Positions 1-64,000 of a stretch of 64,000 nt of DNA are shown in pieces. Source of the DNA: an uncultured Pelagibacteraceae bacterium (GTDB lineage Bacteria > Pseudomonadota > Alphaproteobacteria > Pelagibacterales > Pelagibacteraceae); contig CACNFA010000001.1 in the NCBI GenBank assembly GCA_902619675.1, positions 1 through 64,000 on the forward strand, given 5' to 3'. The position numbers and the translations under genes were made by a program. Each line of letters opens with the position of its first letter. Positions within the stretch are counted from its first letter, which is position 1. Under the pieces are notes generated by a model. That model ran no database searches and was not told the DNA's origin. It saw nothing but the letters and a program-made list of their open reading frames with translations.

Positions 1-36
1 AACAAAAAAATGTTATAATTAAGATAATTTGTTTTT

Positions 37-1200
37 TCATTTTTTTATTTTTTTCATAGTTAGTTCACTCGCCCAATTAGCTATAGTATTTATTTGGGAT
101 ATGTTTTTAGGCTCTCTTATAGCATATTTTAAATAATTTCTATCGTTTAGAATGGCCATAATGATTTTTGAAATACTCAAAAAAGGTATCTTTTTTTGGA
201 GAAATTGATCAACTAATATTTCATTAGCTGCATTGATAATGATTGAGGTTGATGGATACTCATTTACCCTGTTTTTAATCTTAATAATTGGAAATATACT
301 TTTAGGAACTTTTTGGAATGACAAGTTTTCAATATTTAGTTTCTTTCCTTTTCTATGTTTTAGAAAATCATCAATATTTATTTCACCATCAAAAATCGCG
401 TTTGCGAGTGGAATAATCATAGAAGTATCATGATAAATTAATTTATATAAACCATTATTCAATTGCACAATAGCATGCACTAAAGACTCAGGGTGTATTA
501 AAATCTCCAATTTTTTATTAGGTAAATTAAATAATTTTTGAGCTTCGATTAATTCTAAGATTTTATTCATCAAAGTAGAAGAGTCGATTGTAATTTTTTT
601 TCCCATTTTCCATTTGGGATGTTTTAATGCGTCTTTTGGTTTAATTAATTTTAATCTCTTTATCTTGTAATTTAAAAATGGTCCACCAGATGCAGTAATA
701 TAAATTTTTCGAATTTGATTTGAATTAAGATTTTCTAACAGCTTTAAAATTGAAAAATGTTCTGAGTCTACAGGAAGGACTTCAGTTTTAAATTTTTCTG
801 ACATTTTTTTAATTAATTCCCAACCACAAATTATTGACTCTTTATTTGCAATAAGAATTTTTTTACTTACTTTTATTAAATTTAATGTTGGCTCAAGACC
901 TTTCAAACCAGGTATAGCGGATATGGTAATATCATTTTTTTTTATTCTTAAGGTATCAAAATTATTTAAAATCTTAACTTTTTTTCTTTTATATTTAAGT
1001 TTTACTTTTTGAAAAATTAAAGGGTCATTGATTACAAAAAATTCAGGCTTATATCTTTTTATTTGTTTACAAATTAAACTGTAGTTCTTATTTGCTGAGA
1101 GCAATCTAACTTTAAAATAAAATTTTTTTTTATCTATTATACTTAAAGATGATAAACCAATAGAACCTGTAGAGCCTAAAATTGAAATTGTTTTTTTCAT
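37..1200 (-). CDS. dxr: 1-deoxy-D-xylulose 5-phosphate reductoisomerase
   Basis: ORF; N-term MKKTISILGSTGSIG, ANKESIICGWELI, PVDSEHFSI, ASGGPF motifs; neighbours cdsA/uppS. Confidence 0.97.
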   Translation of the reverse strand: MKKTISILGSTGSIGLSSLSIIDKKKFYFKVRLLSANKNYSLICKQIKRYKPEFFVINDPLIFQKVKLKYKRKKVKILNNFDTLRIKKNDITISAIPGLKGLEPTLNLIKVSKKILIANKESIICGWELIKKMSEKFKTEVLPVDSEHFSILKLLENLNSNQIRKIYITASGGPFLNYKIKRLKLIKPKDALKHPKWKMGKKITIDSSTLMNKILELIEAQKLFNLPNKKLEILIHPESLVHAIVQLNNGLYKLIYHDTSMIIPLANAIFDGEINIDDFLKHRKGKKLNIENLSFQKVPKSIFPIIKIKNRVNEYPSTSIIINAANEILVDQFLQKKIPFLSISKIIMAILNDRNYLKYAIREPKNISQINTIANWASELTMKKIKK

Positions 1201-1851
1201 TTAATAAAAAATAGTGAAAGCAATAAAGCCTGTTGGTAAACCAAAAAATATACTATCTAATCTATCTAGAGCGCCACCATGCCCAGGAAAAATATTACCA
1301 GTGTCTTTAATTCTTGCCTTTCTTTTTAGATAAGAAAAAAATAAATCACCAATTTGACAAGCTAAAGATGTAATAAAAGCTATTAAAAATAAATTAAGGT
1401 TTAATTTATTTGTAAAATAAAATGTGACTGATAAAAATAAAATTGATGTAAATATAACAGATCCTACAGCGCCTGAAATTGTTTTGTTAGGGCTAATTTT
1501 GGTTAATTTCGGACCTTTAAAATTTTTTCCTATTATGTACCCGCCTAAATCAGATGCAATACATCCTAAAAGCAATAAATAAATTATAATTTTTACTTTT
1601 GGTATATATGAGAAAAAGATGAATAAGAAACAAAATAAGAAAATATAAATTAAAAAATTTATATTAATAAAAAATTGTAGGAGTAAATTTTTAGAAAAAA
1701 TTTTTTTTATCATGTTAAAAAACTCTAAAGATGAAAAAACACTTAATAATAAAAGAGTAAATATAAGGACAAAATCTGATTTAAATATTAAAAATACTAA
1801 TACCAATAAACTCATTGAAGTAAAAAATCTCTTTTTTAAATTATTTGTCAT
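1201..1851 (-). CDS. cdsA: phosphatidate cytidylyltransferase
   Basis: C-terminal GxxxPGHGGALDRLDSIFF signature; membrane protein; operon position. Confidence 0.93.
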   Translation of the reverse strand: MTNNLKKRFFTSMSLLVLVFLIFKSDFVLIFTLLLLSVFSSLEFFNMIKKIFSKNLLLQFFININFLIYIFLFCFLFIFFSYIPKVKIIIYLLLLGCIASDLGGYIIGKNFKGPKLTKISPNKTISGAVGSVIFTSILFLSVTFYFTNKLNLNLFLIAFITSLACQIGDLFFSYLKRKARIKDTGNIFPGHGGALDRLDSIFFGLPTGFIAFTIFY

Positions 1852-2519
1852 TATATTGCTCCAAAGTTTCTTTTAATCTTTTTATATTTTAATATTATTT
1901 TTCGTAAATCTTGAGAATTAAAATCTGGCCATAGTTTATTTAAAAAAAATAATTCTGCATAAGCTAATTGCCACAACATAAAATTACTTAATCTTTGTTT
2001 ACCACCTGTTCTTATTAAGATATCCGGATTAGGCATACCTTTTGTATATAAATTGTTTTCAAAGGTTTTAAGGTTCGACTTGTTATTTAATTTTTTGGCA
2101 ACACTAAAGATTTCTTGTTTCGAACCATAATTTAGGGCTAAATTAACAATTATTCTTTTATTTTTTTTTGTGAGAACAAGACTCTTTTTTAAAGTTCTTC
2201 TTAGGTTGCTTGAAATTTTCTTTATATCTCCGAGTATATTTATCCTAACGCCTTGCGAAACCACATTGTCAATTTCTTGGTTAAAGTAATTTTTTATTAG
2301 ATTGAATAAAAAACTCACTTCTGTTTTTGGTCTTTTCCAATTTTCTGAAGAAAAAACAAAAAATGTTACTATTGGAATTTTATATTTAATTGAACTTTTT
2401 ACAATTTTTTTTACGGTTTCAACTCCTTTTAAATGACCATAATTTCTTCCCTTATTTCTCTTTTTTCCCCACCTTCCATTGCCGTCCATGATAAAGGCAA
2501 TATGGTTGAGTTTATTCAT
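1851..2519 (-). CDS. uppS: isoprenyl (undecaprenyl) diphosphate synthase
   Basis: HIAFIMDGNGRWGKKR, FSSENWKRP, PDILIRTGGKQRLSNFMLWQLAYAE motifs. Confidence 0.97.
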   Translation of the reverse strand: MNKLNHIAFIMDGNGRWGKKRNKGRNYGHLKGVETVKKIVKSSIKYKIPIVTFFVFSSENWKRPKTEVSFLFNLIKNYFNQEIDNVVSQGVRINILGDIKKISSNLRRTLKKSLVLTKKNKRIIVNLALNYGSKQEIFSVAKKLNNKSNLKTFENNLYTKGMPNPDILIRTGGKQRLSNFMLWQLAYAELFFLNKLWPDFNSQDLRKIILKYKKIKRNFGAI

Positions 2520-3076
2520 ATCTGGCTGATCTCTTTTTCTTTATTAGTTAATATTTTTTCAATATTTTCAATACTAGAATCTGTAATTTTTTGTATATTT
2601 TTTTCATAATTTTTATTTTGATCCTCAGATATAATTTTTTCTTTAAGTTTTTTTTTTAATTCTTCATTTGCTTCTCGTCTTATGTTTCTAATTGAAACTT
2701 TTCCTTTCTCACCCATATTTTTTAAAATTTTAATAAGATCTTTCCTTCTTTCTTCAGTAAGATCTGGTATTCTTAGTCTTATTATTTGGCCATCAATTTG
2801 TGGGTTAATTCCTAATTCTGATTTTTGAATCGCGGACTCTATTAAGTTCGTATTAGACTTATCCCAAACTTGTATTGATATTAATCTTGCTTCAGGAACG
2901 CTTACAGTCGCTAATTGTTCAATGGGCATCATTTGTCCATATACATCTACTTTAATTGTATCTAGCATATTAGTATTTGCTCTACCAGTTCTTAATGTTG
3001 AAATATCTTTTTTTAAAGATGAGATACTTTTGTCCATTTTTTGCAAATAATTTTTTTCATTAAATTCGCTGCTCAT
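2516..3076 (-). CDS. frr: ribosome recycling factor
   Basis: LRTGRANTNMLD, IRIRNIRREAN-type RRF sequence. Confidence 0.97.
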   Translation of the reverse strand: MSSEFNEKNYLQKMDKSISSLKKDISTLRTGRANTNMLDTIKVDVYGQMMPIEQLATVSVPEARLISIQVWDKSNTNLIESAIQKSELGINPQIDGQIIRLRIPDLTEERRKDLIKILKNMGEKGKVSIRNIRREANEELKKKLKEKIISEDQNKNYEKNIQKITDSSIENIEKILTNKEKEISQI

Positions 3077-3078
3077 AC

Positions 3079-3939
3079 TTAAATACCCTCGCCAACTTTG
3101 TATCTAACAAAATCAATTATCTTAATTTCATCTTCTTTCGAATTTTCTTTCAAAACATCAGAAACTTTCTTTTTAGGATCCATAATCCAAATTTGATTTA
3201 AAAGTGAATTATCATTTAAAAATTTAGATATCTTACCTTTTGATATTTTGTCCGCTATTTCTGCAGGCTTTCCTGAATTTATAATTTCAGCTTTAATAAT
3301 TTCTATTTCCTTATCAACTATTTTTTTCTCAATCCCATCTTTATCTAAAGACAGTGGATTTAGTGCTGCTATATGCATTGCTAGTTTAGAACCTAATTCT
3401 GCATTATTCTCTGCTCCCTCTAATTTAACGATTGAGATAATTTTTCCAATATTTTTTTCTATTGATGAATGAACATAATAAAAATTACTTCCTTTTTTAT
3501 TATCAAAAAAATTAGCTCTTCTGATTGTAATTTTTTCACCAATTTTTGCTATTAAGTTTACTAGATTATCTTTTACACATTGTCCGTTAGCCATATTGGT
3601 GGATAAAATTTTATCAAGATCTGCCTCTTTTAAAAAATTAATTTCTGATATTTCTTTACAAAAATCTATAAAATCTTTATTTTTAGCAACAAAATCGGTT
3701 TCGCTGTTAATTTCAATTATTGAAATCTTTCCTTTAAGTTCCTTAACTAGAGCTAGCCCCTCTGACGCAGTTCTACTCATTTTTTTTGTAGCTTTTGCTA
3801 TGCCTTTTTTTCTTAAAAATTCTACTGATTTTTCAATATCACCTTTAGTTTCATCTAAAGCAATCTTACAGTCTTTAAAACCAACACCTGTCATTTCTCT
3901 TAGTTTTTTTATGTTATCTAAAAGATCTTTGTTTGACAT
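3079..3939 (-). CDS. tsf: translation elongation factor Ts
   Basis: LREMTGVGFKDCKIALDETKGDIEKSVEFLRKKG; SETDFVAKN. Confidence 0.97.
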   Translation of the reverse strand: MSNKDLLDNIKKLREMTGVGFKDCKIALDETKGDIEKSVEFLRKKGIAKATKKMSRTASEGLALVKELKGKISIIEINSETDFVAKNKDFIDFCKEISEINFLKEADLDKILSTNMANGQCVKDNLVNLIAKIGEKITIRRANFFDNKKGSNFYYVHSSIEKNIGKIISIVKLEGAENNAELGSKLAMHIAALNPLSLDKDGIEKKIVDKEIEIIKAEIINSGKPAEIADKISKGKISKFLNDNSLLNQIWIMDPKKKVSDVLKENSKEDEIKIIDFVRYKVGEGI

Positions 3940-3956
3940 TTTAATTTTAGGTTTAA

Positions 3957-4700
3957 TTATTTTTTTTTATTTTCTGGCTCTTTTTTCTCAGACGCTTTCT
4001 CTTCTGGAATTTTAATAAACTTTTCAGCGTCTTTAATTGTATTCTTCAATAATTCACAATAAAGATTTATTGATCTTCTTGCATCATCGTTTCCGGGAAT
4101 AGGGAAATCAATGTCTGTTGGATCAGAATTGGTATCAAGTACAGCGATTATTGGAATACTTAGTTTTTTAGCCTCGGCAACTGCAAGTGCCTCAATATTT
4201 GTATCTATTATGAAGATAAGATCAGGGGTTTTTTTCATTTCTGAAATTCCACCTAAAGATCTTTGCAATTTTTCTCTTTCTTTGCCAAATTTTAAAATTT
4301 CTTTTTTTGTAAAGCCTAAGTTTTCTTTGGATAGTTGATTATCTAATTTTTTTAATCTTTTAATTGAATTTTGAATTGTATTCCAATTAGTTAACATTCC
4401 CCCGAGCCATCTATAATTTACATAATATTGTCCTGTATCTTTTGCTAATTCTTTAATTTGTTCAGAAGCTTGTTTTTTTGTAGATACAACAAGTAACTTG
4501 CCTCCACCTGATATAACTTTATGAACTTGAACTAATGCGTTTTTGATAAATTCTACAGTTTGTGTTAAATCGATAATATGGATTGAGTTTTTTTCACCAA
4601 AAATAAATTTCTTCATTTTTGGATTCCACCTCAAAGTTTTATGTCCAAGGTGAACACCTGCTTCTAATAATTGTTTAATATCTACTTTTGGTACGTTCAT
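3957..4700 (-). CDS. rpsB: 30S ribosomal protein S2
   Basis: [54 protein letters not shown]. Confidence 0.98.
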
Positions 4701-4780
4701 ATTTTTTTCCCGGTTAATCCACCACAGTTATTCCATTATTATGGACCGGTAGGGTAACGCCCTTGCAACTGTGTGCGAAA
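4701..4780 (-). promoter_or_regulatory. putative structured mRNA leader of rpsB (three-way junction with possible pseudoknot)
   Basis: Inverted repeats read from sequence (+ coords): 4723-4729/4767-4773 (7 bp), 4732-4736/4741-4745 (5 bp), 4751-4754/4760-4763 (4 bp), plus 4710-4714 complementary to 4745-4749. Confidence 0.6.
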
Positions 4781-4821
4781 TTAGTAACTGATATATACAA
4801 ACAAATTAAAAAATCAACTAT

Positions 4822-7800
4822 CTATACCAATATTTTTGCCACATATTTCTTGGCTTTTAGCGCTTTAAGATGTGTTAAGTCAAATTTTCTATTATTTTGA
4901 AGCAAATATTTAGCTTTTTTATTTTTATTTTTTATAATCAAACTAATTTGGGTCTCCCCTGCAACGGCTAAAATTTTTTTTACCTCATTAATCTCAAAAT
5001 CATCTTTTAATTCAATTTCAACCCTTTCATATGGCTTATTTATCATTTCATCCAAGCTTAAAATTTTTCTAACATTTACTCTTCTTTTAGTGGTATCAGT
5101 CAAAAATTTATCTTTTTGTAATGTTATTATAAATGACTCGGACTCTTTTAATTTTTCTCGATTAGCAGTAAGGATTTCAGAAAATAGAAATAACTCAAAT
5201 TCTTCGCGTTTGTCACTTAATTTCACTATTCCATAGGGAGTGCCCTTTGCACTTTTTTTTTCTACTATTGACATGATAGTACCAGCGACTAACCCTTCGG
5301 TCTCATTATTTTCATAAAATTGATTGTAAGATATTATGTTAAGCTCTTTAAATATTTCTTCATACTCATTTAAAGGATGATCTGAGACGTAGAAACCTAA
5401 GGATTTAAATTCCTCATTCAATAATTGCTTTTGAGTCCAAGGTATTGCATCTAAATATTCAAACTCTTTATTTAAATTCTCATCATTTTCGAATAGGTTC
5501 GATTGATTATTCGTTTTATCATCATTAATATTTTTAATTTTTTGTATTATTTTTGGTATTGATATAAAAATTTTATTTCTGTCTTTGTCAAATTCATCAA
5601 ACACACCAGCCTTAGTTAGGCCTTCTAATTGTAATTTATTGACATCTTTTGAGTTTACTCTTTGAATAAAATCTAAAAATGATTTGAACTCACCTTTTTT
5701 TTCTCTTTCGTTGATAATATTTGAAATTGCTTCAAATCCAACGTTTTTTATCGCTCCTAAACCGTAAAAGATTTTTCCATCTAAGGCTTTAAATTCTGCA
5801 AAACATTTGTTTATCGAAGGCCTTACTATTTCAACCTTTAATCTTTTTAATTCTTCGACGAATTCTCTTAATTTTGAAGTATTTGTAAGTTCTGTCGACA
5901 TGGTAGCAGCAATGAAATCTTCTTTGTGATAGGTTTTTAAAAATGCAGTCTGATAAGCTATTAATGCGTAAGCTGCTGCGTGACTTTTGTTAAAGCCATA
6001 TTGGGCAAATGGCTCAATTTTTGTAAAAACAAAATTTGCCACTTCTTTTGAAATTCCATTTTTAATTGCACCATTAATAAATCTCTCTTTTTGTTTATCT
6101 AATTCTGCTTTTTTCTTTTTCCCCATTGCTCTTCTTAAAATATCAGCTTCTCCAGCGGTAAAACCAGCAAGAGTTTGAGCTATTTGCATAACTTGCTCTT
6201 GATAAATAATTATTCCATATGTAGGTTCTAATATTTCTTTTAAGATTGGATGAATATAGTCAGGTTCTTTGAGCCCATTTTTACAATCATTGTAAATTGG
6301 AATATTGCTCATTGGCCCAGGACGGTATAATGCTACCAGAGCTATGATGTCATCAAATTTATTTGGTTTCATTTGTTTTATAGCTTCTCTCATCCCAGCG
6401 CTTTCTAATTGAAATAAACCTGTTGTCTCACCGGTTGCTAAAAGAGAGAAAACTTTTTCGTCATTTTGATTTATTTTACTGATATCAAGATCAATTTTTT
6501 TAGATTTTAATCTTTTTAAAGTTTTATCGATGACTGTAAGTGTTTTCAGACCTAATAAATCAAATTTAACGAGACCAGCATTTTCAGATGAATACATATC
6601 AAATTGGGTTGAGGGCAAGATTAAATTTGAACTATGATCAACATAAAGGGGAAATTGTTCTGCCAATTTCTCACCAGCAATTACCACTCCTGCAGCATGT
6701 GTGGCCATGTTTCTATTAAGCCCCTCAAGCTTTAAAGAAAGTTCAATTAATTTTTGAACTTTTGGATTATTTTTTACCTCATTTTTAAATCTTGGTTCTC
6801 TATCAATCGACTCTTGAAGCGTTAATGGTCGTGAAGGGTCAAACGGTACCATTTTACAAATTCTATCAACATGTCCATATGAAAGGCCGAGCACTCTTCC
6901 AACATCTCTAAGTGCCATTCTAGCTTTCAGTTTTCCAAAAGTTATGATGTGTGCAACACCATCTTTATATTTTTTTTTTAGATATTCAAAAACTTGATCC
7001 CTTTTTTCCTCACAAAAGTCGATATCAAAATCTGGCATCGAAATTCTATCTGGATTTAAAAATCTTTCGAAAATTAAATCATACTCAATTGGATCCAAGT
7101 CTGTAATATCTAATGAATAAGCAACTAGTGATCCTGCGCCAGAACCTCGGCCAGGCCCGACAGGAATAGAATTGTTCTTAGCCCATTTTATGTAGTCAGA
7201 GACTATCAAAAAATAACTTGCATAATCCATGGAATTGATAATTCTTATTTCGTGCTCAAGTCTGTCAAAGTAAATTTTTTTTATTTGGTCCTCAGTTCTT
7301 TTTTTACTTTTCTTCAAAATAAAATTTTGAATTCTATTAACTAAACCCTCGTTTGCAAGTCTTGTTAGTTCTTGTTCGGGAGAATTCTTATGATTGTTTG
7401 CTATAGAAGGTAATATCGGTTTTGACCTTTTAGGTTTAAAATTAAATCTTAAATGAAAATTATAGTTATTTTCTAGAGCTTCTGGAATATCAGAATATAA
7501 TTTAAGTAATTCGTCATTTTTTTTTAAAAAATGTTGATCACTGAATTTTAATCTATTTTTATCCGCTACAAAGTTTTTTTGTCCGATACATGTCAAAGCA
7601 TCGTGGGCTTCGTACATATCTTTTTCAACATAAAAAACTTCCTGGGTGGCAATTAAAGGAATATCGAGAATTTTTGAACTATTTAATATTTGAGTTTCAA
7701 AACTTTTCTCATTATTCTCGTTATGTCGTTGAATTTCAATATAAATTCGTGAGTTAAAATATTTCTTTAATAGAGTTAAAGTATCGTTTAGTTCTTTTAT

Positions 7801-8238
7801 TTTATTTTTTTGAAAAAGTTTTCCAAAATAATTCCTATGATTACCTGTGAGTAAAATTAAATCCTGATTATTTTCTATTAAATCTTTAGTTTCACAAGCG
7901 GGTTCTTCCATTTCATTGCTTTTAAGATAACTTAAAGATGACAACTTTGTTAAATTTTTGTATCCAGTCTCTGATTTTGCATACAATGTTAATTTACCAA
8001 TAGTGTTATGCTCTCTAAGATTGATTTGAGTACCAATTATAGGATGAGTTCCAATTTTAGATAGCTTTTCAGAAAACTCTAAAGCACCGCACAAATTAAA
8101 GCTATCTGCGATACCCATAGTTTTAATGCTATTCTCTTTACAATAGTTTACTAATTCATCGATTTTTACTGCACCCTCACAAATAGAATATTGAGTATGA
8201 ATTTTTATATTATTAAAATTTTTGGAGTTAACGAGCAT
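4822..8238 (-). CDS. dnaE: DNA polymerase III subunit alpha
   Basis: PHP domain N-term, PDFDIDFCEEKRD, VGPGRGSGAGSLVAYSL, YGFNKSHAAAYALIAYQTAFLK. Confidence 0.97.
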   Translation of the reverse strand: MLVNSKNFNNIKIHTQYSICEGAVKIDELVNYCKENSIKTMGIADSFNLCGALEFSEKLSKIGTHPIIGTQINLREHNTIGKLTLYAKSETGYKNLTKLSSLSYLKSNEMEEPACETKDLIENNQDLILLTGNHRNYFGKLFQKNKIKELNDTLTLLKKYFNSRIYIEIQRHNENNEKSFETQILNSSKILDIPLIATQEVFYVEKDMYEAHDALTCIGQKNFVADKNRLKFSDQHFLKKNDELLKLYSDIPEALENNYNFHLRFNFKPKRSKPILPSIANNHKNSPEQELTRLANEGLVNRIQNFILKKSKKRTEDQIKKIYFDRLEHEIRIINSMDYASYFLIVSDYIKWAKNNSIPVGPGRGSGAGSLVAYSLDITDLDPIEYDLIFERFLNPDRISMPDFDIDFCEEKRDQVFEYLKKKYKDGVAHIITFGKLKARMALRDVGRVLGLSYGHVDRICKMVPFDPSRPLTLQESIDREPRFKNEVKNNPKVQKLIELSLKLEGLNRNMATHAAGVVIAGEKLAEQFPLYVDHSSNLILPSTQFDMYSSENAGLVKFDLLGLKTLTVIDKTLKRLKSKKIDLDISKINQNDEKVFSLLATGETTGLFQLESAGMREAIKQMKPNKFDDIIALVALYRPGPMSNIPIYNDCKNGLKEPDYIHPILKEILEPTYGIIIYQEQVMQIAQTLAGFTAGEADILRRAMGKKKKAELDKQKERFINGAIKNGISKEVANFVFTKIEPFAQYGFNKSHAAAYALIAYQTAFLKTYHKEDFIAATMSTELTNTSKLREFVEELKRLKVEIVRPSINKCFAEFKALDGKIFYGLGAIKNVGFEAISNIINEREKKGEFKSFLDFIQRVNSKDVNKLQLEGLTKAGVFDEFDKDRNKIFISIPKIIQKIKNINDDKTNNQSNLFENDENLNKEFEYLDAIPWTQKQLLNEEFKSLGFYVSDHPLNEYEEIFKELNIISYNQFYENNETEGLVAGTIMSIVEKKSAKGTPYGIVKLSDKREEFELFLFSEILTANREKLKESESFIITLQKDKFLTDTTKRRVNVRKILSLDEMINKPYERVEIELKDDFEINEVKKILAVAGETQISLIIKNKNKKAKYLLQNNRKFDLTHLKALKAKKYVAKILV

Positions 8239-8914
8239 TAACTCGTTTTATAGTACCTTCAGAAATAAACAACTTGTAATCAGCCCTGTTAGCAAGTTCT
8301 CTATTGTGAGTTGCAAATATAATTGTTTTTTTGAGTTTTTTTAATTTTAAGAAAAGTGAGAATATTTCTTTTGAAGTTTTAAAATCTAAATTTCCAGTTG
8401 GTTCATCAGCTAGAATTAAATTTGTTTCTGCGATAAGAGCTCTAGCAATAGCAACCCTTTGTTGTTCTCCTCCAGATAATTCATTTGGAAAATGATTAGA
8501 TCTATTTAAAATCTTCAACTCATTTAATATTTTCTCTGCTTTTTTTTGTATGGCTTGCTTGTTATCATCTCTAATAATCAAAGGCATCATCACATTTTCT
8601 ATAGCAGTGAAATCATTTAATAAGTTATTATCTTGAAATATAATTGAAATATTTTTTTTTCTTATCTCATCTTTTTGAGTGTTAGAAAGTTTTTTTGTTA
8701 CCTCTCTATTTAACGTTATGTTTCCTTTAGTTGGTTGATCAAGAAGTCCTAGTAAATGGAGCAATGATGATTTTCCAGAACCTGAGGGCCCTACTAAAGC
8801 GACAAGCTCTCCCTCTTTAAACTTAATATTGAAATTATTGAATAAAGTAATTGAACCGTTAACATGGTCAAAGCTTTTTTTTAAGTTAGTTGTTTCCAAT
8901 AAAATTTTACTCAT
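8228..8914 (-). CDS. lolD: lipoprotein-releasing ABC transporter ATP-binding protein
   Basis: Walker A GPSGSGKSSLLH, LSGGEQQRVAIARAL, LADEPTGNLD; adjacent LolC/E permease. Confidence 0.93.
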   Translation of the reverse strand: MSKILLETTNLKKSFDHVNGSITLFNNFNIKFKEGELVALVGPSGSGKSSLLHLLGLLDQPTKGNITLNREVTKKLSNTQKDEIRKKNISIIFQDNNLLNDFTAIENVMMPLIIRDDNKQAIQKKAEKILNELKILNRSNHFPNELSGGEQQRVAIARALIAETNLILADEPTGNLDFKTSKEIFSLFLKLKKLKKTIIFATHNRELANRADYKLFISEGTIKRVNAR

Positions 8915-10139
8915 ATCTTAATGCTCTAAATGTACTCATATTTGATATTTTCATTGCTGGTAAATAAGATGCGATAGCTGAAATAATTAATGAAATAATA
9001 AAAACAATTAAGATAGAATTTAAGTTAATCTCACTTGGCAATTTATCTAAAAAATAGATGTCAGCTGGAAAAATTTCGAGATTGAAAACTGATGATAAAA
9101 CTATTCTTAATTTTTCAATATTTAACGAAAATAGAATACCTAATACAATTCCACTTAATGTTGCAAAAAAACCAATGGTTAAACCAGTTAAAAAAAATAT
9201 TTTTTTAATTGATTTATTGCTTAAGCCCAATGTTTTTAAAACAGCAATTTCTTTAGTTTTATTTTTAATAAGTATAGTTAAACCAGAAATAATATTAAAA
9301 GCGGCCACAACTATGATCAGAGAAAGAATTATAAACATTACATTTCTCTCTACCTTTAAGGCGCTAAATAAAGACTTGTTTAAGTCTGACCAAGTGTATA
9401 CGAAATAATTCTGGTTTATCTTTTGTATCTTGTCTTTATAAAAGTCGGCTTTTAAAGGATCGTTTAAATATATCTCGATGTTCTCATCTTTTTTTTCTTT
9501 GTCAAAAATTGACAAAGCATCTTCAATATTTAAAAAAATAACGTTTTGGTCAAACTCTAAAAAGCCAGTATTAAAAACTCCGGCTATTTTAAAACTTTCT
9601 TGCTTTGGTAAGCTTCCCAAAGGAGTAGCCACAAATGCTGATGACATTAAATTTAAAGTATCACCTTTTTTTAAATTTAAATCAAAGGCTAGTTCAGAGC
9701 CAATAAATACTTTGTTAGATTTAAAATTATTCAAATTTTCAGTAGAAGTAAAATTTTTAAAAAATTCTTTGATACTTTTTTCATTTTTATTAATTCCTTT
9801 AAAAATTACACCTTTGGCTGTATTATTACTTATTATAATTCCTTCTCCACTGTATGATTTACTTAAAGTAATGTCCTCAAAATCATTTTTTAATTTTAGA
9901 ATAAAATTATCGTCAATTTTAAAACTGTTTGGTTGTATTACAATATGGGGATTTAAGCCTAAAATTTTATTTGTTAAATCTGTTTTGAATCCATTCATAA
10001 CTGACATAACAATAATCAATATTGCAACACCTAGCATTATTCCAAAGAAGGAAAATAAAGAAATTATTTTAAGAAAACCTTCTTTTTTTTTAGGTCTTAG
10101 ATTTCTTAATGCTATGAGTCTCTCAGCTCTAGTAAACAA
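8907..10139 (-). CDS. lolC: lipoprotein-releasing ABC transporter permease (LolC/E family)
   Basis: N-term RNLRPKKKEGFLKIISLFSFFGIMLGVAILIIVMSVMNGF; FtsX-like C-terminal membrane segments. Confidence 0.85.
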   Translation of the reverse strand: MFTRAERLIALRNLRPKKKEGFLKIISLFSFFGIMLGVAILIIVMSVMNGFKTDLTNKILGLNPHIVIQPNSFKIDDNFILKLKNDFEDITLSKSYSGEGIIISNNTAKGVIFKGINKNEKSIKEFFKNFTSTENLNNFKSNKVFIGSELAFDLNLKKGDTLNLMSSAFVATPLGSLPKQESFKIAGVFNTGFLEFDQNVIFLNIEDALSIFDKEKKDENIEIYLNDPLKADFYKDKIQKINQNYFVYTWSDLNKSLFSALKVERNVMFIILSLIIVVAAFNIISGLTILIKNKTKEIAVLKTLGLSNKSIKKIFFLTGLTIGFFATLSGIVLGILFSLNIEKLRIVLSSVFNLEIFPADIYFLDKLPSEINLNSILIVFIISLIISAIASYLPAMKISNMSTFRALRYE

Positions 10140-10143
10140 TGTT

Positions 10144-11457
10144 TTAAATTTTTAATTTTGATTTTATTTTTTCAAGACTTAATAATTCACTCTTTGAGTT
10201 TAATTCCTTAAATTCAAATTTATCGCCGTCGGATTTAGAACCTATAATAATTTGATAAGGTATTCCGATTAAGTCATGCTTTTTAAATTTGTTAGACATA
10301 TTTTCATCAACATCATCTAACAATACGTCAATATTTTGTTTTTTAAGATTTTGGTATATTTGCACACCTTTTTCAAAGTTTTCTTTGTTATTTTTGCTTA
10401 TGCTTGGGATGATTACCACATCAAAAGGAGAGATAGATTTGGGCCATTTCATTACATTGTTATTATAATTTGCTTCAATAGTGGCTCCAACCAGTCTTGA
10501 AACACCAATACCATAAGAACCCATTTTAACAGAATTTTTTTTTCCGTTTTGATCATCAATAAGGCAATTCATTGGCTTAGAATATTTGTCACTGAAATAA
10601 AAGATGTGACCAACCTCAATACCTTTAGTGGTCATTTGGTTTTCTTTTTTAACATTTTTATCAAAATCTTCCTTTTTGTATTTTTCATCTGTTACAGCAT
10701 ATATTTTTGTAAAATCACCTCTCATCTTTTTAAGAGATGCATCATTTAATTTATATTGAGTAAGATCAATCTCAAAAATATTTTTATCAGCATAAATTTT
10801 ACTCTCTCCTGTTTCAGCTAAAATAATAAATTCATGTGAGAGATCTCCTCCAATAGGTCCTGTGTCTGCTGCCATCGGAATAGCTTTTAAACCTAATCTA
10901 TTAAATGTTTTTAGGTAAGAATAAAACATTTTATTATAAGATTTTTTTGCATCCTCATCAGATAAATCAAAAGAGTATGCGTCTTTCATATAAAATTCTT
11001 TACATCTCATAACTCCAAATCTTGGTCTTATCTCATCTCTAAATTTCCACTGAATATGATAAAGAAGTTGCGGTAGTGATTTATAAGATTTTATACTTGA
11101 TCTAAATACGTCTGTAATTAGTTCTTCATTAGTTGGTCCATAAAGCATTTCTCTACCTTGACGATCTTTTATTCTTAACATTTCTTCCCCATAATCATCA
11201 TACCTGCCACTTTCTTTCCATATTTCTGATGATTGTATAGTAGGCATAAGCATTTCTTGAGCACCAATAGAATTTTGTTCTTCTCTTACAATTTGTTCAA
11301 TTTTTTTCATTACTTTAAAACCCAAAGGAAGCCATGAGTATATGCCTGCGGAGGATTGTTTAATCATACCCGTTCTTAGCATTAATTGATGTGATTTTAT
11401 TTTTGCCTCTGCAGGTAGGTCTTTTGTGATAGGTATAAATAATTTTGAAAGATACAT
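10144..11457 (-). CDS. proS: prolyl-tRNA synthetase (short form)
   Basis: LMLRTGMIKQSSAGIYSWLPLGFKVMKKIE; GPTNEELITDVFR; RFGVMRCKEFYMKDAYSF. Confidence 0.96.
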   Translation of the reverse strand: MYLSKLFIPITKDLPAEAKIKSHQLMLRTGMIKQSSAGIYSWLPLGFKVMKKIEQIVREEQNSIGAQEMLMPTIQSSEIWKESGRYDDYGEEMLRIKDRQGREMLYGPTNEELITDVFRSSIKSYKSLPQLLYHIQWKFRDEIRPRFGVMRCKEFYMKDAYSFDLSDEDAKKSYNKMFYSYLKTFNRLGLKAIPMAADTGPIGGDLSHEFIILAETGESKIYADKNIFEIDLTQYKLNDASLKKMRGDFTKIYAVTDEKYKKEDFDKNVKKENQMTTKGIEVGHIFYFSDKYSKPMNCLIDDQNGKKNSVKMGSYGIGVSRLVGATIEANYNNNVMKWPKSISPFDVVIIPSISKNNKENFEKGVQIYQNLKKQNIDVLLDDVDENMSNKFKKHDLIGIPYQIIIGSKSDGDKFEFKELNSKSELLSLEKIKSKLKI

Positions 11458-11711
11458 TACTGTAAAAATTCTCTTAAATTTAGCAAATCAATTTTAACAA
11501 GATAATATATCACTATAAAAATTATAGAAGTAATTATAGTGGTAATTAAAAATTTTTTTGCTATTTTTGGATTTTTTGGAGCTCCAGGATCTGCTCCTTC
11601 TATTTTTTCTTTAAAAACTTCTTTATTTGATTGAATTCCCACTGGTAAAACTGAAAAAAAAATTATCCACCAGATTAAGACATAAACAATAATAGAACCT
11701 GTTATCCCCAT
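11457..11711 (-). CDS. DUF1467 family membrane protein
   Basis: Short two-TM protein, VLIWWIIFFSVLPVGIQSN motif, between proS and rnj. Confidence 0.8.
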   Translation of the reverse strand: MGITGSIIVYVLIWWIIFFSVLPVGIQSNKEVFKEKIEGADPGAPKNPKIAKKFLITTIITSIIFIVIYYLVKIDLLNLREFLQ

Positions 11712-13372
11712 CAGATTCTTGCAATATTTACATTTGTAAAAGGTTTTTTTCCAGTTTTTTCTCTTACGATTCTTCTACAATTTTGTTTAAGTGTATCTAT
11801 AAAGTTTTTTTGCTGTTTTTTATTGTCCATTGAAAAGGTTCTGCAAATACTAAGTATTTCATCCTCTATGTCAAAAATGAAATTATGATCTTCATTTTTT
11901 TCAGGTATACCTCGATAAGAAATTATTGGTTTTTTTATTTTGCCGTTATTAGAAATTATTAAAGTAATTTCTAAATATCCATTAATTGAAATATTTTTTC
12001 TATCTTTTATTGATGGAGAGTCTGTTTCCACATTTACATTTCCATCTAAATAAATTTTTCCAGATGGAGCTTTGTCAATTATTTGAGGTTTGTCTCCAGG
12101 TAAAATCTTAATAACATCTCCATTTTCAATTAATAGAGTTTTTGGAACTTGCATTTCTTTTGCAAACGCTACGTGCTCGGCCATATGTCGGTGTTCCCCA
12201 TGCACTGGTATTACGCACTGTGGTTTTACCCAGTTATACATATCTTTAAGATCATCTCTATTAGGATGGCCTGAAACATGAACAAATGCATTTTCTTCAC
12301 TTATCATTTCTATTTTATTTCTTACGATTAAGTTTTGTAAGTGATAAAGTTTTTTTTCATTACCTGGAATAATTTTTGATGAAAAAATAACACAATCACC
12401 GCTTTCTAAGTTTACATCTGGATGAATACCATTTACTATTCTGTTCATGGCTCCCATTGGTTCACCCTGACTACCAGTAGCCAAATATAAAATTTTATTT
12501 TTAGGTATTTTTTTTGCGTCTTTAGGCTCTAATGGTTCAATGAGGCCTTGAAGATAACCACATTTTCTTGCAGCCTTATATATTCTCTGCATTGACCGCC
12601 CAACTAGGCAAATGCTTCTCCCAGTTTTTTTTGCGCAGTAAAAAATGGTCTCCATTCTCGCTACGTTTGAAGCGAAAGATGTTACGAGAATTCTATTAGT
12701 TTTTAATTCCATAATTCTTTGCAGACTATCTCTAACTTCAGATTCTGATCCTGCTCTTCCTGGGCTAAAAATGTTTGTGGAGTCGCAAATCATTGCCGAG
12801 ACGCCTTTTTTTCCAATCGATTTTAGTTTTTGTTCATCGATTTGAGTTCCAATCAATGGGTTGGGATCTATCTTCCAGTCTCCAGTATGAAGTATTGTAC
12901 CTAGGGGTGTTTTTATACTTAAACCATTAGGCTCTAAAATTGAGTGAGTTAAACTTACAAAGTCGATCTCAAACTCACCTAATTTAATTTTACCATTAAG
13001 TGGTACCACTTCTAAAAATGAGGAAATGTCAATTTTTTTTTCTTTAAACTTTTCTAATAAAAGCGCAGCTGTAAAAGGTGTTGCAAAAATTTTACATTTT
13101 AACGATGGCCATATGTGAGCAACTGCACCAATATGATCTTCATGGGCATGTGTTAAAACAATTCCAAGTAAATCTTTCTTTCTATCAATAATAAATCCTG
13201 CATCTGGCATAATCAAATCTATACCTGGAACTGAGTCATCTGCAAAAGAAACACCCATATCAACTATTATCCATTTTTGATTATCTTCTTTCCCATAAGC
13301 ATACAAATTCATATTTCCTCCTATCTCACCTGAACCGCCTAGGGGGCAGAAAATTAACTCTTCATTATTCAT
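11711..13372 (-). CDS. rnj: ribonuclease J
   Basis: metallo-beta-lactamase LTHAHEDHIGAV, VHVSGHPNRDDL, IPVHGEHRHMAEH. Confidence 0.93.
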   Translation of the reverse strand: MNNEELIFCPLGGSGEIGGNMNLYAYGKEDNQKWIIVDMGVSFADDSVPGIDLIMPDAGFIIDRKKDLLGIVLTHAHEDHIGAVAHIWPSLKCKIFATPFTAALLLEKFKEKKIDISSFLEVVPLNGKIKLGEFEIDFVSLTHSILEPNGLSIKTPLGTILHTGDWKIDPNPLIGTQIDEQKLKSIGKKGVSAMICDSTNIFSPGRAGSESEVRDSLQRIMELKTNRILVTSFASNVARMETIFYCAKKTGRSICLVGRSMQRIYKAARKCGYLQGLIEPLEPKDAKKIPKNKILYLATGSQGEPMGAMNRIVNGIHPDVNLESGDCVIFSSKIIPGNEKKLYHLQNLIVRNKIEMISEENAFVHVSGHPNRDDLKDMYNWVKPQCVIPVHGEHRHMAEHVAFAKEMQVPKTLLIENGDVIKILPGDKPQIIDKAPSGKIYLDGNVNVETDSPSIKDRKNISINGYLEITLIISNNGKIKKPIISYRGIPEKNEDHNFIFDIEDEILSICRTFSMDNKKQQKNFIDTLKQNCRRIVREKTGKKPFTNVNIARI

Positions 13373-14115
13373 AATAGTTTCTCATAAACTTTTGAAATTC
13401 CTTTAATCGTAATATTTTGATCTACTAAAACTTTTTTTTTAATTATGTTTTTAAAAAAAATTGCATATCCACCAGTAAGTATTATCTTATAATTCATCTT
13501 CCATTTTAAGGTTATCTTATTTATTATATTATTTATTAAGCCTTCATACCCCCAAATAAACCCTGCATTTAATGCATCTTTTGTATTTTTACCATAACTC
13601 TTTTGTTTATTTTTAAGATTAAACATAGGAAGAAGTGCAGTAGATTGACTTAAATTTTTCATTGATAATTTAACACCTGGTGCAATTACTCCACCTTCGT
13701 ATACTCCATTTTTTATAATATCAAAAGTAGTTGCTGTACCAAAATCAATAATTAAACAATTTCTAAACTTTTTCCCTTCTATTGAATTGACTATTCTATC
13801 TGAGCCCAATTGACTCAGGTTCTTGATGTTGATTTTAATTAGTTTTTTTAAATTAAATTGTTTAATCTCATATAATTTATATTTTTTTCCTTTCAAATTA
13901 TGTTTAATCTTTTTAAATGCTGAGGGCACAACGCTTGAAAATAAGATTTCTTTTTTAACATTTTTATTTATAAGATTTTTAAAGATTTTTTTAATATCTT
14001 GATTAGAAAACATCTTTTTTGTGTCTAAAATTATCGATTTTACGATTTTAGATTTTTTATTTAATAAACAAATTCTTGTGGATGTATTTCCAATATCGCC
14101 TACGATGTATTGCAT
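13369..14115 (-). CDS. coaX: type III pantothenate kinase
   Basis: VGDIGNTSTRICL, DFGTATTFDII, GGVIAPGVKLSMKNLSQSTALLP. Confidence 0.93.
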   Translation of the reverse strand: MQYIVGDIGNTSTRICLLNKKSKIVKSIILDTKKMFSNQDIKKIFKNLINKNVKKEILFSSVVPSAFKKIKHNLKGKKYKLYEIKQFNLKKLIKINIKNLSQLGSDRIVNSIEGKKFRNCLIIDFGTATTFDIIKNGVYEGGVIAPGVKLSMKNLSQSTALLPMFNLKNKQKSYGKNTKDALNAGFIWGYEGLINNIINKITLKWKMNYKIILTGGYAIFFKNIIKKKVLVDQNITIKGISKVYEKLL

Positions 14116-14118
14116 TTT

Positions 14119-14682
14119 TTATCTATACATCCTTTTAAGTTCTAAAAAAGACATTTTCTTAATTTGATCTAATAATTTCTCATACGCATCCAAAATAATC
14201 TTTAATATTTTTTTATTACTAATTTTCTTATTAATTATATTTTTTAAACACGTAGATTGAAAGCTTTTGTTTTGTGGTGCAAAATTAGTATTTAATCCAA
14301 TACCTATGATTAAATAATCAAATTCTTTAAATCTTATTAATTCTTGTAATATTCCGCAAAATTTATTTTTTTTAAAAAACAAGTCATTAGGCCATTTTAT
14401 TTTTATTTTTTTTTTAATTTTCTTTGAGATCAATTTTTTAAGTAAAAATGCATTTAAAATTGCAAATTGTCTAAAGTTAATCTTTTTTTGATCTAATCTA
14501 AAAAATAAAGTAATAAATAGATTTCCTTTTTGTGAGATCCACTTTTTGTTTATTCTACCTCTTCCGCCTGTTTGTTTTTCTGACATAATTAAAGTTGGTT
14601 TAGAATAATTTCTTTTAATTAACTTAATTGCAATATCATTAGTGCTTTTCACTATTTTAAATTTTTTAAGCTTTATTTTCAT
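14119..14682 (-). CDS. birA: biotin--[acetyl-CoA-carboxylase] ligase (no HTH domain)
   Basis: KQTGGRGRINKKWISQKGNLF; KWPNDLFF; IGIGLNTN. Confidence 0.92.
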   Translation of the reverse strand: MKIKLKKFKIVKSTNDIAIKLIKRNYSKPTLIMSEKQTGGRGRINKKWISQKGNLFITLFFRLDQKKINFRQFAILNAFLLKKLISKKIKKKIKIKWPNDLFFKKNKFCGILQELIRFKEFDYLIIGIGLNTNFAPQNKSFQSTCLKNIINKKISNKKILKIILDAYEKLLDQIKKMSFLELKRMYR

Positions 14683-16097
14683 TAATTCACAAACAAGGAA
14701 GTAACAAAATTATTAAATATTGAAGGATATAAAAAAAATGTTACTAGTATTACGCAACTAACAAGCACCGAAAATTGAGCGCTTTTATTTTTTGTAGACT
14801 CAAAAGAAATGACGCTATCGTCGAAATAAACCGTTTTTATAATCTTAAGATAATAAAATGCTGACATCACAGTAGTTAATAATCCAATTATTGCTAATGG
14901 ATACATTTTTTGCTCCAATACAGAAGCAAAAACATAAAATTTTGCAAAGAACCCCCCTAAAGGTGGTACCCCAGCTAAAGAAAATAAAATTATTAATAAA
15001 GATATAGCTAATATTGGATGCTTTTTTGAAATTCCTGATAAATCTGAAATATTTTCTTTATATTGACCATCTTTTTTTAATAAATAAAGACATGAAAAAG
15101 CACCTATATTCATAATTACATAAATTGATATATATGTAATTGCGCTTTGGTATCCCGAAATAACCCCTGTTGCTACGCCAGCTAATGCATATCCAATGTG
15201 CCCTATTGAGCTATAAGCTAACAATCTCTTCAGATTTTTTTGGACCATGGCAGCTACTGCGCCTAAGATCATTGAGGCAATTGATAAAAAAATTATAATT
15301 GTTTGCCACTCAAGTAAAATATTTGAAAACGGTATAAACATGAATTTAATTAGTAAAGCTAGTCCAGCCACTTTTGGAACCACTGCAAAATAACTAGTAA
15401 TAGAAGTTGGAGCACCCTCGTATACATCTGGTGTCCACATATGAAAAGGAACCGCTGAAACTTTAAATGCAAGACCAACTAAAATGAATACCATTGCAAA
15501 TACCGCTCCTTTGTTATCTTTATAAAGTTGATCCGCTATTAAATCAAAATTTGTTGAGCCGGTAAAACCATAAAGAAGTGAACATCCATATAACAATAAA
15601 CCAGATGATAATGCGCTTAAAACAAAATACTTTATTCCAGACTCAGTTGATCTTAAATTATCTCTATCAATTGAGGCTAGAATATAAAGCGACAAAGATT
15701 GAAGCTCTAAACCTAAATAAAAAAGTATTAAATCATTTGCACTCACCATAAAAAACATGCCAAGTATTGAAAGCAAAATAATTATTGGATATTCAAATTT
15801 ATCTAATTTATTATCCATTATAAAAGTCTTTGATGAATTCAGAACAAAAAAAGATGAAACAAGTATTAAAATTTTAAAATAATTTGAAAAAGCATCTCTA
15901 GTGAAACTATCTAAGAATATTTTAACCTCATTATTTGAATTACTTAAAATAATTACAATAGTTGTAATAATAATTAAAGAAGTGAGATTAAATATAATAT
16001 TAAAACTTTTTTTAATAAAAACTCCAAGCATAAGTATAATGAAAATAGAGAGTGATAAAAAAATTTCAGGAAACAATATGTTGAGATTAAAAATCAT
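14682..16097 (-). CDS. nuoN: NADH-quinone oxidoreductase subunit N
   Basis: ELQSLSLYILA, PFHMWTPDVYEGAPTSIT; nuo operon context. Confidence 0.96.
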   Translation of the reverse strand: MIFNLNILFPEIFLSLSIFIILMLGVFIKKSFNIIFNLTSLIIITTIVIILSNSNNEVKIFLDSFTRDAFSNYFKILILVSSFFVLNSSKTFIMDNKLDKFEYPIIILLSILGMFFMVSANDLILFYLGLELQSLSLYILASIDRDNLRSTESGIKYFVLSALSSGLLLYGCSLLYGFTGSTNFDLIADQLYKDNKGAVFAMVFILVGLAFKVSAVPFHMWTPDVYEGAPTSITSYFAVVPKVAGLALLIKFMFIPFSNILLEWQTIIIFLSIASMILGAVAAMVQKNLKRLLAYSSIGHIGYALAGVATGVISGYQSAITYISIYVIMNIGAFSCLYLLKKDGQYKENISDLSGISKKHPILAISLLIILFSLAGVPPLGGFFAKFYVFASVLEQKMYPLAIIGLLTTVMSAFYYLKIIKTVYFDDSVISFESTKNKSAQFSVLVSCVILVTFFLYPSIFNNFVTSLFVN

Positions 16098-16099
16098 GT

Positions 16100-17578
16100 T
16101 TAATTTGCATTAAGCGCTGACTGATAATTATCAATCAAACTATTAACTGAAACACTAAAAGTCTCCATTAAAGGAGCGGGGAAAAAACCAAAAAAAATTA
16201 CGAAAAAAGCTAAAGATGCTAGCATAGCAATTTCAGACTTATTTACATCATTTAGTTTTTTTATTTCAGAATTATTTGTTACTCCAAAAATTATTCTTTT
16301 AGTAAGCCAGAGCATATATGCTGCTCCCAATACTACACCAAACGTTCCTAACATTGCAGCTAAATAGTTTTTTTGAAAAGCACCTGTTAAAATAAGAAAC
16401 TCTCCCAGAAAACCTGATGTTCCAGGCAAACCTAGCGCAGCCAAAGCGAAAACTAGAAATAGAAAAGAATATTTTGGTAAATAATTAACTAAACCTCCAT
16501 ATGTGCTAATCATTCTAGAGTGAAGCCTGTCATAAACAACTCCAACACATAAAAATAAAGCAGCAGATATAAGACCGTGGCTTATCATTTGATAAATACT
16601 TCCTTCAATACCTTGTTTTGTTAGAGTAAAAATTCCTAAAGTTACATAACCCATGTGGGCTACTGATGAGTAGGCAATTAATTTTTTCATATCATCTTGC
16701 ATTAATGCTACTAATGAGGTGTAAATTATTGCAATAATACTTAATATATAAATTAGAGGAGTAAAAAACTCTGATGCTAATGGAAACATTGGAATTGAAA
16801 ATCTTAAAAAACCATAGCCGGCCATTTTTAATAGAATAGCCGCAAGTATTACAGAGCCTGCAGTTGGTGCCTCTACATGAGCATCTGGCAACCAAGTATG
16901 GACAGGCCACATAGGCATTTTTACAGCAAAAGAACTTAAAAAAGCTAGCCATAATAAATTTTGGTAATCTTTTGGTATTTTTATCTCATAAATTTCTGTT
17001 ATATCGGTCGTTCCGGTAAGCCAATAAATGACAATTATAGCTGCTAACATTAAAACTGATCCAAGCAGTGTAAATAAAAAAAATTTAAATGCTGAATAAA
17101 CTCTTCTTGGGCCTCCCCATACTCCTATGATTAAAAACATTGGGATTAAACCTGCTTCAAAAAATAAATAAAAAATTACTAAATCAAGCGAGCAAAATAC
17201 TCCAATCATAAATGTCTCAAGAATTAAAATGGCTATTAAAAATTCTTTTAATCTTAATTTAATACTGTTGACACAAGAAATTATGCATATAGGTGTAATA
17301 AAAGCGGTTAAAACTATGAACAAGATTGATATTCCGTCCACACCCAATTTAAATTTTATAAAATTATTTATCCAAGATTTTTCCTCTATAAATTGAAATT
17401 CAGGAGTATTAATGTCTAGTGAATACCATAAAAAAAGTGATAGTGTTAAAGTTGCTATACTACTAAACAAAGAAATATAAATTGCACTGTAATTGTTTTT
17501 TTTTTCTTTTGATAAAAATATAAAAAAAGAACTTATTAATGGTAAAAAAATTAAAGTTGATAAGATAGGAAAATTCAT
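16100..17578 (-). CDS. nuoM: NADH-quinone oxidoreductase subunit M
   Basis: VHTWLPDAHVEAPTAGSVILAAILLKMAGYG. Confidence 0.97.
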   Translation of the reverse strand: MNFPILSTLIFLPLISSFFIFLSKEKKNNYSAIYISLFSSIATLTLSLFLWYSLDINTPEFQFIEEKSWINNFIKFKLGVDGISILFIVLTAFITPICIISCVNSIKLRLKEFLIAILILETFMIGVFCSLDLVIFYLFFEAGLIPMFLIIGVWGGPRRVYSAFKFFLFTLLGSVLMLAAIIVIYWLTGTTDITEIYEIKIPKDYQNLLWLAFLSSFAVKMPMWPVHTWLPDAHVEAPTAGSVILAAILLKMAGYGFLRFSIPMFPLASEFFTPLIYILSIIAIIYTSLVALMQDDMKKLIAYSSVAHMGYVTLGIFTLTKQGIEGSIYQMISHGLISAALFLCVGVVYDRLHSRMISTYGGLVNYLPKYSFLFLVFALAALGLPGTSGFLGEFLILTGAFQKNYLAAMLGTFGVVLGAAYMLWLTKRIIFGVTNNSEIKKLNDVNKSEIAMLASLAFFVIFFGFFPAPLMETFSVSVNSLIDNYQSALNAN

Positions 17579-17579
17579 T

Positions 17580-19487
17580 TTATTTCAAAATCAGATAAGT
17601 AAGAAGAATAGATAAACCTAATAGCATTACGAAAGCATAATCATAAATAAATCCAGTTTGAAGACGGCCAGTGCGATTAGATAAAATTTTTATTAATTTT
17701 GAAATACCATCGGGTCCAAATTTATCTATAATACCGACGTCACCTATCTTCCAAAAAAATGAACCTATCTTTTTTGCAGGGTTTACAAAAATTTTTTCAT
17801 ATAATTCATCTATATACCATTTATTTAACAGAAAGTTATATAATGGAGTGTTTGTATTTTTTAAATCCATTAGAACTTCGGGTTTTAAAATATAAAAATA
17901 ATAGGAGATAGGTATTGTTATTAAAACTAATATAGGAGTAAGTAATAAGAACCAAAAAGGAATAGCATCATGTTTTATTTCATTTAAAAAAAAGATTGAA
18001 GTCTGCCAAAAATCATTACTGTGATGCCCGATAAAGATGTTTTTGAAAATGTATCCTGATAGGACCGCACCAGCACTTAAAAATACCAGAGGTAATAACA
18101 TTATGAGTGGTGACTCGTTAGTTTCATTAATGGAAAATTTTTTGTTGTTATAAGGACCATGAAATACTTTAAAAAACAATCTCCATGAATAAATTGAAGT
18201 AAGAACTGCTGTCAGAATACCTATTGTTGCGGCGTAATTTCCTAAAGAAGAATTTTTTAGATATGCAAACTCAATAATAGCATCCTTTGAATAAAACCCC
18301 GATAGAAAAGGAAATCCAGTTAAAGCTAAAGTTCCTATCAACATGAACAAATAAGTAAAAGGTAATTTCTTTCTTACTCCTCCCATATTTCTAATATCTT
18401 GTTCATCCTTGAATGCATGAATAACAGAGCCAGCACCTAAAAATAAAAGTGCCTTAAAGAAAGCATGAGTGAATAAATGAAACATCGCTACATGGTATGC
18501 TCCTATACCTGTAGCAAAAAACATATATCCTAATTGACTACAAGTTGAATAGGCAACAATCTTTTTAATATCATTTTGAACTAAAGCAACAGAAGCGGCA
18601 AATAAAGCTGTTATCATTCCAATAATAGTTACCAGGTTTAAAGCTAAATGAGAGTATTCAAAAAGAGGAGAGCATCTTACAACAAGAAAAACGCCTGCTG
18701 TTACCATTGTTGCAGCATGAATTAAAGCTGAAACTGGTGTTGGACCTTCCATAGCATCTGGCAACCATGTATGAAGTAAAAATTGTGCAGATTTGCCCAT
18801 CGCTCCAATAAATAGAAAAATACAAATCAAAGTGATTAAATTTATTTCAATTCCTAAAAAAAATAACTTCTTCTCAGCAAAATTTTCAGTGGCTTGGAAG
18901 ACCTCTTCAAAATTAATTGTGCCAAAATAGTAGAATATTAAAAATATTCCAATTGCTAACCCGAAATCTCCAATTCTATTTACGATAAAAGCTTTAATTG
19001 CAGCATTATTTGCAGTTTCTTTTTTATACCAAAAACCTATTAAGAGATACGAGCATAAACCAACTCCTTCCCACCCAAAAAATAGTTGTAAAAAATTATC
19101 TGAAACTACCAATGCTAACATAGAAAATGTGAAAAGCGATAAGTAAGACATAAATCTTGGCTTATAAGGATCGTGGTTCATATATCCAATTGAATAAATG
19201 TGAACTAAAGCAGAAACAAAAGTCACTACCACTAACATTACAGAAGTTAAAGGATCGATGTTAATAGACCAATTAGCTGTAAAGCTTCCTGATGAAATCC
19301 ATTCAAATATTAAATAATTAGCATATATATCATTTTGGTATCCATTCCAAAAAACTAGTAAAGAAAAAATTGCTGAGATAACTACAAATAAACTTGTTGT
19401 AATTTCTGAGAAATATTTTGAGATAGATTTTCCAAAATATCCTATAAAAGCTCCAGCTAGCGGTAAAAATAATATAGCGTATTCCAT
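17580..19487 (-). CDS. nuoL: NADH-quinone oxidoreductase subunit L
   Basis: GWEGVGLCSYLLIGFWY; LLHTWLPDAMEGPTPVSALIHAATMVTAGVFLV. Confidence 0.97.
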   Translation of the reverse strand: MEYAILFLPLAGAFIGYFGKSISKYFSEITTSLFVVISAIFSLLVFWNGYQNDIYANYLIFEWISSGSFTANWSINIDPLTSVMLVVVTFVSALVHIYSIGYMNHDPYKPRFMSYLSLFTFSMLALVVSDNFLQLFFGWEGVGLCSYLLIGFWYKKETANNAAIKAFIVNRIGDFGLAIGIFLIFYYFGTINFEEVFQATENFAEKKLFFLGIEINLITLICIFLFIGAMGKSAQFLLHTWLPDAMEGPTPVSALIHAATMVTAGVFLVVRCSPLFEYSHLALNLVTIIGMITALFAASVALVQNDIKKIVAYSTCSQLGYMFFATGIGAYHVAMFHLFTHAFFKALLFLGAGSVIHAFKDEQDIRNMGGVRKKLPFTYLFMLIGTLALTGFPFLSGFYSKDAIIEFAYLKNSSLGNYAATIGILTAVLTSIYSWRLFFKVFHGPYNNKKFSINETNESPLIMLLPLVFLSAGAVLSGYIFKNIFIGHHSNDFWQTSIFFLNEIKHDAIPFWFLLLTPILVLITIPISYYFYILKPEVLMDLKNTNTPLYNFLLNKWYIDELYEKIFVNPAKKIGSFFWKIGDVGIIDKFGPDGISKLIKILSNRTGRLQTGFIYDYAFVMLLGLSILLTYLILK

Positions 19488-19799
19488 TTAACCCTTCATG
19501 CCGTGGATATCCTCAACTCTGATTGAACCTCTATTTCTGTAATAAACTACAATTATAGCAAGACCAATTGCTGCCTCAGCAGCTGCAACAGTTAAGATAA
19601 GCATAGTAAAAATTTGACCAACAATATCATTAGAAAAAATAGAAAACGATATCAAATTAATATTTACAGCTAGCAAAATAAGCTCAATAGACATCAAAAT
19701 AACTATGACGTTTTTTCTATTTAAAAAGATTCCAATAACTCCTAAAAAAAAGATTATTGCACCTAGTGATAAATAATGGCCTAAACCTATTTCAATCAT
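19488..19799 (-). CDS. nuoK: NADH-quinone oxidoreductase subunit K
   Basis: [34 protein letters not shown]. Confidence 0.96.
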
Positions 19800-20418
19800 C
19801 TATCTTTACCCCTTCGTTAAACTTTACATCCTTAAGTTCTACTGCAGTAGATGGGCTTCTTGAAACTTGTTTAAAATAACTTTGCTTTTTTACTCCTATT
19901 CTCTCTCTAAAAGTGAGAAGAATAGCTCCTATCATTGCTAAAAGAAGAACTATTCCTGCTAATTGAAAGTATAATATGTAATCTGTATACATCACTAAAC
20001 CTAGTTGGTGAGTATTTGAGATATTTGAAAATACAAGTGAACTACTAGACATTACATCCTCTTTATATTTCCATCCACCTACTACAACTAACAGTTCAAG
20101 TAAGATTAATACACTGACTATTAAGCCAGTTGGTATATGAGTTGATTTTTTTCCTATAAACCATGACTGTTTTTGCTCTGCAACATTAAGCATCATAACA
20201 ACAAATAAAAATAAAACTGCAACAGCTCCAACATATACTATCAAAAGTATCATTCCCAAAAATTCAGCTCCTACCATGATAAATAAACACCCGACTGAAA
20301 TAAAATCTAGTATTAAAAAGAAAACTGAATTAATTGTGCTTCGTGACGTTATCACCATTAAAGAAGAGAAAATAGCTATAACTGAAAAGAAATAAAAAAA
20401 AATTGAGTGAACAATCAT
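19792..20418 (-). CDS. nuoJ: NADH-quinone oxidoreductase subunit J
   Basis: [42 protein letters not shown]. Confidence 0.96.
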
Positions 20419-20904
20419 CTATCTATATGGTTTATCTAGCTTAATGTTTTTCGCTAAAACAGACTCCCATCTATCACCATTATCTAAAAGTTTTTCTTTG
20501 TTGTAATAGAGTTCCTCTCTTGTCTCTGTAGCAAATTCAAAATTCGGTCCTTGAACTATGGCATCTACAGGACAAGACTCTTGGCAAAGTCCGCAATAAA
20601 TACATTTAAGCATATCTATATCATACCTAGTTGTTTTCCTGCTTCCATCTGCTCTCTCGCTCGACTCAATTGTTATAGCTTGAGCAGGACAAACGGCCTC
20701 ACACAATTTACAAGCAATACATCTTTCTTCACCATTAGGATATCTTCTTAAAGCATGTTCCCCTCTCATCCGAGGACTTATTGAGCCTTTTTCAAAAGGG
20801 TAATTAATAGTTTTTGATTTCTTGAATAATTCTTTTATAGCCATATATAACCCTGAAATAAATTCTACTAAAAAAATGATTTTCAAAATTCTATTTAGAC
20901 TCAT
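20419..20904 (-). CDS. nuoI: NADH-quinone oxidoreductase subunit I
   Basis: Two 4Fe-4S motifs [16 protein letters not shown] and [16 protein letters not shown]. Confidence 0.97.
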
Positions 20905-21911
20905 TAAAGATTCCCCTTTGGTAGTTTGTCAAAATAAAATAAAAAGCTAGCTGTCAATACTAAATAAATTAATGAGAATGGTAAAAATACTTTCCAGCCA
21001 AGTCTCATAAGTTGATCATATCTATATCTAGGAACAATAGCTTTTACCAAAGCAAATAATAGGAACAAAAATAAAATTTTCACTATCATCCATATTGGAG
21101 CAGGAATAACATTTAGCGGATAAATATCCATAATAGGTAACCAGCCTCCAAGAAAAAGTATTGCTCCCATAGCACACATTAAAAGGATATTTGCATACTC
21201 GCCAAGCCAAAACATTGCATACATCATTCCTGAGTATTCAGTTTGATAACCTGCAACTAATTCTGCCTCCGCCTCGGGTAAATCAAATGGTGGTCTGTTT
21301 GTTTCCGCGAGAGCGGATATGAAGAAGATAACAAACATTGGGAAAAGAGGAATTACATACCATAATTTTTTTTGAGCTAAAACAATGTCTGTTAAGTTTA
21401 ACGAACCAACGCACAAAAGGACGTTTATAATTATTATTCCAATCGATACCTCATAGGATACCATTTGGGCTGCAGATCTAATTGCTCCTAGAAAAGGATA
21501 CTTAGAATTAGAAGCCCACCCACCCATTATTATTCCATAAACACCAAGTGATGAAACTGCAAACAAGTACAAAATTCCAACATTTATATCTGATAAAACT
21601 AAATTTTCACTAATTGGTATTACGGCCCAAGCTACTAATGCTAAAGTCATTGTAACAATAGGTGCGAGAATAAAAACTATTTTGTTAGCACTAGCTGGAA
21701 TAATGATCTCTTTAAAAATATATTTTAATGCATCGGCTAATGTTTGAAGAAGTCCAAAAGGACCGACTACATTTGGGCCTTTTCTTTTTTGAACTAAACC
21801 CCAAACCCTTCTGTCTAGCCATACAATCATAGCCACAGAAACAAGTATTGGAACAAGAACGAAAACTATTTTGTAAACTTCTTGACCTAAAATTTGTAGA
21901 TATTCAATCAT
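20904..21911 (-). CDS. nuoH: NADH-quinone oxidoreductase subunit H
   Basis: [47 protein letters not shown]. Confidence 0.97.
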
Positions 21912-23965
21912 ATATTATTTGTCCCATTTTTTTTAGAATAAATTTTAATTTGACGACATTCGCTCATTGTCTTTGATGCTCTCGAAATAGCGTTTGTATA
22001 AAAATAATCTAATTCTTTTATTGAAAAAACTTCACTTATAAAACCCATAGAAGATTTTTTTAACTCTTCGTCTTTATGACTTGGAAGCTCATTTAATTTT
22101 GTAAAATTAGGAATTAAATTTAAAACTTCCATTCTTAAATTTTCAAAATTAAATAAATCTTGTTTTTTTTCCAATCTTTTTAAAATTAGATTGAATATTT
22201 TCCAATCTTCTAACGCTTCACCTATTGGATATGACGCTTTTTTACATGCTTGAACTCTTCCCTCCAAATTTTCATAAAGTCCATTTTGCTCCGTAAATGT
22301 AGCGCTTGGAAGAACTATATCTGCAATCTCTGCGCCTCTATCTCCGTGGCTACCTTGATATACAACAAATTCATTATTTTTTTTGATTTCCAAATTATCA
22401 GATCCCAAAAGATATAATAATTTAAATTTATTACTTTTTAATTTTTCAAAAAAAGAAAAATTTTCTTCGTCGTTTTTAGGTAAAATTTTTAAATCGATCA
22501 AACCTACTGTTGATGCATTTTGTGGTAAGAAATTGAAAGCATTCCAGTCTTTGTTTATAAAATTTTTATTTTTTAAAAAGTTTTTCAATTCCTCAAGAAT
22601 ATATCTGCTACTTTTTAATTCGAATGCTGACTCTCCAATTATAAAAATCGGTTTTTTTGAATTAGATAATTTTTTTGAAAATTCTCCTTCATTGTCAAAA
22701 ATTTTTTTTAAATCATCTGTTTTGTTTCCAATTATAGTATAATCATAAGTAAGATCTCCGGGATTACCTATTGAAAAAATTGGGATACGTTTTTGCGAAA
22801 AAACCTTTCTTATCCTTGCATTTAACATAGTAGCCTCATGTCTGGGATTGGTTCCAATTAAAAGAATTAAGTCAGAGTCTTCTATCCCTTTTATTGATGA
22901 ATTGAAAATATAATTACTTTTTTCAGATGAATTAATATAAAATTTTCTCTCTCTAAATTCCAGGTTTTGGCTTTTTAAAACTTCAAAAAACTTTTTAAAA
23001 CTTAAAGCGTTTTCTAAATTAATCATATCTCCAATATGACCGCCTATTTCTTCTGGATCTACAGCTTTAATCTTATCTACTAATAGAGTAATAGCTTCAT
23101 CCCAAGTTGATTTTTGTAGTTTATTGTTTTTTTTTATATAAGGAACGTCCAACCTCTGTTTAAGCAATCCATCACAAGAATATCTTGTTTTATCAGAGAT
23201 CCATTCTTCATTAATTTCATTATTAAGTCTGGGTAAAACTCTTTTTACTTCCCAATTATAAGTGTCAACTCTTATATTGGAACCAACTGCGTCCATTACA
23301 TCAATGGTCTCAGTTTTTTTTAACTCCCAAGGTCGCGCTTCGAAAGCGTACGGTTTTGATGTTAGAGCTCCCACTGGACATAAATCTACTACGTTAGCCG
23401 ACAATTCGGACTCCATAGCTTCCTCTAAATAAGTTGTGATCTCCATATTTTCTCCTCTACCAATAGCCCCTATTTCTGGAACACCAGCGACCTCAGTTGC
23501 AAATCTTACGCATCTTGTACAATGAATACATCTTGTCATTTGTGTTTTTATCAATGGTCCCATATATTTTTCTTTAACTTGTCTTTTGTTTTCAACAAAT
23601 CTCGATTTATCTACTCCGTAATACATTGACTGATCTTGTAAATCACACTCTCCTCCTTGATCACACACTGGGCAATCTAAAGGGTGATTTGCTAATAAAA
23701 ATTCCATAACGCCTTTTCGCGCTTTTTCCACAAATTTGGTATTAGTTTTAATATTCATTCCCTCTGCAGCAGGCATTGCACAAGATGCTACGGGTTTTGC
23801 TGATTTATCCATTTCAACAAGACACATTCTGCAATTTCCAGCTATTGATAATTTTTCATGATAACAAAACCTTGGTATTTCTACATCAGCAAGCTCACAA
23901 GCTTGTAGTATTGTCATCCCTTTTTCAAATTCTATCTCTTTTCCGTTAATTATAATTTTAGGCAT
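21908..23965 (-). CDS. nuoG: NADH-quinone oxidoreductase subunit G
   Basis: N-term 2Fe-2S ferredoxin [36 protein letters not shown]. Confidence 0.96.
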
Positions 23966-25301
23966 TTTTATTCTCCATGAGATGTTGATCTACCAAATAA
24001 GGATTGTTTGTTTTCTTCTTGATTAATGGTTCTTCTCTGCATCGGCTTTCGATTTCTTTTCTAAAGTGTCGCAACAAACCCTGAACAGGCCATGCCGAAC
24101 CTTCTCCAAAGGCACAAATAGTGTGACCTTCTATTTGTTTTGTAACGTCTGATAGTAAATCTATATCGCTAAAAGTGGCTTTCCTTTTAACTACCCTATC
24201 AAGTATTCTCCACATCCATCCTGCTCCTTCTCGACAAGGAGTACATTGACCGCAACTTTCATGTTTATAGAACCTAGCTATTCTAGCCATACAAGCTACA
24301 ATGTCTTGATCTTTATTGATTACAACTATTCCGGCTGTTCCGAGCCCACTTTTATTTTCTATTAGTGAGTCAAAGTCCATGTTGATTTTATCACATATTT
24401 TTTTTGATAATAAAGGCATTGATGAACCTCCTGGAATTACGGCTTGTAAATTGTCCCAACCTCCAACTACACCGCCAGCATGTTTCTCAATTAAATCTTT
24501 GAGAGGTATTCCCATTTCTTCTTCTACGTTACAAGGTGAATTGACATTACCAGAAATGCAAAATATTTTTGTACCTGTGTTTTTTGGTCTACCAATTGAA
24601 GCAAACCATTTGGCACCTCTTCTTAAAATCGTTGGAACAACCGCAATAGTTTCAACATTATTTACAATAGTTGGGCAACCATATAAGCCTACTAATGCAG
24701 GAAAAGGTGGTTTCAATCTTGGTTGACCCTTGTTTCCCTCAATACTTTCCAATAAAGCAGTTTCTTCTCCACATATATAAGCTCCAGCTCCATAATGAAT
24801 ATGAATATCGAAATCCCATCCTGATCCACATGCATTTTTTCCTAAGAAATTTTTTTTGTAAGCTTGATCTAAAGCCTCTTGTAATCTTTTACCCTCAGTT
24901 AAATACTCCCCTCTTATGTAAATATAACAAATATGTGCATTTACTGCGTAGCCAGCTATCAAGCATCCCTCAATTAGTTTTTGAGGTTCAAATCTTAATA
25001 TGTCTCTATCTTTACAAGTTCCAGGTTCAGACTCATCAGCATTAATTACCAAATAGTGTGGTCTTGAACCGACTTCCTTAGGAGCAAAAGACCATTTAAG
25101 GCCAGTAGAAAAACCTGCACCTCCTCTACCTCTTAGTTCAGATGTTTTTACTTCATTTATAATCCACTCTCTTCCTTTTGAAATTATATTTTTTGTATCC
25201 TTCCAGTCATCTCTATCTATAGCGTTTTCAATTTCCCATCCAAATTCGTTATAAAGATTTTTAAAAATTCTATTTTCTTTTTTAAGCATGCTTTTCTCCA
25301 T
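23958..25301 (-). CDS. nuoF: NADH-quinone oxidoreductase subunit F
   Basis: [29 protein letters not shown]. Confidence 0.97.
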
Positions 25302-25887
25302 TAATAGGTTGTTTTATTTCTGGAGAAGTATTCTTTCTTCCTCTGAATGAACCTGGTTTTAAAGGTTTGTCTTTAATTAATGAATCTAAAATATCTTTTG
25401 TATTTTTCTCGTCTAAATCTTCATAATAATCTTCATTTATTTGTATCATCGGTGCGCTAACACATGCTCCTAAACACTCTACCTCCATCCAAGAACATTT
25501 CCCATTTTGGGAGACAATGTTTTCTTTAGGTGAAATCTTTTCTTGACATAATTTAACAATTTTATCAGCACCGCGAATTAAGCACGGTGTTGTAGTACAT
25601 ACTTGAACAAAATATTTCCCTACTGGTGCTAGATTATACATTGTATAAAAAGTAGCTATTTCGTAAACAGAGATATATGGCATTGATAAAAAGTTAGCTA
25701 TATATTTCATAGCAGCTAAGGGAATCCAATTCTCATTTTGTTTTTGAGCTAGATATAAAAAAGGCATAACAGCGCTTTTTTTATTTTTTTCGGGGTATCT
25801 TCTTAAAATTTCCTGAGCTTTTTTTAAATTCTCGTCTGAAAATTTAAACTCTTTAGGTTGATTGTCGTGCACTTTTTTTAAACTCAT
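25282..25887 (-). CDS. nuoE: NADH-quinone oxidoreductase subunit E
   Basis: [43 protein letters not shown]. Confidence 0.96.
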
Positions 25888-27059
25888 CTGTCTACCTCTC
25901 CAAATACAATATCCAGAGAGCCAAGAACTGCTGGAACATCTGCTAACATATGACCACGTATTAAATAATCCATAGCTTGTAGATGAGAAAAACCTGGAGC
26001 TCTAATTTTACATCTATAAGGCTTATTGGTCCCGTCTGATATCAGATATACTCCGAACTCTCCTTTAGGCGCTTCAACTGCAGTGTAAACATCACCTTTG
26101 GGTACTCTATAACCTTCAGTAAATAATTTGAAATGATGAATTAAAGCTTCCATAGATTGTTTTAAATCATCTCTATTTGGGGGGGATATTTTTCCATCAA
26201 TAGATTTTATCGGTCCTTTGGGAAGCTTCTCAATACATTGTAAAATTATTTTGACACTCTCTCTCATTTCTTCAATTCTACAAAGATAACGGTCGTAGCA
26301 ATCTCCATTTTTTCCAACAGGTATCTTAAAATCCAAGTCTTTGTAAATTTCGTAAGGTTGCGATTTTCTTAAATCCCAAGCAACTCCAGAACCTCTAAGC
26401 ATAACACCGGAAAAACTATGATCTAGCGCCTCTTGTTTTGAAACAATTCCAATATCAACATTCCGTTGCTTAAAAATTCGATTATCAGTTAGCAAACCCT
26501 CAAGATCATCTAAAATTTTTGGAAATGATTTACAAAATTTTTCAATATCTTCAACTAATTTAAGAGGAATATCTTGATGTACACCACCAGTCCTAAAATA
26601 ATTTGCGTGTAATCTCGAACCAGAAGCTCTTTCATAAAAAGTCATTAATGTTTCTCTCTCCTCGAAACCCCATAATGAGGGCGTTAAAGCACCTACATCA
26701 AGCGCTTGGGTTGTGACGTTTAAAATATGGCTGAGAATTCTTCCTATTTCACAAAAAATTACTCTTAAAAATTTAGCTCGAATTGGCACCTCTATCTTTA
26801 ATAGTTTTTCTGCAGCTAGAGCAAAAGCATGTTCTTGATTCATTGGAGCAACATAATCTAATCTATCAAAGTAAGGTAAAGCCTGGGTATAGGTTTTTTG
26901 TTCAATAAGTTTTTCCGTGCCTCTATGCAACAATCCTATATGTGGATCGGCTTTTTCAACGACTTCTCCGTCTAATTCTAAAATTAGTCTTAGCACACCA
27001 TGTGCCGCAGGATGTTGGGGCCCAAAGTTTAAATTCAATGATTTAGTTTTCTTTACCAT
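25884..27059 (-). CDS. nuoD: NADH-quinone oxidoreductase subunit D
   Basis: [35 protein letters not shown]. Confidence 0.97.
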
Positions 27060-27657
27060 CTTTTTCTATATTTTTTACTTCTTTAATATAATTTGTTCCC
27101 TCCCAGGGACTTTCAAAGTCAAAATTTCTGTAGTTCTGTTCTAATTTTACTGGTTCATAGATTACTTTTTTTTCTTTCTCGCTATATCTAACTTCATTAA
27201 AACCAGTCAATGGAAAGTCTTTTCTTAACGGATGACCTTTAAACCCGTAATCAGTCAGTATTCTTCTTAAGTCAGGGTGATTTTTAAACTTTACACCGTA
27301 CATATCAAACACTTCTCTTTCCATCCAATTAGCAGATGGAAAAATTTTGGTTATTGAATTAATAAGTTGCTTCGCTTCAAAATTTATTGAAAGTTTAATT
27401 CGATTGTTATTTTCGTGAGAAAGAAAAAGATATACAAGTTTAAAACGCTTCTCTTCTTGAGGATAATCAACACCTGCAATATCAATTAATTGTTTGAATT
27501 TACATTTTTCGTTAGATTTCAAAAATTGCACTATCTCAATTAAATTATTCTCATTAATTTCAATTAAAAGTTCGTCATCTTTTATAGATGAATTTAAAAT
27601 CTTACTTGAAAGTTCAGAATTTAATAACTTTTCTAGTTTATTTAAATTTTCCAACAT
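27043..27657 (-). CDS. nuoC: NADH-quinone oxidoreductase subunit C
   Basis: [42 protein letters not shown]. Confidence 0.97.
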
Positions 27658-28214
27658 TATCTTTGTAAATTTCCCTCTCTTCTTATTTTCTTTTGTAATT
27701 GTAAAATTCCGTAAAGCAAAGACTCTGCAGAGGGAGGACAGCCTGGAATATAGATATCGACTGGAACAATTTTATCGCATCCCCTAACAACAGAGTAAGA
27801 ATAATGATAGTAACCCCCGCCATTTGCGCAGCTACCCATAGAAACAACATATCTTGGCTCTGGCATTTGATCATAAACCTTTCTTAGAGCTGGTGCCATT
27901 TTATTTGTTAAAGTTCCAGCAACTATCATCACATCTGATTGCCTTGGTGAAGCTCTGGGAGCGGCTCCAAATCTTTCTAAATCATATCTGGGCATAGAGG
28001 TCTGCATCATCTCGACAGCACAACAAGCTAAGCCGAAAGTCATCCAGTGCAGTGAACCAGTTCTAGCCCAATTAATTAAATTCTCTGATGAAGTTGTTAT
28101 AAAACCTTTTTCTGCAAAATCTTTTGCTAGCTCCTTAAACTCTTCTGGGATTTTTTTTTCTTTCTCAGGATTCAAATTAAATTTTACTCCCATTCCAAAG
28201 CTCCCTTTTTCCAC
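27657..28214 (-). CDS. nuoB: NADH-quinone oxidoreductase subunit B (start possibly at the internal Met at 28193)
   Basis: [52 protein letters not shown]. Confidence 0.96.
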
Positions 28215-28552
28215 TCATAAATAAAACCAATCGTTAAAATTCCTAAAAAAATCATCATAGACCAAAAACCTAGAGCGCCTAAACTCCCAAGTGAAATTGC
28301 CCATGGAAAGAGAAAAGCAATCTCTAAATCAAATATTATGAATAATATTGCAACTAAATAAAACCGGACATCGAATTCCATTCTAGAGTCGTCAAAAGCT
28401 TCAAAACCGCATTCATAAGCAGATAATTTTTCAGGATCTGGATTTGAAGGTGAAGCTAAAAAATTAGCAACAACAAACCCTATGCTCAGAAACAAAGCAA
28501 TGAACAAAAAAATTATTATAGATAAATATTCTGATAAAAAGTTATAAATCAT
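28184..28552 (-). CDS. nuoA: NADH-quinone oxidoreductase subunit A
   Basis: [42 protein letters not shown]. Confidence 0.96.
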
Positions 28553-28716
28553 GTTTTTTATTAATATCTACCCCAATACCGTAGTTTGAGGATTCTTATA
28601 CTAATGAATTCTATTTATAACATTTATTTACAAAGTGTACAGGACAGAAGGAAGCATTAATGTTGATCAATAAATGCATAATCACAACTATCTAGATGAA
28701 AATGATTATCAACTAA

Positions 28717-28794
28717 TGGCGGGAGTGACGGGACTCGAACCCGCGACCTCCTGCGTGACAGGCAGGCGCTCTAACCAAGCTGAGCTACACCCCC
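28717..28794 (-). tRNA. tRNA-Asp (anticodon GTC), CCA encoded
   Basis: Reverse complement GGGGGTGTAGCTCAG...CCTGCCTGTCACGCAGG...GGTTCGAGTCC...CCGCCA folds as a cloverleaf. Confidence 0.95.
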
Positions 28795-28802
28795 TTATTT
28801 AA

Positions 28803-28878
28803 TGGTGGGCGGTAAAGGACTCGAACCTATGACCCTCTCGGTGTAAACGAGATGCTCTACCAACTGAGCTAACCGCCC
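28803..28878 (-). tRNA. tRNA-Val (anticodon TAC), CCA encoded
   Basis: Reverse complement GGGCGGTTAGCTCAGTTGGTAGAGCATCTCGTTTACACCGAGAGGGTCATAGGTTCGAGTCC...CCGCCCACCA. Confidence 0.95.
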
Positions 28879-28978
28879 TAATTAAATAAAACCGAGATAT
28901 ACAATAAAAACTTTATAAAGTAAAAAAGTATTTAATTTCTAGTGTAATTTATATAAATAGCAGTATTATTGAAATATT

Positions 28979-29509
28979 ATGATTATAACTTGTAATTGTG
29001 GTGAAAAAAAATTTACGCTTCCTGATAACTCGATTCCAGCATCTGGTAGATTGGTACAATGCGGTTTTTGTGGTTTAAAATGGAAACAATTTCCTGTAGG
29101 TGAAGTTACAAAACCTCAATCAATCTCAAGACTGCAAAAAGTAGCTTCGAAACCTCAACCGACAGAACAAAAAATACAAAAACCAAAAAATGTAAAAAAA
29201 ACTGCTCCAAAAAAACCAAGAGAAATCAGTTTATACTCACCCGAATATTTAGCAAAAAAACATGGGATTAAAATTAATGAAACAGAAACAACGAAAACTG
29301 CGAAAAAAACAGAAAAAAATAAAGTTTCTTTTGGTTTTTATAACTCTTTAATTGTATTTATAATTTTTATTATTGCTATTTCGCGAATTTTATATTTTTC
29401 ACAAAATTTTTTAATATCTCTTTTTCCAATGTCTGAATTTTATTTAAATTATTTTTTTGAAAGTATTAGAAATATCTTTGAGATCTGGAAAAATCTAATT
29501 ACGTATTAG
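28979..29509 (+). CDS. MJ0042-type zinc-ribbon protein with one TM segment
   Basis: N-term MIITCNCGEKKFTLPDNSIPASGRLVQCGFCGLKWKQ; C-terminal hydrophobic helix. Confidence 0.75.
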   Translation: MIITCNCGEKKFTLPDNSIPASGRLVQCGFCGLKWKQFPVGEVTKPQSISRLQKVASKPQPTEQKIQKPKNVKKTAPKKPREISLYSPEYLAKKHGIKINETETTKTAKKTEKNKVSFGFYNSLIVFIIFIIAISRILYFSQNFLISLFPMSEFYLNYFFESIRNIFEIWKNLITY

Positions 29510-32051
29510 ACTCTAAATCTTTAATATTAATTATATTATCAGATAGATTGTGATTATTTTTTTTAATATCATTGAAAAAATTCCATGCTAACACGATTAA
29601 AACATTATCTTTACTCTTTATTTTAGACTTGTTTTTTATTGGTATTCCTACACCGGGTATAAATTTATTGTGTTTTAATTTATTATCTTCAACAACATAA
29701 TCAATTTCATTTGATATACCGAAAAAATTCAAAGCAGTTGTAGCTTTAGCAGGCGCACCATATCCAATTACCAAATTATTTTGATCTTTTAATTTTTTTA
29801 AATTTCTTCTTACGTTCTGCCTTATCTCATAAACTTTTTCACCAAATGTTTGATATGTTTTAAATTTTTTTATGCCAAAGTTTTCTTCTTCCTTAAGCAT
29901 TTTTTTAACACTATTATCTATTTTTGCTTTTTTATCTTTTTTTATATAAACTCTTAATGATCCACCGTGAGTATTCACTCTTTCTGATTTTACAATTTTT
30001 GCATCGAATTGATTAAAGAAATTTACTAGTGATGTTAGCGACCAATAATTATAGTGTTCGTGGTAAATGTTATCAAAAGTTAAATCTTTCAAAGTATTCA
30101 TTAGATACTGAACTTCAATAATTATAACCCCTTTTTTTGCTAGTAATTTTAACATACAGTCAGCCATTTCTTTTAACTTATCAGAATGAGCAAATACATT
30201 TGATGCTAAAATTAAATCTGCATTTTTTTTAATCTTTGAAATATTTTTTTTCTCTAAAAACCCATTAAAAGTTTTAATCTTATTTTTATTTGCCAGTTTT
30301 GCTAAATTTTTTGCAGGTTCAATACCTTGAATTTTTTTGAAACCAGAATTTAAAAATGGCTTTAATGCTATACCATCATTACTTCCAACATCTATAATAT
30401 ATGATTTTTTTTTGTTTAATTTTAACTCTTTAATATATTTTTTAGCTGCATTTATAAAATGTTCTCTAAATACTTTTGATGTTGAAGAGGTATATAAATA
30501 ATTAGAAAACATTTTTTTTGGGTTAACTGAGACAGAAAGTTGACAATTATGGCATTTATTACAATAATTTAGTTCTAGAGGATATAAATCACATTTCTCA
30601 TTTTCATTATTAAGTAAATTATTAGCAAGTGGTTGGTAACCTAAAGATACTACTCTTTTTAAATCAGAATTTCCGCATGATCTACATTCAAACTTATAAC
30701 ATTCTAATAATAATTTTTTTTCTTTTTCATCTACAAAAACGTGCTTGATCGTATGTGTGATACCATAATTCTCGTGGTCTCTTTCTCCTCTTACTAAATT
30801 TAAAAATGTTGTGTCTTTTGTAAACACCATAGTATGAGCAACATTAGGTTTAATAACAGAGAGTTGCCCCTCATTAACGACTTGAGTAATTTTGGGCGCA
30901 TATGGATTCACAATATCTTGAAATATCTCTATAATTTGACCTTTAGTAAATAAACATTTTTGTTCTTGTTGAGGGTGATAATGATTGGCCCTAATTGTTC
31001 CTTTTTTTGAGTCTATTAATCCGATTAAGTTGATTGGCTCTGTTAATTCATGGTTACTAATTTTGCCTCTTTTATCAACAAACAGATTTTCCCCATCTTT
31101 TACATATTCCAAATCTTTTTTAATTTTTTGTTTTGACCATTTCTCAATCATTTCTTTAATATTTTGATCTAAATTATAAAGAAATTCAAAACCAGTTTTT
31201 TTTAACTTTTTATTTGATAATGAAAAACCTAAATTTGGAATTTCATCATTAGTTTCTTTTAAAGTTACTTTGGGATTATGTTTTTTACAAATTTCAGCTA
31301 CTTCTTTAACTGTTAATGTATCTTTTGTTAAATTAAAAATTGTTGATCGAATATCCTCTTTTTCCTCCATAAATTTAAAACATCTTGCCACATCAATCAG
31401 AGGGACAAGACTTTTAATTTGCCTTCCAGAGGCAAATAACTTTAAAGTACCATTTTGAGAAGCAATTTTAGAGAATAAATTTGGCATAATATCAATACGC
31501 ATCGAGTCAGTTGAGAAACCATATACAGACCCTAATCTTAAGATAATGTAATTTTTTCCAGACTCCTTTAGCTGTTTTTCATTAATAGCTTTTGAAGATG
31601 AGTAAGATAGAACTGGTTTTGTTAACTCATCTTCTGTAATATCTAGTTTTACTTCTTTTATCCCTTCATAAACAACGTGTGTTGAGGGAAAAATTATTTT
31701 ACATTTGTCACTTATGTTTTCTAAAATATTTTGAGTCCCTTCAACTCCCACAAGCCTTATTTTTTCATCCTTTAAATTATTAGAGTCACTTTTAGTTCTT
31801 GGAACGTCTGTAATACCTGCTAGATGATGAACTATATCCGCATCTTTAAAATGTTTTTCAACTAATTTATTATCTAGAATGTCGCCATGGATAAAATCTA
31901 TATTCCAATTTCTAAGTTGATTTACTCTTTCAGATATAAATCTATTATCAATAACAATTATGCTGTGATGCCAGCTGATACCTGAATAAATTTTACAAAG
32001 TTCGGTTCCAATATAGCCTAAACCTCCAGTTATAATGATTTTTTTTTTCAT
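29499..32051 (-). CDS. tri-modular protein: NAD-dependent epimerase/dehydratase + cupin + zinc-binding class I (C-)methyltransferase
   Basis: GGLGYIG Rossmann motif and YSSSK catalytic motif; cupin-like RANHYHPQQEQKCLF...VIKPNVAHTM; CRSCGN...CNKCHNCQL zinc site, IIDVGSNDGIALKPF SAM motif, VIGYGAPAKATTALNFFGI C-terminal domain. Confidence 0.85.
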   Translation of the reverse strand: MKKKIIITGGLGYIGTELCKIYSGISWHHSIIVIDNRFISERVNQLRNWNIDFIHGDILDNKLVEKHFKDADIVHHLAGITDVPRTKSDSNNLKDEKIRLVGVEGTQNILENISDKCKIIFPSTHVVYEGIKEVKLDITEDELTKPVLSYSSSKAINEKQLKESGKNYIILRLGSVYGFSTDSMRIDIMPNLFSKIASQNGTLKLFASGRQIKSLVPLIDVARCFKFMEEKEDIRSTIFNLTKDTLTVKEVAEICKKHNPKVTLKETNDEIPNLGFSLSNKKLKKTGFEFLYNLDQNIKEMIEKWSKQKIKKDLEYVKDGENLFVDKRGKISNHELTEPINLIGLIDSKKGTIRANHYHPQQEQKCLFTKGQIIEIFQDIVNPYAPKITQVVNEGQLSVIKPNVAHTMVFTKDTTFLNLVRGERDHENYGITHTIKHVFVDEKEKKLLLECYKFECRSCGNSDLKRVVSLGYQPLANNLLNNENEKCDLYPLELNYCNKCHNCQLSVSVNPKKMFSNYLYTSSTSKVFREHFINAAKKYIKELKLNKKKSYIIDVGSNDGIALKPFLNSGFKKIQGIEPAKNLAKLANKNKIKTFNGFLEKKNISKIKKNADLILASNVFAHSDKLKEMADCMLKLLAKKGVIIIEVQYLMNTLKDLTFDNIYHEHYNYWSLTSLVNFFNQFDAKIVKSERVNTHGGSLRVYIKKDKKAKIDNSVKKMLKEEENFGIKKFKTYQTFGEKVYEIRQNVRRNLKKLKDQNNLVIGYGAPAKATTALNFFGISNEIDYVVEDNKLKHNKFIPGVGIPIKNKSKIKSKDNVLIVLAWNFFNDIKKNNHNLSDNIINIKDLESNT

Positions 32052-32103
32052 AAGATTTTAATTAACATTTACTTATATTATATTTTATTATAACTCAAAT
32101 ATC

Positions 32104-32994
32104 ATGAATATATATGATTGCTTTATGTATTTTGATGAAGATTTACTTTTAGATTTAAGGCTAAATTATTTGGATAAATACGTAAAAAAATTTGTAATTA
32201 CCGAAGCTACTTATACCCATAATGGTAGTAAAAAAAAATTAAAATTTAATATTAATAATTTCAAGAAATTTAAGGATAAAATTACTTATATAATTGTTGA
32301 TGAACAGCCCAAAAATATCATGAATTTAGTAGATGGTGAGTCAAAACTAAAAAGAGGTGAAAAATTAATTCTTAATGGAATGGCTAGAGATTATTTTCAA
32401 AGAGAAAATTTAAGAAAAGGATTAAATAATGCTTCTGATGAAGATTTAGTTTTGATTAGTGATCTCGACGAAATTCCTAACATAAAAAATATAGATTTTT
32501 CGAAGATAAAAAATAATATTCTAATATTTCAGCAAAAAATGTTTTATTATAAGCTTAATTTATTTTACAATGATTTCATTTGGCAGGGTACTAAAGGGGT
32601 AAAAAAAAAATATTTTGTATCGCCTCAATGGTTAAGAAATATTAAAGGTAAAAATTATTCCTCCTGGAGAATAGACACTTGGTTTTCAAAAAAGAAGTAC
32701 TCAAATTTATTTTTTATTGATGATGGTGGATGGCATTTTACCTGTCTTAGAACACCAGAAGAACTTGAAAAGAAACTGCTTAATTTTGCTCATCATTACG
32801 AATTTGAAGAAAGCGGCTTAAAAATTAATGATTTAAAAAAATTAATTGATGAAAAAAGAGTAATGTATGATCACAACGTTGATCAAAAGGGATATAAGTG
32901 GTCTGGAAAATCTGTCTTAAGAAAAATTGATGTTAGTCAACTTCCTGACTACGTTGTATCAAATAAAGATAAGTATAAAGATTGGTTAGATTAA
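32104..32994 (+). CDS. glycosyltransferase family 17-like (beta-1,4-N-acetylglucosaminyltransferase-like)
   Basis: MNIYDCFMYFDEDLLLDLRLNYLDKYVKKFVITEATYTHNG; LISDLDEIPN acidic motif; DDGGWHFTCL. Confidence 0.8.
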   Translation: MNIYDCFMYFDEDLLLDLRLNYLDKYVKKFVITEATYTHNGSKKKLKFNINNFKKFKDKITYIIVDEQPKNIMNLVDGESKLKRGEKLILNGMARDYFQRENLRKGLNNASDEDLVLISDLDEIPNIKNIDFSKIKNNILIFQQKMFYYKLNLFYNDFIWQGTKGVKKKYFVSPQWLRNIKGKNYSSWRIDTWFSKKKYSNLFFIDDGGWHFTCLRTPEELEKKLLNFAHHYEFEESGLKINDLKKLIDEKRVMYDHNVDQKGYKWSGKSVLRKIDVSQLPDYVVSNKDKYKDWLD

Positions 32995-32997
32995 TCG

Positions 32998-35382
32998 CTA
33001 ATGAGTACTTATTTCCTCTTTAGTGCCACCTTTTTTTGTTATTTGGTTTACATCAACCCACTCTACTCTTTTAAGAGGTTTTGTTAGAGCCACTTTTAAA
33101 ACTTCATCAACGTTTTTAACTGGAATTATTTCCATTGATTTCAAAATAGTTTTTGGTACCTCTACAAGGTCTTTCTCATTTTCAATAGGTATTAAAACTT
33201 TCTTTATACCAGCTCTGTGTGCAGCCAAAAGTTTTTCTTTTAGACCTCCAATAGGCAACACTAAACCTCTTAAAGTAATTTCACCAGTCATAGCAACATT
33301 TTTGTTTACTGGTATCTCTGTTAAAGCAGAAATTATTGATGTTACCATTCCAATTCCTGCAGAAGGTCCGTCTTTTGGGGTTGCACCTTCTGGAACATGA
33401 ATATGAAAATCTTTTTTATCAAATACAGGAGGAATTACTCCATAGTCTAAGCTTTTCGATCTAATATACGACTTAGCTGCTTTAACTGACTCTTGCATGA
33501 CATCACCAAGCTTACCTGTAATTTGCATCTTGCCCTTACCAGGCATTACCACAGACTCAATTTTTAAAATTTCTCCTCCAACTTCGGTCCAAGCTAATCC
33601 AGTAACAACTCCAACACGATTTTCCTCTTCAATCTCACCATAATTAAATTTTTGTACTCCAAGTAAATCTTTTAAGTCTTTTTGATTAATTGGGTTGTTC
33701 ACTTTTTCCTTGTTATCTATTTTTTTAACCAACTTTCTTGCAATTTTTGAAATTTCTCTTTCAAGATTTCTTACGCCTGACTCTCTTGTATAATGTCTAA
33801 TAATTTTTCTATTAATATCTTCATCAATACTCCATTCTTCTTTTTTAAGACCATTATTTTTACTTTGATTGGGTATTAAAAATTTTTGAGAAATATTGAC
33901 TTTCTCATCCTCTGTATATCCTGATAATCTTATTACTTCCATTCTATCTAATAATGGAGGCAGTATGTTTAATGTGTTGGCAGTTGTTACAAACATAACA
34001 TCAGATAGATCATAATCAACTTCAAGATAATGATCATTAAATTCTTTATTTTGTTCTGGATCTAAAGCCTCCAATAAAGCTGAGGAAGGATCTCCTCTAT
34101 AATCATTGCCGACTTTATCTATTTCATCTAATAGAAAAAGTGGATTTTTTGTTCCAGCTTTTTTCATCATTTGAATTATTTTTCCAGGTAATGATCCGAT
34201 ATAAGTTCTTCTATGACCTCTAATTTCAGCCTCATCTCTTATACCTCCTAAAGAAATCCGTATAAATTTTCTATTAGTTGCTTTAGCAATTGATTTTCCT
34301 AAAGAAGTTTTACCAACTCCTGGTGGGCCAACAAGACACAATATTGGTCCTTTCATTTTTTGTATTCTTTTTTGAACTGCTAAAAATTCAATAATTCTCT
34401 CCTTTACTTTTTCTAAACCATAGTGATCCTCATCAAGAATTTTTTGGGCGTTTTTTAAATCTGTATTAATTTTTGATTTATTAGACCAGGGTAGCTCCGT
34501 CATCCAATCAAGGTAATTTCTTACGACTGTAGCCTCTGCGGACATAGGGCTCATAGATTTCAATTTTTTTAACTCAGATAAACATTTTTCTTTAGCAAAT
34601 TTTGGCATTTTGGCTTCGGTTATTGCTTTAGATAAGTTAGTCAACTCATCTTTGCCTTCATCTATTTCTCCAAGTTCCTTTTGAATTGCTTTTAATTGTT
34701 CGTTTAAATAGTACTCTCTTTGTGTTTTTTCCATTTGATTTTTAACTCTTCCACGAATTTTTTTCTCTACAGACAGTACACTTGTTTCTTTTTCAATAAT
34801 CCCGTGTATTTTTTCTAATCTTTTTTTTAGATCTATTATCTCTAATAATTCTTGTTTTTCAAAAATTTGAATGTTTAAATTTGCAGATAAGTTATTAGAG
34901 ATTTGCGATGCATTTTTTAAATGTTTAATGTTTCCAGATCCCTCGTTTAAATCTTTTTTACTGAGGACTTGCAATCTATCAAATTTTTTTATCAATCCTA
35001 GAGCTAGTTGATCAAGTTCAGCTGAGACATTTTGATCTTCAACAGTCTCAACTTCGCAAGTTAAATATTTTTCACTATTTTCATTATGTTTGACAATTTT
35101 TACTCTTTTTTCTCCCTCAACTAATACCTTTACTGTGCCGTCAGGTAGTTTTAGAAGTTGAAGAACTTTACTCAAACACCCGAATTGATAGAGATCTTTA
35201 CTATTTGGATCGTCAATTTCAGAATTTTTTTGAGTGACAAGAACAATTGATTTGTCAGATTTCATTACCTCTTGTAATGCTTTAATTGACTTTTCTCTTC
35301 CCACAAAAAGTGGGACTACCATTGATGGAAATATCACAATATCTCTAAGTGGTAATAATGGTTTAAGATAAGTTGTTTTCAT
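32998..35382 (-). CDS. lon: ATP-dependent protease La
   Basis: [35 protein letters not shown] catalytic Ser region. Confidence 0.98.
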
Positions 35383-35432
35383 TAACTATTAATATCGCAA
35401 TTAATACAGTAATTTCAAGAAACAAATTTAAT

Positions 35433-36686
35433 CTATGCTACAGATGTTGATGTTTTTTTACCATATGTGACAATGGGTTCTGAATTGCCTTTGACTGCAG
35501 AACTGTCGACAGTAACTTTTTCCACATTTTCCATATCAGGCAATTCAAACATCGTTTTTAGAAGAATATTTTCCAATATAGATCTTAAACCTCTTGCTCC
35601 AGTTTTTTTAGCAATAGCCTTTTTAGCAATTTCTGTAATTGCATCATCTTTAAATTCAAGAACTACATTTTCAAATTCAAATAATCTTTGATATTGTTTT
35701 ATTAGAGAATTTTTTGGTTCTTTTAATATTTTTATTAATGAGCTTTCATCTAAATCATCTAAAGTTGCGATAATAGGCATCCTACCAATAAATTCAGGTA
35801 TTAATCCATATTTTATCAAATCTTCAGGTTCTAACATTTTCATAATTTCAGAGAGAGGTTGTTCCTTATAATTTTTTACATTTGCTCCAAATCCAATTGA
35901 ATTTCCTTTCCCTCTGTTATCAATTAATTTATCTAAGCCTGCGAAAGCTCCACCACAAATAAACAAAATGTTTGTGGTATCTACCTGTAAAAATTCTTGT
36001 TGAGGATGTTTCCTGCCACCCTGAGGAGGCACGCTTGCAATTGTTCCCTCCATAATCTTTAATAACGCTTGTTGAACTCCCTCACCTGAAACATCTCTTG
36101 TTATAGATGGGTTTTCAGATTTTCTACTTATTTTATCTACCTCGTCGATATACACGATACCCCTTTGCGCTTTTTCGACATTATAATCAGCCGATTGAAG
36201 TAATTTAAGAATAATATTTTCAACGTCCTCACCAACATATCCAGCTTCAGTTAAAGTTGTTGCATCAGCCATAGTAAAAGGGACATCTAATATTCTAGCT
36301 AGTGTTTGTGCCAAAAGAGTTTTTCCACATCCAGTAGGCCCAACTAATAAAATATTCGATTTAGAAAGTTCTACATCTTTATTATTTTTTGTTTCATGGT
36401 TTAATCTTTTATAATGATTATGAACTGCTACAGACAAAATTTCTTTAGCAAGTTTTTGGCCAATCACATAATCATCGAGCACATTGCATATTTCTTTAGG
36501 GGATGGAACTCCGTCTTGATGTTTTACTAGAGAACTTTTGTTTTCCTCTTTTATGATATCCATACATAACTCTACACACTCATCACAAATAAAAACTGTT
36601 GGACCAGCAATAAGTTTTCTAACTTCGTGCTGGCTTTTTCCGCAAAATGAACAATAAAGTATGTTTTTGTTATTTTTTTCTGACAT
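35433..36686 (-). CDS. clpX: ATP-dependent Clp protease ATP-binding subunit ClpX
   Basis: Zinc domain [11 protein letters not shown]...[27 protein letters not shown]. Confidence 0.98.
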
Positions 36687-36765
36687 AACGAATCAATAGT
36701 CTATAATATAATCTCAAATAATTGCTTATCAAGTTGAAGTTGTACTAACTGCTATATCTTGTGCT

Positions 36766-37377
36766 TTATTTCCTTTTTTCCACAACAGAGTCTATAAGCC
36801 CAAATTTTTTGGCTTCCTCTGCGGTCATAAAGTTATCTCTTTCTAAAGCTATCGAAATTTCGTTTATGGATTTACCTGTATGCTTAGAATAAATCTTATT
36901 CAACCTTTCTTTTAATAACAAGATTTCTTTTGCATGAATTTGAATATCTGTTGCTTGGCCTTGAAATCCAGCTGACGGCTGATGGACCATAATTCTAGAA
37001 TTAGGTAAAGAATATCTTTTTCCTTTTTCACCAGCAGCTAATAAAAAAGAGCCCATAGAAGAAGCTTGACCAATACATAAAGTAGATACAGGAGAATTAA
37101 TATATTGCATTGTATCATATATACCTAGGCCTGCTGTCACTAAACCACCCGGGCTGTTAATATAAAAATTTATTTCTTTATTAGGGTTCTCAGACTCTAA
37201 AAACAATAGTTGGGCTGTAACTAATGAGGCAACCGCGTCATTAACTGGACCTACTAAAAAAACTATTCTCTCTTTTAATAGCCTTGAGTAAATGTCGTAA
37301 GCTCTCTCGCCCTTGCTTGTCTGTTCCACAACCATAGGAATTAGACTATTCATTTTTTCTTCAAAATCGCGACTCAT
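36766..37377 (-). CDS. clpP: ATP-dependent Clp protease proteolytic subunit
   Basis: [44 protein letters not shown]. Confidence 0.98.
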
Positions 37378-37398
37378 ATTTGTTTATACAACTATTGA

Positions 37399-38772
37399 TT
37401 ACTTTTTACTAATTTTTTTTGGTTTAGTTTTTTGTCTCTCGGAAGATTTAGGTTTTAAATTCTGGTTATTTTCTATATTTGGTTTATTAAAATCAGCAAT
37501 TATTTTTTCTGCCTCTTTAGTTTCTATTTCTTTAGAATTAATTTTAATTTTTGTTTTAATTAAATTAATAATTTTTTCCTCATATAACGAGCCTTTCAAG
37601 CTTTGAGTAGCACTAGGGTTTTTTTTGTAATAATCTAGGATCATTTTTTCTTGTCCAGGCATACCTTTAATTTGCTTTTGAATCTCTGCCTGGATCTCCT
37701 CATTTGAAATTTTTAAATTATTTTTTTCCCCAATTTCATTTAAAATTAGTCCAAGTTTTATTCTCGATTTAGCAATTTTTTCATTTTTTTCTTTATATTT
37801 TTCTCTATCTTCAGGTTTTAAATTTCTTGTCATTAAATCAATTTCTTGTTCAATTAAATTTATTGGTAGATCTAATACATAATTTTTCTCTATTTGGTCC
37901 AAAATTTCTTTTTTTGTAATTGAACTTAAAGCTTGAGAATATTGACTTGAAATTTGTTTTTCTACTAAAGATTTAAGATCAGAAAGATCTTTAGCACCCA
38001 TCATTTTTGCAAAGTTATCATCAATAATGCTTTTTTTAGATTTTTTAAGACTTAAAATTTTACATTCAAAAATCGTTTTTTTATTAGCTAATTCTTTTTT
38101 GGGATGGTTTGCAGGTAAAATTGCATTGACAATCTTTATTTCTCCTTTTTTTACTCCAACTAATTGTTCATCAAATCCTTTTAAAAACAGATCTTTTCCT
38201 AGCTCTATTTGAACTTTTTTTCCCTCGCTTCCATCAAATTTACTTCCATCGATAGTAGCAGAATAATCAAAAGTTACTTGATCACCGATAATTGATTTTT
38301 CATTATCTTTTTTATCTTCGAACTGCTTATTTTGCTCAGAAATTTCTTTTAGTTTATTTTCAATTATTTTTTTTTCAATCTTTATCTTGTATTCGTTTGC
38401 TTTAAATTTGTTTAAGGGTTTTAGTTCAATATTCGGCAAACAATCTATTTGTAATTCATAATTTAGATCTTTACCCTCGCCAAATTGTTTTAAATCTATT
38501 TTGGGTTGACCTGCTATTTTTAATTTTTTTTCTGAGATAGCTTTATTTGAGGTCTCTCTTAAAACTTTATCTATCACTTCTCCATAAATTGATTTTCCAA
38601 ATTGACTTTTTATAACTGATGGAGGAACCTTTCCAGGTCTAAAACCTCTAATAGCTACTTCTTTTTGTAGCTCTGAAAGTCTTTCGTCTATTTTTTGTTG
38701 AATTGTTTTTTTATCAACTACAATTGTCAAGGTAGTTCTTAAGCCTCTTTTTTTTTGAACTTCAATTTTCAT
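37399..38772 (-). CDS. tig: trigger factor (start corrected to MKIEVQKK at 38772)
   Basis: IRGFRPGKVPPSVIKSQFGKSIYGEV; GDQVTFDYSATIDGSKFDGSEG FKBP domain; the listed ORF start at 38823 lies inside tRNA-Leu. Confidence 0.93.
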   Translation of the reverse strand: MKIEVQKKRGLRTTLTIVVDKKTIQQKIDERLSELQKEVAIRGFRPGKVPPSVIKSQFGKSIYGEVIDKVLRETSNKAISEKKLKIAGQPKIDLKQFGEGKDLNYELQIDCLPNIELKPLNKFKANEYKIKIEKKIIENKLKEISEQNKQFEDKKDNEKSIIGDQVTFDYSATIDGSKFDGSEGKKVQIELGKDLFLKGFDEQLVGVKKGEIKIVNAILPANHPKKELANKKTIFECKILSLKKSKKSIIDDNFAKMMGAKDLSDLKSLVEKQISSQYSQALSSITKKEILDQIEKNYVLDLPINLIEQEIDLMTRNLKPEDREKYKEKNEKIAKSRIKLGLILNEIGEKNNLKISNEEIQAEIQKQIKGMPGQEKMILDYYKKNPSATQSLKGSLYEEKIINLIKTKIKINSKEIETKEAEKIIADFNKPNIENNQNLKPKSSERQKTKPKKISKK

Positions 38773-38781
38773 ATTTATTTT

Positions 38782-38866
38782 TGGTGGGCAAGAAGAGACT
38801 CGAACTCTTAAGCCTTGCGGCACTGGTTTCTAAGACCAGCGCGTATACCAATTCCGCCACTTGCCC
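38782..38866 (-). tRNA. tRNA-Leu (anticodon TAG), CCA encoded
   Basis: Reverse complement GGGCAAGTGGCGGAATTGGTATACGCGCTGGTCTTAGAAACCAGTGCCGCAAGGC...GAGTTCGAGTCTC...TTGCCCACCA, long variable arm. Confidence 0.95.
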
Positions 38867-38892
38867 AATTAATCGTTGTTTTATATATCAAT

Positions 38893-39954
38893 TTAATTTT
38901 TTGTTAAACGGTAAAGTCTAGAATAAATTATCATGTAAATTAACAATAAGGTAAAGAACCAATATTTACTTAATGTAGGATTTTCAGATAAATACAACCC
39001 AGGCATTATAAGAATAAAATAAATTAAATTTATTATTAGTGAATTTAAATAATTTCCATTTATATTTCCATAAATTTTTGAAATTCTATAAAAACTTAGC
39101 ATGTGTAAATGTTTATTGTCTGGATATATAGGTGATTTTTTTTGTAAGATTTTTCTAAAAAAAGAGAAAAAAACTTCAAAAAAAAGATAAAACAAAAGTG
39201 TACAAAAGAAAAATGAAGAAATATTTGGATTTAAGTTATTAGTAATAATTGTATTTAAACCTATTAAAGCTCCTAGTGTATATGCTCCGCTATCCCCAAG
39301 AAAAATTTTGGCCTTTGGAAAATTAAATAATAAAAATGATAATAAAATTATAATTTGCGAAATTAACAAAATTGAAAATTCTGTATTTCCAGAATTCATA
39401 TTTATATATGTCAATATTATATTAATTATAATCAAATTAATTGTTAAAAGACCATTAAAACCATCGATTAAATTAGCTCCATTTATTACAAACAAAAAAC
39501 ATATTAAAACAAATATTGATGAAAATATATGGCTCGCCATTAAATTAATTAAAAACGGTATGTCGATATTAAAAATTTTTATTGGCAGGATGTAAATAGA
39601 TGTAAAAAGTAATAATATCATGATTATCAATCTTTTTAATGGTTGTAAGTTAATTCTCAAATCTTCTAAAAAACCAATTAAGAACATCGAAAAGCTGACA
39701 AATATATAATCATACAAAATTTTTGAGTAAAGCAGATTGTAGATTATAAAAAAGATACTTAGAGAAAAAAGTATGGCTAATCCTCCACTCCGAGTGACGG
39801 GTAAATCATGAAAAGCTTGAGGTTTAGAGAAATCTCTATCAAGCAAAACACCGTTTTTAATTTTATCGGAATACTTGCTTATTAACAAAAAAATGAAAAA
39901 ACTTATCAAGGCAAAAATCGACAAAAAACTTGCTTCGATTGACTCTGTTCCCAT
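38893..39954 (-). CDS. glycosyltransferase family 4 / MraY-WecA-like phospho-sugar transferase
   Basis: PVTRSGGLAILFSL; NGANLIDGFNGLLTIN; IFLGDSGAYTLGALIG; multiple TM segments. Confidence 0.85.
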   Translation of the reverse strand: MGTESIEASFLSIFALISFFIFLLISKYSDKIKNGVLLDRDFSKPQAFHDLPVTRSGGLAILFSLSIFFIIYNLLYSKILYDYIFVSFSMFLIGFLEDLRINLQPLKRLIIMILLLFTSIYILPIKIFNIDIPFLINLMASHIFSSIFVLICFLFVINGANLIDGFNGLLTINLIIINIILTYINMNSGNTEFSILLISQIIILLSFLLFNFPKAKIFLGDSGAYTLGALIGLNTIITNNLNPNISSFFFCTLLFYLFFEVFFSFFRKILQKKSPIYPDNKHLHMLSFYRISKIYGNINGNYLNSLIINLIYFILIMPGLYLSENPTLSKYWFFTLLLIYMIIYSRLYRLTKN

Positions 39955-40842
39955 TTAATTAACGCTTCCTTTATTATTTTTTTTAAATATATAAATTCCA
40001 ATCAGAATTATAACTAATGAAACCAAAACTCTCCATGTAATAATTTCATCCATTAAAAAATATCCAAAAATAATTCCAAAAATTGGAATTAAATATGCTA
40101 CCTGAGTTTGAAAAACCAAGCCATTAACAGTCAATATTCTAAATCTAATTAACCACGCTAGACCAGTAGCTATTGTGCCTAAGTACAATAAAGATAAAGT
40201 TGAAGCAAAAGTAGGGTCAGAATTCCAAGGTGTTTCAATAATTAAAGAGAACGGAAGTAAAAAGATGACAGACCATAAAGTTGTTGAGGTTGTAACATTT
40301 TCATTTTTTTCTTTTCTTAACTTCAATGTTAATAAACCCCCAATACAATAAAATGTTGATCCTAAAATTGTAATTAACGCATAAACATAATTTTCACTAT
40401 TTATTATTACTTTATCGAAAAATAGAAGAACTATTCCACTAAAACCAATTAAAACGCCTATGGATTTAAAAAAAGAGAGTTTTTCATCCTTTGTGAAAAT
40501 GTGTGCTAAAATCGATCCACTCAGCGGGGTGGTGCTCATTAGTATTGCCGCCAGATAACTATTAATTTTAGATGTTCCAATAGCAATTAAGACAAAAGGT
40601 ATAGCTATATTACATAAGCCAATAATTGCGTACCACTTCCAATTTTTGCTGAACGCCTCAATTTTTATTCCACTTATTTTACAAAGTATTAGAAGAGGTA
40701 TGCTTGCAAAAATAACTCTTACAAGAGCTAACGTTATTGGTTCATAAGAGTAAGTAGCAATCTTGATATTAAAGAAAGATGATCCCCAGATTACTGCTAA
40801 TAGAATTAATAGTGATAAATCAAAGGTATTTGCTTCTCTCAT
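39955..40842 (-). CDS. EamA-family (DMT) transporter
   Basis: Ten hydrophobic segments in two repeats; AVIWGSSFFNIKIA; LGTIATGLAWLIRFRIL. Confidence 0.85.
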   Translation of the reverse strand: MREANTFDLSLLILLAVIWGSSFFNIKIATYSYEPITLALVRVIFASIPLLILCKISGIKIEAFSKNWKWYAIIGLCNIAIPFVLIAIGTSKINSYLAAILMSTTPLSGSILAHIFTKDEKLSFFKSIGVLIGFSGIVLLFFDKVIINSENYVYALITILGSTFYCIGGLLTLKLRKEKNENVTTSTTLWSVIFLLPFSLIIETPWNSDPTFASTLSLLYLGTIATGLAWLIRFRILTVNGLVFQTQVAYLIPIFGIIFGYFLMDEIITWRVLVSLVIILIGIYIFKKNNKGSVN

Positions 40843-40970
40843 TTCAAGTTTAAATTGTATGTATGTGATAAATGCATAGCTGATATATATTTTTAATTAT
40901 ACTATAAAAGAGTTCCTTATATATGTTCGGGACAATTTTAAAAACTTATATTATTTACTAAAGGAGCAAA

Positions 40971-42377
40971 ATGAGTTCAAAAAACATCCTAAAGCTTATG
41001 AAAGATAAGCAAGTTGAGTTTGTTGACCTAAGATTTACAGATCCAAAAGGTAAACTCCAGCACTTAACTATGGATGCAACAGTTGTGGATGAAGATATGC
41101 TCGATAAAGGAGTGTTTTTTGATGGGTCATCTATCGCTGGATGGAAAGCAATTAATGAGTCAGACATGATTTTAAAACCTGATTTAGAAAAACCCATAAT
41201 CGATCCTTTTAATTCTCACACAACACTTAATATATTTTGCGATATTTTAGATGCTGTTAAAAAAGATCCTTACGAAAGAGATCCAAGAGGCACAGCTAAA
41301 AAAGCCGAGGCTTATCTTAAAAAAACTGGTATTGGCGATAAATCTTATTTTGGGCCTGAGCCTGAGTTTTTTGTTTTCGATGATGTAAGATACAAAAACG
41401 ATATGAATGAAACTAGCTTCAATATTGATAGCTCTGAAGGCCCTTACAACACAGGAAAAAAGTACGAAAATGGTAACATGGGCCATAGACCTGGAGTTAA
41501 AGGAGGATATTTCCCAGTTCCTCCAGTAGACAGCGCACAAGATATGCGAGGAGAATACCTTAAAGCACTCAAAGATATGGGTGTTAAAGTGGAGAAACAT
41601 CATCATGAAGTAGCTCCAAGTCAACATGAATTAGGAATGTATTTTGGAACATTAACAAATCAAGCTGATAACGTGCAACTATATAAATATGCTGTACAAA
41701 TGGTAACGCATTCGTTTGGCAAAACGGCTACATTTATGCCTAAACCTGTAAAAGGAGATAATGGCTCAGGTATGCATTGCCATCAATCTATTTGGAAGGG
41801 TAGCACTCCATTATTTATGGGAAAAGAATATGCTGGCTTATCTAAGGAAGCGCTATATTATATTGGTGGAATTTTAAAACATGCTAGAGCTATAAATGCG
41901 TTCGCTAACGCTACTACAAATAGCTATAAAAGACTAATACCTGGTTTTGAAGCACCTGTAATATTAGCCTATTCTGCTAGAAATAGATCGGCTTCTTGCA
42001 GAATACCAGTGATAATGAACCCTAAGGCAGCAAGAATGGAAATAAGATTCCCAGATGCAGCAGGAAATCCTTACTTAACATTTGCATCAATGTTAATGGC
42101 TGGTTTAGACGGTATTAAAAACAAAATTGACCCTGGAAAGCCTTTTGATCAGGATCTTTATTCATTATCTGAAGATGAAGTAAAAAAACTTCCAACAGTT
42201 TGTGGATCATTAAGAGAAGCTATGCAAAATCTTGATAAAGATAGAAAATTTTTAACAGAGGGCGGAGTATTTACTGATGATCAAATCGACGCCTATATTG
42301 AGTTAAAATTTCAAGAGATTTATAACTTTGAACACACGCCTCATCCAATCGAGTTTGAGATGTATTATAGCGGTTAA
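40971..42377 (+). CDS. glnA: type I glutamine synthetase
   Basis: FDGSSIAGWKAINESDM; GSGMHCHQSIWKG; RIPVIMNPKAARMEIRFPDAAGNPYL; AGGAG Shine-Dalgarno upstream. Confidence 0.98.
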   Translation: MSSKNILKLMKDKQVEFVDLRFTDPKGKLQHLTMDATVVDEDMLDKGVFFDGSSIAGWKAINESDMILKPDLEKPIIDPFNSHTTLNIFCDILDAVKKDPYERDPRGTAKKAEAYLKKTGIGDKSYFGPEPEFFVFDDVRYKNDMNETSFNIDSSEGPYNTGKKYENGNMGHRPGVKGGYFPVPPVDSAQDMRGEYLKALKDMGVKVEKHHHEVAPSQHELGMYFGTLTNQADNVQLYKYAVQMVTHSFGKTATFMPKPVKGDNGSGMHCHQSIWKGSTPLFMGKEYAGLSKEALYYIGGILKHARAINAFANATTNSYKRLIPGFEAPVILAYSARNRSASCRIPVIMNPKAARMEIRFPDAAGNPYLTFASMLMAGLDGIKNKIDPGKPFDQDLYSLSEDEVKKLPTVCGSLREAMQNLDKDRKFLTEGGVFTDDQIDAYIELKFQEIYNFEHTPHPIEFEMYYSG

Positions 42378-42709
42378 ACTTTAAAAGACTCCCCGCATCC
42401 ACACCTTTCTGTTTCATTCGGGTTTTTAAAGATAAACTGTGAGGAAAATTTTTCTTGTTTATAATCCATTTCAGTACCCAACAAGTACATTATTGCTTTT
42501 GGATCTATAAGCACCTTAACTCCTTTATCTTCAATCACCTCTTCATTAGGTTTAATTTCTCTCGCGTATTCCATGACATATGACATGCCTGCACATCCTC
42601 CAGTTTTTACACCTATTCTTACGCCTATCGCTGAGTCCTCAGCCTTAGACATTATATATTTTATTCTATCTGCGGCGTTATTACTTAATCTAATAATTTG
42701 TTTACTCAT
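42374..42709 (-). CDS. A-type Fe-S carrier (IscA/SufA/ErpA family)
   Basis: KTGGCAGMSYVMEYA ... CGCGESF: three conserved Cys. Confidence 0.9.
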   Translation of the reverse strand: MSKQIIRLSNNAADRIKYIMSKAEDSAIGVRIGVKTGGCAGMSYVMEYAREIKPNEEVIEDKGVKVLIDPKAIMYLLGTEMDYKQEKFSSQFIFKNPNETERCGCGESFKV

Positions 42710-43008
42710 AAATTTAATTCAATTTTAGCAGCTTCAGACATTTTGTCTTTTGTCCAGGGAGGATCCCATACTATTTTAAGTTCAACATCCTCAATTCCCT
42801 CAATCTTTAATATATTCTCTTTAACTGAATTAGGCAAACTTTCAGCAACAGGGCAATTTGGTGAAGTTAAGGTCATTTCTATTAAAACTTTTTTATCATT
42901 TTGAACCTCAATTTTATAAATTAATCCTAATTCATAGATATCAACTGGAATTTCTGGATCATAAATTTTTTTTATTTCTTTAATTATATTATCTTTTATT
43001 CCCGTCAT
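42706..43008 (-). CDS. DUF59/MIP18 family Fe-S assembly protein (SufT-like)
   Basis: IYDPEIPVDIYELGLIYKIEV; LTSPNCPVAESLP. Confidence 0.88.
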   Translation of the reverse strand: MTGIKDNIIKEIKKIYDPEIPVDIYELGLIYKIEVQNDKKVLIEMTLTSPNCPVAESLPNSVKENILKIEGIEDVELKIVWDPPWTKDKMSEAAKIELNL

Positions 43009-43009
43009 T

Positions 43010-43453
43010 TTATTTTTTTTTTTCTATAGCTGATAATAATGTATGCCAAGCCATCGTAGCACATTTTATCCTCATAGGAAATTCTTGAACGCCAGATAGT
43101 GAAGATATAGTCGTTATTTGATTTTCCGATAAACTATTAAGAGTTATTTTTGATTTATTTTTTAACATACTCAAAAAATCATCTGTTAATTTTCTTGAAA
43201 AATTAAGATCTTTACCTTTCAATGTGTCAGTAAGAATCGAGGCTGAAGCTAAAGATATTGCGCACCCCTCGCCCTCAAAACTTAAAGCTGAAATATTTTT
43301 ATCTTGTTCTAATTTTAAAAATATATGTACTTTGTCACCACATAGTGGATTATGTGCTTTCGCATCATGGTTATAGCCCTCGCATTTTCCTTTATTCCTA
43401 GGATTTTTTGCGTGATCTAAAATAATCTCTTGATATAATTCTTTTAGATCCAT
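43010..43453 (-). CDS. sufU: SufU-type NifU-like Fe-S assembly protein
   Basis: HAKNPRNKG, NPLCGD, GEGCAISLASASILTD, RIKCATMAWHTL. Confidence 0.88.
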   Translation of the reverse strand: MDLKELYQEIILDHAKNPRNKGKCEGYNHDAKAHNPLCGDKVHIFLKLEQDKNISALSFEGEGCAISLASASILTDTLKGKDLNFSRKLTDDFLSMLKNKSKITLNSLSENQITTISSLSGVQEFPMRIKCATMAWHTLLSAIEKKK

Positions 43454-44682
43454 TAAACCTCAAACACTTTCTTGCATTTATTTATTGACTCACATAAAAC
43501 ATCCACATCTTCTTTTGTGTTATAAACTCCAATTGAAGCTCTTGCAGACGCAGGAATTCCTAACTTATCATGCAAAATTTGACAACAGTGATGTCCTGCT
43601 CTTATTGCAACTCCATCATCATCTAAAATTGTAGCTATATCATGCGGGTGAATTCCTTTAATCGTAAATGACATAATTGATGCTCTATTTTTTGGATTGC
43701 CAATTAAGCTAACAGAGTTATCTTTTCGTAATTTTTCTAAACCGTACTCCAATATCTGCCTTTCATGGTTTTCAATGTTTTTAATACCTAGGTCTTGAAT
43801 AAATTCAATGGACTTCGCAAAAGCTACTACCTCTGCTGTTTGCATTGTACCTGCCTCAAATTTGGTAGGCGAGTCTGCGTAGGATATTTTGTCTTTTTTT
43901 ACTTCGCTTATCATTCCTCCACCACCTTGATAGGGTGGTAATTCATCAACCCATTTTTTTTTAGCATAAAGAATACCAAGTCCATTTGGTCCGTACATTT
44001 TATGACAAGAAATTGCATAAAAATCACATTCTAATTCTTGCACATCTAGAAATGAATGTGGGGCACCTTGCGTCCCATCAATCAATACTGGAATATTTTT
44101 TGTTTTGGCTAAGTCAATAATTTTTTTTACAGGCATGATTGTACCAGTTACATTTGATATGTGAGTAAAAGCAATCATTTTAGTTTTCTTGGTGATCTGT
44201 TTTTTAAATTCGTTAATATCTATTTCTCCTTTATCGTTTACTGAAGCAAATTTTATTACTGCATCCTTTCTTTTTCTTAAATAATGCCAAGGAACATAAT
44301 TTGAATGATGTTCAAGTTCAGTGACAAGAATTTCATCGCCATTATTAATAAATTTCTCTCCATAAGTATTAGCTACTAAATTGATTGCTTCTGTAGCACC
44401 TTTAGTAAAAATTATTTCCTCTCTATGTTTGGCATTAATATAAGATTTGACTATATCTCTTGTTTCTTCGAACTTATTAGTTGCTTTCACTGCTAGCGTA
44501 TGTACGCTTCTTCCGACATTTGAAAATTCAGTTTCATAAAATCTCGATATTTCATCAATAACTATTTTTGGTTTTTGTGAAGAATTTGCACTATCTAGGT
44601 AAATTAAAGGTTTGCCCTTAATTTTTTGTTTAAAAATTGGAAATTTTGATTTTATATTATTAAATTCCATTGACCTGCTCAT
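43453..44682 (-). CDS. sufS: cysteine desulfurase
   Basis: YLDSANSSQKPKIV; SCHKMYGPNGLGILYAKK; RAGHHCCQILH. Confidence 0.96.
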   Translation of the reverse strand: MSRSMEFNNIKSKFPIFKQKIKGKPLIYLDSANSSQKPKIVIDEISRFYETEFSNVGRSVHTLAVKATNKFEETRDIVKSYINAKHREEIIFTKGATEAINLVANTYGEKFINNGDEILVTELEHHSNYVPWHYLRKRKDAVIKFASVNDKGEIDINEFKKQITKKTKMIAFTHISNVTGTIMPVKKIIDLAKTKNIPVLIDGTQGAPHSFLDVQELECDFYAISCHKMYGPNGLGILYAKKKWVDELPPYQGGGGMISEVKKDKISYADSPTKFEAGTMQTAEVVAFAKSIEFIQDLGIKNIENHERQILEYGLEKLRKDNSVSLIGNPKNRASIMSFTIKGIHPHDIATILDDDGVAIRAGHHCCQILHDKLGIPASARASIGVYNTKEDVDVLCESINKCKKVFEV

Positions 44683-45901
44683 TAATGCTCTTTTCGAGAA
44701 AGGTTTTTAATTTTGATTCAGATATATTTTCTAAAATTTCACTTAGAAAACCGTTTATTAAAAGTTTTCTTGCCACTGACAATTCAATTCCTCTTGTCAT
44801 TAAGTAATGAACTGAATTTTCATCTATGCTTCCCGAAGTTGAACCGTGCGAACATTTAACATCATCAGCATAAATTTCTAACTCTGGTTTAGCGTTGAAT
44901 TCAGCTTGATCATCTAAAATAAGAGCTTTACTCAATTGATATGCATCTGTTTTTTGTGCAATATCTTTAACAAATATTTTTCCTTGATAAATTCCATTGC
45001 TTTCATTGTCCAAAACATTTTTAATTTTTTGATAACTTTTACAATTCGGCGCCAAGTGATTTATTTGAGTTTTTATTTCCTGGTGTTCTCCTTTACCTAA
45101 ATTTAATCCAGATAAGATGTAACAATTGCTTTTTTCTTTTTCTAAATTCATGTTAATCTCAATTTTGTTAAATTTTATCCCAGAGCTTAATATAAAATTT
45201 TGATAACTAGAGTTATAATCTTGGTTCCCTGATATATTTTTATAAAAGAAACCATTGCTTTTTGTTTTTTGTAAAATTATATTTTTTAATATTGAGCCTT
45301 TACCAATCTTAATATTCTCGAATGTATTTTTTAAAAATTTACTTTTTTCTCCAATATTATACTCAATTAATGTTAGTTCAGAGTTTTGATTTAATCTAAT
45401 TTGATTTGAATTATTAATAATTTTATTTTCTAAAGCTGATGTAAAATAGTTATAAATTATAATTGGTTTTTTACACTTATAATCTTTTTGTATCTCTATA
45501 TTAAATCCACCTAAAGATAGAGCTTTATTCAGATTTTGAAGATTATTACCTGATTGATAATTAAAATTCTCATTTGATTTTAAATTTTCGATTTTTAATT
45601 TTTCCTTTTCTTCGAACTTTATGTCGAAAGACTTAAGTATTCCATTTACAAGAATAATGTTGTTATGATCAAAATCGTCAATTAATTTTATTTTTTGGTC
45701 GTATTTAAAGTCATCGTTATTCGTAATTTGCTTAAAATTCTTATTTATTATAAAGTTAAGGTCACTAAACTTCCAATTTTCATCCTTTTTATTTGGAAAC
45801 CCAGTTTTTAAAAATAGTTCAAAATTTTTTTTTCTCTCTAATGCCTCTTTTTTTGTTGAGGAAGATATTTTTTCTAAATCTATATTAAATAATTGTTCCA
45901 T
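44660..45901 (-). CDS. sufD: Fe-S assembly scaffold SufD
   Basis: DDVKCSHGSTSGSIDENSVHYLMTRGIELSVARKLLINGFLSEI. Confidence 0.94.
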   Translation of the reverse strand: MEQLFNIDLEKISSSTKKEALERKKNFELFLKTGFPNKKDENWKFSDLNFIINKNFKQITNNDDFKYDQKIKLIDDFDHNNIILVNGILKSFDIKFEEKEKLKIENLKSNENFNYQSGNNLQNLNKALSLGGFNIEIQKDYKCKKPIIIYNYFTSALENKIINNSNQIRLNQNSELTLIEYNIGEKSKFLKNTFENIKIGKGSILKNIILQKTKSNGFFYKNISGNQDYNSSYQNFILSSGIKFNKIEINMNLEKEKSNCYILSGLNLGKGEHQEIKTQINHLAPNCKSYQKIKNVLDNESNGIYQGKIFVKDIAQKTDAYQLSKALILDDQAEFNAKPELEIYADDVKCSHGSTSGSIDENSVHYLMTRGIELSVARKLLINGFLSEILENISESKLKTFLEKSINEQVNGI

Positions 45902-46635
45902 TATTTCAAATTTTCGTAGCCAGTTTTTTCTAATTCTTGGCCTAAATCAGCAGAGCCAGTTTTAATAATTTTGCCGTTCGATAAAACGTGAATAAAATCC
46001 GGTTTAATATAATCAAGCAGTCTTTGATAATGAGTAATGATCAAGAATGCATTATTTTTATTTTTATGAGAATTGACGCCATCAGCAACTATTCTTAATG
46101 CGTCAATGTCTAAACCTGAGTCTGTCTCGTCTAAAATAGCTAATTTTGGTTCTAAGAGTTTCATTTGAAGAATTTCATTTTTCTTTTTTTCACCTCCCGA
46201 GAAACCAACATTTAACTGTCTAGACAAAAATTTTTCATCAATGCTTAAATCAGAAGCTTTTTCTTTAATTAACTTCAAAAGAGTTAAAGTGTCCAACTCC
46301 TTTTCACCTTTGGCTTTTCTGATTGTATTTAGTGAGGTTTTAAGAAAATTTGTAGTATTAACTCCTGGGATTTCTAAAGGATATTGAAATGCTAAAAATA
46401 TTCCTTTTTGTGCTCGCTCTTCTATTGGAATTTCTTGCAAATTTTTGCCTTCGTATTTTAAACTTCCGCTAACTTCATAACCATTCTTACCCGATAAAAT
46501 ATTTGCCAAAGTGCTTTTTCCAGAGCCATTTGGGCCCATAATTGCATGTACTTCACCAGGTTGTATATTTAAATTTAATCCGTTTAAAATTATCTTATCT
46601 TTTACAGATGCTTTTAAATTTTGCAATTGAAGCAT
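45901..46635 (-). CDS. sufC: Fe-S assembly ATPase SufC
   Basis: GPNGSGKSTLANILSG; FSGGEKKKNEILQMKLLEPKLAILDETDSGLDIDAL. Confidence 0.97.
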   Translation of the reverse strand: MLQLQNLKASVKDKIILNGLNLNIQPGEVHAIMGPNGSGKSTLANILSGKNGYEVSGSLKYEGKNLQEIPIEERAQKGIFLAFQYPLEIPGVNTTNFLKTSLNTIRKAKGEKELDTLTLLKLIKEKASDLSIDEKFLSRQLNVGFSGGEKKKNEILQMKLLEPKLAILDETDSGLDIDALRIVADGVNSHKNKNNAFLIITHYQRLLDYIKPDFIHVLSNGKIIKTGSADLGQELEKTGYENLK

Positions 46636-48068
46636 TATCCAACGCTCCCCTCTAAACTGATAGAAACTAATTTTTGTGCTTCCACTGCAAATTCCATAGG
46701 AAGTTGTTGTAATACTTCTTTGCAGAAACCATTAACTATAAGACTTACTGCTTCCTCCTGATTAAGTCCTCTTTGATTACAATAAAATAATTGATCCTCA
46801 TTAATTTTAGATGTTGTAGCTTCGTGTTCTATTGTCGATGATGAATTTTTATTTTTTATATATGGTACAGTATGCGCTCCACATTTGTTACCCATTAAAA
46901 GTGAGTCACATTGTGTATAATTTCTAGAATTTTTAGCTTTAGTGCCAATATCTACGAGACCCCTATAAGTGTTATCTGCTTGACCTGCAGAAATTCCTTT
47001 TGAAATAATCTTACTTTTTGTATTCTTACCTAAATGGATCATCTTAGTACCAGTATCTGCTTTTTGATGATTATTTGTAATAGCTATCGAATAAAATTCA
47101 CCTACAGAATTATCACCTTGTAAAATACAACTAGGATATTTCCATGTTATTGCGGATCCAGTCTCGACTTGTGTCCATGAAATTTTAGAATTTTTACCTC
47201 TGCATGCACCTCTCTTTGTAACAAAGTTATATATTCCACCGACTCCATCCTTATCTCCCGGGTACCAATTTTGAACAGTCGAATATTTTATCTCAGCGTT
47301 ATCTAAAGCAACTAATTCTACATTTGCTGCGTGTAGTTGATTTTCGTCCCTCATTGGAGCCGTGCAACCCTCCAAATAACTCACATAACTGCCTTTATCC
47401 GCAATGATTAAAGTTCTTTCGAACTGACCCGTTTCAGATGCGTTAATTCTAAAGTATGTAGATAGTTCCATTGGGCATCTTGTATTTGGTGGAATATAGA
47501 CAAAAGACCCATCAGTAAAAACTGCTGAGTTGAGTGTTGCAAAATAATGGTCGCTTAAAGGAATAACAGAACCAAGATATTTTTTTACTAATTCAGGATG
47601 TTTTTGTATTGCTTCAGAGATTGGACAAAAAATTATACCCTTTTTATCTAACTCACCTTTAAATGTTGTCGCTACTGAAACTGAATCAAAAACAGCATCA
47701 ACTGCAACCCCACTCAGTCTTTTTTGTTCATTTAAAGGAATACCTAGTTTATTGTATGTCTCAATAAGTTTTGGATCCACTTCATCTAAACTTTTTGGTT
47801 TATCTTTCATGCTCTTAGGAGCAGAATAATAATATAAATCTTGGTAATTTATTTTTGGATATTTAGGTTTTTGCCAGTTTGGTTCTTTTAAAGCTTTAAG
47901 CCTATTGAAAGCTTTAAGTCTCCAGTCAAGCATCCACTTAGGTTCTTTTTTTACTTCAGAAATAAACTTAATAGTTTTTTCTGAAAGTCCTTTTGGTGCT
48001 TTAAAATTTTCAATATCAGTTGAAAACCCATACTTATATTCTTGATTTTTTAATTCACTACTTTTCAT
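46635..48068 (-). CDS. sufB: Fe-S assembly protein SufB
   Basis: [56 protein letters not shown]. Confidence 0.97.
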
Positions 48069-48073
48069 ATTAC

Positions 48074-48484
48074 TTAATTAAGTTTCGTTAAATCTTGTAA
48101 TTTTACTTTTTCAAAAAAACCATTTATATGTTGATCCAATTGATCCCATAGATTATGAGTAATACATTTAGTCGATTTATTATTACATCCTCTTTTGGAA
48201 TTTTTTTTACAATTTAAAGTTTTAACCTCTTCATCAACAGCAAAAATTATATTAGATAGCTTAATCTCTGAAGCTGGTTTTTCAAGTACATATCCTCCAT
48301 TAGCCCCTCTTGAGCTTTTTACCAGCTTGTTATTTTTAAGTTTTAAGAAAATTTGCTCTAAGTAAGCTAAAGAAATATTTTGCCTGATAGATATTTCAGT
48401 AAGGCTTATTGGTCCGTCTTTAGCGTTTGATGCCAAGTCCGCCATAGCCATAACTGCATATCTTCCTTTATTTGTAAGCTTCAT
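48074..48484 (-). CDS. iscR: Rrf2-family regulator, IscR-like (start refined to [11 protein letters not shown])
   Basis: [18 protein letters not shown] wHTH; three-Cys loop [16 protein letters not shown] followed by ITHNLWDQL; leads the suf operon. Confidence 0.85.
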
Positions 48485-48512
48485 AAAATTATTGTTGTAA
48501 TACAATAATTTT
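48485..48512. repeat. perfect inverted repeat, 11-bp arms with 6-nt spacer, abutting the iscR start codon
   Basis: AAAATTATTGT (48485-48495) / ACAATAATTTT (48502-48512). Confidence 0.7.
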
Positions 48513-48520
48513 AAGTTAAT

Positions 48521-48540
48521 TCCTACTCATTTAGTCAGGA
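48521..48540 (-). promoter_or_regulatory. candidate IscR type-1-like operator upstream of the iscR-suf operon
   Basis: Minus-strand TCCTGACTAAATGAGTAGGA resembles the YYGACTRWWWYAGTCRR consensus (GACT...AGT cores intact), 37-56 nt upstream of the start at 48484. Confidence 0.5.
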
Positions 48541-48616
48541 TTAAAAAAAAATATTTGTCGCACAAAAACATGTTATAACTCAGTACTTTTTTTTTTAATA
48601 ATAATCATTATCAAGT

Positions 48617-49273
48617 ATGAAACCTAAAAGTTTAGAAATATTTATTCCAGGGCCTGCAGGAAGACTAGAAGCAAAATATTACAAAAATCCAAAGTTTGGT
48701 TCACCAGTGGCAATAGTATTACACCCTCACCCGCAATACGGTGGAACGATGAACAATCGTATAGTGCAACTTCTATACAATATTTTTGTAAACAATGGAT
48801 TTTCAGTTATAAAGGTAAACTTTAGAGGTGTTGGAAAAAGTGATGGAGTATTTGACAATGGACAAGGAGAATTATCAGATGCTGCGGCAGCTCTCGATTG
48901 GATAGAAAGACAAAATCTAGACTATAGCCAGTGCTGGGTTTCAGGTTTTTCTTTTGGATCATTAATTTGTATGCAATTAATAATGAGAAGACCGGAAGTA
49001 AATAATTTTATAGCCGTATCGCCTCAACCAAATGTTTATGATTTTTCTTTCTTAGCTCCTTGCCCGACATCTGGACAAGTCATTTACAGTGAAAATGATG
49101 AATTGGTTACTAATGAAAGTATAGTTGAACTTGATAATAGAATTAAAAATCAAAAAGGAATTGAAGTATTGTTTTCAAAGATAAAAAGCTCAAATCATTT
49201 TTTCAAAAATAAAGAAAATGAATTATCAAAAGAAATAGAAAAGTACATCAAAGACAAGACTTCTTTGATCTAA
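48617..49273 (+). CDS. alpha/beta hydrolase
   Basis: LHPHPQYGGTMNNRIVQ; FRGVGKSDG; VSGFSFGSLI nucleophile elbow. Confidence 0.9.
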   Translation: MKPKSLEIFIPGPAGRLEAKYYKNPKFGSPVAIVLHPHPQYGGTMNNRIVQLLYNIFVNNGFSVIKVNFRGVGKSDGVFDNGQGELSDAAAALDWIERQNLDYSQCWVSGFSFGSLICMQLIMRRPEVNNFIAVSPQPNVYDFSFLAPCPTSGQVIYSENDELVTNESIVELDNRIKNQKGIEVLFSKIKSSNHFFKNKENELSKEIEKYIKDKTSLI

Positions 49274-50385
49274 TTATCTACCACTTCTCCTCCTGTACAA
49301 GGTTTTTTACAATTGGTTGTGTTAGGAAATGTTATTGAGAGATTCTTTAATGCTCTTATTGCTAGATAAGCAAAAGCTTGTGACTCAACAAAATCTCCAT
49401 TGATGCCAAATTTGTCTATTGATTTTAAGCTAAATTTTGAAAAAAGATTCTTTTTAATTGCTTCAATTAAGACTTTATTTTTTCTTCCACCGCCACAAAT
49501 AAGAATTTCATTTAATTTTTTTTCTTTATTAAGTATTTTTGATAATGACTCTCCAATTATACTTGCAGTTAATTCTGTTAATGTGGTTGCTCCATCTTCA
49601 AGTGATAGTCCTCTTGAAAATGAGATATCAAAATCACTTGTGTCTAATGAAATCGATTCTTTATTTGCTCTATTGGAATAGAGTTCAATAGCTTGCTCAA
49701 AGATAATTTCATTTTTTTTTCCAATAGCGGCAAGTCTACCATCATTATCATATTTTTTGTTAGAGTTTGTTCTTACCCAATTATCTATCAAACAATTTCC
49801 TGGCCCTATATCTTTGCTTACAATCTCAGAAGTGCCCTCAGGTTTTCTTATGATTGATATATTTGTTATGCCACCAATATTCATAATACAAACAGGAAAT
49901 TTTGTATTAATTTTTCGAGACAGCAATTGATGAAATATTGGTGTTAATGGAGCTCCCTCTCCTCCATTTAAAATATCATTAGCTCGAAAGTTGAAAACTA
50001 TTTTCTTTTTTGTTAATTGAAAAAGTAATTTACCGTTACCTAATTGTCTCGAAATTTTCTCTTTAGAATTATGATAGATTGTTTGACCGTGGAATCCAAC
50101 AATATCGATGTTATCTGATTCAAATTCTTTTATTATTTTCGCATGGAATATAGTAATCTTTCTTTCCATATTTTTAAGTTGTTTTTCAAATTTTTTTAAG
50201 TCGCTTAGGTTTGAAATTTTTTCTTTTAAAAGGTGTAAGTTTTTATAAATTTCAGAATCGTACTCAAAATATTTATCTTTGATAACCTCAAATTGTTTAA
50301 TTCCATCGGAATATAGGATAGAAGCGTCAACACCGTCTCCCGATGTTCCGCTCATAAGGCCTAGAGATAGATATTTTTCCTGCAT
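49270..50385 (-). CDS. anmK: anhydro-N-acetylmuramic acid kinase
   Basis: GLMSGTSGDGVDASIL; GFHGQTIYH; NIGGITNIS; LICGGGRKN. Confidence 0.93.
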   Translation of the reverse strand: MQEKYLSLGLMSGTSGDGVDASILYSDGIKQFEVIKDKYFEYDSEIYKNLHLLKEKISNLSDLKKFEKQLKNMERKITIFHAKIIKEFESDNIDIVGFHGQTIYHNSKEKISRQLGNGKLLFQLTKKKIVFNFRANDILNGGEGAPLTPIFHQLLSRKINTKFPVCIMNIGGITNISIIRKPEGTSEIVSKDIGPGNCLIDNWVRTNSNKKYDNDGRLAAIGKKNEIIFEQAIELYSNRANKESISLDTSDFDISFSRGLSLEDGATTLTELTASIIGESLSKILNKEKKLNEILICGGGRKNKVLIEAIKKNLFSKFSLKSIDKFGINGDFVESQAFAYLAIRALKNLSITFPNTTNCKKPCTGGEVVDN

Positions 50386-50414
50386 ATTTTTTTATTTATT
50401 TATAACAATTTTCG

Positions 50415-50420
50415 TATAAT
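50415..50420 (+). promoter_or_regulatory. candidate -10 element for tyrS
   Basis: Perfect TATAAT 23 nt upstream of the ATG at 50443 in the divergent 57-nt anmK/tyrS intergenic region; no clear -35. Confidence 0.4.
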
Positions 50421-50442
50421 AGTAGTTATAACTTTTTGTACT

Positions 50443-51681
50443 ATGAAAAATAAATTTTTAGCTGAGATGCAGTCCCGTGGATATCTGCATCAATGTACAA
50501 ATTTAGCTAAACTTAGTGAAATTTGTGATAAAAAATCAATTTTAGGTTACATAGGATTTGATTGCACTGCAAGTAGTCTGCATGTTGGTAGTTTGATGCA
50601 AATAATGATCTTACGTTTAATGCAGAGACATGGACATAGGCCAATAGTACTTCTTGGAGGTGGTACAACATTAATAGGAGACCCATCAGGAAAAGATTCA
50701 ACTAGAAAAATATTAAAAAAAGAGGAAATAAAAAAAAACATTAAAAGTATAAAAAAAGTTTTTGATAAAATCTTAGATAATTCAAGCAATAAAACAAAAC
50801 CTATATATGTTGATAACGCCAAGTGGCTAGCAAAATTAAATTATATTCAATTCTTAAGGGATGTTGGAATGCATTTTACAATTAATAAAATGCTTACATT
50901 TGATAGTGTAAAATTAAGATTAGAAAGAGAACAATCACTCAGTTATATGGAGTTTAATTATATGATTTTACAGGCTTATGACTTTTATCAGTTATATAAA
51001 AAAAATAATTGTATTTTACAAATTGGTGGGTCTGATCAGTGGGGCAATATAATTAACGGTGTTGAATTAATTAGACGAATAATGCAAAAAGAGTCTTTTG
51101 GCTTAACTTCACCATTAATAACATTGGCCTCAGGTGCCAAAATGGGAAAAACTGAAAAAGGTGCAATTTGGCTTAATGAAAATTTATTTTCTCCATATGA
51201 TTATTGGCAGTTTTGGAGAAATACTGACGATAGAGATGTTAAAAGATTTTTAAATTTTTTTACTGAATTAGATACGAATAAAATAATTGATCTTTGTCAC
51301 AAAGAAAAAAATATTAACAATCTAAAAATTTTATTAGCTAATGAAGCTACAAAAATTCTTCATGGGGAAACTGCCGCAAAAAAAGCAGAACAGACGGCTT
51401 TGGAAACATTTGAGGGAAAAGGTGTTGGATCTAATCTTCCTGAAATTAAAATTAAATCAATTATTTTAAAAAATGGTATCAGTCTATTAGAGTTTTTATC
51501 TACTAATAAGATTATGTCGTCAAAAAGTGAGGCACGAAGAGCGATAGCTAATAAAGGTTTAAAGATAAATAATATTTTGATTAATGATGAAAAAAAAATT
51601 TTATATATAACAGATTTTAAAGAAAAGATTTTTAAAGTTTCGCACGGAAAAAAAAAGCATTATATAATTAAAATTATTTAA
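50443..51681 (+). CDS. tyrS: tyrosyl-tRNA synthetase
   Basis: YIGFDCTASSLHVGSLMQIM; GGSDQWGNIINGVELIRR; KMGKTEKGAIWL; C-terminal S4 domain. Confidence 0.97.
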   Translation: MKNKFLAEMQSRGYLHQCTNLAKLSEICDKKSILGYIGFDCTASSLHVGSLMQIMILRLMQRHGHRPIVLLGGGTTLIGDPSGKDSTRKILKKEEIKKNIKSIKKVFDKILDNSSNKTKPIYVDNAKWLAKLNYIQFLRDVGMHFTINKMLTFDSVKLRLEREQSLSYMEFNYMILQAYDFYQLYKKNNCILQIGGSDQWGNIINGVELIRRIMQKESFGLTSPLITLASGAKMGKTEKGAIWLNENLFSPYDYWQFWRNTDDRDVKRFLNFFTELDTNKIIDLCHKEKNINNLKILLANEATKILHGETAAKKAEQTALETFEGKGVGSNLPEIKIKSIILKNGISLLEFLSTNKIMSSKSEARRAIANKGLKINNILINDEKKILYITDFKEKIFKVSHGKKKHYIIKII

Positions 51682-53854
51682 TATTTTTTTTTCTATCAAC
51701 AATTTTTTGTATAAATCTTGGAGTAATTGTTCTGATTGGATTAATAGTAGTTTTAATTTCACCTGGAGGACCCTTCATTTTGAAACTTATACCAAAAAGC
51801 CCTTCACCTACTTCTTTAGGAATTACAATTTCTCCAATTACAGGTATTTTAGAAATCATTTTATTTAAAGTTTTTGCTGGTACCAGGGTTCCCCTCAGGC
51901 TTGTAACATTTTTATCTTGATAACCATCCATTAATACAGAAATACTTGGTCCTAAAGCAAGTATCTCATTTAGTTTTAAAACATCGCCATTTTTTTCCAT
52001 AGTTATATCTAATACCTCAAAAGATATTCCTTCACCTTCGGCTAAGTCAGCCAAACCACCAAGATCGGCAAGAGACAAAAGCTTGACCATGCCAGGAGCA
52101 TTAATAACTTTAAAATTTTCAATTTTAAGTTTTGAGCTTGATGAGTTTTTATCAATAATAGATGAATATAATAATTTACCTCCGGTCAAACCTTTAAAAA
52201 ATTTGAACTCTGATAACAGAGGTTTTGTAATATCAGAGTAAATTTCCAAATATTTTTTCTTGTTTTCCTTATCATTTTTCATCGTTACATCTAAAAAATT
52301 ATTATTTCCAAAATCGCCTTTTGAAGAAATTTTTGAAAATTTTCCAGCTGTAATTGTTCCAATTAATTTAAAATTTTTTAATTTTTCTGATAAAGGGATA
52401 ATAATATTTGAAAGCTCAATCACTATTTCTTTGTTAATATTTAAATATCTATCTTCTTCATTAGTTTCATTAAAGATCTTTGGTAAATTGCTAGCGTCAA
52501 ACTGATTTCCTTTTATTTTTATATTCTTTCCATAACTTATTAAGAAATCATTATTTTTTAAGTCGTTTTTATAAGTTTTTACTAGAATTTTATCTAATGA
52601 TAAAAATTTATCTCTATTTAATTTAAGGCCTTCTATTGATATTTTGTTTTTACCTTCTGTAAATATAATTTTTTTTATTGAATAGTCGTTTTTTCTCTTA
52701 TTCAGATCGACAGAGATATTTGCAATTTTGTCCTCTTCTTTTTTATAATTAATAAAATTAAGATTTAATAATTTATCATAATCTACATCTATAAGAAAAT
52801 TACTTGAATCTTTTTTAATCACATTTTCAAAATTTATATTTAAAAATTTATCATCATTTATTGAATATTTTCCAGAAAAATTGGTGTTTCGTTTATTTGG
52901 ATCAATTTGAATTTTAATTGATGTATCTACAAGTGATAATTTAGACATTTGATTTTCTAAAAACTTTATTTCAATAGGATTTGATCTTTCTAATACTGCT
53001 TTTAAAATTTTCCCATTAACTTTATAGTCATAATTCATGACTTTATAAGTTTTATCAAATTGTAGTGACAAATTATTATTTAGTTCTGCGTTTAAATTCT
53101 TAAGATATTTTGCGTATTTGATATCATTTAGAAAATCTATTTTTTCAAGGTTATTGTCGAATTTGAGTATCGTTTTAAAATTTGACTGAAGATTTAATAC
53201 TGGAGATAATTTTAATTTAAGGTCTCCTTCTTTAATTTGTAAAAATTTAGACTCTCCAGAAAAATTTTTAATCAGAATATCAGATTTATCAGCAAAAAAA
53301 CTAAAATCTGTTTTTTCTAGTTTTAAATCCTTTGTAATTTTCGTTTTAAGGTCATTTGCAGATCCTCTGGCAATAAAATCTTTAAATTTGTTTTTATTAT
53401 CAAAATATAAATCCACATCTAGTAGTAAATGTCCCTGAACAATTTTATTGTTTATAAAACTTGTTAAATTTGAAGGTTTAAAGGCAATAGATAATTTTTT
53501 TAATTGTTTAACATCTATTTTATCTAACGATATATTTATTTTTTTAATTGATGGTTCAGATTTAATTAATGATAAAATATCGATATAAACTTTAATATTT
53601 TTTGAAGGAAATAAAATATTTCGATATTTAATTTTAGGATCGATTGTTTCTAAAAATAGACTTATATCCTTTACATCAAGTTTAAATTTTATGGTAGTAA
53701 ACTTTAAATTAATGTCATTATTGTTTTGACTTATTTTTTGGGAAATAAAATTATTAAATCTAGTTGTCTCAATTCCAAAAGTTGAAATAAAAAAAATAAA
53801 TAAAATTAAAGAAGCAATAATAATAAAAATAAATATCGAAAAAGCTTTTCTCAT
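51674..53854 (-). CDS. AsmA-like / DUF3971-domain envelope protein
   Basis: N-terminal TM anchor; long beta-rich repeats; C-term LADLGGLADLAEGEGISFEVLDITMEKNGDVLKLNEILALGPSISVLMDG. Confidence 0.7.
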   Translation of the reverse strand: MRKAFSIFIFIIIASLILFIFFISTFGIETTRFNNFISQKISQNNNDINLKFTTIKFKLDVKDISLFLETIDPKIKYRNILFPSKNIKVYIDILSLIKSEPSIKKINISLDKIDVKQLKKLSIAFKPSNLTSFINNKIVQGHLLLDVDLYFDNKNKFKDFIARGSANDLKTKITKDLKLEKTDFSFFADKSDILIKNFSGESKFLQIKEGDLKLKLSPVLNLQSNFKTILKFDNNLEKIDFLNDIKYAKYLKNLNAELNNNLSLQFDKTYKVMNYDYKVNGKILKAVLERSNPIEIKFLENQMSKLSLVDTSIKIQIDPNKRNTNFSGKYSINDDKFLNINFENVIKKDSSNFLIDVDYDKLLNLNFINYKKEEDKIANISVDLNKRKNDYSIKKIIFTEGKNKISIEGLKLNRDKFLSLDKILVKTYKNDLKNNDFLISYGKNIKIKGNQFDASNLPKIFNETNEEDRYLNINKEIVIELSNIIIPLSEKLKNFKLIGTITAGKFSKISSKGDFGNNNFLDVTMKNDKENKKKYLEIYSDITKPLLSEFKFFKGLTGGKLLYSSIIDKNSSSSKLKIENFKVINAPGMVKLLSLADLGGLADLAEGEGISFEVLDITMEKNGDVLKLNEILALGPSISVLMDGYQDKNVTSLRGTLVPAKTLNKMISKIPVIGEIVIPKEVGEGLFGISFKMKGPPGEIKTTINPIRTITPRFIQKIVDRKKNIK

Positions 53855-54943
53855 TATTTTATTTTAATCCCTTCCTCTATAAATTGATCAATATTACCGT
53901 CTAAAACACTGTTAGGATTTGTACTTTCAACTTTATTTCTTAAATCTTTTACAAGTTGATACGGTTGAAGAATGTAAGACCTGATTTGATGCCCCCAGCC
54001 AATATCTGTTTTATTATTTAATTCTTTTTGATTTTCTTCCTCTCTTTTTTGTGTTTCATGCTCAAATAACCTAGCCTTTAACATTTTAAAACACGTCTCT
54101 TTGTTTTTATGTTGTGATCTTTCATTTTGACATTGCACAACAATTTTTGTGGGTAAATGTGTAATTCTAACGGCGCTATCGGTCGTATTAACATGTTGGC
54201 CACCTGCACCACTTGATCTATAAGTATCGATTCTTAGATCTTTCTCATCAATTTTAATATTAATGTCTTCCTCTATTGCAGGATAAACCCAAACACTTGC
54301 AAAACTGGTGTGTCTTCTTGCTCCGCTATCAAAGGGTGATATCCTTACTAATCTGTGTACGCCTGACTCAGATCTTAATAAACCATATAAATATTCGCCA
54401 TCAACTTTAATTGTTGATGATTTAATGCCAGCCTCATCTCCTTTATGCTCACTTATAATTTGATACTTAAAATTTTTTTTATCAAACCACTTTAAATACA
54501 TGCGTCTTAGCATATCCGCCCAATCTTGGCTTTCGGTACCTCCTGCTCCAGCATGTATTTCTAGGTAAATATTTAGATCATCATTTTCACCAGATAAAAA
54601 ACAATTAATTTCTTGTTTTTTTATTTGTTTGTACACCTCATTAATTTTTAATACGCAATCCTCGATAATTTCTTCATTTTTCTCTTGCGAAGCTAAATTG
54701 AACAGTTCTTTAATATTGTTTATTTCCTTAATATGACCTTGATAAGAATTTAAAATTTCATCAAAAATATTTTTTTGTTTTATAGTCTTTTTAGCAATAT
54801 TTTTATCTTTCCAAAAATTTTCTTGAAGGAGAGTTTTTTCTAAATCTCTTACTTTTGACTCAATTTTATTTTTTTCAAAGATACCCCCTTACACTTTGAA
54901 GGGTCTTTTCTGTGTTCGCTAGTATTGTTTCAAAATTTTGCAT
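53854..54943 (-). CDS. prfB: peptide chain release factor 2, expressed through a programmed +1 frameshift (zero-frame 54943-54875, +1 frame 54876-53854)
   Basis: RISPF (RF2 specificity), SSGAGGQHVNTTDSAVR; upstream ATG CAA AAT...AGG GGG TAT CTT TGA A; the +1 frame from GAA 54876 is continuous with the listed ORF. Confidence 0.93.
54875..54889 (-). other. prfB programmed +1 frameshift site (SD-like AGGGGG, slippery CTT TGA)
   Basis: Minus-strand AGGGGGTATCTTTGA. Confidence 0.93.
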
Positions 54944-57294
54944 TAGTAAAATTGTCTAAACTTTATAAGAGTATCACGATCATTTATTGAAATTAAATCA
55001 TTATTATCAATATTGTTAATATCTTTAATCTTTAATGACTCAATAATTGTATTTTTTTCGCCTGGTAGTGACTTTAAGCCAGTATCGTAATTAATTGAGG
55101 TTAAGTATAAGTTTTGTGGTATCTGGAAATCTTTGAAATCTTCCTTAAATAGGGCATTTTCTAAAAAATCTTTAAAAATAGGTAGAGCAGCTTTTGATCC
55201 TGTTTCAAACTTCCCAAGCGTTTTTGGATTATCAAAACCAATATAAACACCTACAACAAGATTAGAGGAGAAACCTATAAACCAAGCGTCGAAATTATTA
55301 TTTGTTGTCCCTGTTTTACCCGCTAGAGGAACCCTTAAAGATTTTAATTTTTTAGCAGTTCCTCTTTCTACAGCCCCACTTAAAATTGAGGTGATTTGAT
55401 AAGCTGTTTCCTCGCTTATAATTTGTTTGTTTGTATTTTTGATTTTAGGGTATTCAGAGGATTTATTTATAAACTTATCACACCCAATACATTCTCTATT
55501 TCTAATTTGAAAAATTGTTTTACCTCTTCTATCTTGAATTCTCGAAATTAAATTTGGATGAATTTTTTTTCCCCCATTTACAAAAGTGGCATAAGCAGAT
55601 GTTAAATTTAATAAAGTTGTTTCTGCCGCACCAAGGGAAACAGATAGCAACTCTGGTATCTCTTCATAAATTTCAAGACTTTTAGACAATTCTAAGATTT
55701 TTTTTAAACCTAAAATTTTTGCAATTCTTATAGTCATTAGATTTCTAGAATATTCTATTCCTTTTCTCAAAGTAGAAGGTCCATAAAATTTTTTACCATA
55801 ATTTTCGGGTTTCCAATTTTTTAGCCCCACACCTTGACTTTCAACGAATGGGGCATCCAAAATTATTGAGTTTGGTGAAAAACCATTTTCTAAAGCAGCT
55901 GCGTAAACTATTGGTTTAAAAGCAGAACCTGGCTGTCTATTAGCTTGCGTAACTCGATTAAATTCACTTGATTTAAAATTAAAACCACCAACTAAAGCTT
56001 TTACATCTCCAGTGTAGGGCTCAATTACAACAATACCACCATTTACTTTTGGATATTGTTTAATATCCCAAAGATTATTTTCATTTTTAACGAAAATGAC
56101 ATCTCCTATTTTATGTTTATCAGGTAACAATTTTTTTTTGGGAATGGTCCATTTAGCCTTTTGAAACTCAATGATACCTTTTTTATCTGTATCTAAAATC
56201 TTAAAAAAAATTCTTTTATCCTCCAAGCCTATAATCTCTGCAAATTCCCATTTTAAAGTTGGATCTAACTTAAATTTTTTTATTTTATCCTTCCACTTCT
56301 TATCATTAATTTTATTTGTAATTGCGCCTCTCCAACCATGCCTTCGATCATAATTTTCTATACCTTTTCTCAAAGATTTCAGAGCTTGAATCTGATAATT
56401 AATGTTTAATGGAGTTTTAATGCTTAATCCTTGAGAGTAAAGTTTTTCATAACCATAGTTTTCATTTACTGATCTTCTTACTTCCTCAGTATAAGAGTTA
56501 GCCTCATTAACTATCTCGATTACTCTTTTTTTTAAATTTAATTTAGAACTTTTAAGAGTTTTAAACTCTTTTTTTGAGATGAAATTGTTTTCTTGTAGAT
56601 TTTGTAGAACTAGATCTCTTCTAAATTTTGCTATCTCAGGATGCTTATAAGGGTTATATTTACTAGGAGCTTTTGGTAAAGCTGCTAACAAAGCTGCATC
56701 TTGATATTTTAGCTCTTTAATAGATTTGTCAAAATATTCTAAACTTGCTGCTGCAATTCCATAAGTACCTTGACCAAGATAAATTTGATTTAGATAAAGT
56801 TCTAAGATTCTTTCTTTGGTGTAAGCTCGTTCAATTCTAAACGCTAAAATAGCTTCTTTGATTTTTCTTTTAATAGAAACCTCATTTGTTAAAAGAAAAT
56901 TCTTAGCTACTTGTTGCGTAATTGTTGACGCACCTTCAAGTCTTTTATCAGAGTAGATGTTCTTAATATTATTTATTATCGCCCTTAGAATACCCTTTGC
57001 ATCAACGCCTGGATGAGCGAAAAAATTTTTATCCTCAGCAGAGAGGAAGGAATTTACAACAATTTCTGGTATTGACTCGTATGGCACAAATAACCTTTTT
57101 TGAATCGCGTACTCAGCTATTAGTTTACCATTATCTGAGTAAACTCTACTTGATATGGGAGGCTGATAATTAGATAGTTTTTTATAATCTGGCAGTCCAA
57201 TTGAAAAATACCAGAATGTCGAAAGTAAGAAAAATACGGTTACTACAAAAAATACAATTAAAAATTTTATCGAAAAATTGAGAAATTTAATCAT
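54943..57294 (-). CDS. mrcA: class A penicillin-binding protein 1A
   Basis: SAEDKNFFAHPGVDAKGILRA transglycosylase; RQPGSAFKPIVYAAALE; GKTGTTNNNFDAWFIGFS. Confidence 0.96.
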   Translation of the reverse strand: MIKFLNFSIKFLIVFFVVTVFFLLSTFWYFSIGLPDYKKLSNYQPPISSRVYSDNGKLIAEYAIQKRLFVPYESIPEIVVNSFLSAEDKNFFAHPGVDAKGILRAIINNIKNIYSDKRLEGASTITQQVAKNFLLTNEVSIKRKIKEAILAFRIERAYTKERILELYLNQIYLGQGTYGIAAASLEYFDKSIKELKYQDAALLAALPKAPSKYNPYKHPEIAKFRRDLVLQNLQENNFISKKEFKTLKSSKLNLKKRVIEIVNEANSYTEEVRRSVNENYGYEKLYSQGLSIKTPLNINYQIQALKSLRKGIENYDRRHGWRGAITNKINDKKWKDKIKKFKLDPTLKWEFAEIIGLEDKRIFFKILDTDKKGIIEFQKAKWTIPKKKLLPDKHKIGDVIFVKNENNLWDIKQYPKVNGGIVVIEPYTGDVKALVGGFNFKSSEFNRVTQANRQPGSAFKPIVYAAALENGFSPNSIILDAPFVESQGVGLKNWKPENYGKKFYGPSTLRKGIEYSRNLMTIRIAKILGLKKILELSKSLEIYEEIPELLSVSLGAAETTLLNLTSAYATFVNGGKKIHPNLISRIQDRRGKTIFQIRNRECIGCDKFINKSSEYPKIKNTNKQIISEETAYQITSILSGAVERGTAKKLKSLRVPLAGKTGTTNNNFDAWFIGFSSNLVVGVYIGFDNPKTLGKFETGSKAALPIFKDFLENALFKEDFKDFQIPQNLYLTSINYDTGLKSLPGEKNTIIESLKIKDINNIDNNDLISINDRDTLIKFRQFY

Positions 57295-57438
57295 TTTGAC
57301 TAATTATTAATAATAAATTTGACTTTCTTGAGGCATTAAAATTTAAATATGTGTATTTATTGATAAAATCGTATAAAATAAAACTATGTCAAATTTAAAA
57401 TTATCAGAATTCACAAAATCAAAAGGATTTCAATTAAA

Positions 57439-59238
57439 ATGGAAAAAAATTTATATATTGATGCTTCGCATCCAAACGAAACTCGCATTGTTCTTAAATC
57501 AGGCAACTCTATTGAAGAATACGAATTTGAGAATAAAAATAATTTAAACTTTAAAAATAATATTTATTTGGGAACAGTAAGTAGAGTTGAACCCTCTTTG
57601 CAGGCAGCATTTGTAAACTTTGGGAGAGAAAGGCATGGTTTTCTAGCTTTTAATGATATTCAATCAGATTACTATCAGGTACCCTCTGAAGATAAAGAAA
57701 AAATTAAAATTGCTGAAGAAAAAATAAGAGAAAATTTAAAGAATCAAAACCTAGAAAATCAGGATAATTCAGAAACTAATAACGATAATTCAGAAGAAAA
57801 TAATGATTCTAAAAAGAATAGTGAAATTGAAAAAAAAGAATTACGAGATGAAGTTAAAGCTTCTTTTGGTATAAAAAGATATAAAATTCAAGAAGTTATA
57901 AAACCTGGACAGGTTATTTTGATACAAGTAATAAAAGAAGAAAGAGGACAAAAAGGGGCAGCCCTAACAACTTTTATTTCTTTAGCTGGAAAATATATAG
58001 TTTTAATGCCAAACACTGCAAAAGGTGGCGGGATATCTAGAAAAATCTTTAATTCTTCTGATCGTCAAAAAATTAAAAATATTCTGAGTGAAATTGATAT
58101 TCCAAATAGTATGGGTGTAATTGTTAGAACTGCTGGTGCTAATAAATCAAGAAATGAAATAGAGAAAGATTTTCAAAATACGTTAAAAACTTGGGAAGAA
58201 ATTACCGATAAAGCCCTAGATTCCAATGCTCCATCTTTAGTATACGAAGAAGGTGATATTATTAAGAGGACTTTGAGAGATACACACGATAATGAAACTC
58301 AAAACATTTATGTAGAAGGTAATGAAGCTTATCAAAAAGCAAAAAAATTCATGAAGGAATTAATGCCTAGAAATGTTAAAAATATTAAGAAATATAGAGG
58401 CAAGATACCTTTATTTCATGATGCCAAAATTGAAAAAGAGCTAAATAATATATTTGAACCCACTGTAAAATTAAAATCGGGGGGGTATATAGTAATTAAT
58501 CCGACAGAAGCTCTAGTGTCAATTGACATAAATTCTGGTCAATCAACAAAACAAATTAATATTGAAAAAACAGCTTTGAATACTAACATGGAGGCGGCTG
58601 AGGAAATTGCTAGACAAATAAAATTAAGAGATCTTTCAGGGCTAATAGTGATAGATTTTATTGATATGATGAATTTTTACAATAGACGCACAGTCGAAAA
58701 AAAAATGAGAGAAAGCATTCGAAAAGACAGGGCAAGGATTCAAATTGGGAGGATTAGTAACTTTGGTTTATTAGAAATGACTCGTCAAAGACTTAGAGAG
58801 GGTTCAATTAAGTGGGAAACTCAATTGTCATTAGAGTCATTTTCTCAAAAAATACTTAAAAAAATTCAACATTTAGCCTTTACAGATAAAGTAAAAATTA
58901 TCAAATCTTATGTTCCTGAAAAAGTAAAACTTTATATTGAAAAAAATCTTTTAGAAGAATTAAAATATTTTCAAAAAAAATATTCTTTCAAAGTAGAAGT
59001 TTTATCTGATGAAAAGTTAATTATTCCAGAGTACAAAATTGAATTACTTAACAAATCAAAAAAAGTTATAAATAAGTTTGAAAATATAAATAATATTTTT
59101 GAAATTAAAAAAATTTATAAAGAGAAGATTGATGAAAAAAAAGATCTTAAAAAAGAAAAAAAAGATTTAAAAAAGAATAAATCTTCTAAGAAGTTAAGAA
59201 CTTTGTGGGTAAGAAAAAAAAAAAAGAAATTAAATTAG
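57439..59238 (+). CDS. rne: ribonuclease E/G
   Basis: [21 protein letters not shown]1 domain; [35 protein letters not shown]. Confidence 0.94.
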
Positions 59239-60003
59239 GCCTTTAGTAGGAGAACTTGGAGATGCAAAAAAGTTTTTTTTCATTCTTCCAGCTAAAAATG
59301 CATTACGACCTGAAATTACTGCCTCTTTGAAGGCTTTCGCCATCAAAATAGGTTTCTTAGAGTTTGCGATCGCGCTATTAATCAAAACTCCGTCACATCC
59401 TAATTCCATAGCTATTGTAGCGTCAGACGCTGTTCCAATTCCAGCATCTACAATAACAGGAACTTTAGATTGTTTTATTATTAAAGAAATGTTTATTTTA
59501 TTTTGTATTCCAAGCCCTGAGCCTATCGGAGACGCTAAAGGCATTATTGCTACTGCTCCAACATCTTCTAATTTTTTTGCAAGTAAAGGATCATCGGTAC
59601 AATAGACCATTACTTGAAAGCCTTCTTTGACTAGTGTTTTAGTTGATTTTAAAGTTTCGATCATATTAGGATACAATGTTTTTTTATCACCTAAAACTTC
59701 TAATTTCACTAACTTCCATCCACCCATTTCCCTTGCCAATCTCAGAGTTCTTAGAGCTTCTTCTGAATTAAAACAGCCAGCTGTATTAGGTAAATATATA
59801 ATTTTTTTTGGATTCAAGTAATCTGTTAGAAGAGGTTTTTTTTTATTAGTAATGTTTACTCGTCTTACAGCTACAGTAACCATATCTGCGCCAGATGCCT
59901 CAACTGCTTTTGCTGTTTGATCAAAATTTTTATATTTTCCAGTACCAACTATTAATCGGGACTTCAGTTTTTTATTAGCTATTTTTAAAATATCTTTTTT
60001 CAA
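59230..60003 (-). CDS. thiG: thiazole synthase
   Basis: [73 protein letters not shown]. Confidence 0.96.
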
Positions 60004-60207
60004 TTAGCCTCCTCCAATGAAATGAACTATTTCTATTTTATCTTTATCCTTTAAAAATTTTTTTTTGTAATTCGTTTTTGGAATAATATTTCCGTTATAT
60101 TCAATTGCCACCTTTTTATGATTTAACTTATATTTTTTCAATAAACCAAGTATTGATAAGTTGCTCTTAATTAATATTTTTTTACCATTTAATTGTATTT
60201 TTGCCAT
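60004..60207 (-). CDS. thiS: sulfur carrier protein ThiS
   Basis: 67 aa ubiquitin-like, C-terminal DKIEIVHFIGGG (Gly-Gly tail). Confidence 0.93.
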   Translation of the reverse strand: MAKIQLNGKKILIKSNLSILGLLKKYKLNHKKVAIEYNGNIIPKTNYKKKFLKDKDKIEIVHFIGGG

Positions 60208-60240
60208 AATTCAGTTAATCAATGCTAATATTAAATATTG

Positions 60241-60678
60241 ATGAAAAAAATTATAATTCTTAACGGGCCAAATCTCAACCTTTTAGGTGAGAGAGAAGTA
60301 AAGCAATATGGAAAATTTACTTTGAACGATCTTGATAAAAATTGTAAGGAACATGCCAAAAAAATAAATGTCGATCTTTCTCTGTATCAAACAAATATTG
60401 AGGGTGAGATTGTAGAAAAAATACAAGAGTCTAGAAATACCCAAAACGGATTGATAATTAATGCGGGGGGTTATACTCATACCTCTGTAGCGATACATGA
60501 TGCATTAAAGATAATTAAAATACCGATTATTGAATTGCATATAAGTAATATTTATAATAGAGAGGAATTCAGACAAAAATCACTAATTAGCAAGATAGCT
60601 AAAGGAATAATTTGTGGTTTCGGGGCTGAAGGTTATATAATGGCAATGAACGCGATGAAAAACTTTTTAGAAGAATGA
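60241..60678 (+). CDS. aroQ: type II 3-dehydroquinate dehydratase (ATG at 60241; the listed start is an upstream TTG)
   Basis: ILNGPNLNLLGERE; INAGGYTHTSVAIHDAL; ELHISNIYNREEFRQKS. Confidence 0.96.
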   Translation: MKKIIILNGPNLNLLGEREVKQYGKFTLNDLDKNCKEHAKKINVDLSLYQTNIEGEIVEKIQESRNTQNGLIINAGGYTHTSVAIHDALKIIKIPIIELHISNIYNREEFRQKSLISKIAKGIICGFGAEGYIMAMNAMKNFLEE

Positions 60679-61100
60679 AAATTGATAAAAAACTAATAAA
60701 AGAACTTGTGGAGCACTTAAAAGAATTCAATTTAACAGAATTAGAATATCAAGAAGATAAAACCAAAATTAAAGTCTCAAGAGCAAGTAAAGGAGTTGAA
60801 GCTCCTAAAACAAGTGCAGTTATATCTCAAAATAAAGCAGTTTTAAAAAACTCAGATGAAAACGATGGTGTAAGGGTTAAATCACCGATAATTGGGACAG
60901 CTTACTTAGCTCCTGAGCCTGGGGCAAAGAAATTTGTTAAAATTGGAGATAAAATTAAAAAAGGTCAGACTGTCATGATTGTTGAAGCAATGAAAACAAT
61001 GAATCATGTACCATCAACAAGTGATGGCGAAGTTGTGAAAATTTTAGTGGAAGATGGTCAGCCAGTTGAATTTGGTCAAACTTTAGTCATTTTAAAATAA
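60675..61100 (+). CDS. accB: biotin carboxyl carrier protein of acetyl-CoA carboxylase
   Basis: Biotinylation motif IVEAMKTMNHV. Confidence 0.96.
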   Translation: MKIDKKLIKELVEHLKEFNLTELEYQEDKTKIKVSRASKGVEAPKTSAVISQNKAVLKNSDENDGVRVKSPIIGTAYLAPEPGAKKFVKIGDKIKKGQTVMIVEAMKTMNHVPSTSDGEVVKILVEDGQPVEFGQTLVILK

Positions 61101-61105
61101 TCGTA

Positions 61106-62443
61106 ATGTTTAAAAAAGTTTTAATAGCAAATAGAGGTGAAATTGCTGTTAGAGTGATTAGGGCTTGTAAAGAATGGGGGATAGGTACTGTTGCCGTTCA
61201 CTCAGATGTGGACTCAGATGCGATGCATGTAAGACTAGCGGATGAAAGTGTATGTATAGGATCTCACCAGCCTCAAAATAGTTATTTAAATATTTCATCA
61301 ATCATGTCTGCTGTTGATCTTACAGGAGCAGAAGCGATACATCCTGGTTATGGTTTTTTATCTGAAAATGCAAAATTTTCAGATATAGTAAATAAACATG
61401 GAATAAAGTTCATAGGACCTAGTGCTGACATTATTTCTAAGATGGGAGATAAAATTGAGGCAAAAAGAATTGCAAAAAAATATGGTTTACCAGTCATCGA
61501 AGGCTCAGAGGGTGGAGTAAAATCTTTATCGGAAGCTAAAAGTATTTGTAAAGAAATTGGATATCCAATTTTAATCAAAGCAGCAGGAGGTGGAGGTGGA
61601 AAGGGTATGAAAATAGTTGAAAAAGAAAATCAATTAGAAAATCTATTTCTAACTGCAAAAAGTGAGGCTAAAAAATTTTTTGGAAATGATGAACTGTATA
61701 TTGAAAAATATTTTAAAAACCCAAGACATATTGAGGTGCAAGTTATGTCTGGAAAAAATAAAACAGTTCATTTAGGTGAAAGAGATTGTTCAATACAAAG
61801 ACGCCATCAAAAATTGATTGAGGAAACGCCAAGCCCGGTACTAACTGATCAACAAAGAAAAGATTTGTTAGATAAAACTGTAAAAATGGTGGAACAGATA
61901 AACTACGAAGGCGCTGGAACTGTAGAATATATTTACGAAAATGGAAAATTTTATTTTTTAGAAATGAATACAAGAGTTCAAGTGGAACACCCTGTTACTG
62001 AAGTTCAAACAGGAATTGATATTGTAAAAGAGCAACTATGGATAGCTTTTACCGGTAATACAGCTTTAAAACAAAACGATATTAGTCCAAGAGGCCATAC
62101 AATTGAGTGCAGGATTAATGCAGAAAATCCTGCTAAGGATTTTCTGCCTAGTCCGGGTACAATAAGTGTTTGTCATCAACCCTCTGGATTTAGAACGAGA
62201 GTAGATGGTTCAATTTTCCAAGGATGCAAAATTACCCCCTATTACGATAGTTTAATCGCAAAAGTTATATGTAAAGGTAGAAATAGGACAGAAGCAATCC
62301 AAAGAACTTTGCGATCCTTAGACGAATTTGTTCTTGAAGGTATTACCACAACTATTGATCTTCATAAAAAGATATTAAGACACAAAAAATTTGTTAATTC
62401 TGACTTTGATACTAATTGGTTAAGCAAAGAAAAATTTTTCTAG
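61106..62443 (+). CDS. accC: biotin carboxylase subunit of acetyl-CoA carboxylase
   Basis: KVLIANRGEIAVRVIRACKE; ERDCSIQRRHQKLIEE; EMNTRVQVEHPVTE. Confidence 0.98.
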   Translation: MFKKVLIANRGEIAVRVIRACKEWGIGTVAVHSDVDSDAMHVRLADESVCIGSHQPQNSYLNISSIMSAVDLTGAEAIHPGYGFLSENAKFSDIVNKHGIKFIGPSADIISKMGDKIEAKRIAKKYGLPVIEGSEGGVKSLSEAKSICKEIGYPILIKAAGGGGGKGMKIVEKENQLENLFLTAKSEAKKFFGNDELYIEKYFKNPRHIEVQVMSGKNKTVHLGERDCSIQRRHQKLIEETPSPVLTDQQRKDLLDKTVKMVEQINYEGAGTVEYIYENGKFYFLEMNTRVQVEHPVTEVQTGIDIVKEQLWIAFTGNTALKQNDISPRGHTIECRINAENPAKDFLPSPGTISVCHQPSGFRTRVDGSIFQGCKITPYYDSLIAKVICKGRNRTEAIQRTLRSLDEFVLEGITTTIDLHKKILRHKKFVNSDFDTNWLSKEKFF

Positions 62444-62949
62444 ACGTTGTAACAATTAAGTAATTGTAAGTCGTAAATTGCATGATCAAAAGGTGTTAAG
62501 TTTGGGTCTGAAGAGAATGTCCATCCATTAAATATAAAAACCTGATCATTTGCACTTTTTGACAAATCTTTTACTTGCATATAAGCAACATCGTTTAATT
62601 TATCATTTACATTTACTTTCCCGCACTTTAAAATTTTAATTTCTAAAGGGCCATATTTTTTTGCTTCATTCAAATTGAGTATAATTTTTGATGACTTTGC
62701 AGTTATTTTATCAAGTCCTATAAGTACTGCATGTGAAAAGTTAATTGTGTTAGTTTCTTTTTTTTTATTTTTGAAATTGTTAGAAGATGTCGTAATATCA
62801 TTTTTTTCATCTATATCCTCAAAACTAGGTTTGATCTGATCTAGATTTAAAAGCGGGGATGTTGTAATTTTTTCTTCAGCTATTAAAAAAGTAGTGAACA
62901 TTAATGTCCAGGTGAAAAAAAAAACAAAAATACTACTTCCAAGTCTCAT
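62440..62949 (-). CDS. DUF2155 domain-containing secreted protein
   Basis: Signal-like N-term; GLDKITAKSSKI..., VFIFNGWTFSSDPNLTPFDHAIYDLQLLNC. Confidence 0.8.
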   Translation of the reverse strand: MRLGSSIFVFFFTWTLMFTTFLIAEEKITTSPLLNLDQIKPSFEDIDEKNDITTSSNNFKNKKKETNTINFSHAVLIGLDKITAKSSKIILNLNEAKKYGPLEIKILKCGKVNVNDKLNDVAYMQVKDLSKSANDQVFIFNGWTFSSDPNLTPFDHAIYDLQLLNCYNV

Positions 62950-63286
62950 ACTTTTTTTTTACCTCATCTTTTCTTATTTTTATAGGTTTGTAGCTATTTC
63001 TTGTTCCAGTTTTATTTTCCAAGTGTTTTTTTTGCCAAGAAAATTTTTTTGTTTCATTTTCAATGGGTGCTTTATCTACGGTATGATGCATCCATAAGAA
63101 CCAATCAGAAGTAATCTTGGATGGTTCAATTTTGTTTGAATATACAACCCACCTTTCGTTTTTAGAGTTCTTATAATACTTATTTCCTAATTCGTCTTTA
63201 CCAACAAATTTTCCAGTAAAAATTGTTTTAAGAAAAGTTCCAAAAGTTTGCTTATTCCACCAAGTAAAAATATATTTGAAGATCAT
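62933..63286 (-). CDS. NDUFA12/B17.2-like NADH:ubiquinone oxidoreductase accessory subunit
   Basis: GKFVGKDELGNKYYKNSKNERWVVYSNKIEPSKITSDWFLWMHHTVDKAPI. Confidence 0.92.
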   Translation of the reverse strand: MIFKYIFTWWNKQTFGTFLKTIFTGKFVGKDELGNKYYKNSKNERWVVYSNKIEPSKITSDWFLWMHHTVDKAPIENETKKFSWQKKHLENKTGTRNSYKPIKIRKDEVKKKYETWK

Positions 63287-63384
63287 TTATTTTTTAAATC
63301 CACACAATTATTGAGTGTATAATTATACAATAGACACATGATAAATTTAATATATATCTTTAATTATAAAGATTCCATTTATTT

Positions 63385-64000
63385 ATGAAAAAATTTATTG
63401 TTGAAACTTACTATACTTGTACCTTTAAAACTTTACATACTCTTGATGATTTAAACGATAATTCGTTATCAAAAATAGACAAAAGAACAGATGGAGAAGT
63501 TGAAATAATAGATGTGAAATTAAATAATAGAAAAACAAAAAAAATTGGGGAAAAAAAGAGAGAAAAGGCTCAATCCATTAATATTGATAATAAAATTTCC
63601 CCTGAAATAACAAAAAAGTTAACTCATACTAAAACTGAAGAAAAAAATGGGAATTTAAATAATTTTCAAATTAAAAATAAGGCTCGTTTTAAAATGCCAG
63701 ACAGACGAAAAGGTTATATTCAGAAAGCGCAAATTGGTGATCATAAAGTTTATCTACACACAGGCGAGTATGATGATGGGAAAATTGGTGAAATTTTTAT
63801 AGATACAAATAAAGAAGGCGAGCTTGTAAAAGCTATGATGAATAATTTTGCAATAGCTATATCACTTGGACTACAATATGGTGTTCCCTTGGATGAATAT
63901 GTTGATGCTTTTATTGACACTAAATTTGAGCCTTCAGGTAACGTGCTGGGAAATGACAGAATTCTTAGTGCGTCTTCAATATTAGATTATGTTTTTAGAG
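63385..64000 (+). CDS. stand-alone C-terminal (TSCPD-like, NrdJb-like) part of B12-dependent class II ribonucleotide reductase; runs off the window edge
   Basis: Open frame from ATG 63385 with no stop to 64000 (absent from the ORF track); [102 protein letters not shown] matches the NrdJ C-terminal region as I know it. Confidence 0.82.

Follow-up and report, generated by a model that had tools for sequence, protein, structure and literature searches.

A folded leader RNA of the rpsB motif precedes rpsB in Pelagibacteraceae, with its pseudoknot close to the start codon

The gap between dnaE and rpsB in an uncultured Pelagibacteraceae bacterium encodes an mRNA leader whose fold, judging from the comparison of related sequences, is real, and which is the already known rpsB motif, seen here in the lineage of its discovery. 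The gap (4701-4821; 121 nt from the dnaE stop to the rpsB start) lies in a 64,000-nt stretch of DNA, referred to below as the window. Meyer et al. (2009; PMC2704228) described the rpsB motif in Candidatus Pelagibacter ubique, in the gap between dnaE and rpsB, as consisting of P1, P2 and P3, a three-way junction and a pseudoknot between J2-3 and the 3' extension; given that their motif occupies the same gap, the present finding is that known motif. In the reading that we favor and consider likely, the leader of the rpsB-tsf transcript, of RF01815 type, would form a pseudoknot stabilized by ribosomal protein S2 that lowers the synthesis of S2 and EF-Ts. A preliminary description of the window had proposed that the RNA before rpsB is an autoregulatory leader built on a three-way junction, with a possible pseudoknot; this reading is supported by covariation, conservation and an Rfam match, with S2 binding carried over by analogy. 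It also mentioned, correctly, that ribosomal protein leader candidates had been proposed for Pelagibacter, and its remark that the gap is the only sizeable non-coding stretch in the first ~28 kb holds because the apparent gaps at 11458-11710 and 19488-19791 contain small genes.

On the minus strand, from 4777 to 4698, the leader reads CGCACACAGTTGCAAGGGCGTTACCCTACCGGTCCATAATAATGGAATAACTGTGGTGGATTAACCGGGAAAAAAATATG, the last codon being the rpsB start, and both the ORF list and the orthologous loci place it directly upstream of rpsB (Table 1). The stems and the pseudoknot had been assigned the correct sequences and positions in the preliminary description, and RNAfold returns the same fold minus the pseudoknot, at -19.5 kcal/mol; several details nevertheless change. 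The 7-bp closing stem is present, but P1 extends for three more positions around a bulged A (4774), the middle pair of this extension being a G.U or a mismatch. The junction strand, given as ACCGG, is actually CCGGU. Base 4745 could indeed take part in either pairing, with A4732 in P3 or A4714 in the pseudoknot as alternative partners, but it is the last base (U) of the junction strand and not the first. Finally, the feature indeed lies in the gap but begins at 4777, and positions 4778-4821 look like a promoter instead. Compared with shuffled versions of the single sequence, the fold energy gives z of -1.0 for the full leader and -1.8 without the tail. The sequence thus beats its shuffles only weakly, so fold energy proves nothing; single-sequence folding was dropped as proof of structure because it is not significant, and the comparative evidence carries the case.

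Table 1. Positions in the window of the leader, its structural elements and the neighboring genes.
Feature	Position	Strand	Evidence or remark
rpsB motif leader RNA (RF01815-type)	4698..4777	-	P1 5' strand through start codon; cmscan and model R1
rpsB ATG	4700-4698	-	
P1 5' strand CACAGTT	4767..4773	-	covariation, alignment A2 pairs 7-69, 9-67, 10-66
P1 3' strand AACTGTG	4723..4729	-	pair counts and covariation
Outer P1 extension CGC, 5' of bulged A4774	4775..4777	-	RF01815 alignment, RNAfold
GTG (GUG), 3' partner of outer P1 extension	4720..4722	-	RF01815 alignment, RNAfold, covariation analysis
P2 hairpin AGGG(CGTTA)CCCT	4751..4763	-	4763-4760 with 4754-4751; A2 pair 19-30 covaries
P3 hairpin (T)CCAT-AATA-ATGG(A)	4732..4745	-	4745-4741 with 4736-4732; covariation suggestive only
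Pseudoknot junction strand CCGGU (J2/3)	4745..4749	-	SAR11 invariance, gammaproteobacterial compensation
Pseudoknot 3' strand ACCGG	4710..4714	-	-14 to -10 from ATG
Presumed 30S landing site CGGGAAAAAAAT	4701..4712	-	weak Shine-Dalgarno character; overlaps pseudoknot strand
Likely promoter TTGATT...TGTATATAT	4791..4817	-	TATAT conservation
rpsB, ribosomal protein S2	3957..4700	-	ORF; orthologues in 80 loci; regulated gene
tsf, elongation factor Ts	3079..3939	-	ORF; named from sequence and place after rpsB; presumed second gene of operon

The leader is found directly before rpsB in all 80 orthologous loci from public genomes. A covariance model, R1, built from 38 sequences taken mostly from these loci, scores 88.1 bits (E 5.6e-18) in the window's own genome and matches in 156 of 197 Pelagibacteraceae genomes, 74 of the 77 of good quality and all 14 genera. 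It also matches most of one sister family in the order, and with the leaders of other alpha- and gammaproteobacteria considered below, conservation extends well beyond close strains. A single genome (G060) has two R1 matches, one of them of the window's own type, and is probably a mixed assembly, given its listed contamination of 6%.

Covariation was assessed on 100 Pelagibacteraceae leaders in a structure-aware alignment (A2), which was used because in a MAFFT alignment (A1) P2 and P3 are offset by one base from clade to clade; null alignments were generated by moving inferred substitutions over a FastTree tree. Compensatory changes above this tree-aware null are found in P1 (pairs 7-69, 9-67 and 10-66, with E of 0.019, 5e-4 and 2e-4, respectively) and in P2 (pair 19-30, E 7e-4), in a home-made test that borrows its principle from R-scape without being R-scape itself, on an alignment that, being fitted to the structure, favors it. 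For P3, which nearly all relatives have as a short stem, covariation is suggestive only (E about 0.1). The outer two C-G pairs of the P1 extension are invariant in A2, its middle pair has no support in the covariation test of the 100 leaders, and the bulged A is invariant in A1. Plain pair counts in A1 agree, with 90.9% of cells paired, compared with at most 49.5% when the partners are slid. Four divergent leaders of one genus, g9 (L002, L006, L007 and L030), have an altered yet compensated P1, CAAAGAA/TTCTTTG in L002 and CAGAGAA/TTCTCTG in the other three.

The five pairs of the pseudoknot, CCGGU/ACCGG, are invariant in 98 of 98 distinct SAR11 rows and in 30 leaders of other alphaproteobacteria. 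Since invariant strands leave no room for covariation in the alphaproteobacteria examined, the pseudoknot was compared between classes instead, with the strands located by sequence pattern and the equivalence between alpha- and gammaproteobacteria resting on position in the motif. The 31 gammaproteobacterial leaders, that of E. coli included, have GGGGU/ACCCC (15), UGGGU/ACCCG (10), CGGGU/ACCCG (3), UGGGU/ACCCA (2) or CGGGU/ACCCU (1), and all five pairs are formed in 60 of the 61 leaders of the two classes combined. The first pair is thus found as G-C, U-G, C-G and U-A, and the second is flipped, C-G in alpha- versus G-C in gammaproteobacteria, so that the pseudoknot covaries both between the classes and within gammaproteobacteria. 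This pair-for-pair swap of the gammaproteobacterial equivalent indicates that the pseudoknot is real; as far as sequence comparison goes, the pairing has good support.

In the search of Rfam suggested in the preliminary description, RF01815 ("rpsB") matches at the leader with 33 bits (E 5e-5), short of its gathering score of 40. This score is a curation threshold and not a trait of the RNA, and we therefore file the leader as the rpsB motif by the definition of Meyer et al. (2009) and not as a member by the Rfam threshold. None of the 197 Pelagibacteraceae genomes reaches the cut-off, so that annotation relying on it overlooks SAR11; in a sample of 289 genomes of the class, 75 pass it. The leader shares with RF01815 the gap between dnaE and rpsB, the lineage, the three-way junction closed by P1, the short P2 and P3, the pseudoknot between J2/3 and the 3' extension and the frame CAC-A-CAC...CCGGU...GUGGNGG...AACCGG. 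It differs in its length (81 nt, versus 132 positions in the Rfam consensus), in scoring below the gathering score, in the lack of a Shine-Dalgarno (SD) sequence and in the pseudoknot strand lying 9 nt from the ATG.

The E. coli leader, retrieved with an approximate rpsB start as the query (match of 99% or better), belongs to another Rfam family, t44 (RF00127), which it matches at 83.5 bits. This family has no match at positions 4600-4900 of the window at E up to 10, and none in the window's own genome at E 0.001. The E. coli leader nevertheless precedes the same gene, has the frame CACACAC...GUGGAGG..UAAC and carries the GGGGU/ACCCC pseudoknot in the corresponding position, although its P1 is extended with internal loops and its SD lies beyond the pseudoknot strand. 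RF01815 and RF00127 describe one and the same leader of rpsB, the former in alphaproteobacteria and the latter in gammaproteobacteria; Rfam lists no common clan for them.

The spacing of the pseudoknot is particular to SAR11. In SAR11 leaders, 4-10 nt (median 8) separate the end of its 3' strand from the ATG, and an SD-like 4-mer is almost always absent; in other alphaproteobacteria the median distance is 17 nt and 25 of 25 parsed strong matches have an SD-like 4-mer, and in gammaproteobacteria it is 18 nt, with such a 4-mer in 28 of 29. Because the 3' end of the RF01815 model contains the SD, top matches are biased towards it, and for this reason weaker alphaproteobacterial matches were included as well; of the 12 that were parsed, 10 have the 4-mer. 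The spacing parser skipped five alphaproteobacterial loci, one gammaproteobacterial locus and 8 of the 20 weaker alphaproteobacterial loci, and it misplaced the strand in five SAR11 leaders (values of 41-49), two alphaproteobacterial leaders and one gammaproteobacterial leader, whose values are artefacts. The four divergent g9 leaders have a weak SD-like AAAGGA between the pseudoknot and the ATG and are possibly an intermediate state. Read by eye, leaders L201 and L202, from a small-genome alphaproteobacterial family outside the order, are equally compact and keep a strong SD, AAGGAGG.

The anti-SD of the window's genome is intact, ending ...GGATTACCTCCTTTC, and its duplex with ACCGGGAAAAAAAT of the window leader is predicted at -4.3 kcal/mol; the median duplex is -3.5 kcal/mol in SAR11 versus -5.8 in other alphaproteobacteria, for related sequences in sets that were cut differently. 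The pseudoknot strand reads ACCGGAG in a sister family and in Fonsibacter, so that the only SD-like GGAG there overlaps the pseudoknot (the ACCGGAG loci are L186, L187, L188, L191, L193 and L194 in the sister family, and L074-L076 and L106). An SD-like 4-mer precedes the first ATG in only 12 of 49 genes of the window, and rpsB is thus not alone in going without. Masking of the ribosome-binding region by the pseudoknot, as the preliminary description had it, is accordingly plausible and specific to the SAR11 lineage. With slightly more doubt than confidence, we suggest that Pelagibacterales have a compacted rpsB operator, in which the SD has been lost and the pseudoknot placed on the landing site, where it could block the ribosome-binding site directly or stand in for the SD. 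This placement is what is modestly new here: the SAR11 arrangement is not stated by Meyer et al. (2009; PMC2704228), the wider literature having been covered non-exhaustively.

In E. coli, S2 translationally represses its own rpsB-tsf mRNA, helped by S1 (reviewed in PMC10931766), in agreement with what the preliminary description had said of S2; from this we infer that S2 would bind and repress in SAR11 as well, and from the spacing that the pseudoknot would occlude the 30S subunit. A promoter in the gap would probably start transcription shortly before 4777. The RNA would fold into P1 with its bulged A, the short hairpins P2 and P3 and the five-pair pseudoknot from J2/3 to positions -14 to -10; free S2 in excess of ribosome demand would bind, perhaps with S1, and stabilize the pseudoknotted form. 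The five-pair helix, lying inside the 30S footprint, would keep the 30S off the start region by a direct block, and synthesis of S2 and EF-Ts would then drop. In E. coli the ribosome-binding site is reported to lie outside the operator (PMC10931766), and the ancestral mechanism may therefore have been something other than occlusion.

In 27 of 27 close relatives, the TATAT part of the promoter-like box lies 19-22 nt upstream of the leader, which points to a transcript start just before P1; in other SAR11 clades the box resembles TTG-(about 15 nt)-TATAAT. A strict sigma-70 scan gave no promoter match in the gap, and it is conservation from which the promoter is deduced. The leader region contains no terminator-like site, for which reason transcription attenuation was rejected and translational control is favored. 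Upstream of the gap lies dnaE, and downstream rpsB is followed by tsf and by genes that we named by inference from sequence, those for ribosome recycling factor, uppS, cdsA and dxr.

The same pseudoknot could also mainly promote translation, keeping the start region accessible to the 30S and offsetting the missing SD, with S2 feedback weak or lost; S2 and S1 are adjacent on the 30S, and the setting would be that of slow-growing, streamlined cells. That the pseudoknot is unchanged in SAR11 leaders devoid of an SD, and that so few genes of the window have an SD-like 4-mer, fits this possibility, but we consider it unlikely, given that the homologous E. coli leader is an S2 operator (PMC10931766) and that many SAR11 genes without an SD have no such structure. 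We give even less credence to a leader that answers another ligand or serves mainly mRNA stability (e.g., through EF-Ts, S1 or a 5' stem that protects from RNases). The promoter-like box ~20 nt before P1 would put P1 close to the transcript's 5' end, where protecting stems are located, and a few copies of the motif precede tsf rather than rpsB; almost all, however, precede rpsB (Meyer et al., 2009; PMC2704228), and in E. coli it is S2 for which repression has been demonstrated (PMC10931766). Chance complementarity in an AT-rich gap, with no structured RNA, has practically nothing left to recommend it beyond a single-sequence fold energy inside the shuffle range, being refuted by the covariation, by the long motif conserved across the order and beyond and by the Rfam match.

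The preferred reading thus remains that of an S2-responsive leader of the rpsB-tsf transcript. A genuine regulatory RNA was found here starting from raw sequence, and the RF01815 cut-off hides the rpsB motif across Pelagibacteraceae, the very family of its discovery. Because the SD is missing in SAR11 and the pseudoknot covers the landing site, this arrangement offers a compact system for direct tests of how S2 autoregulation works.
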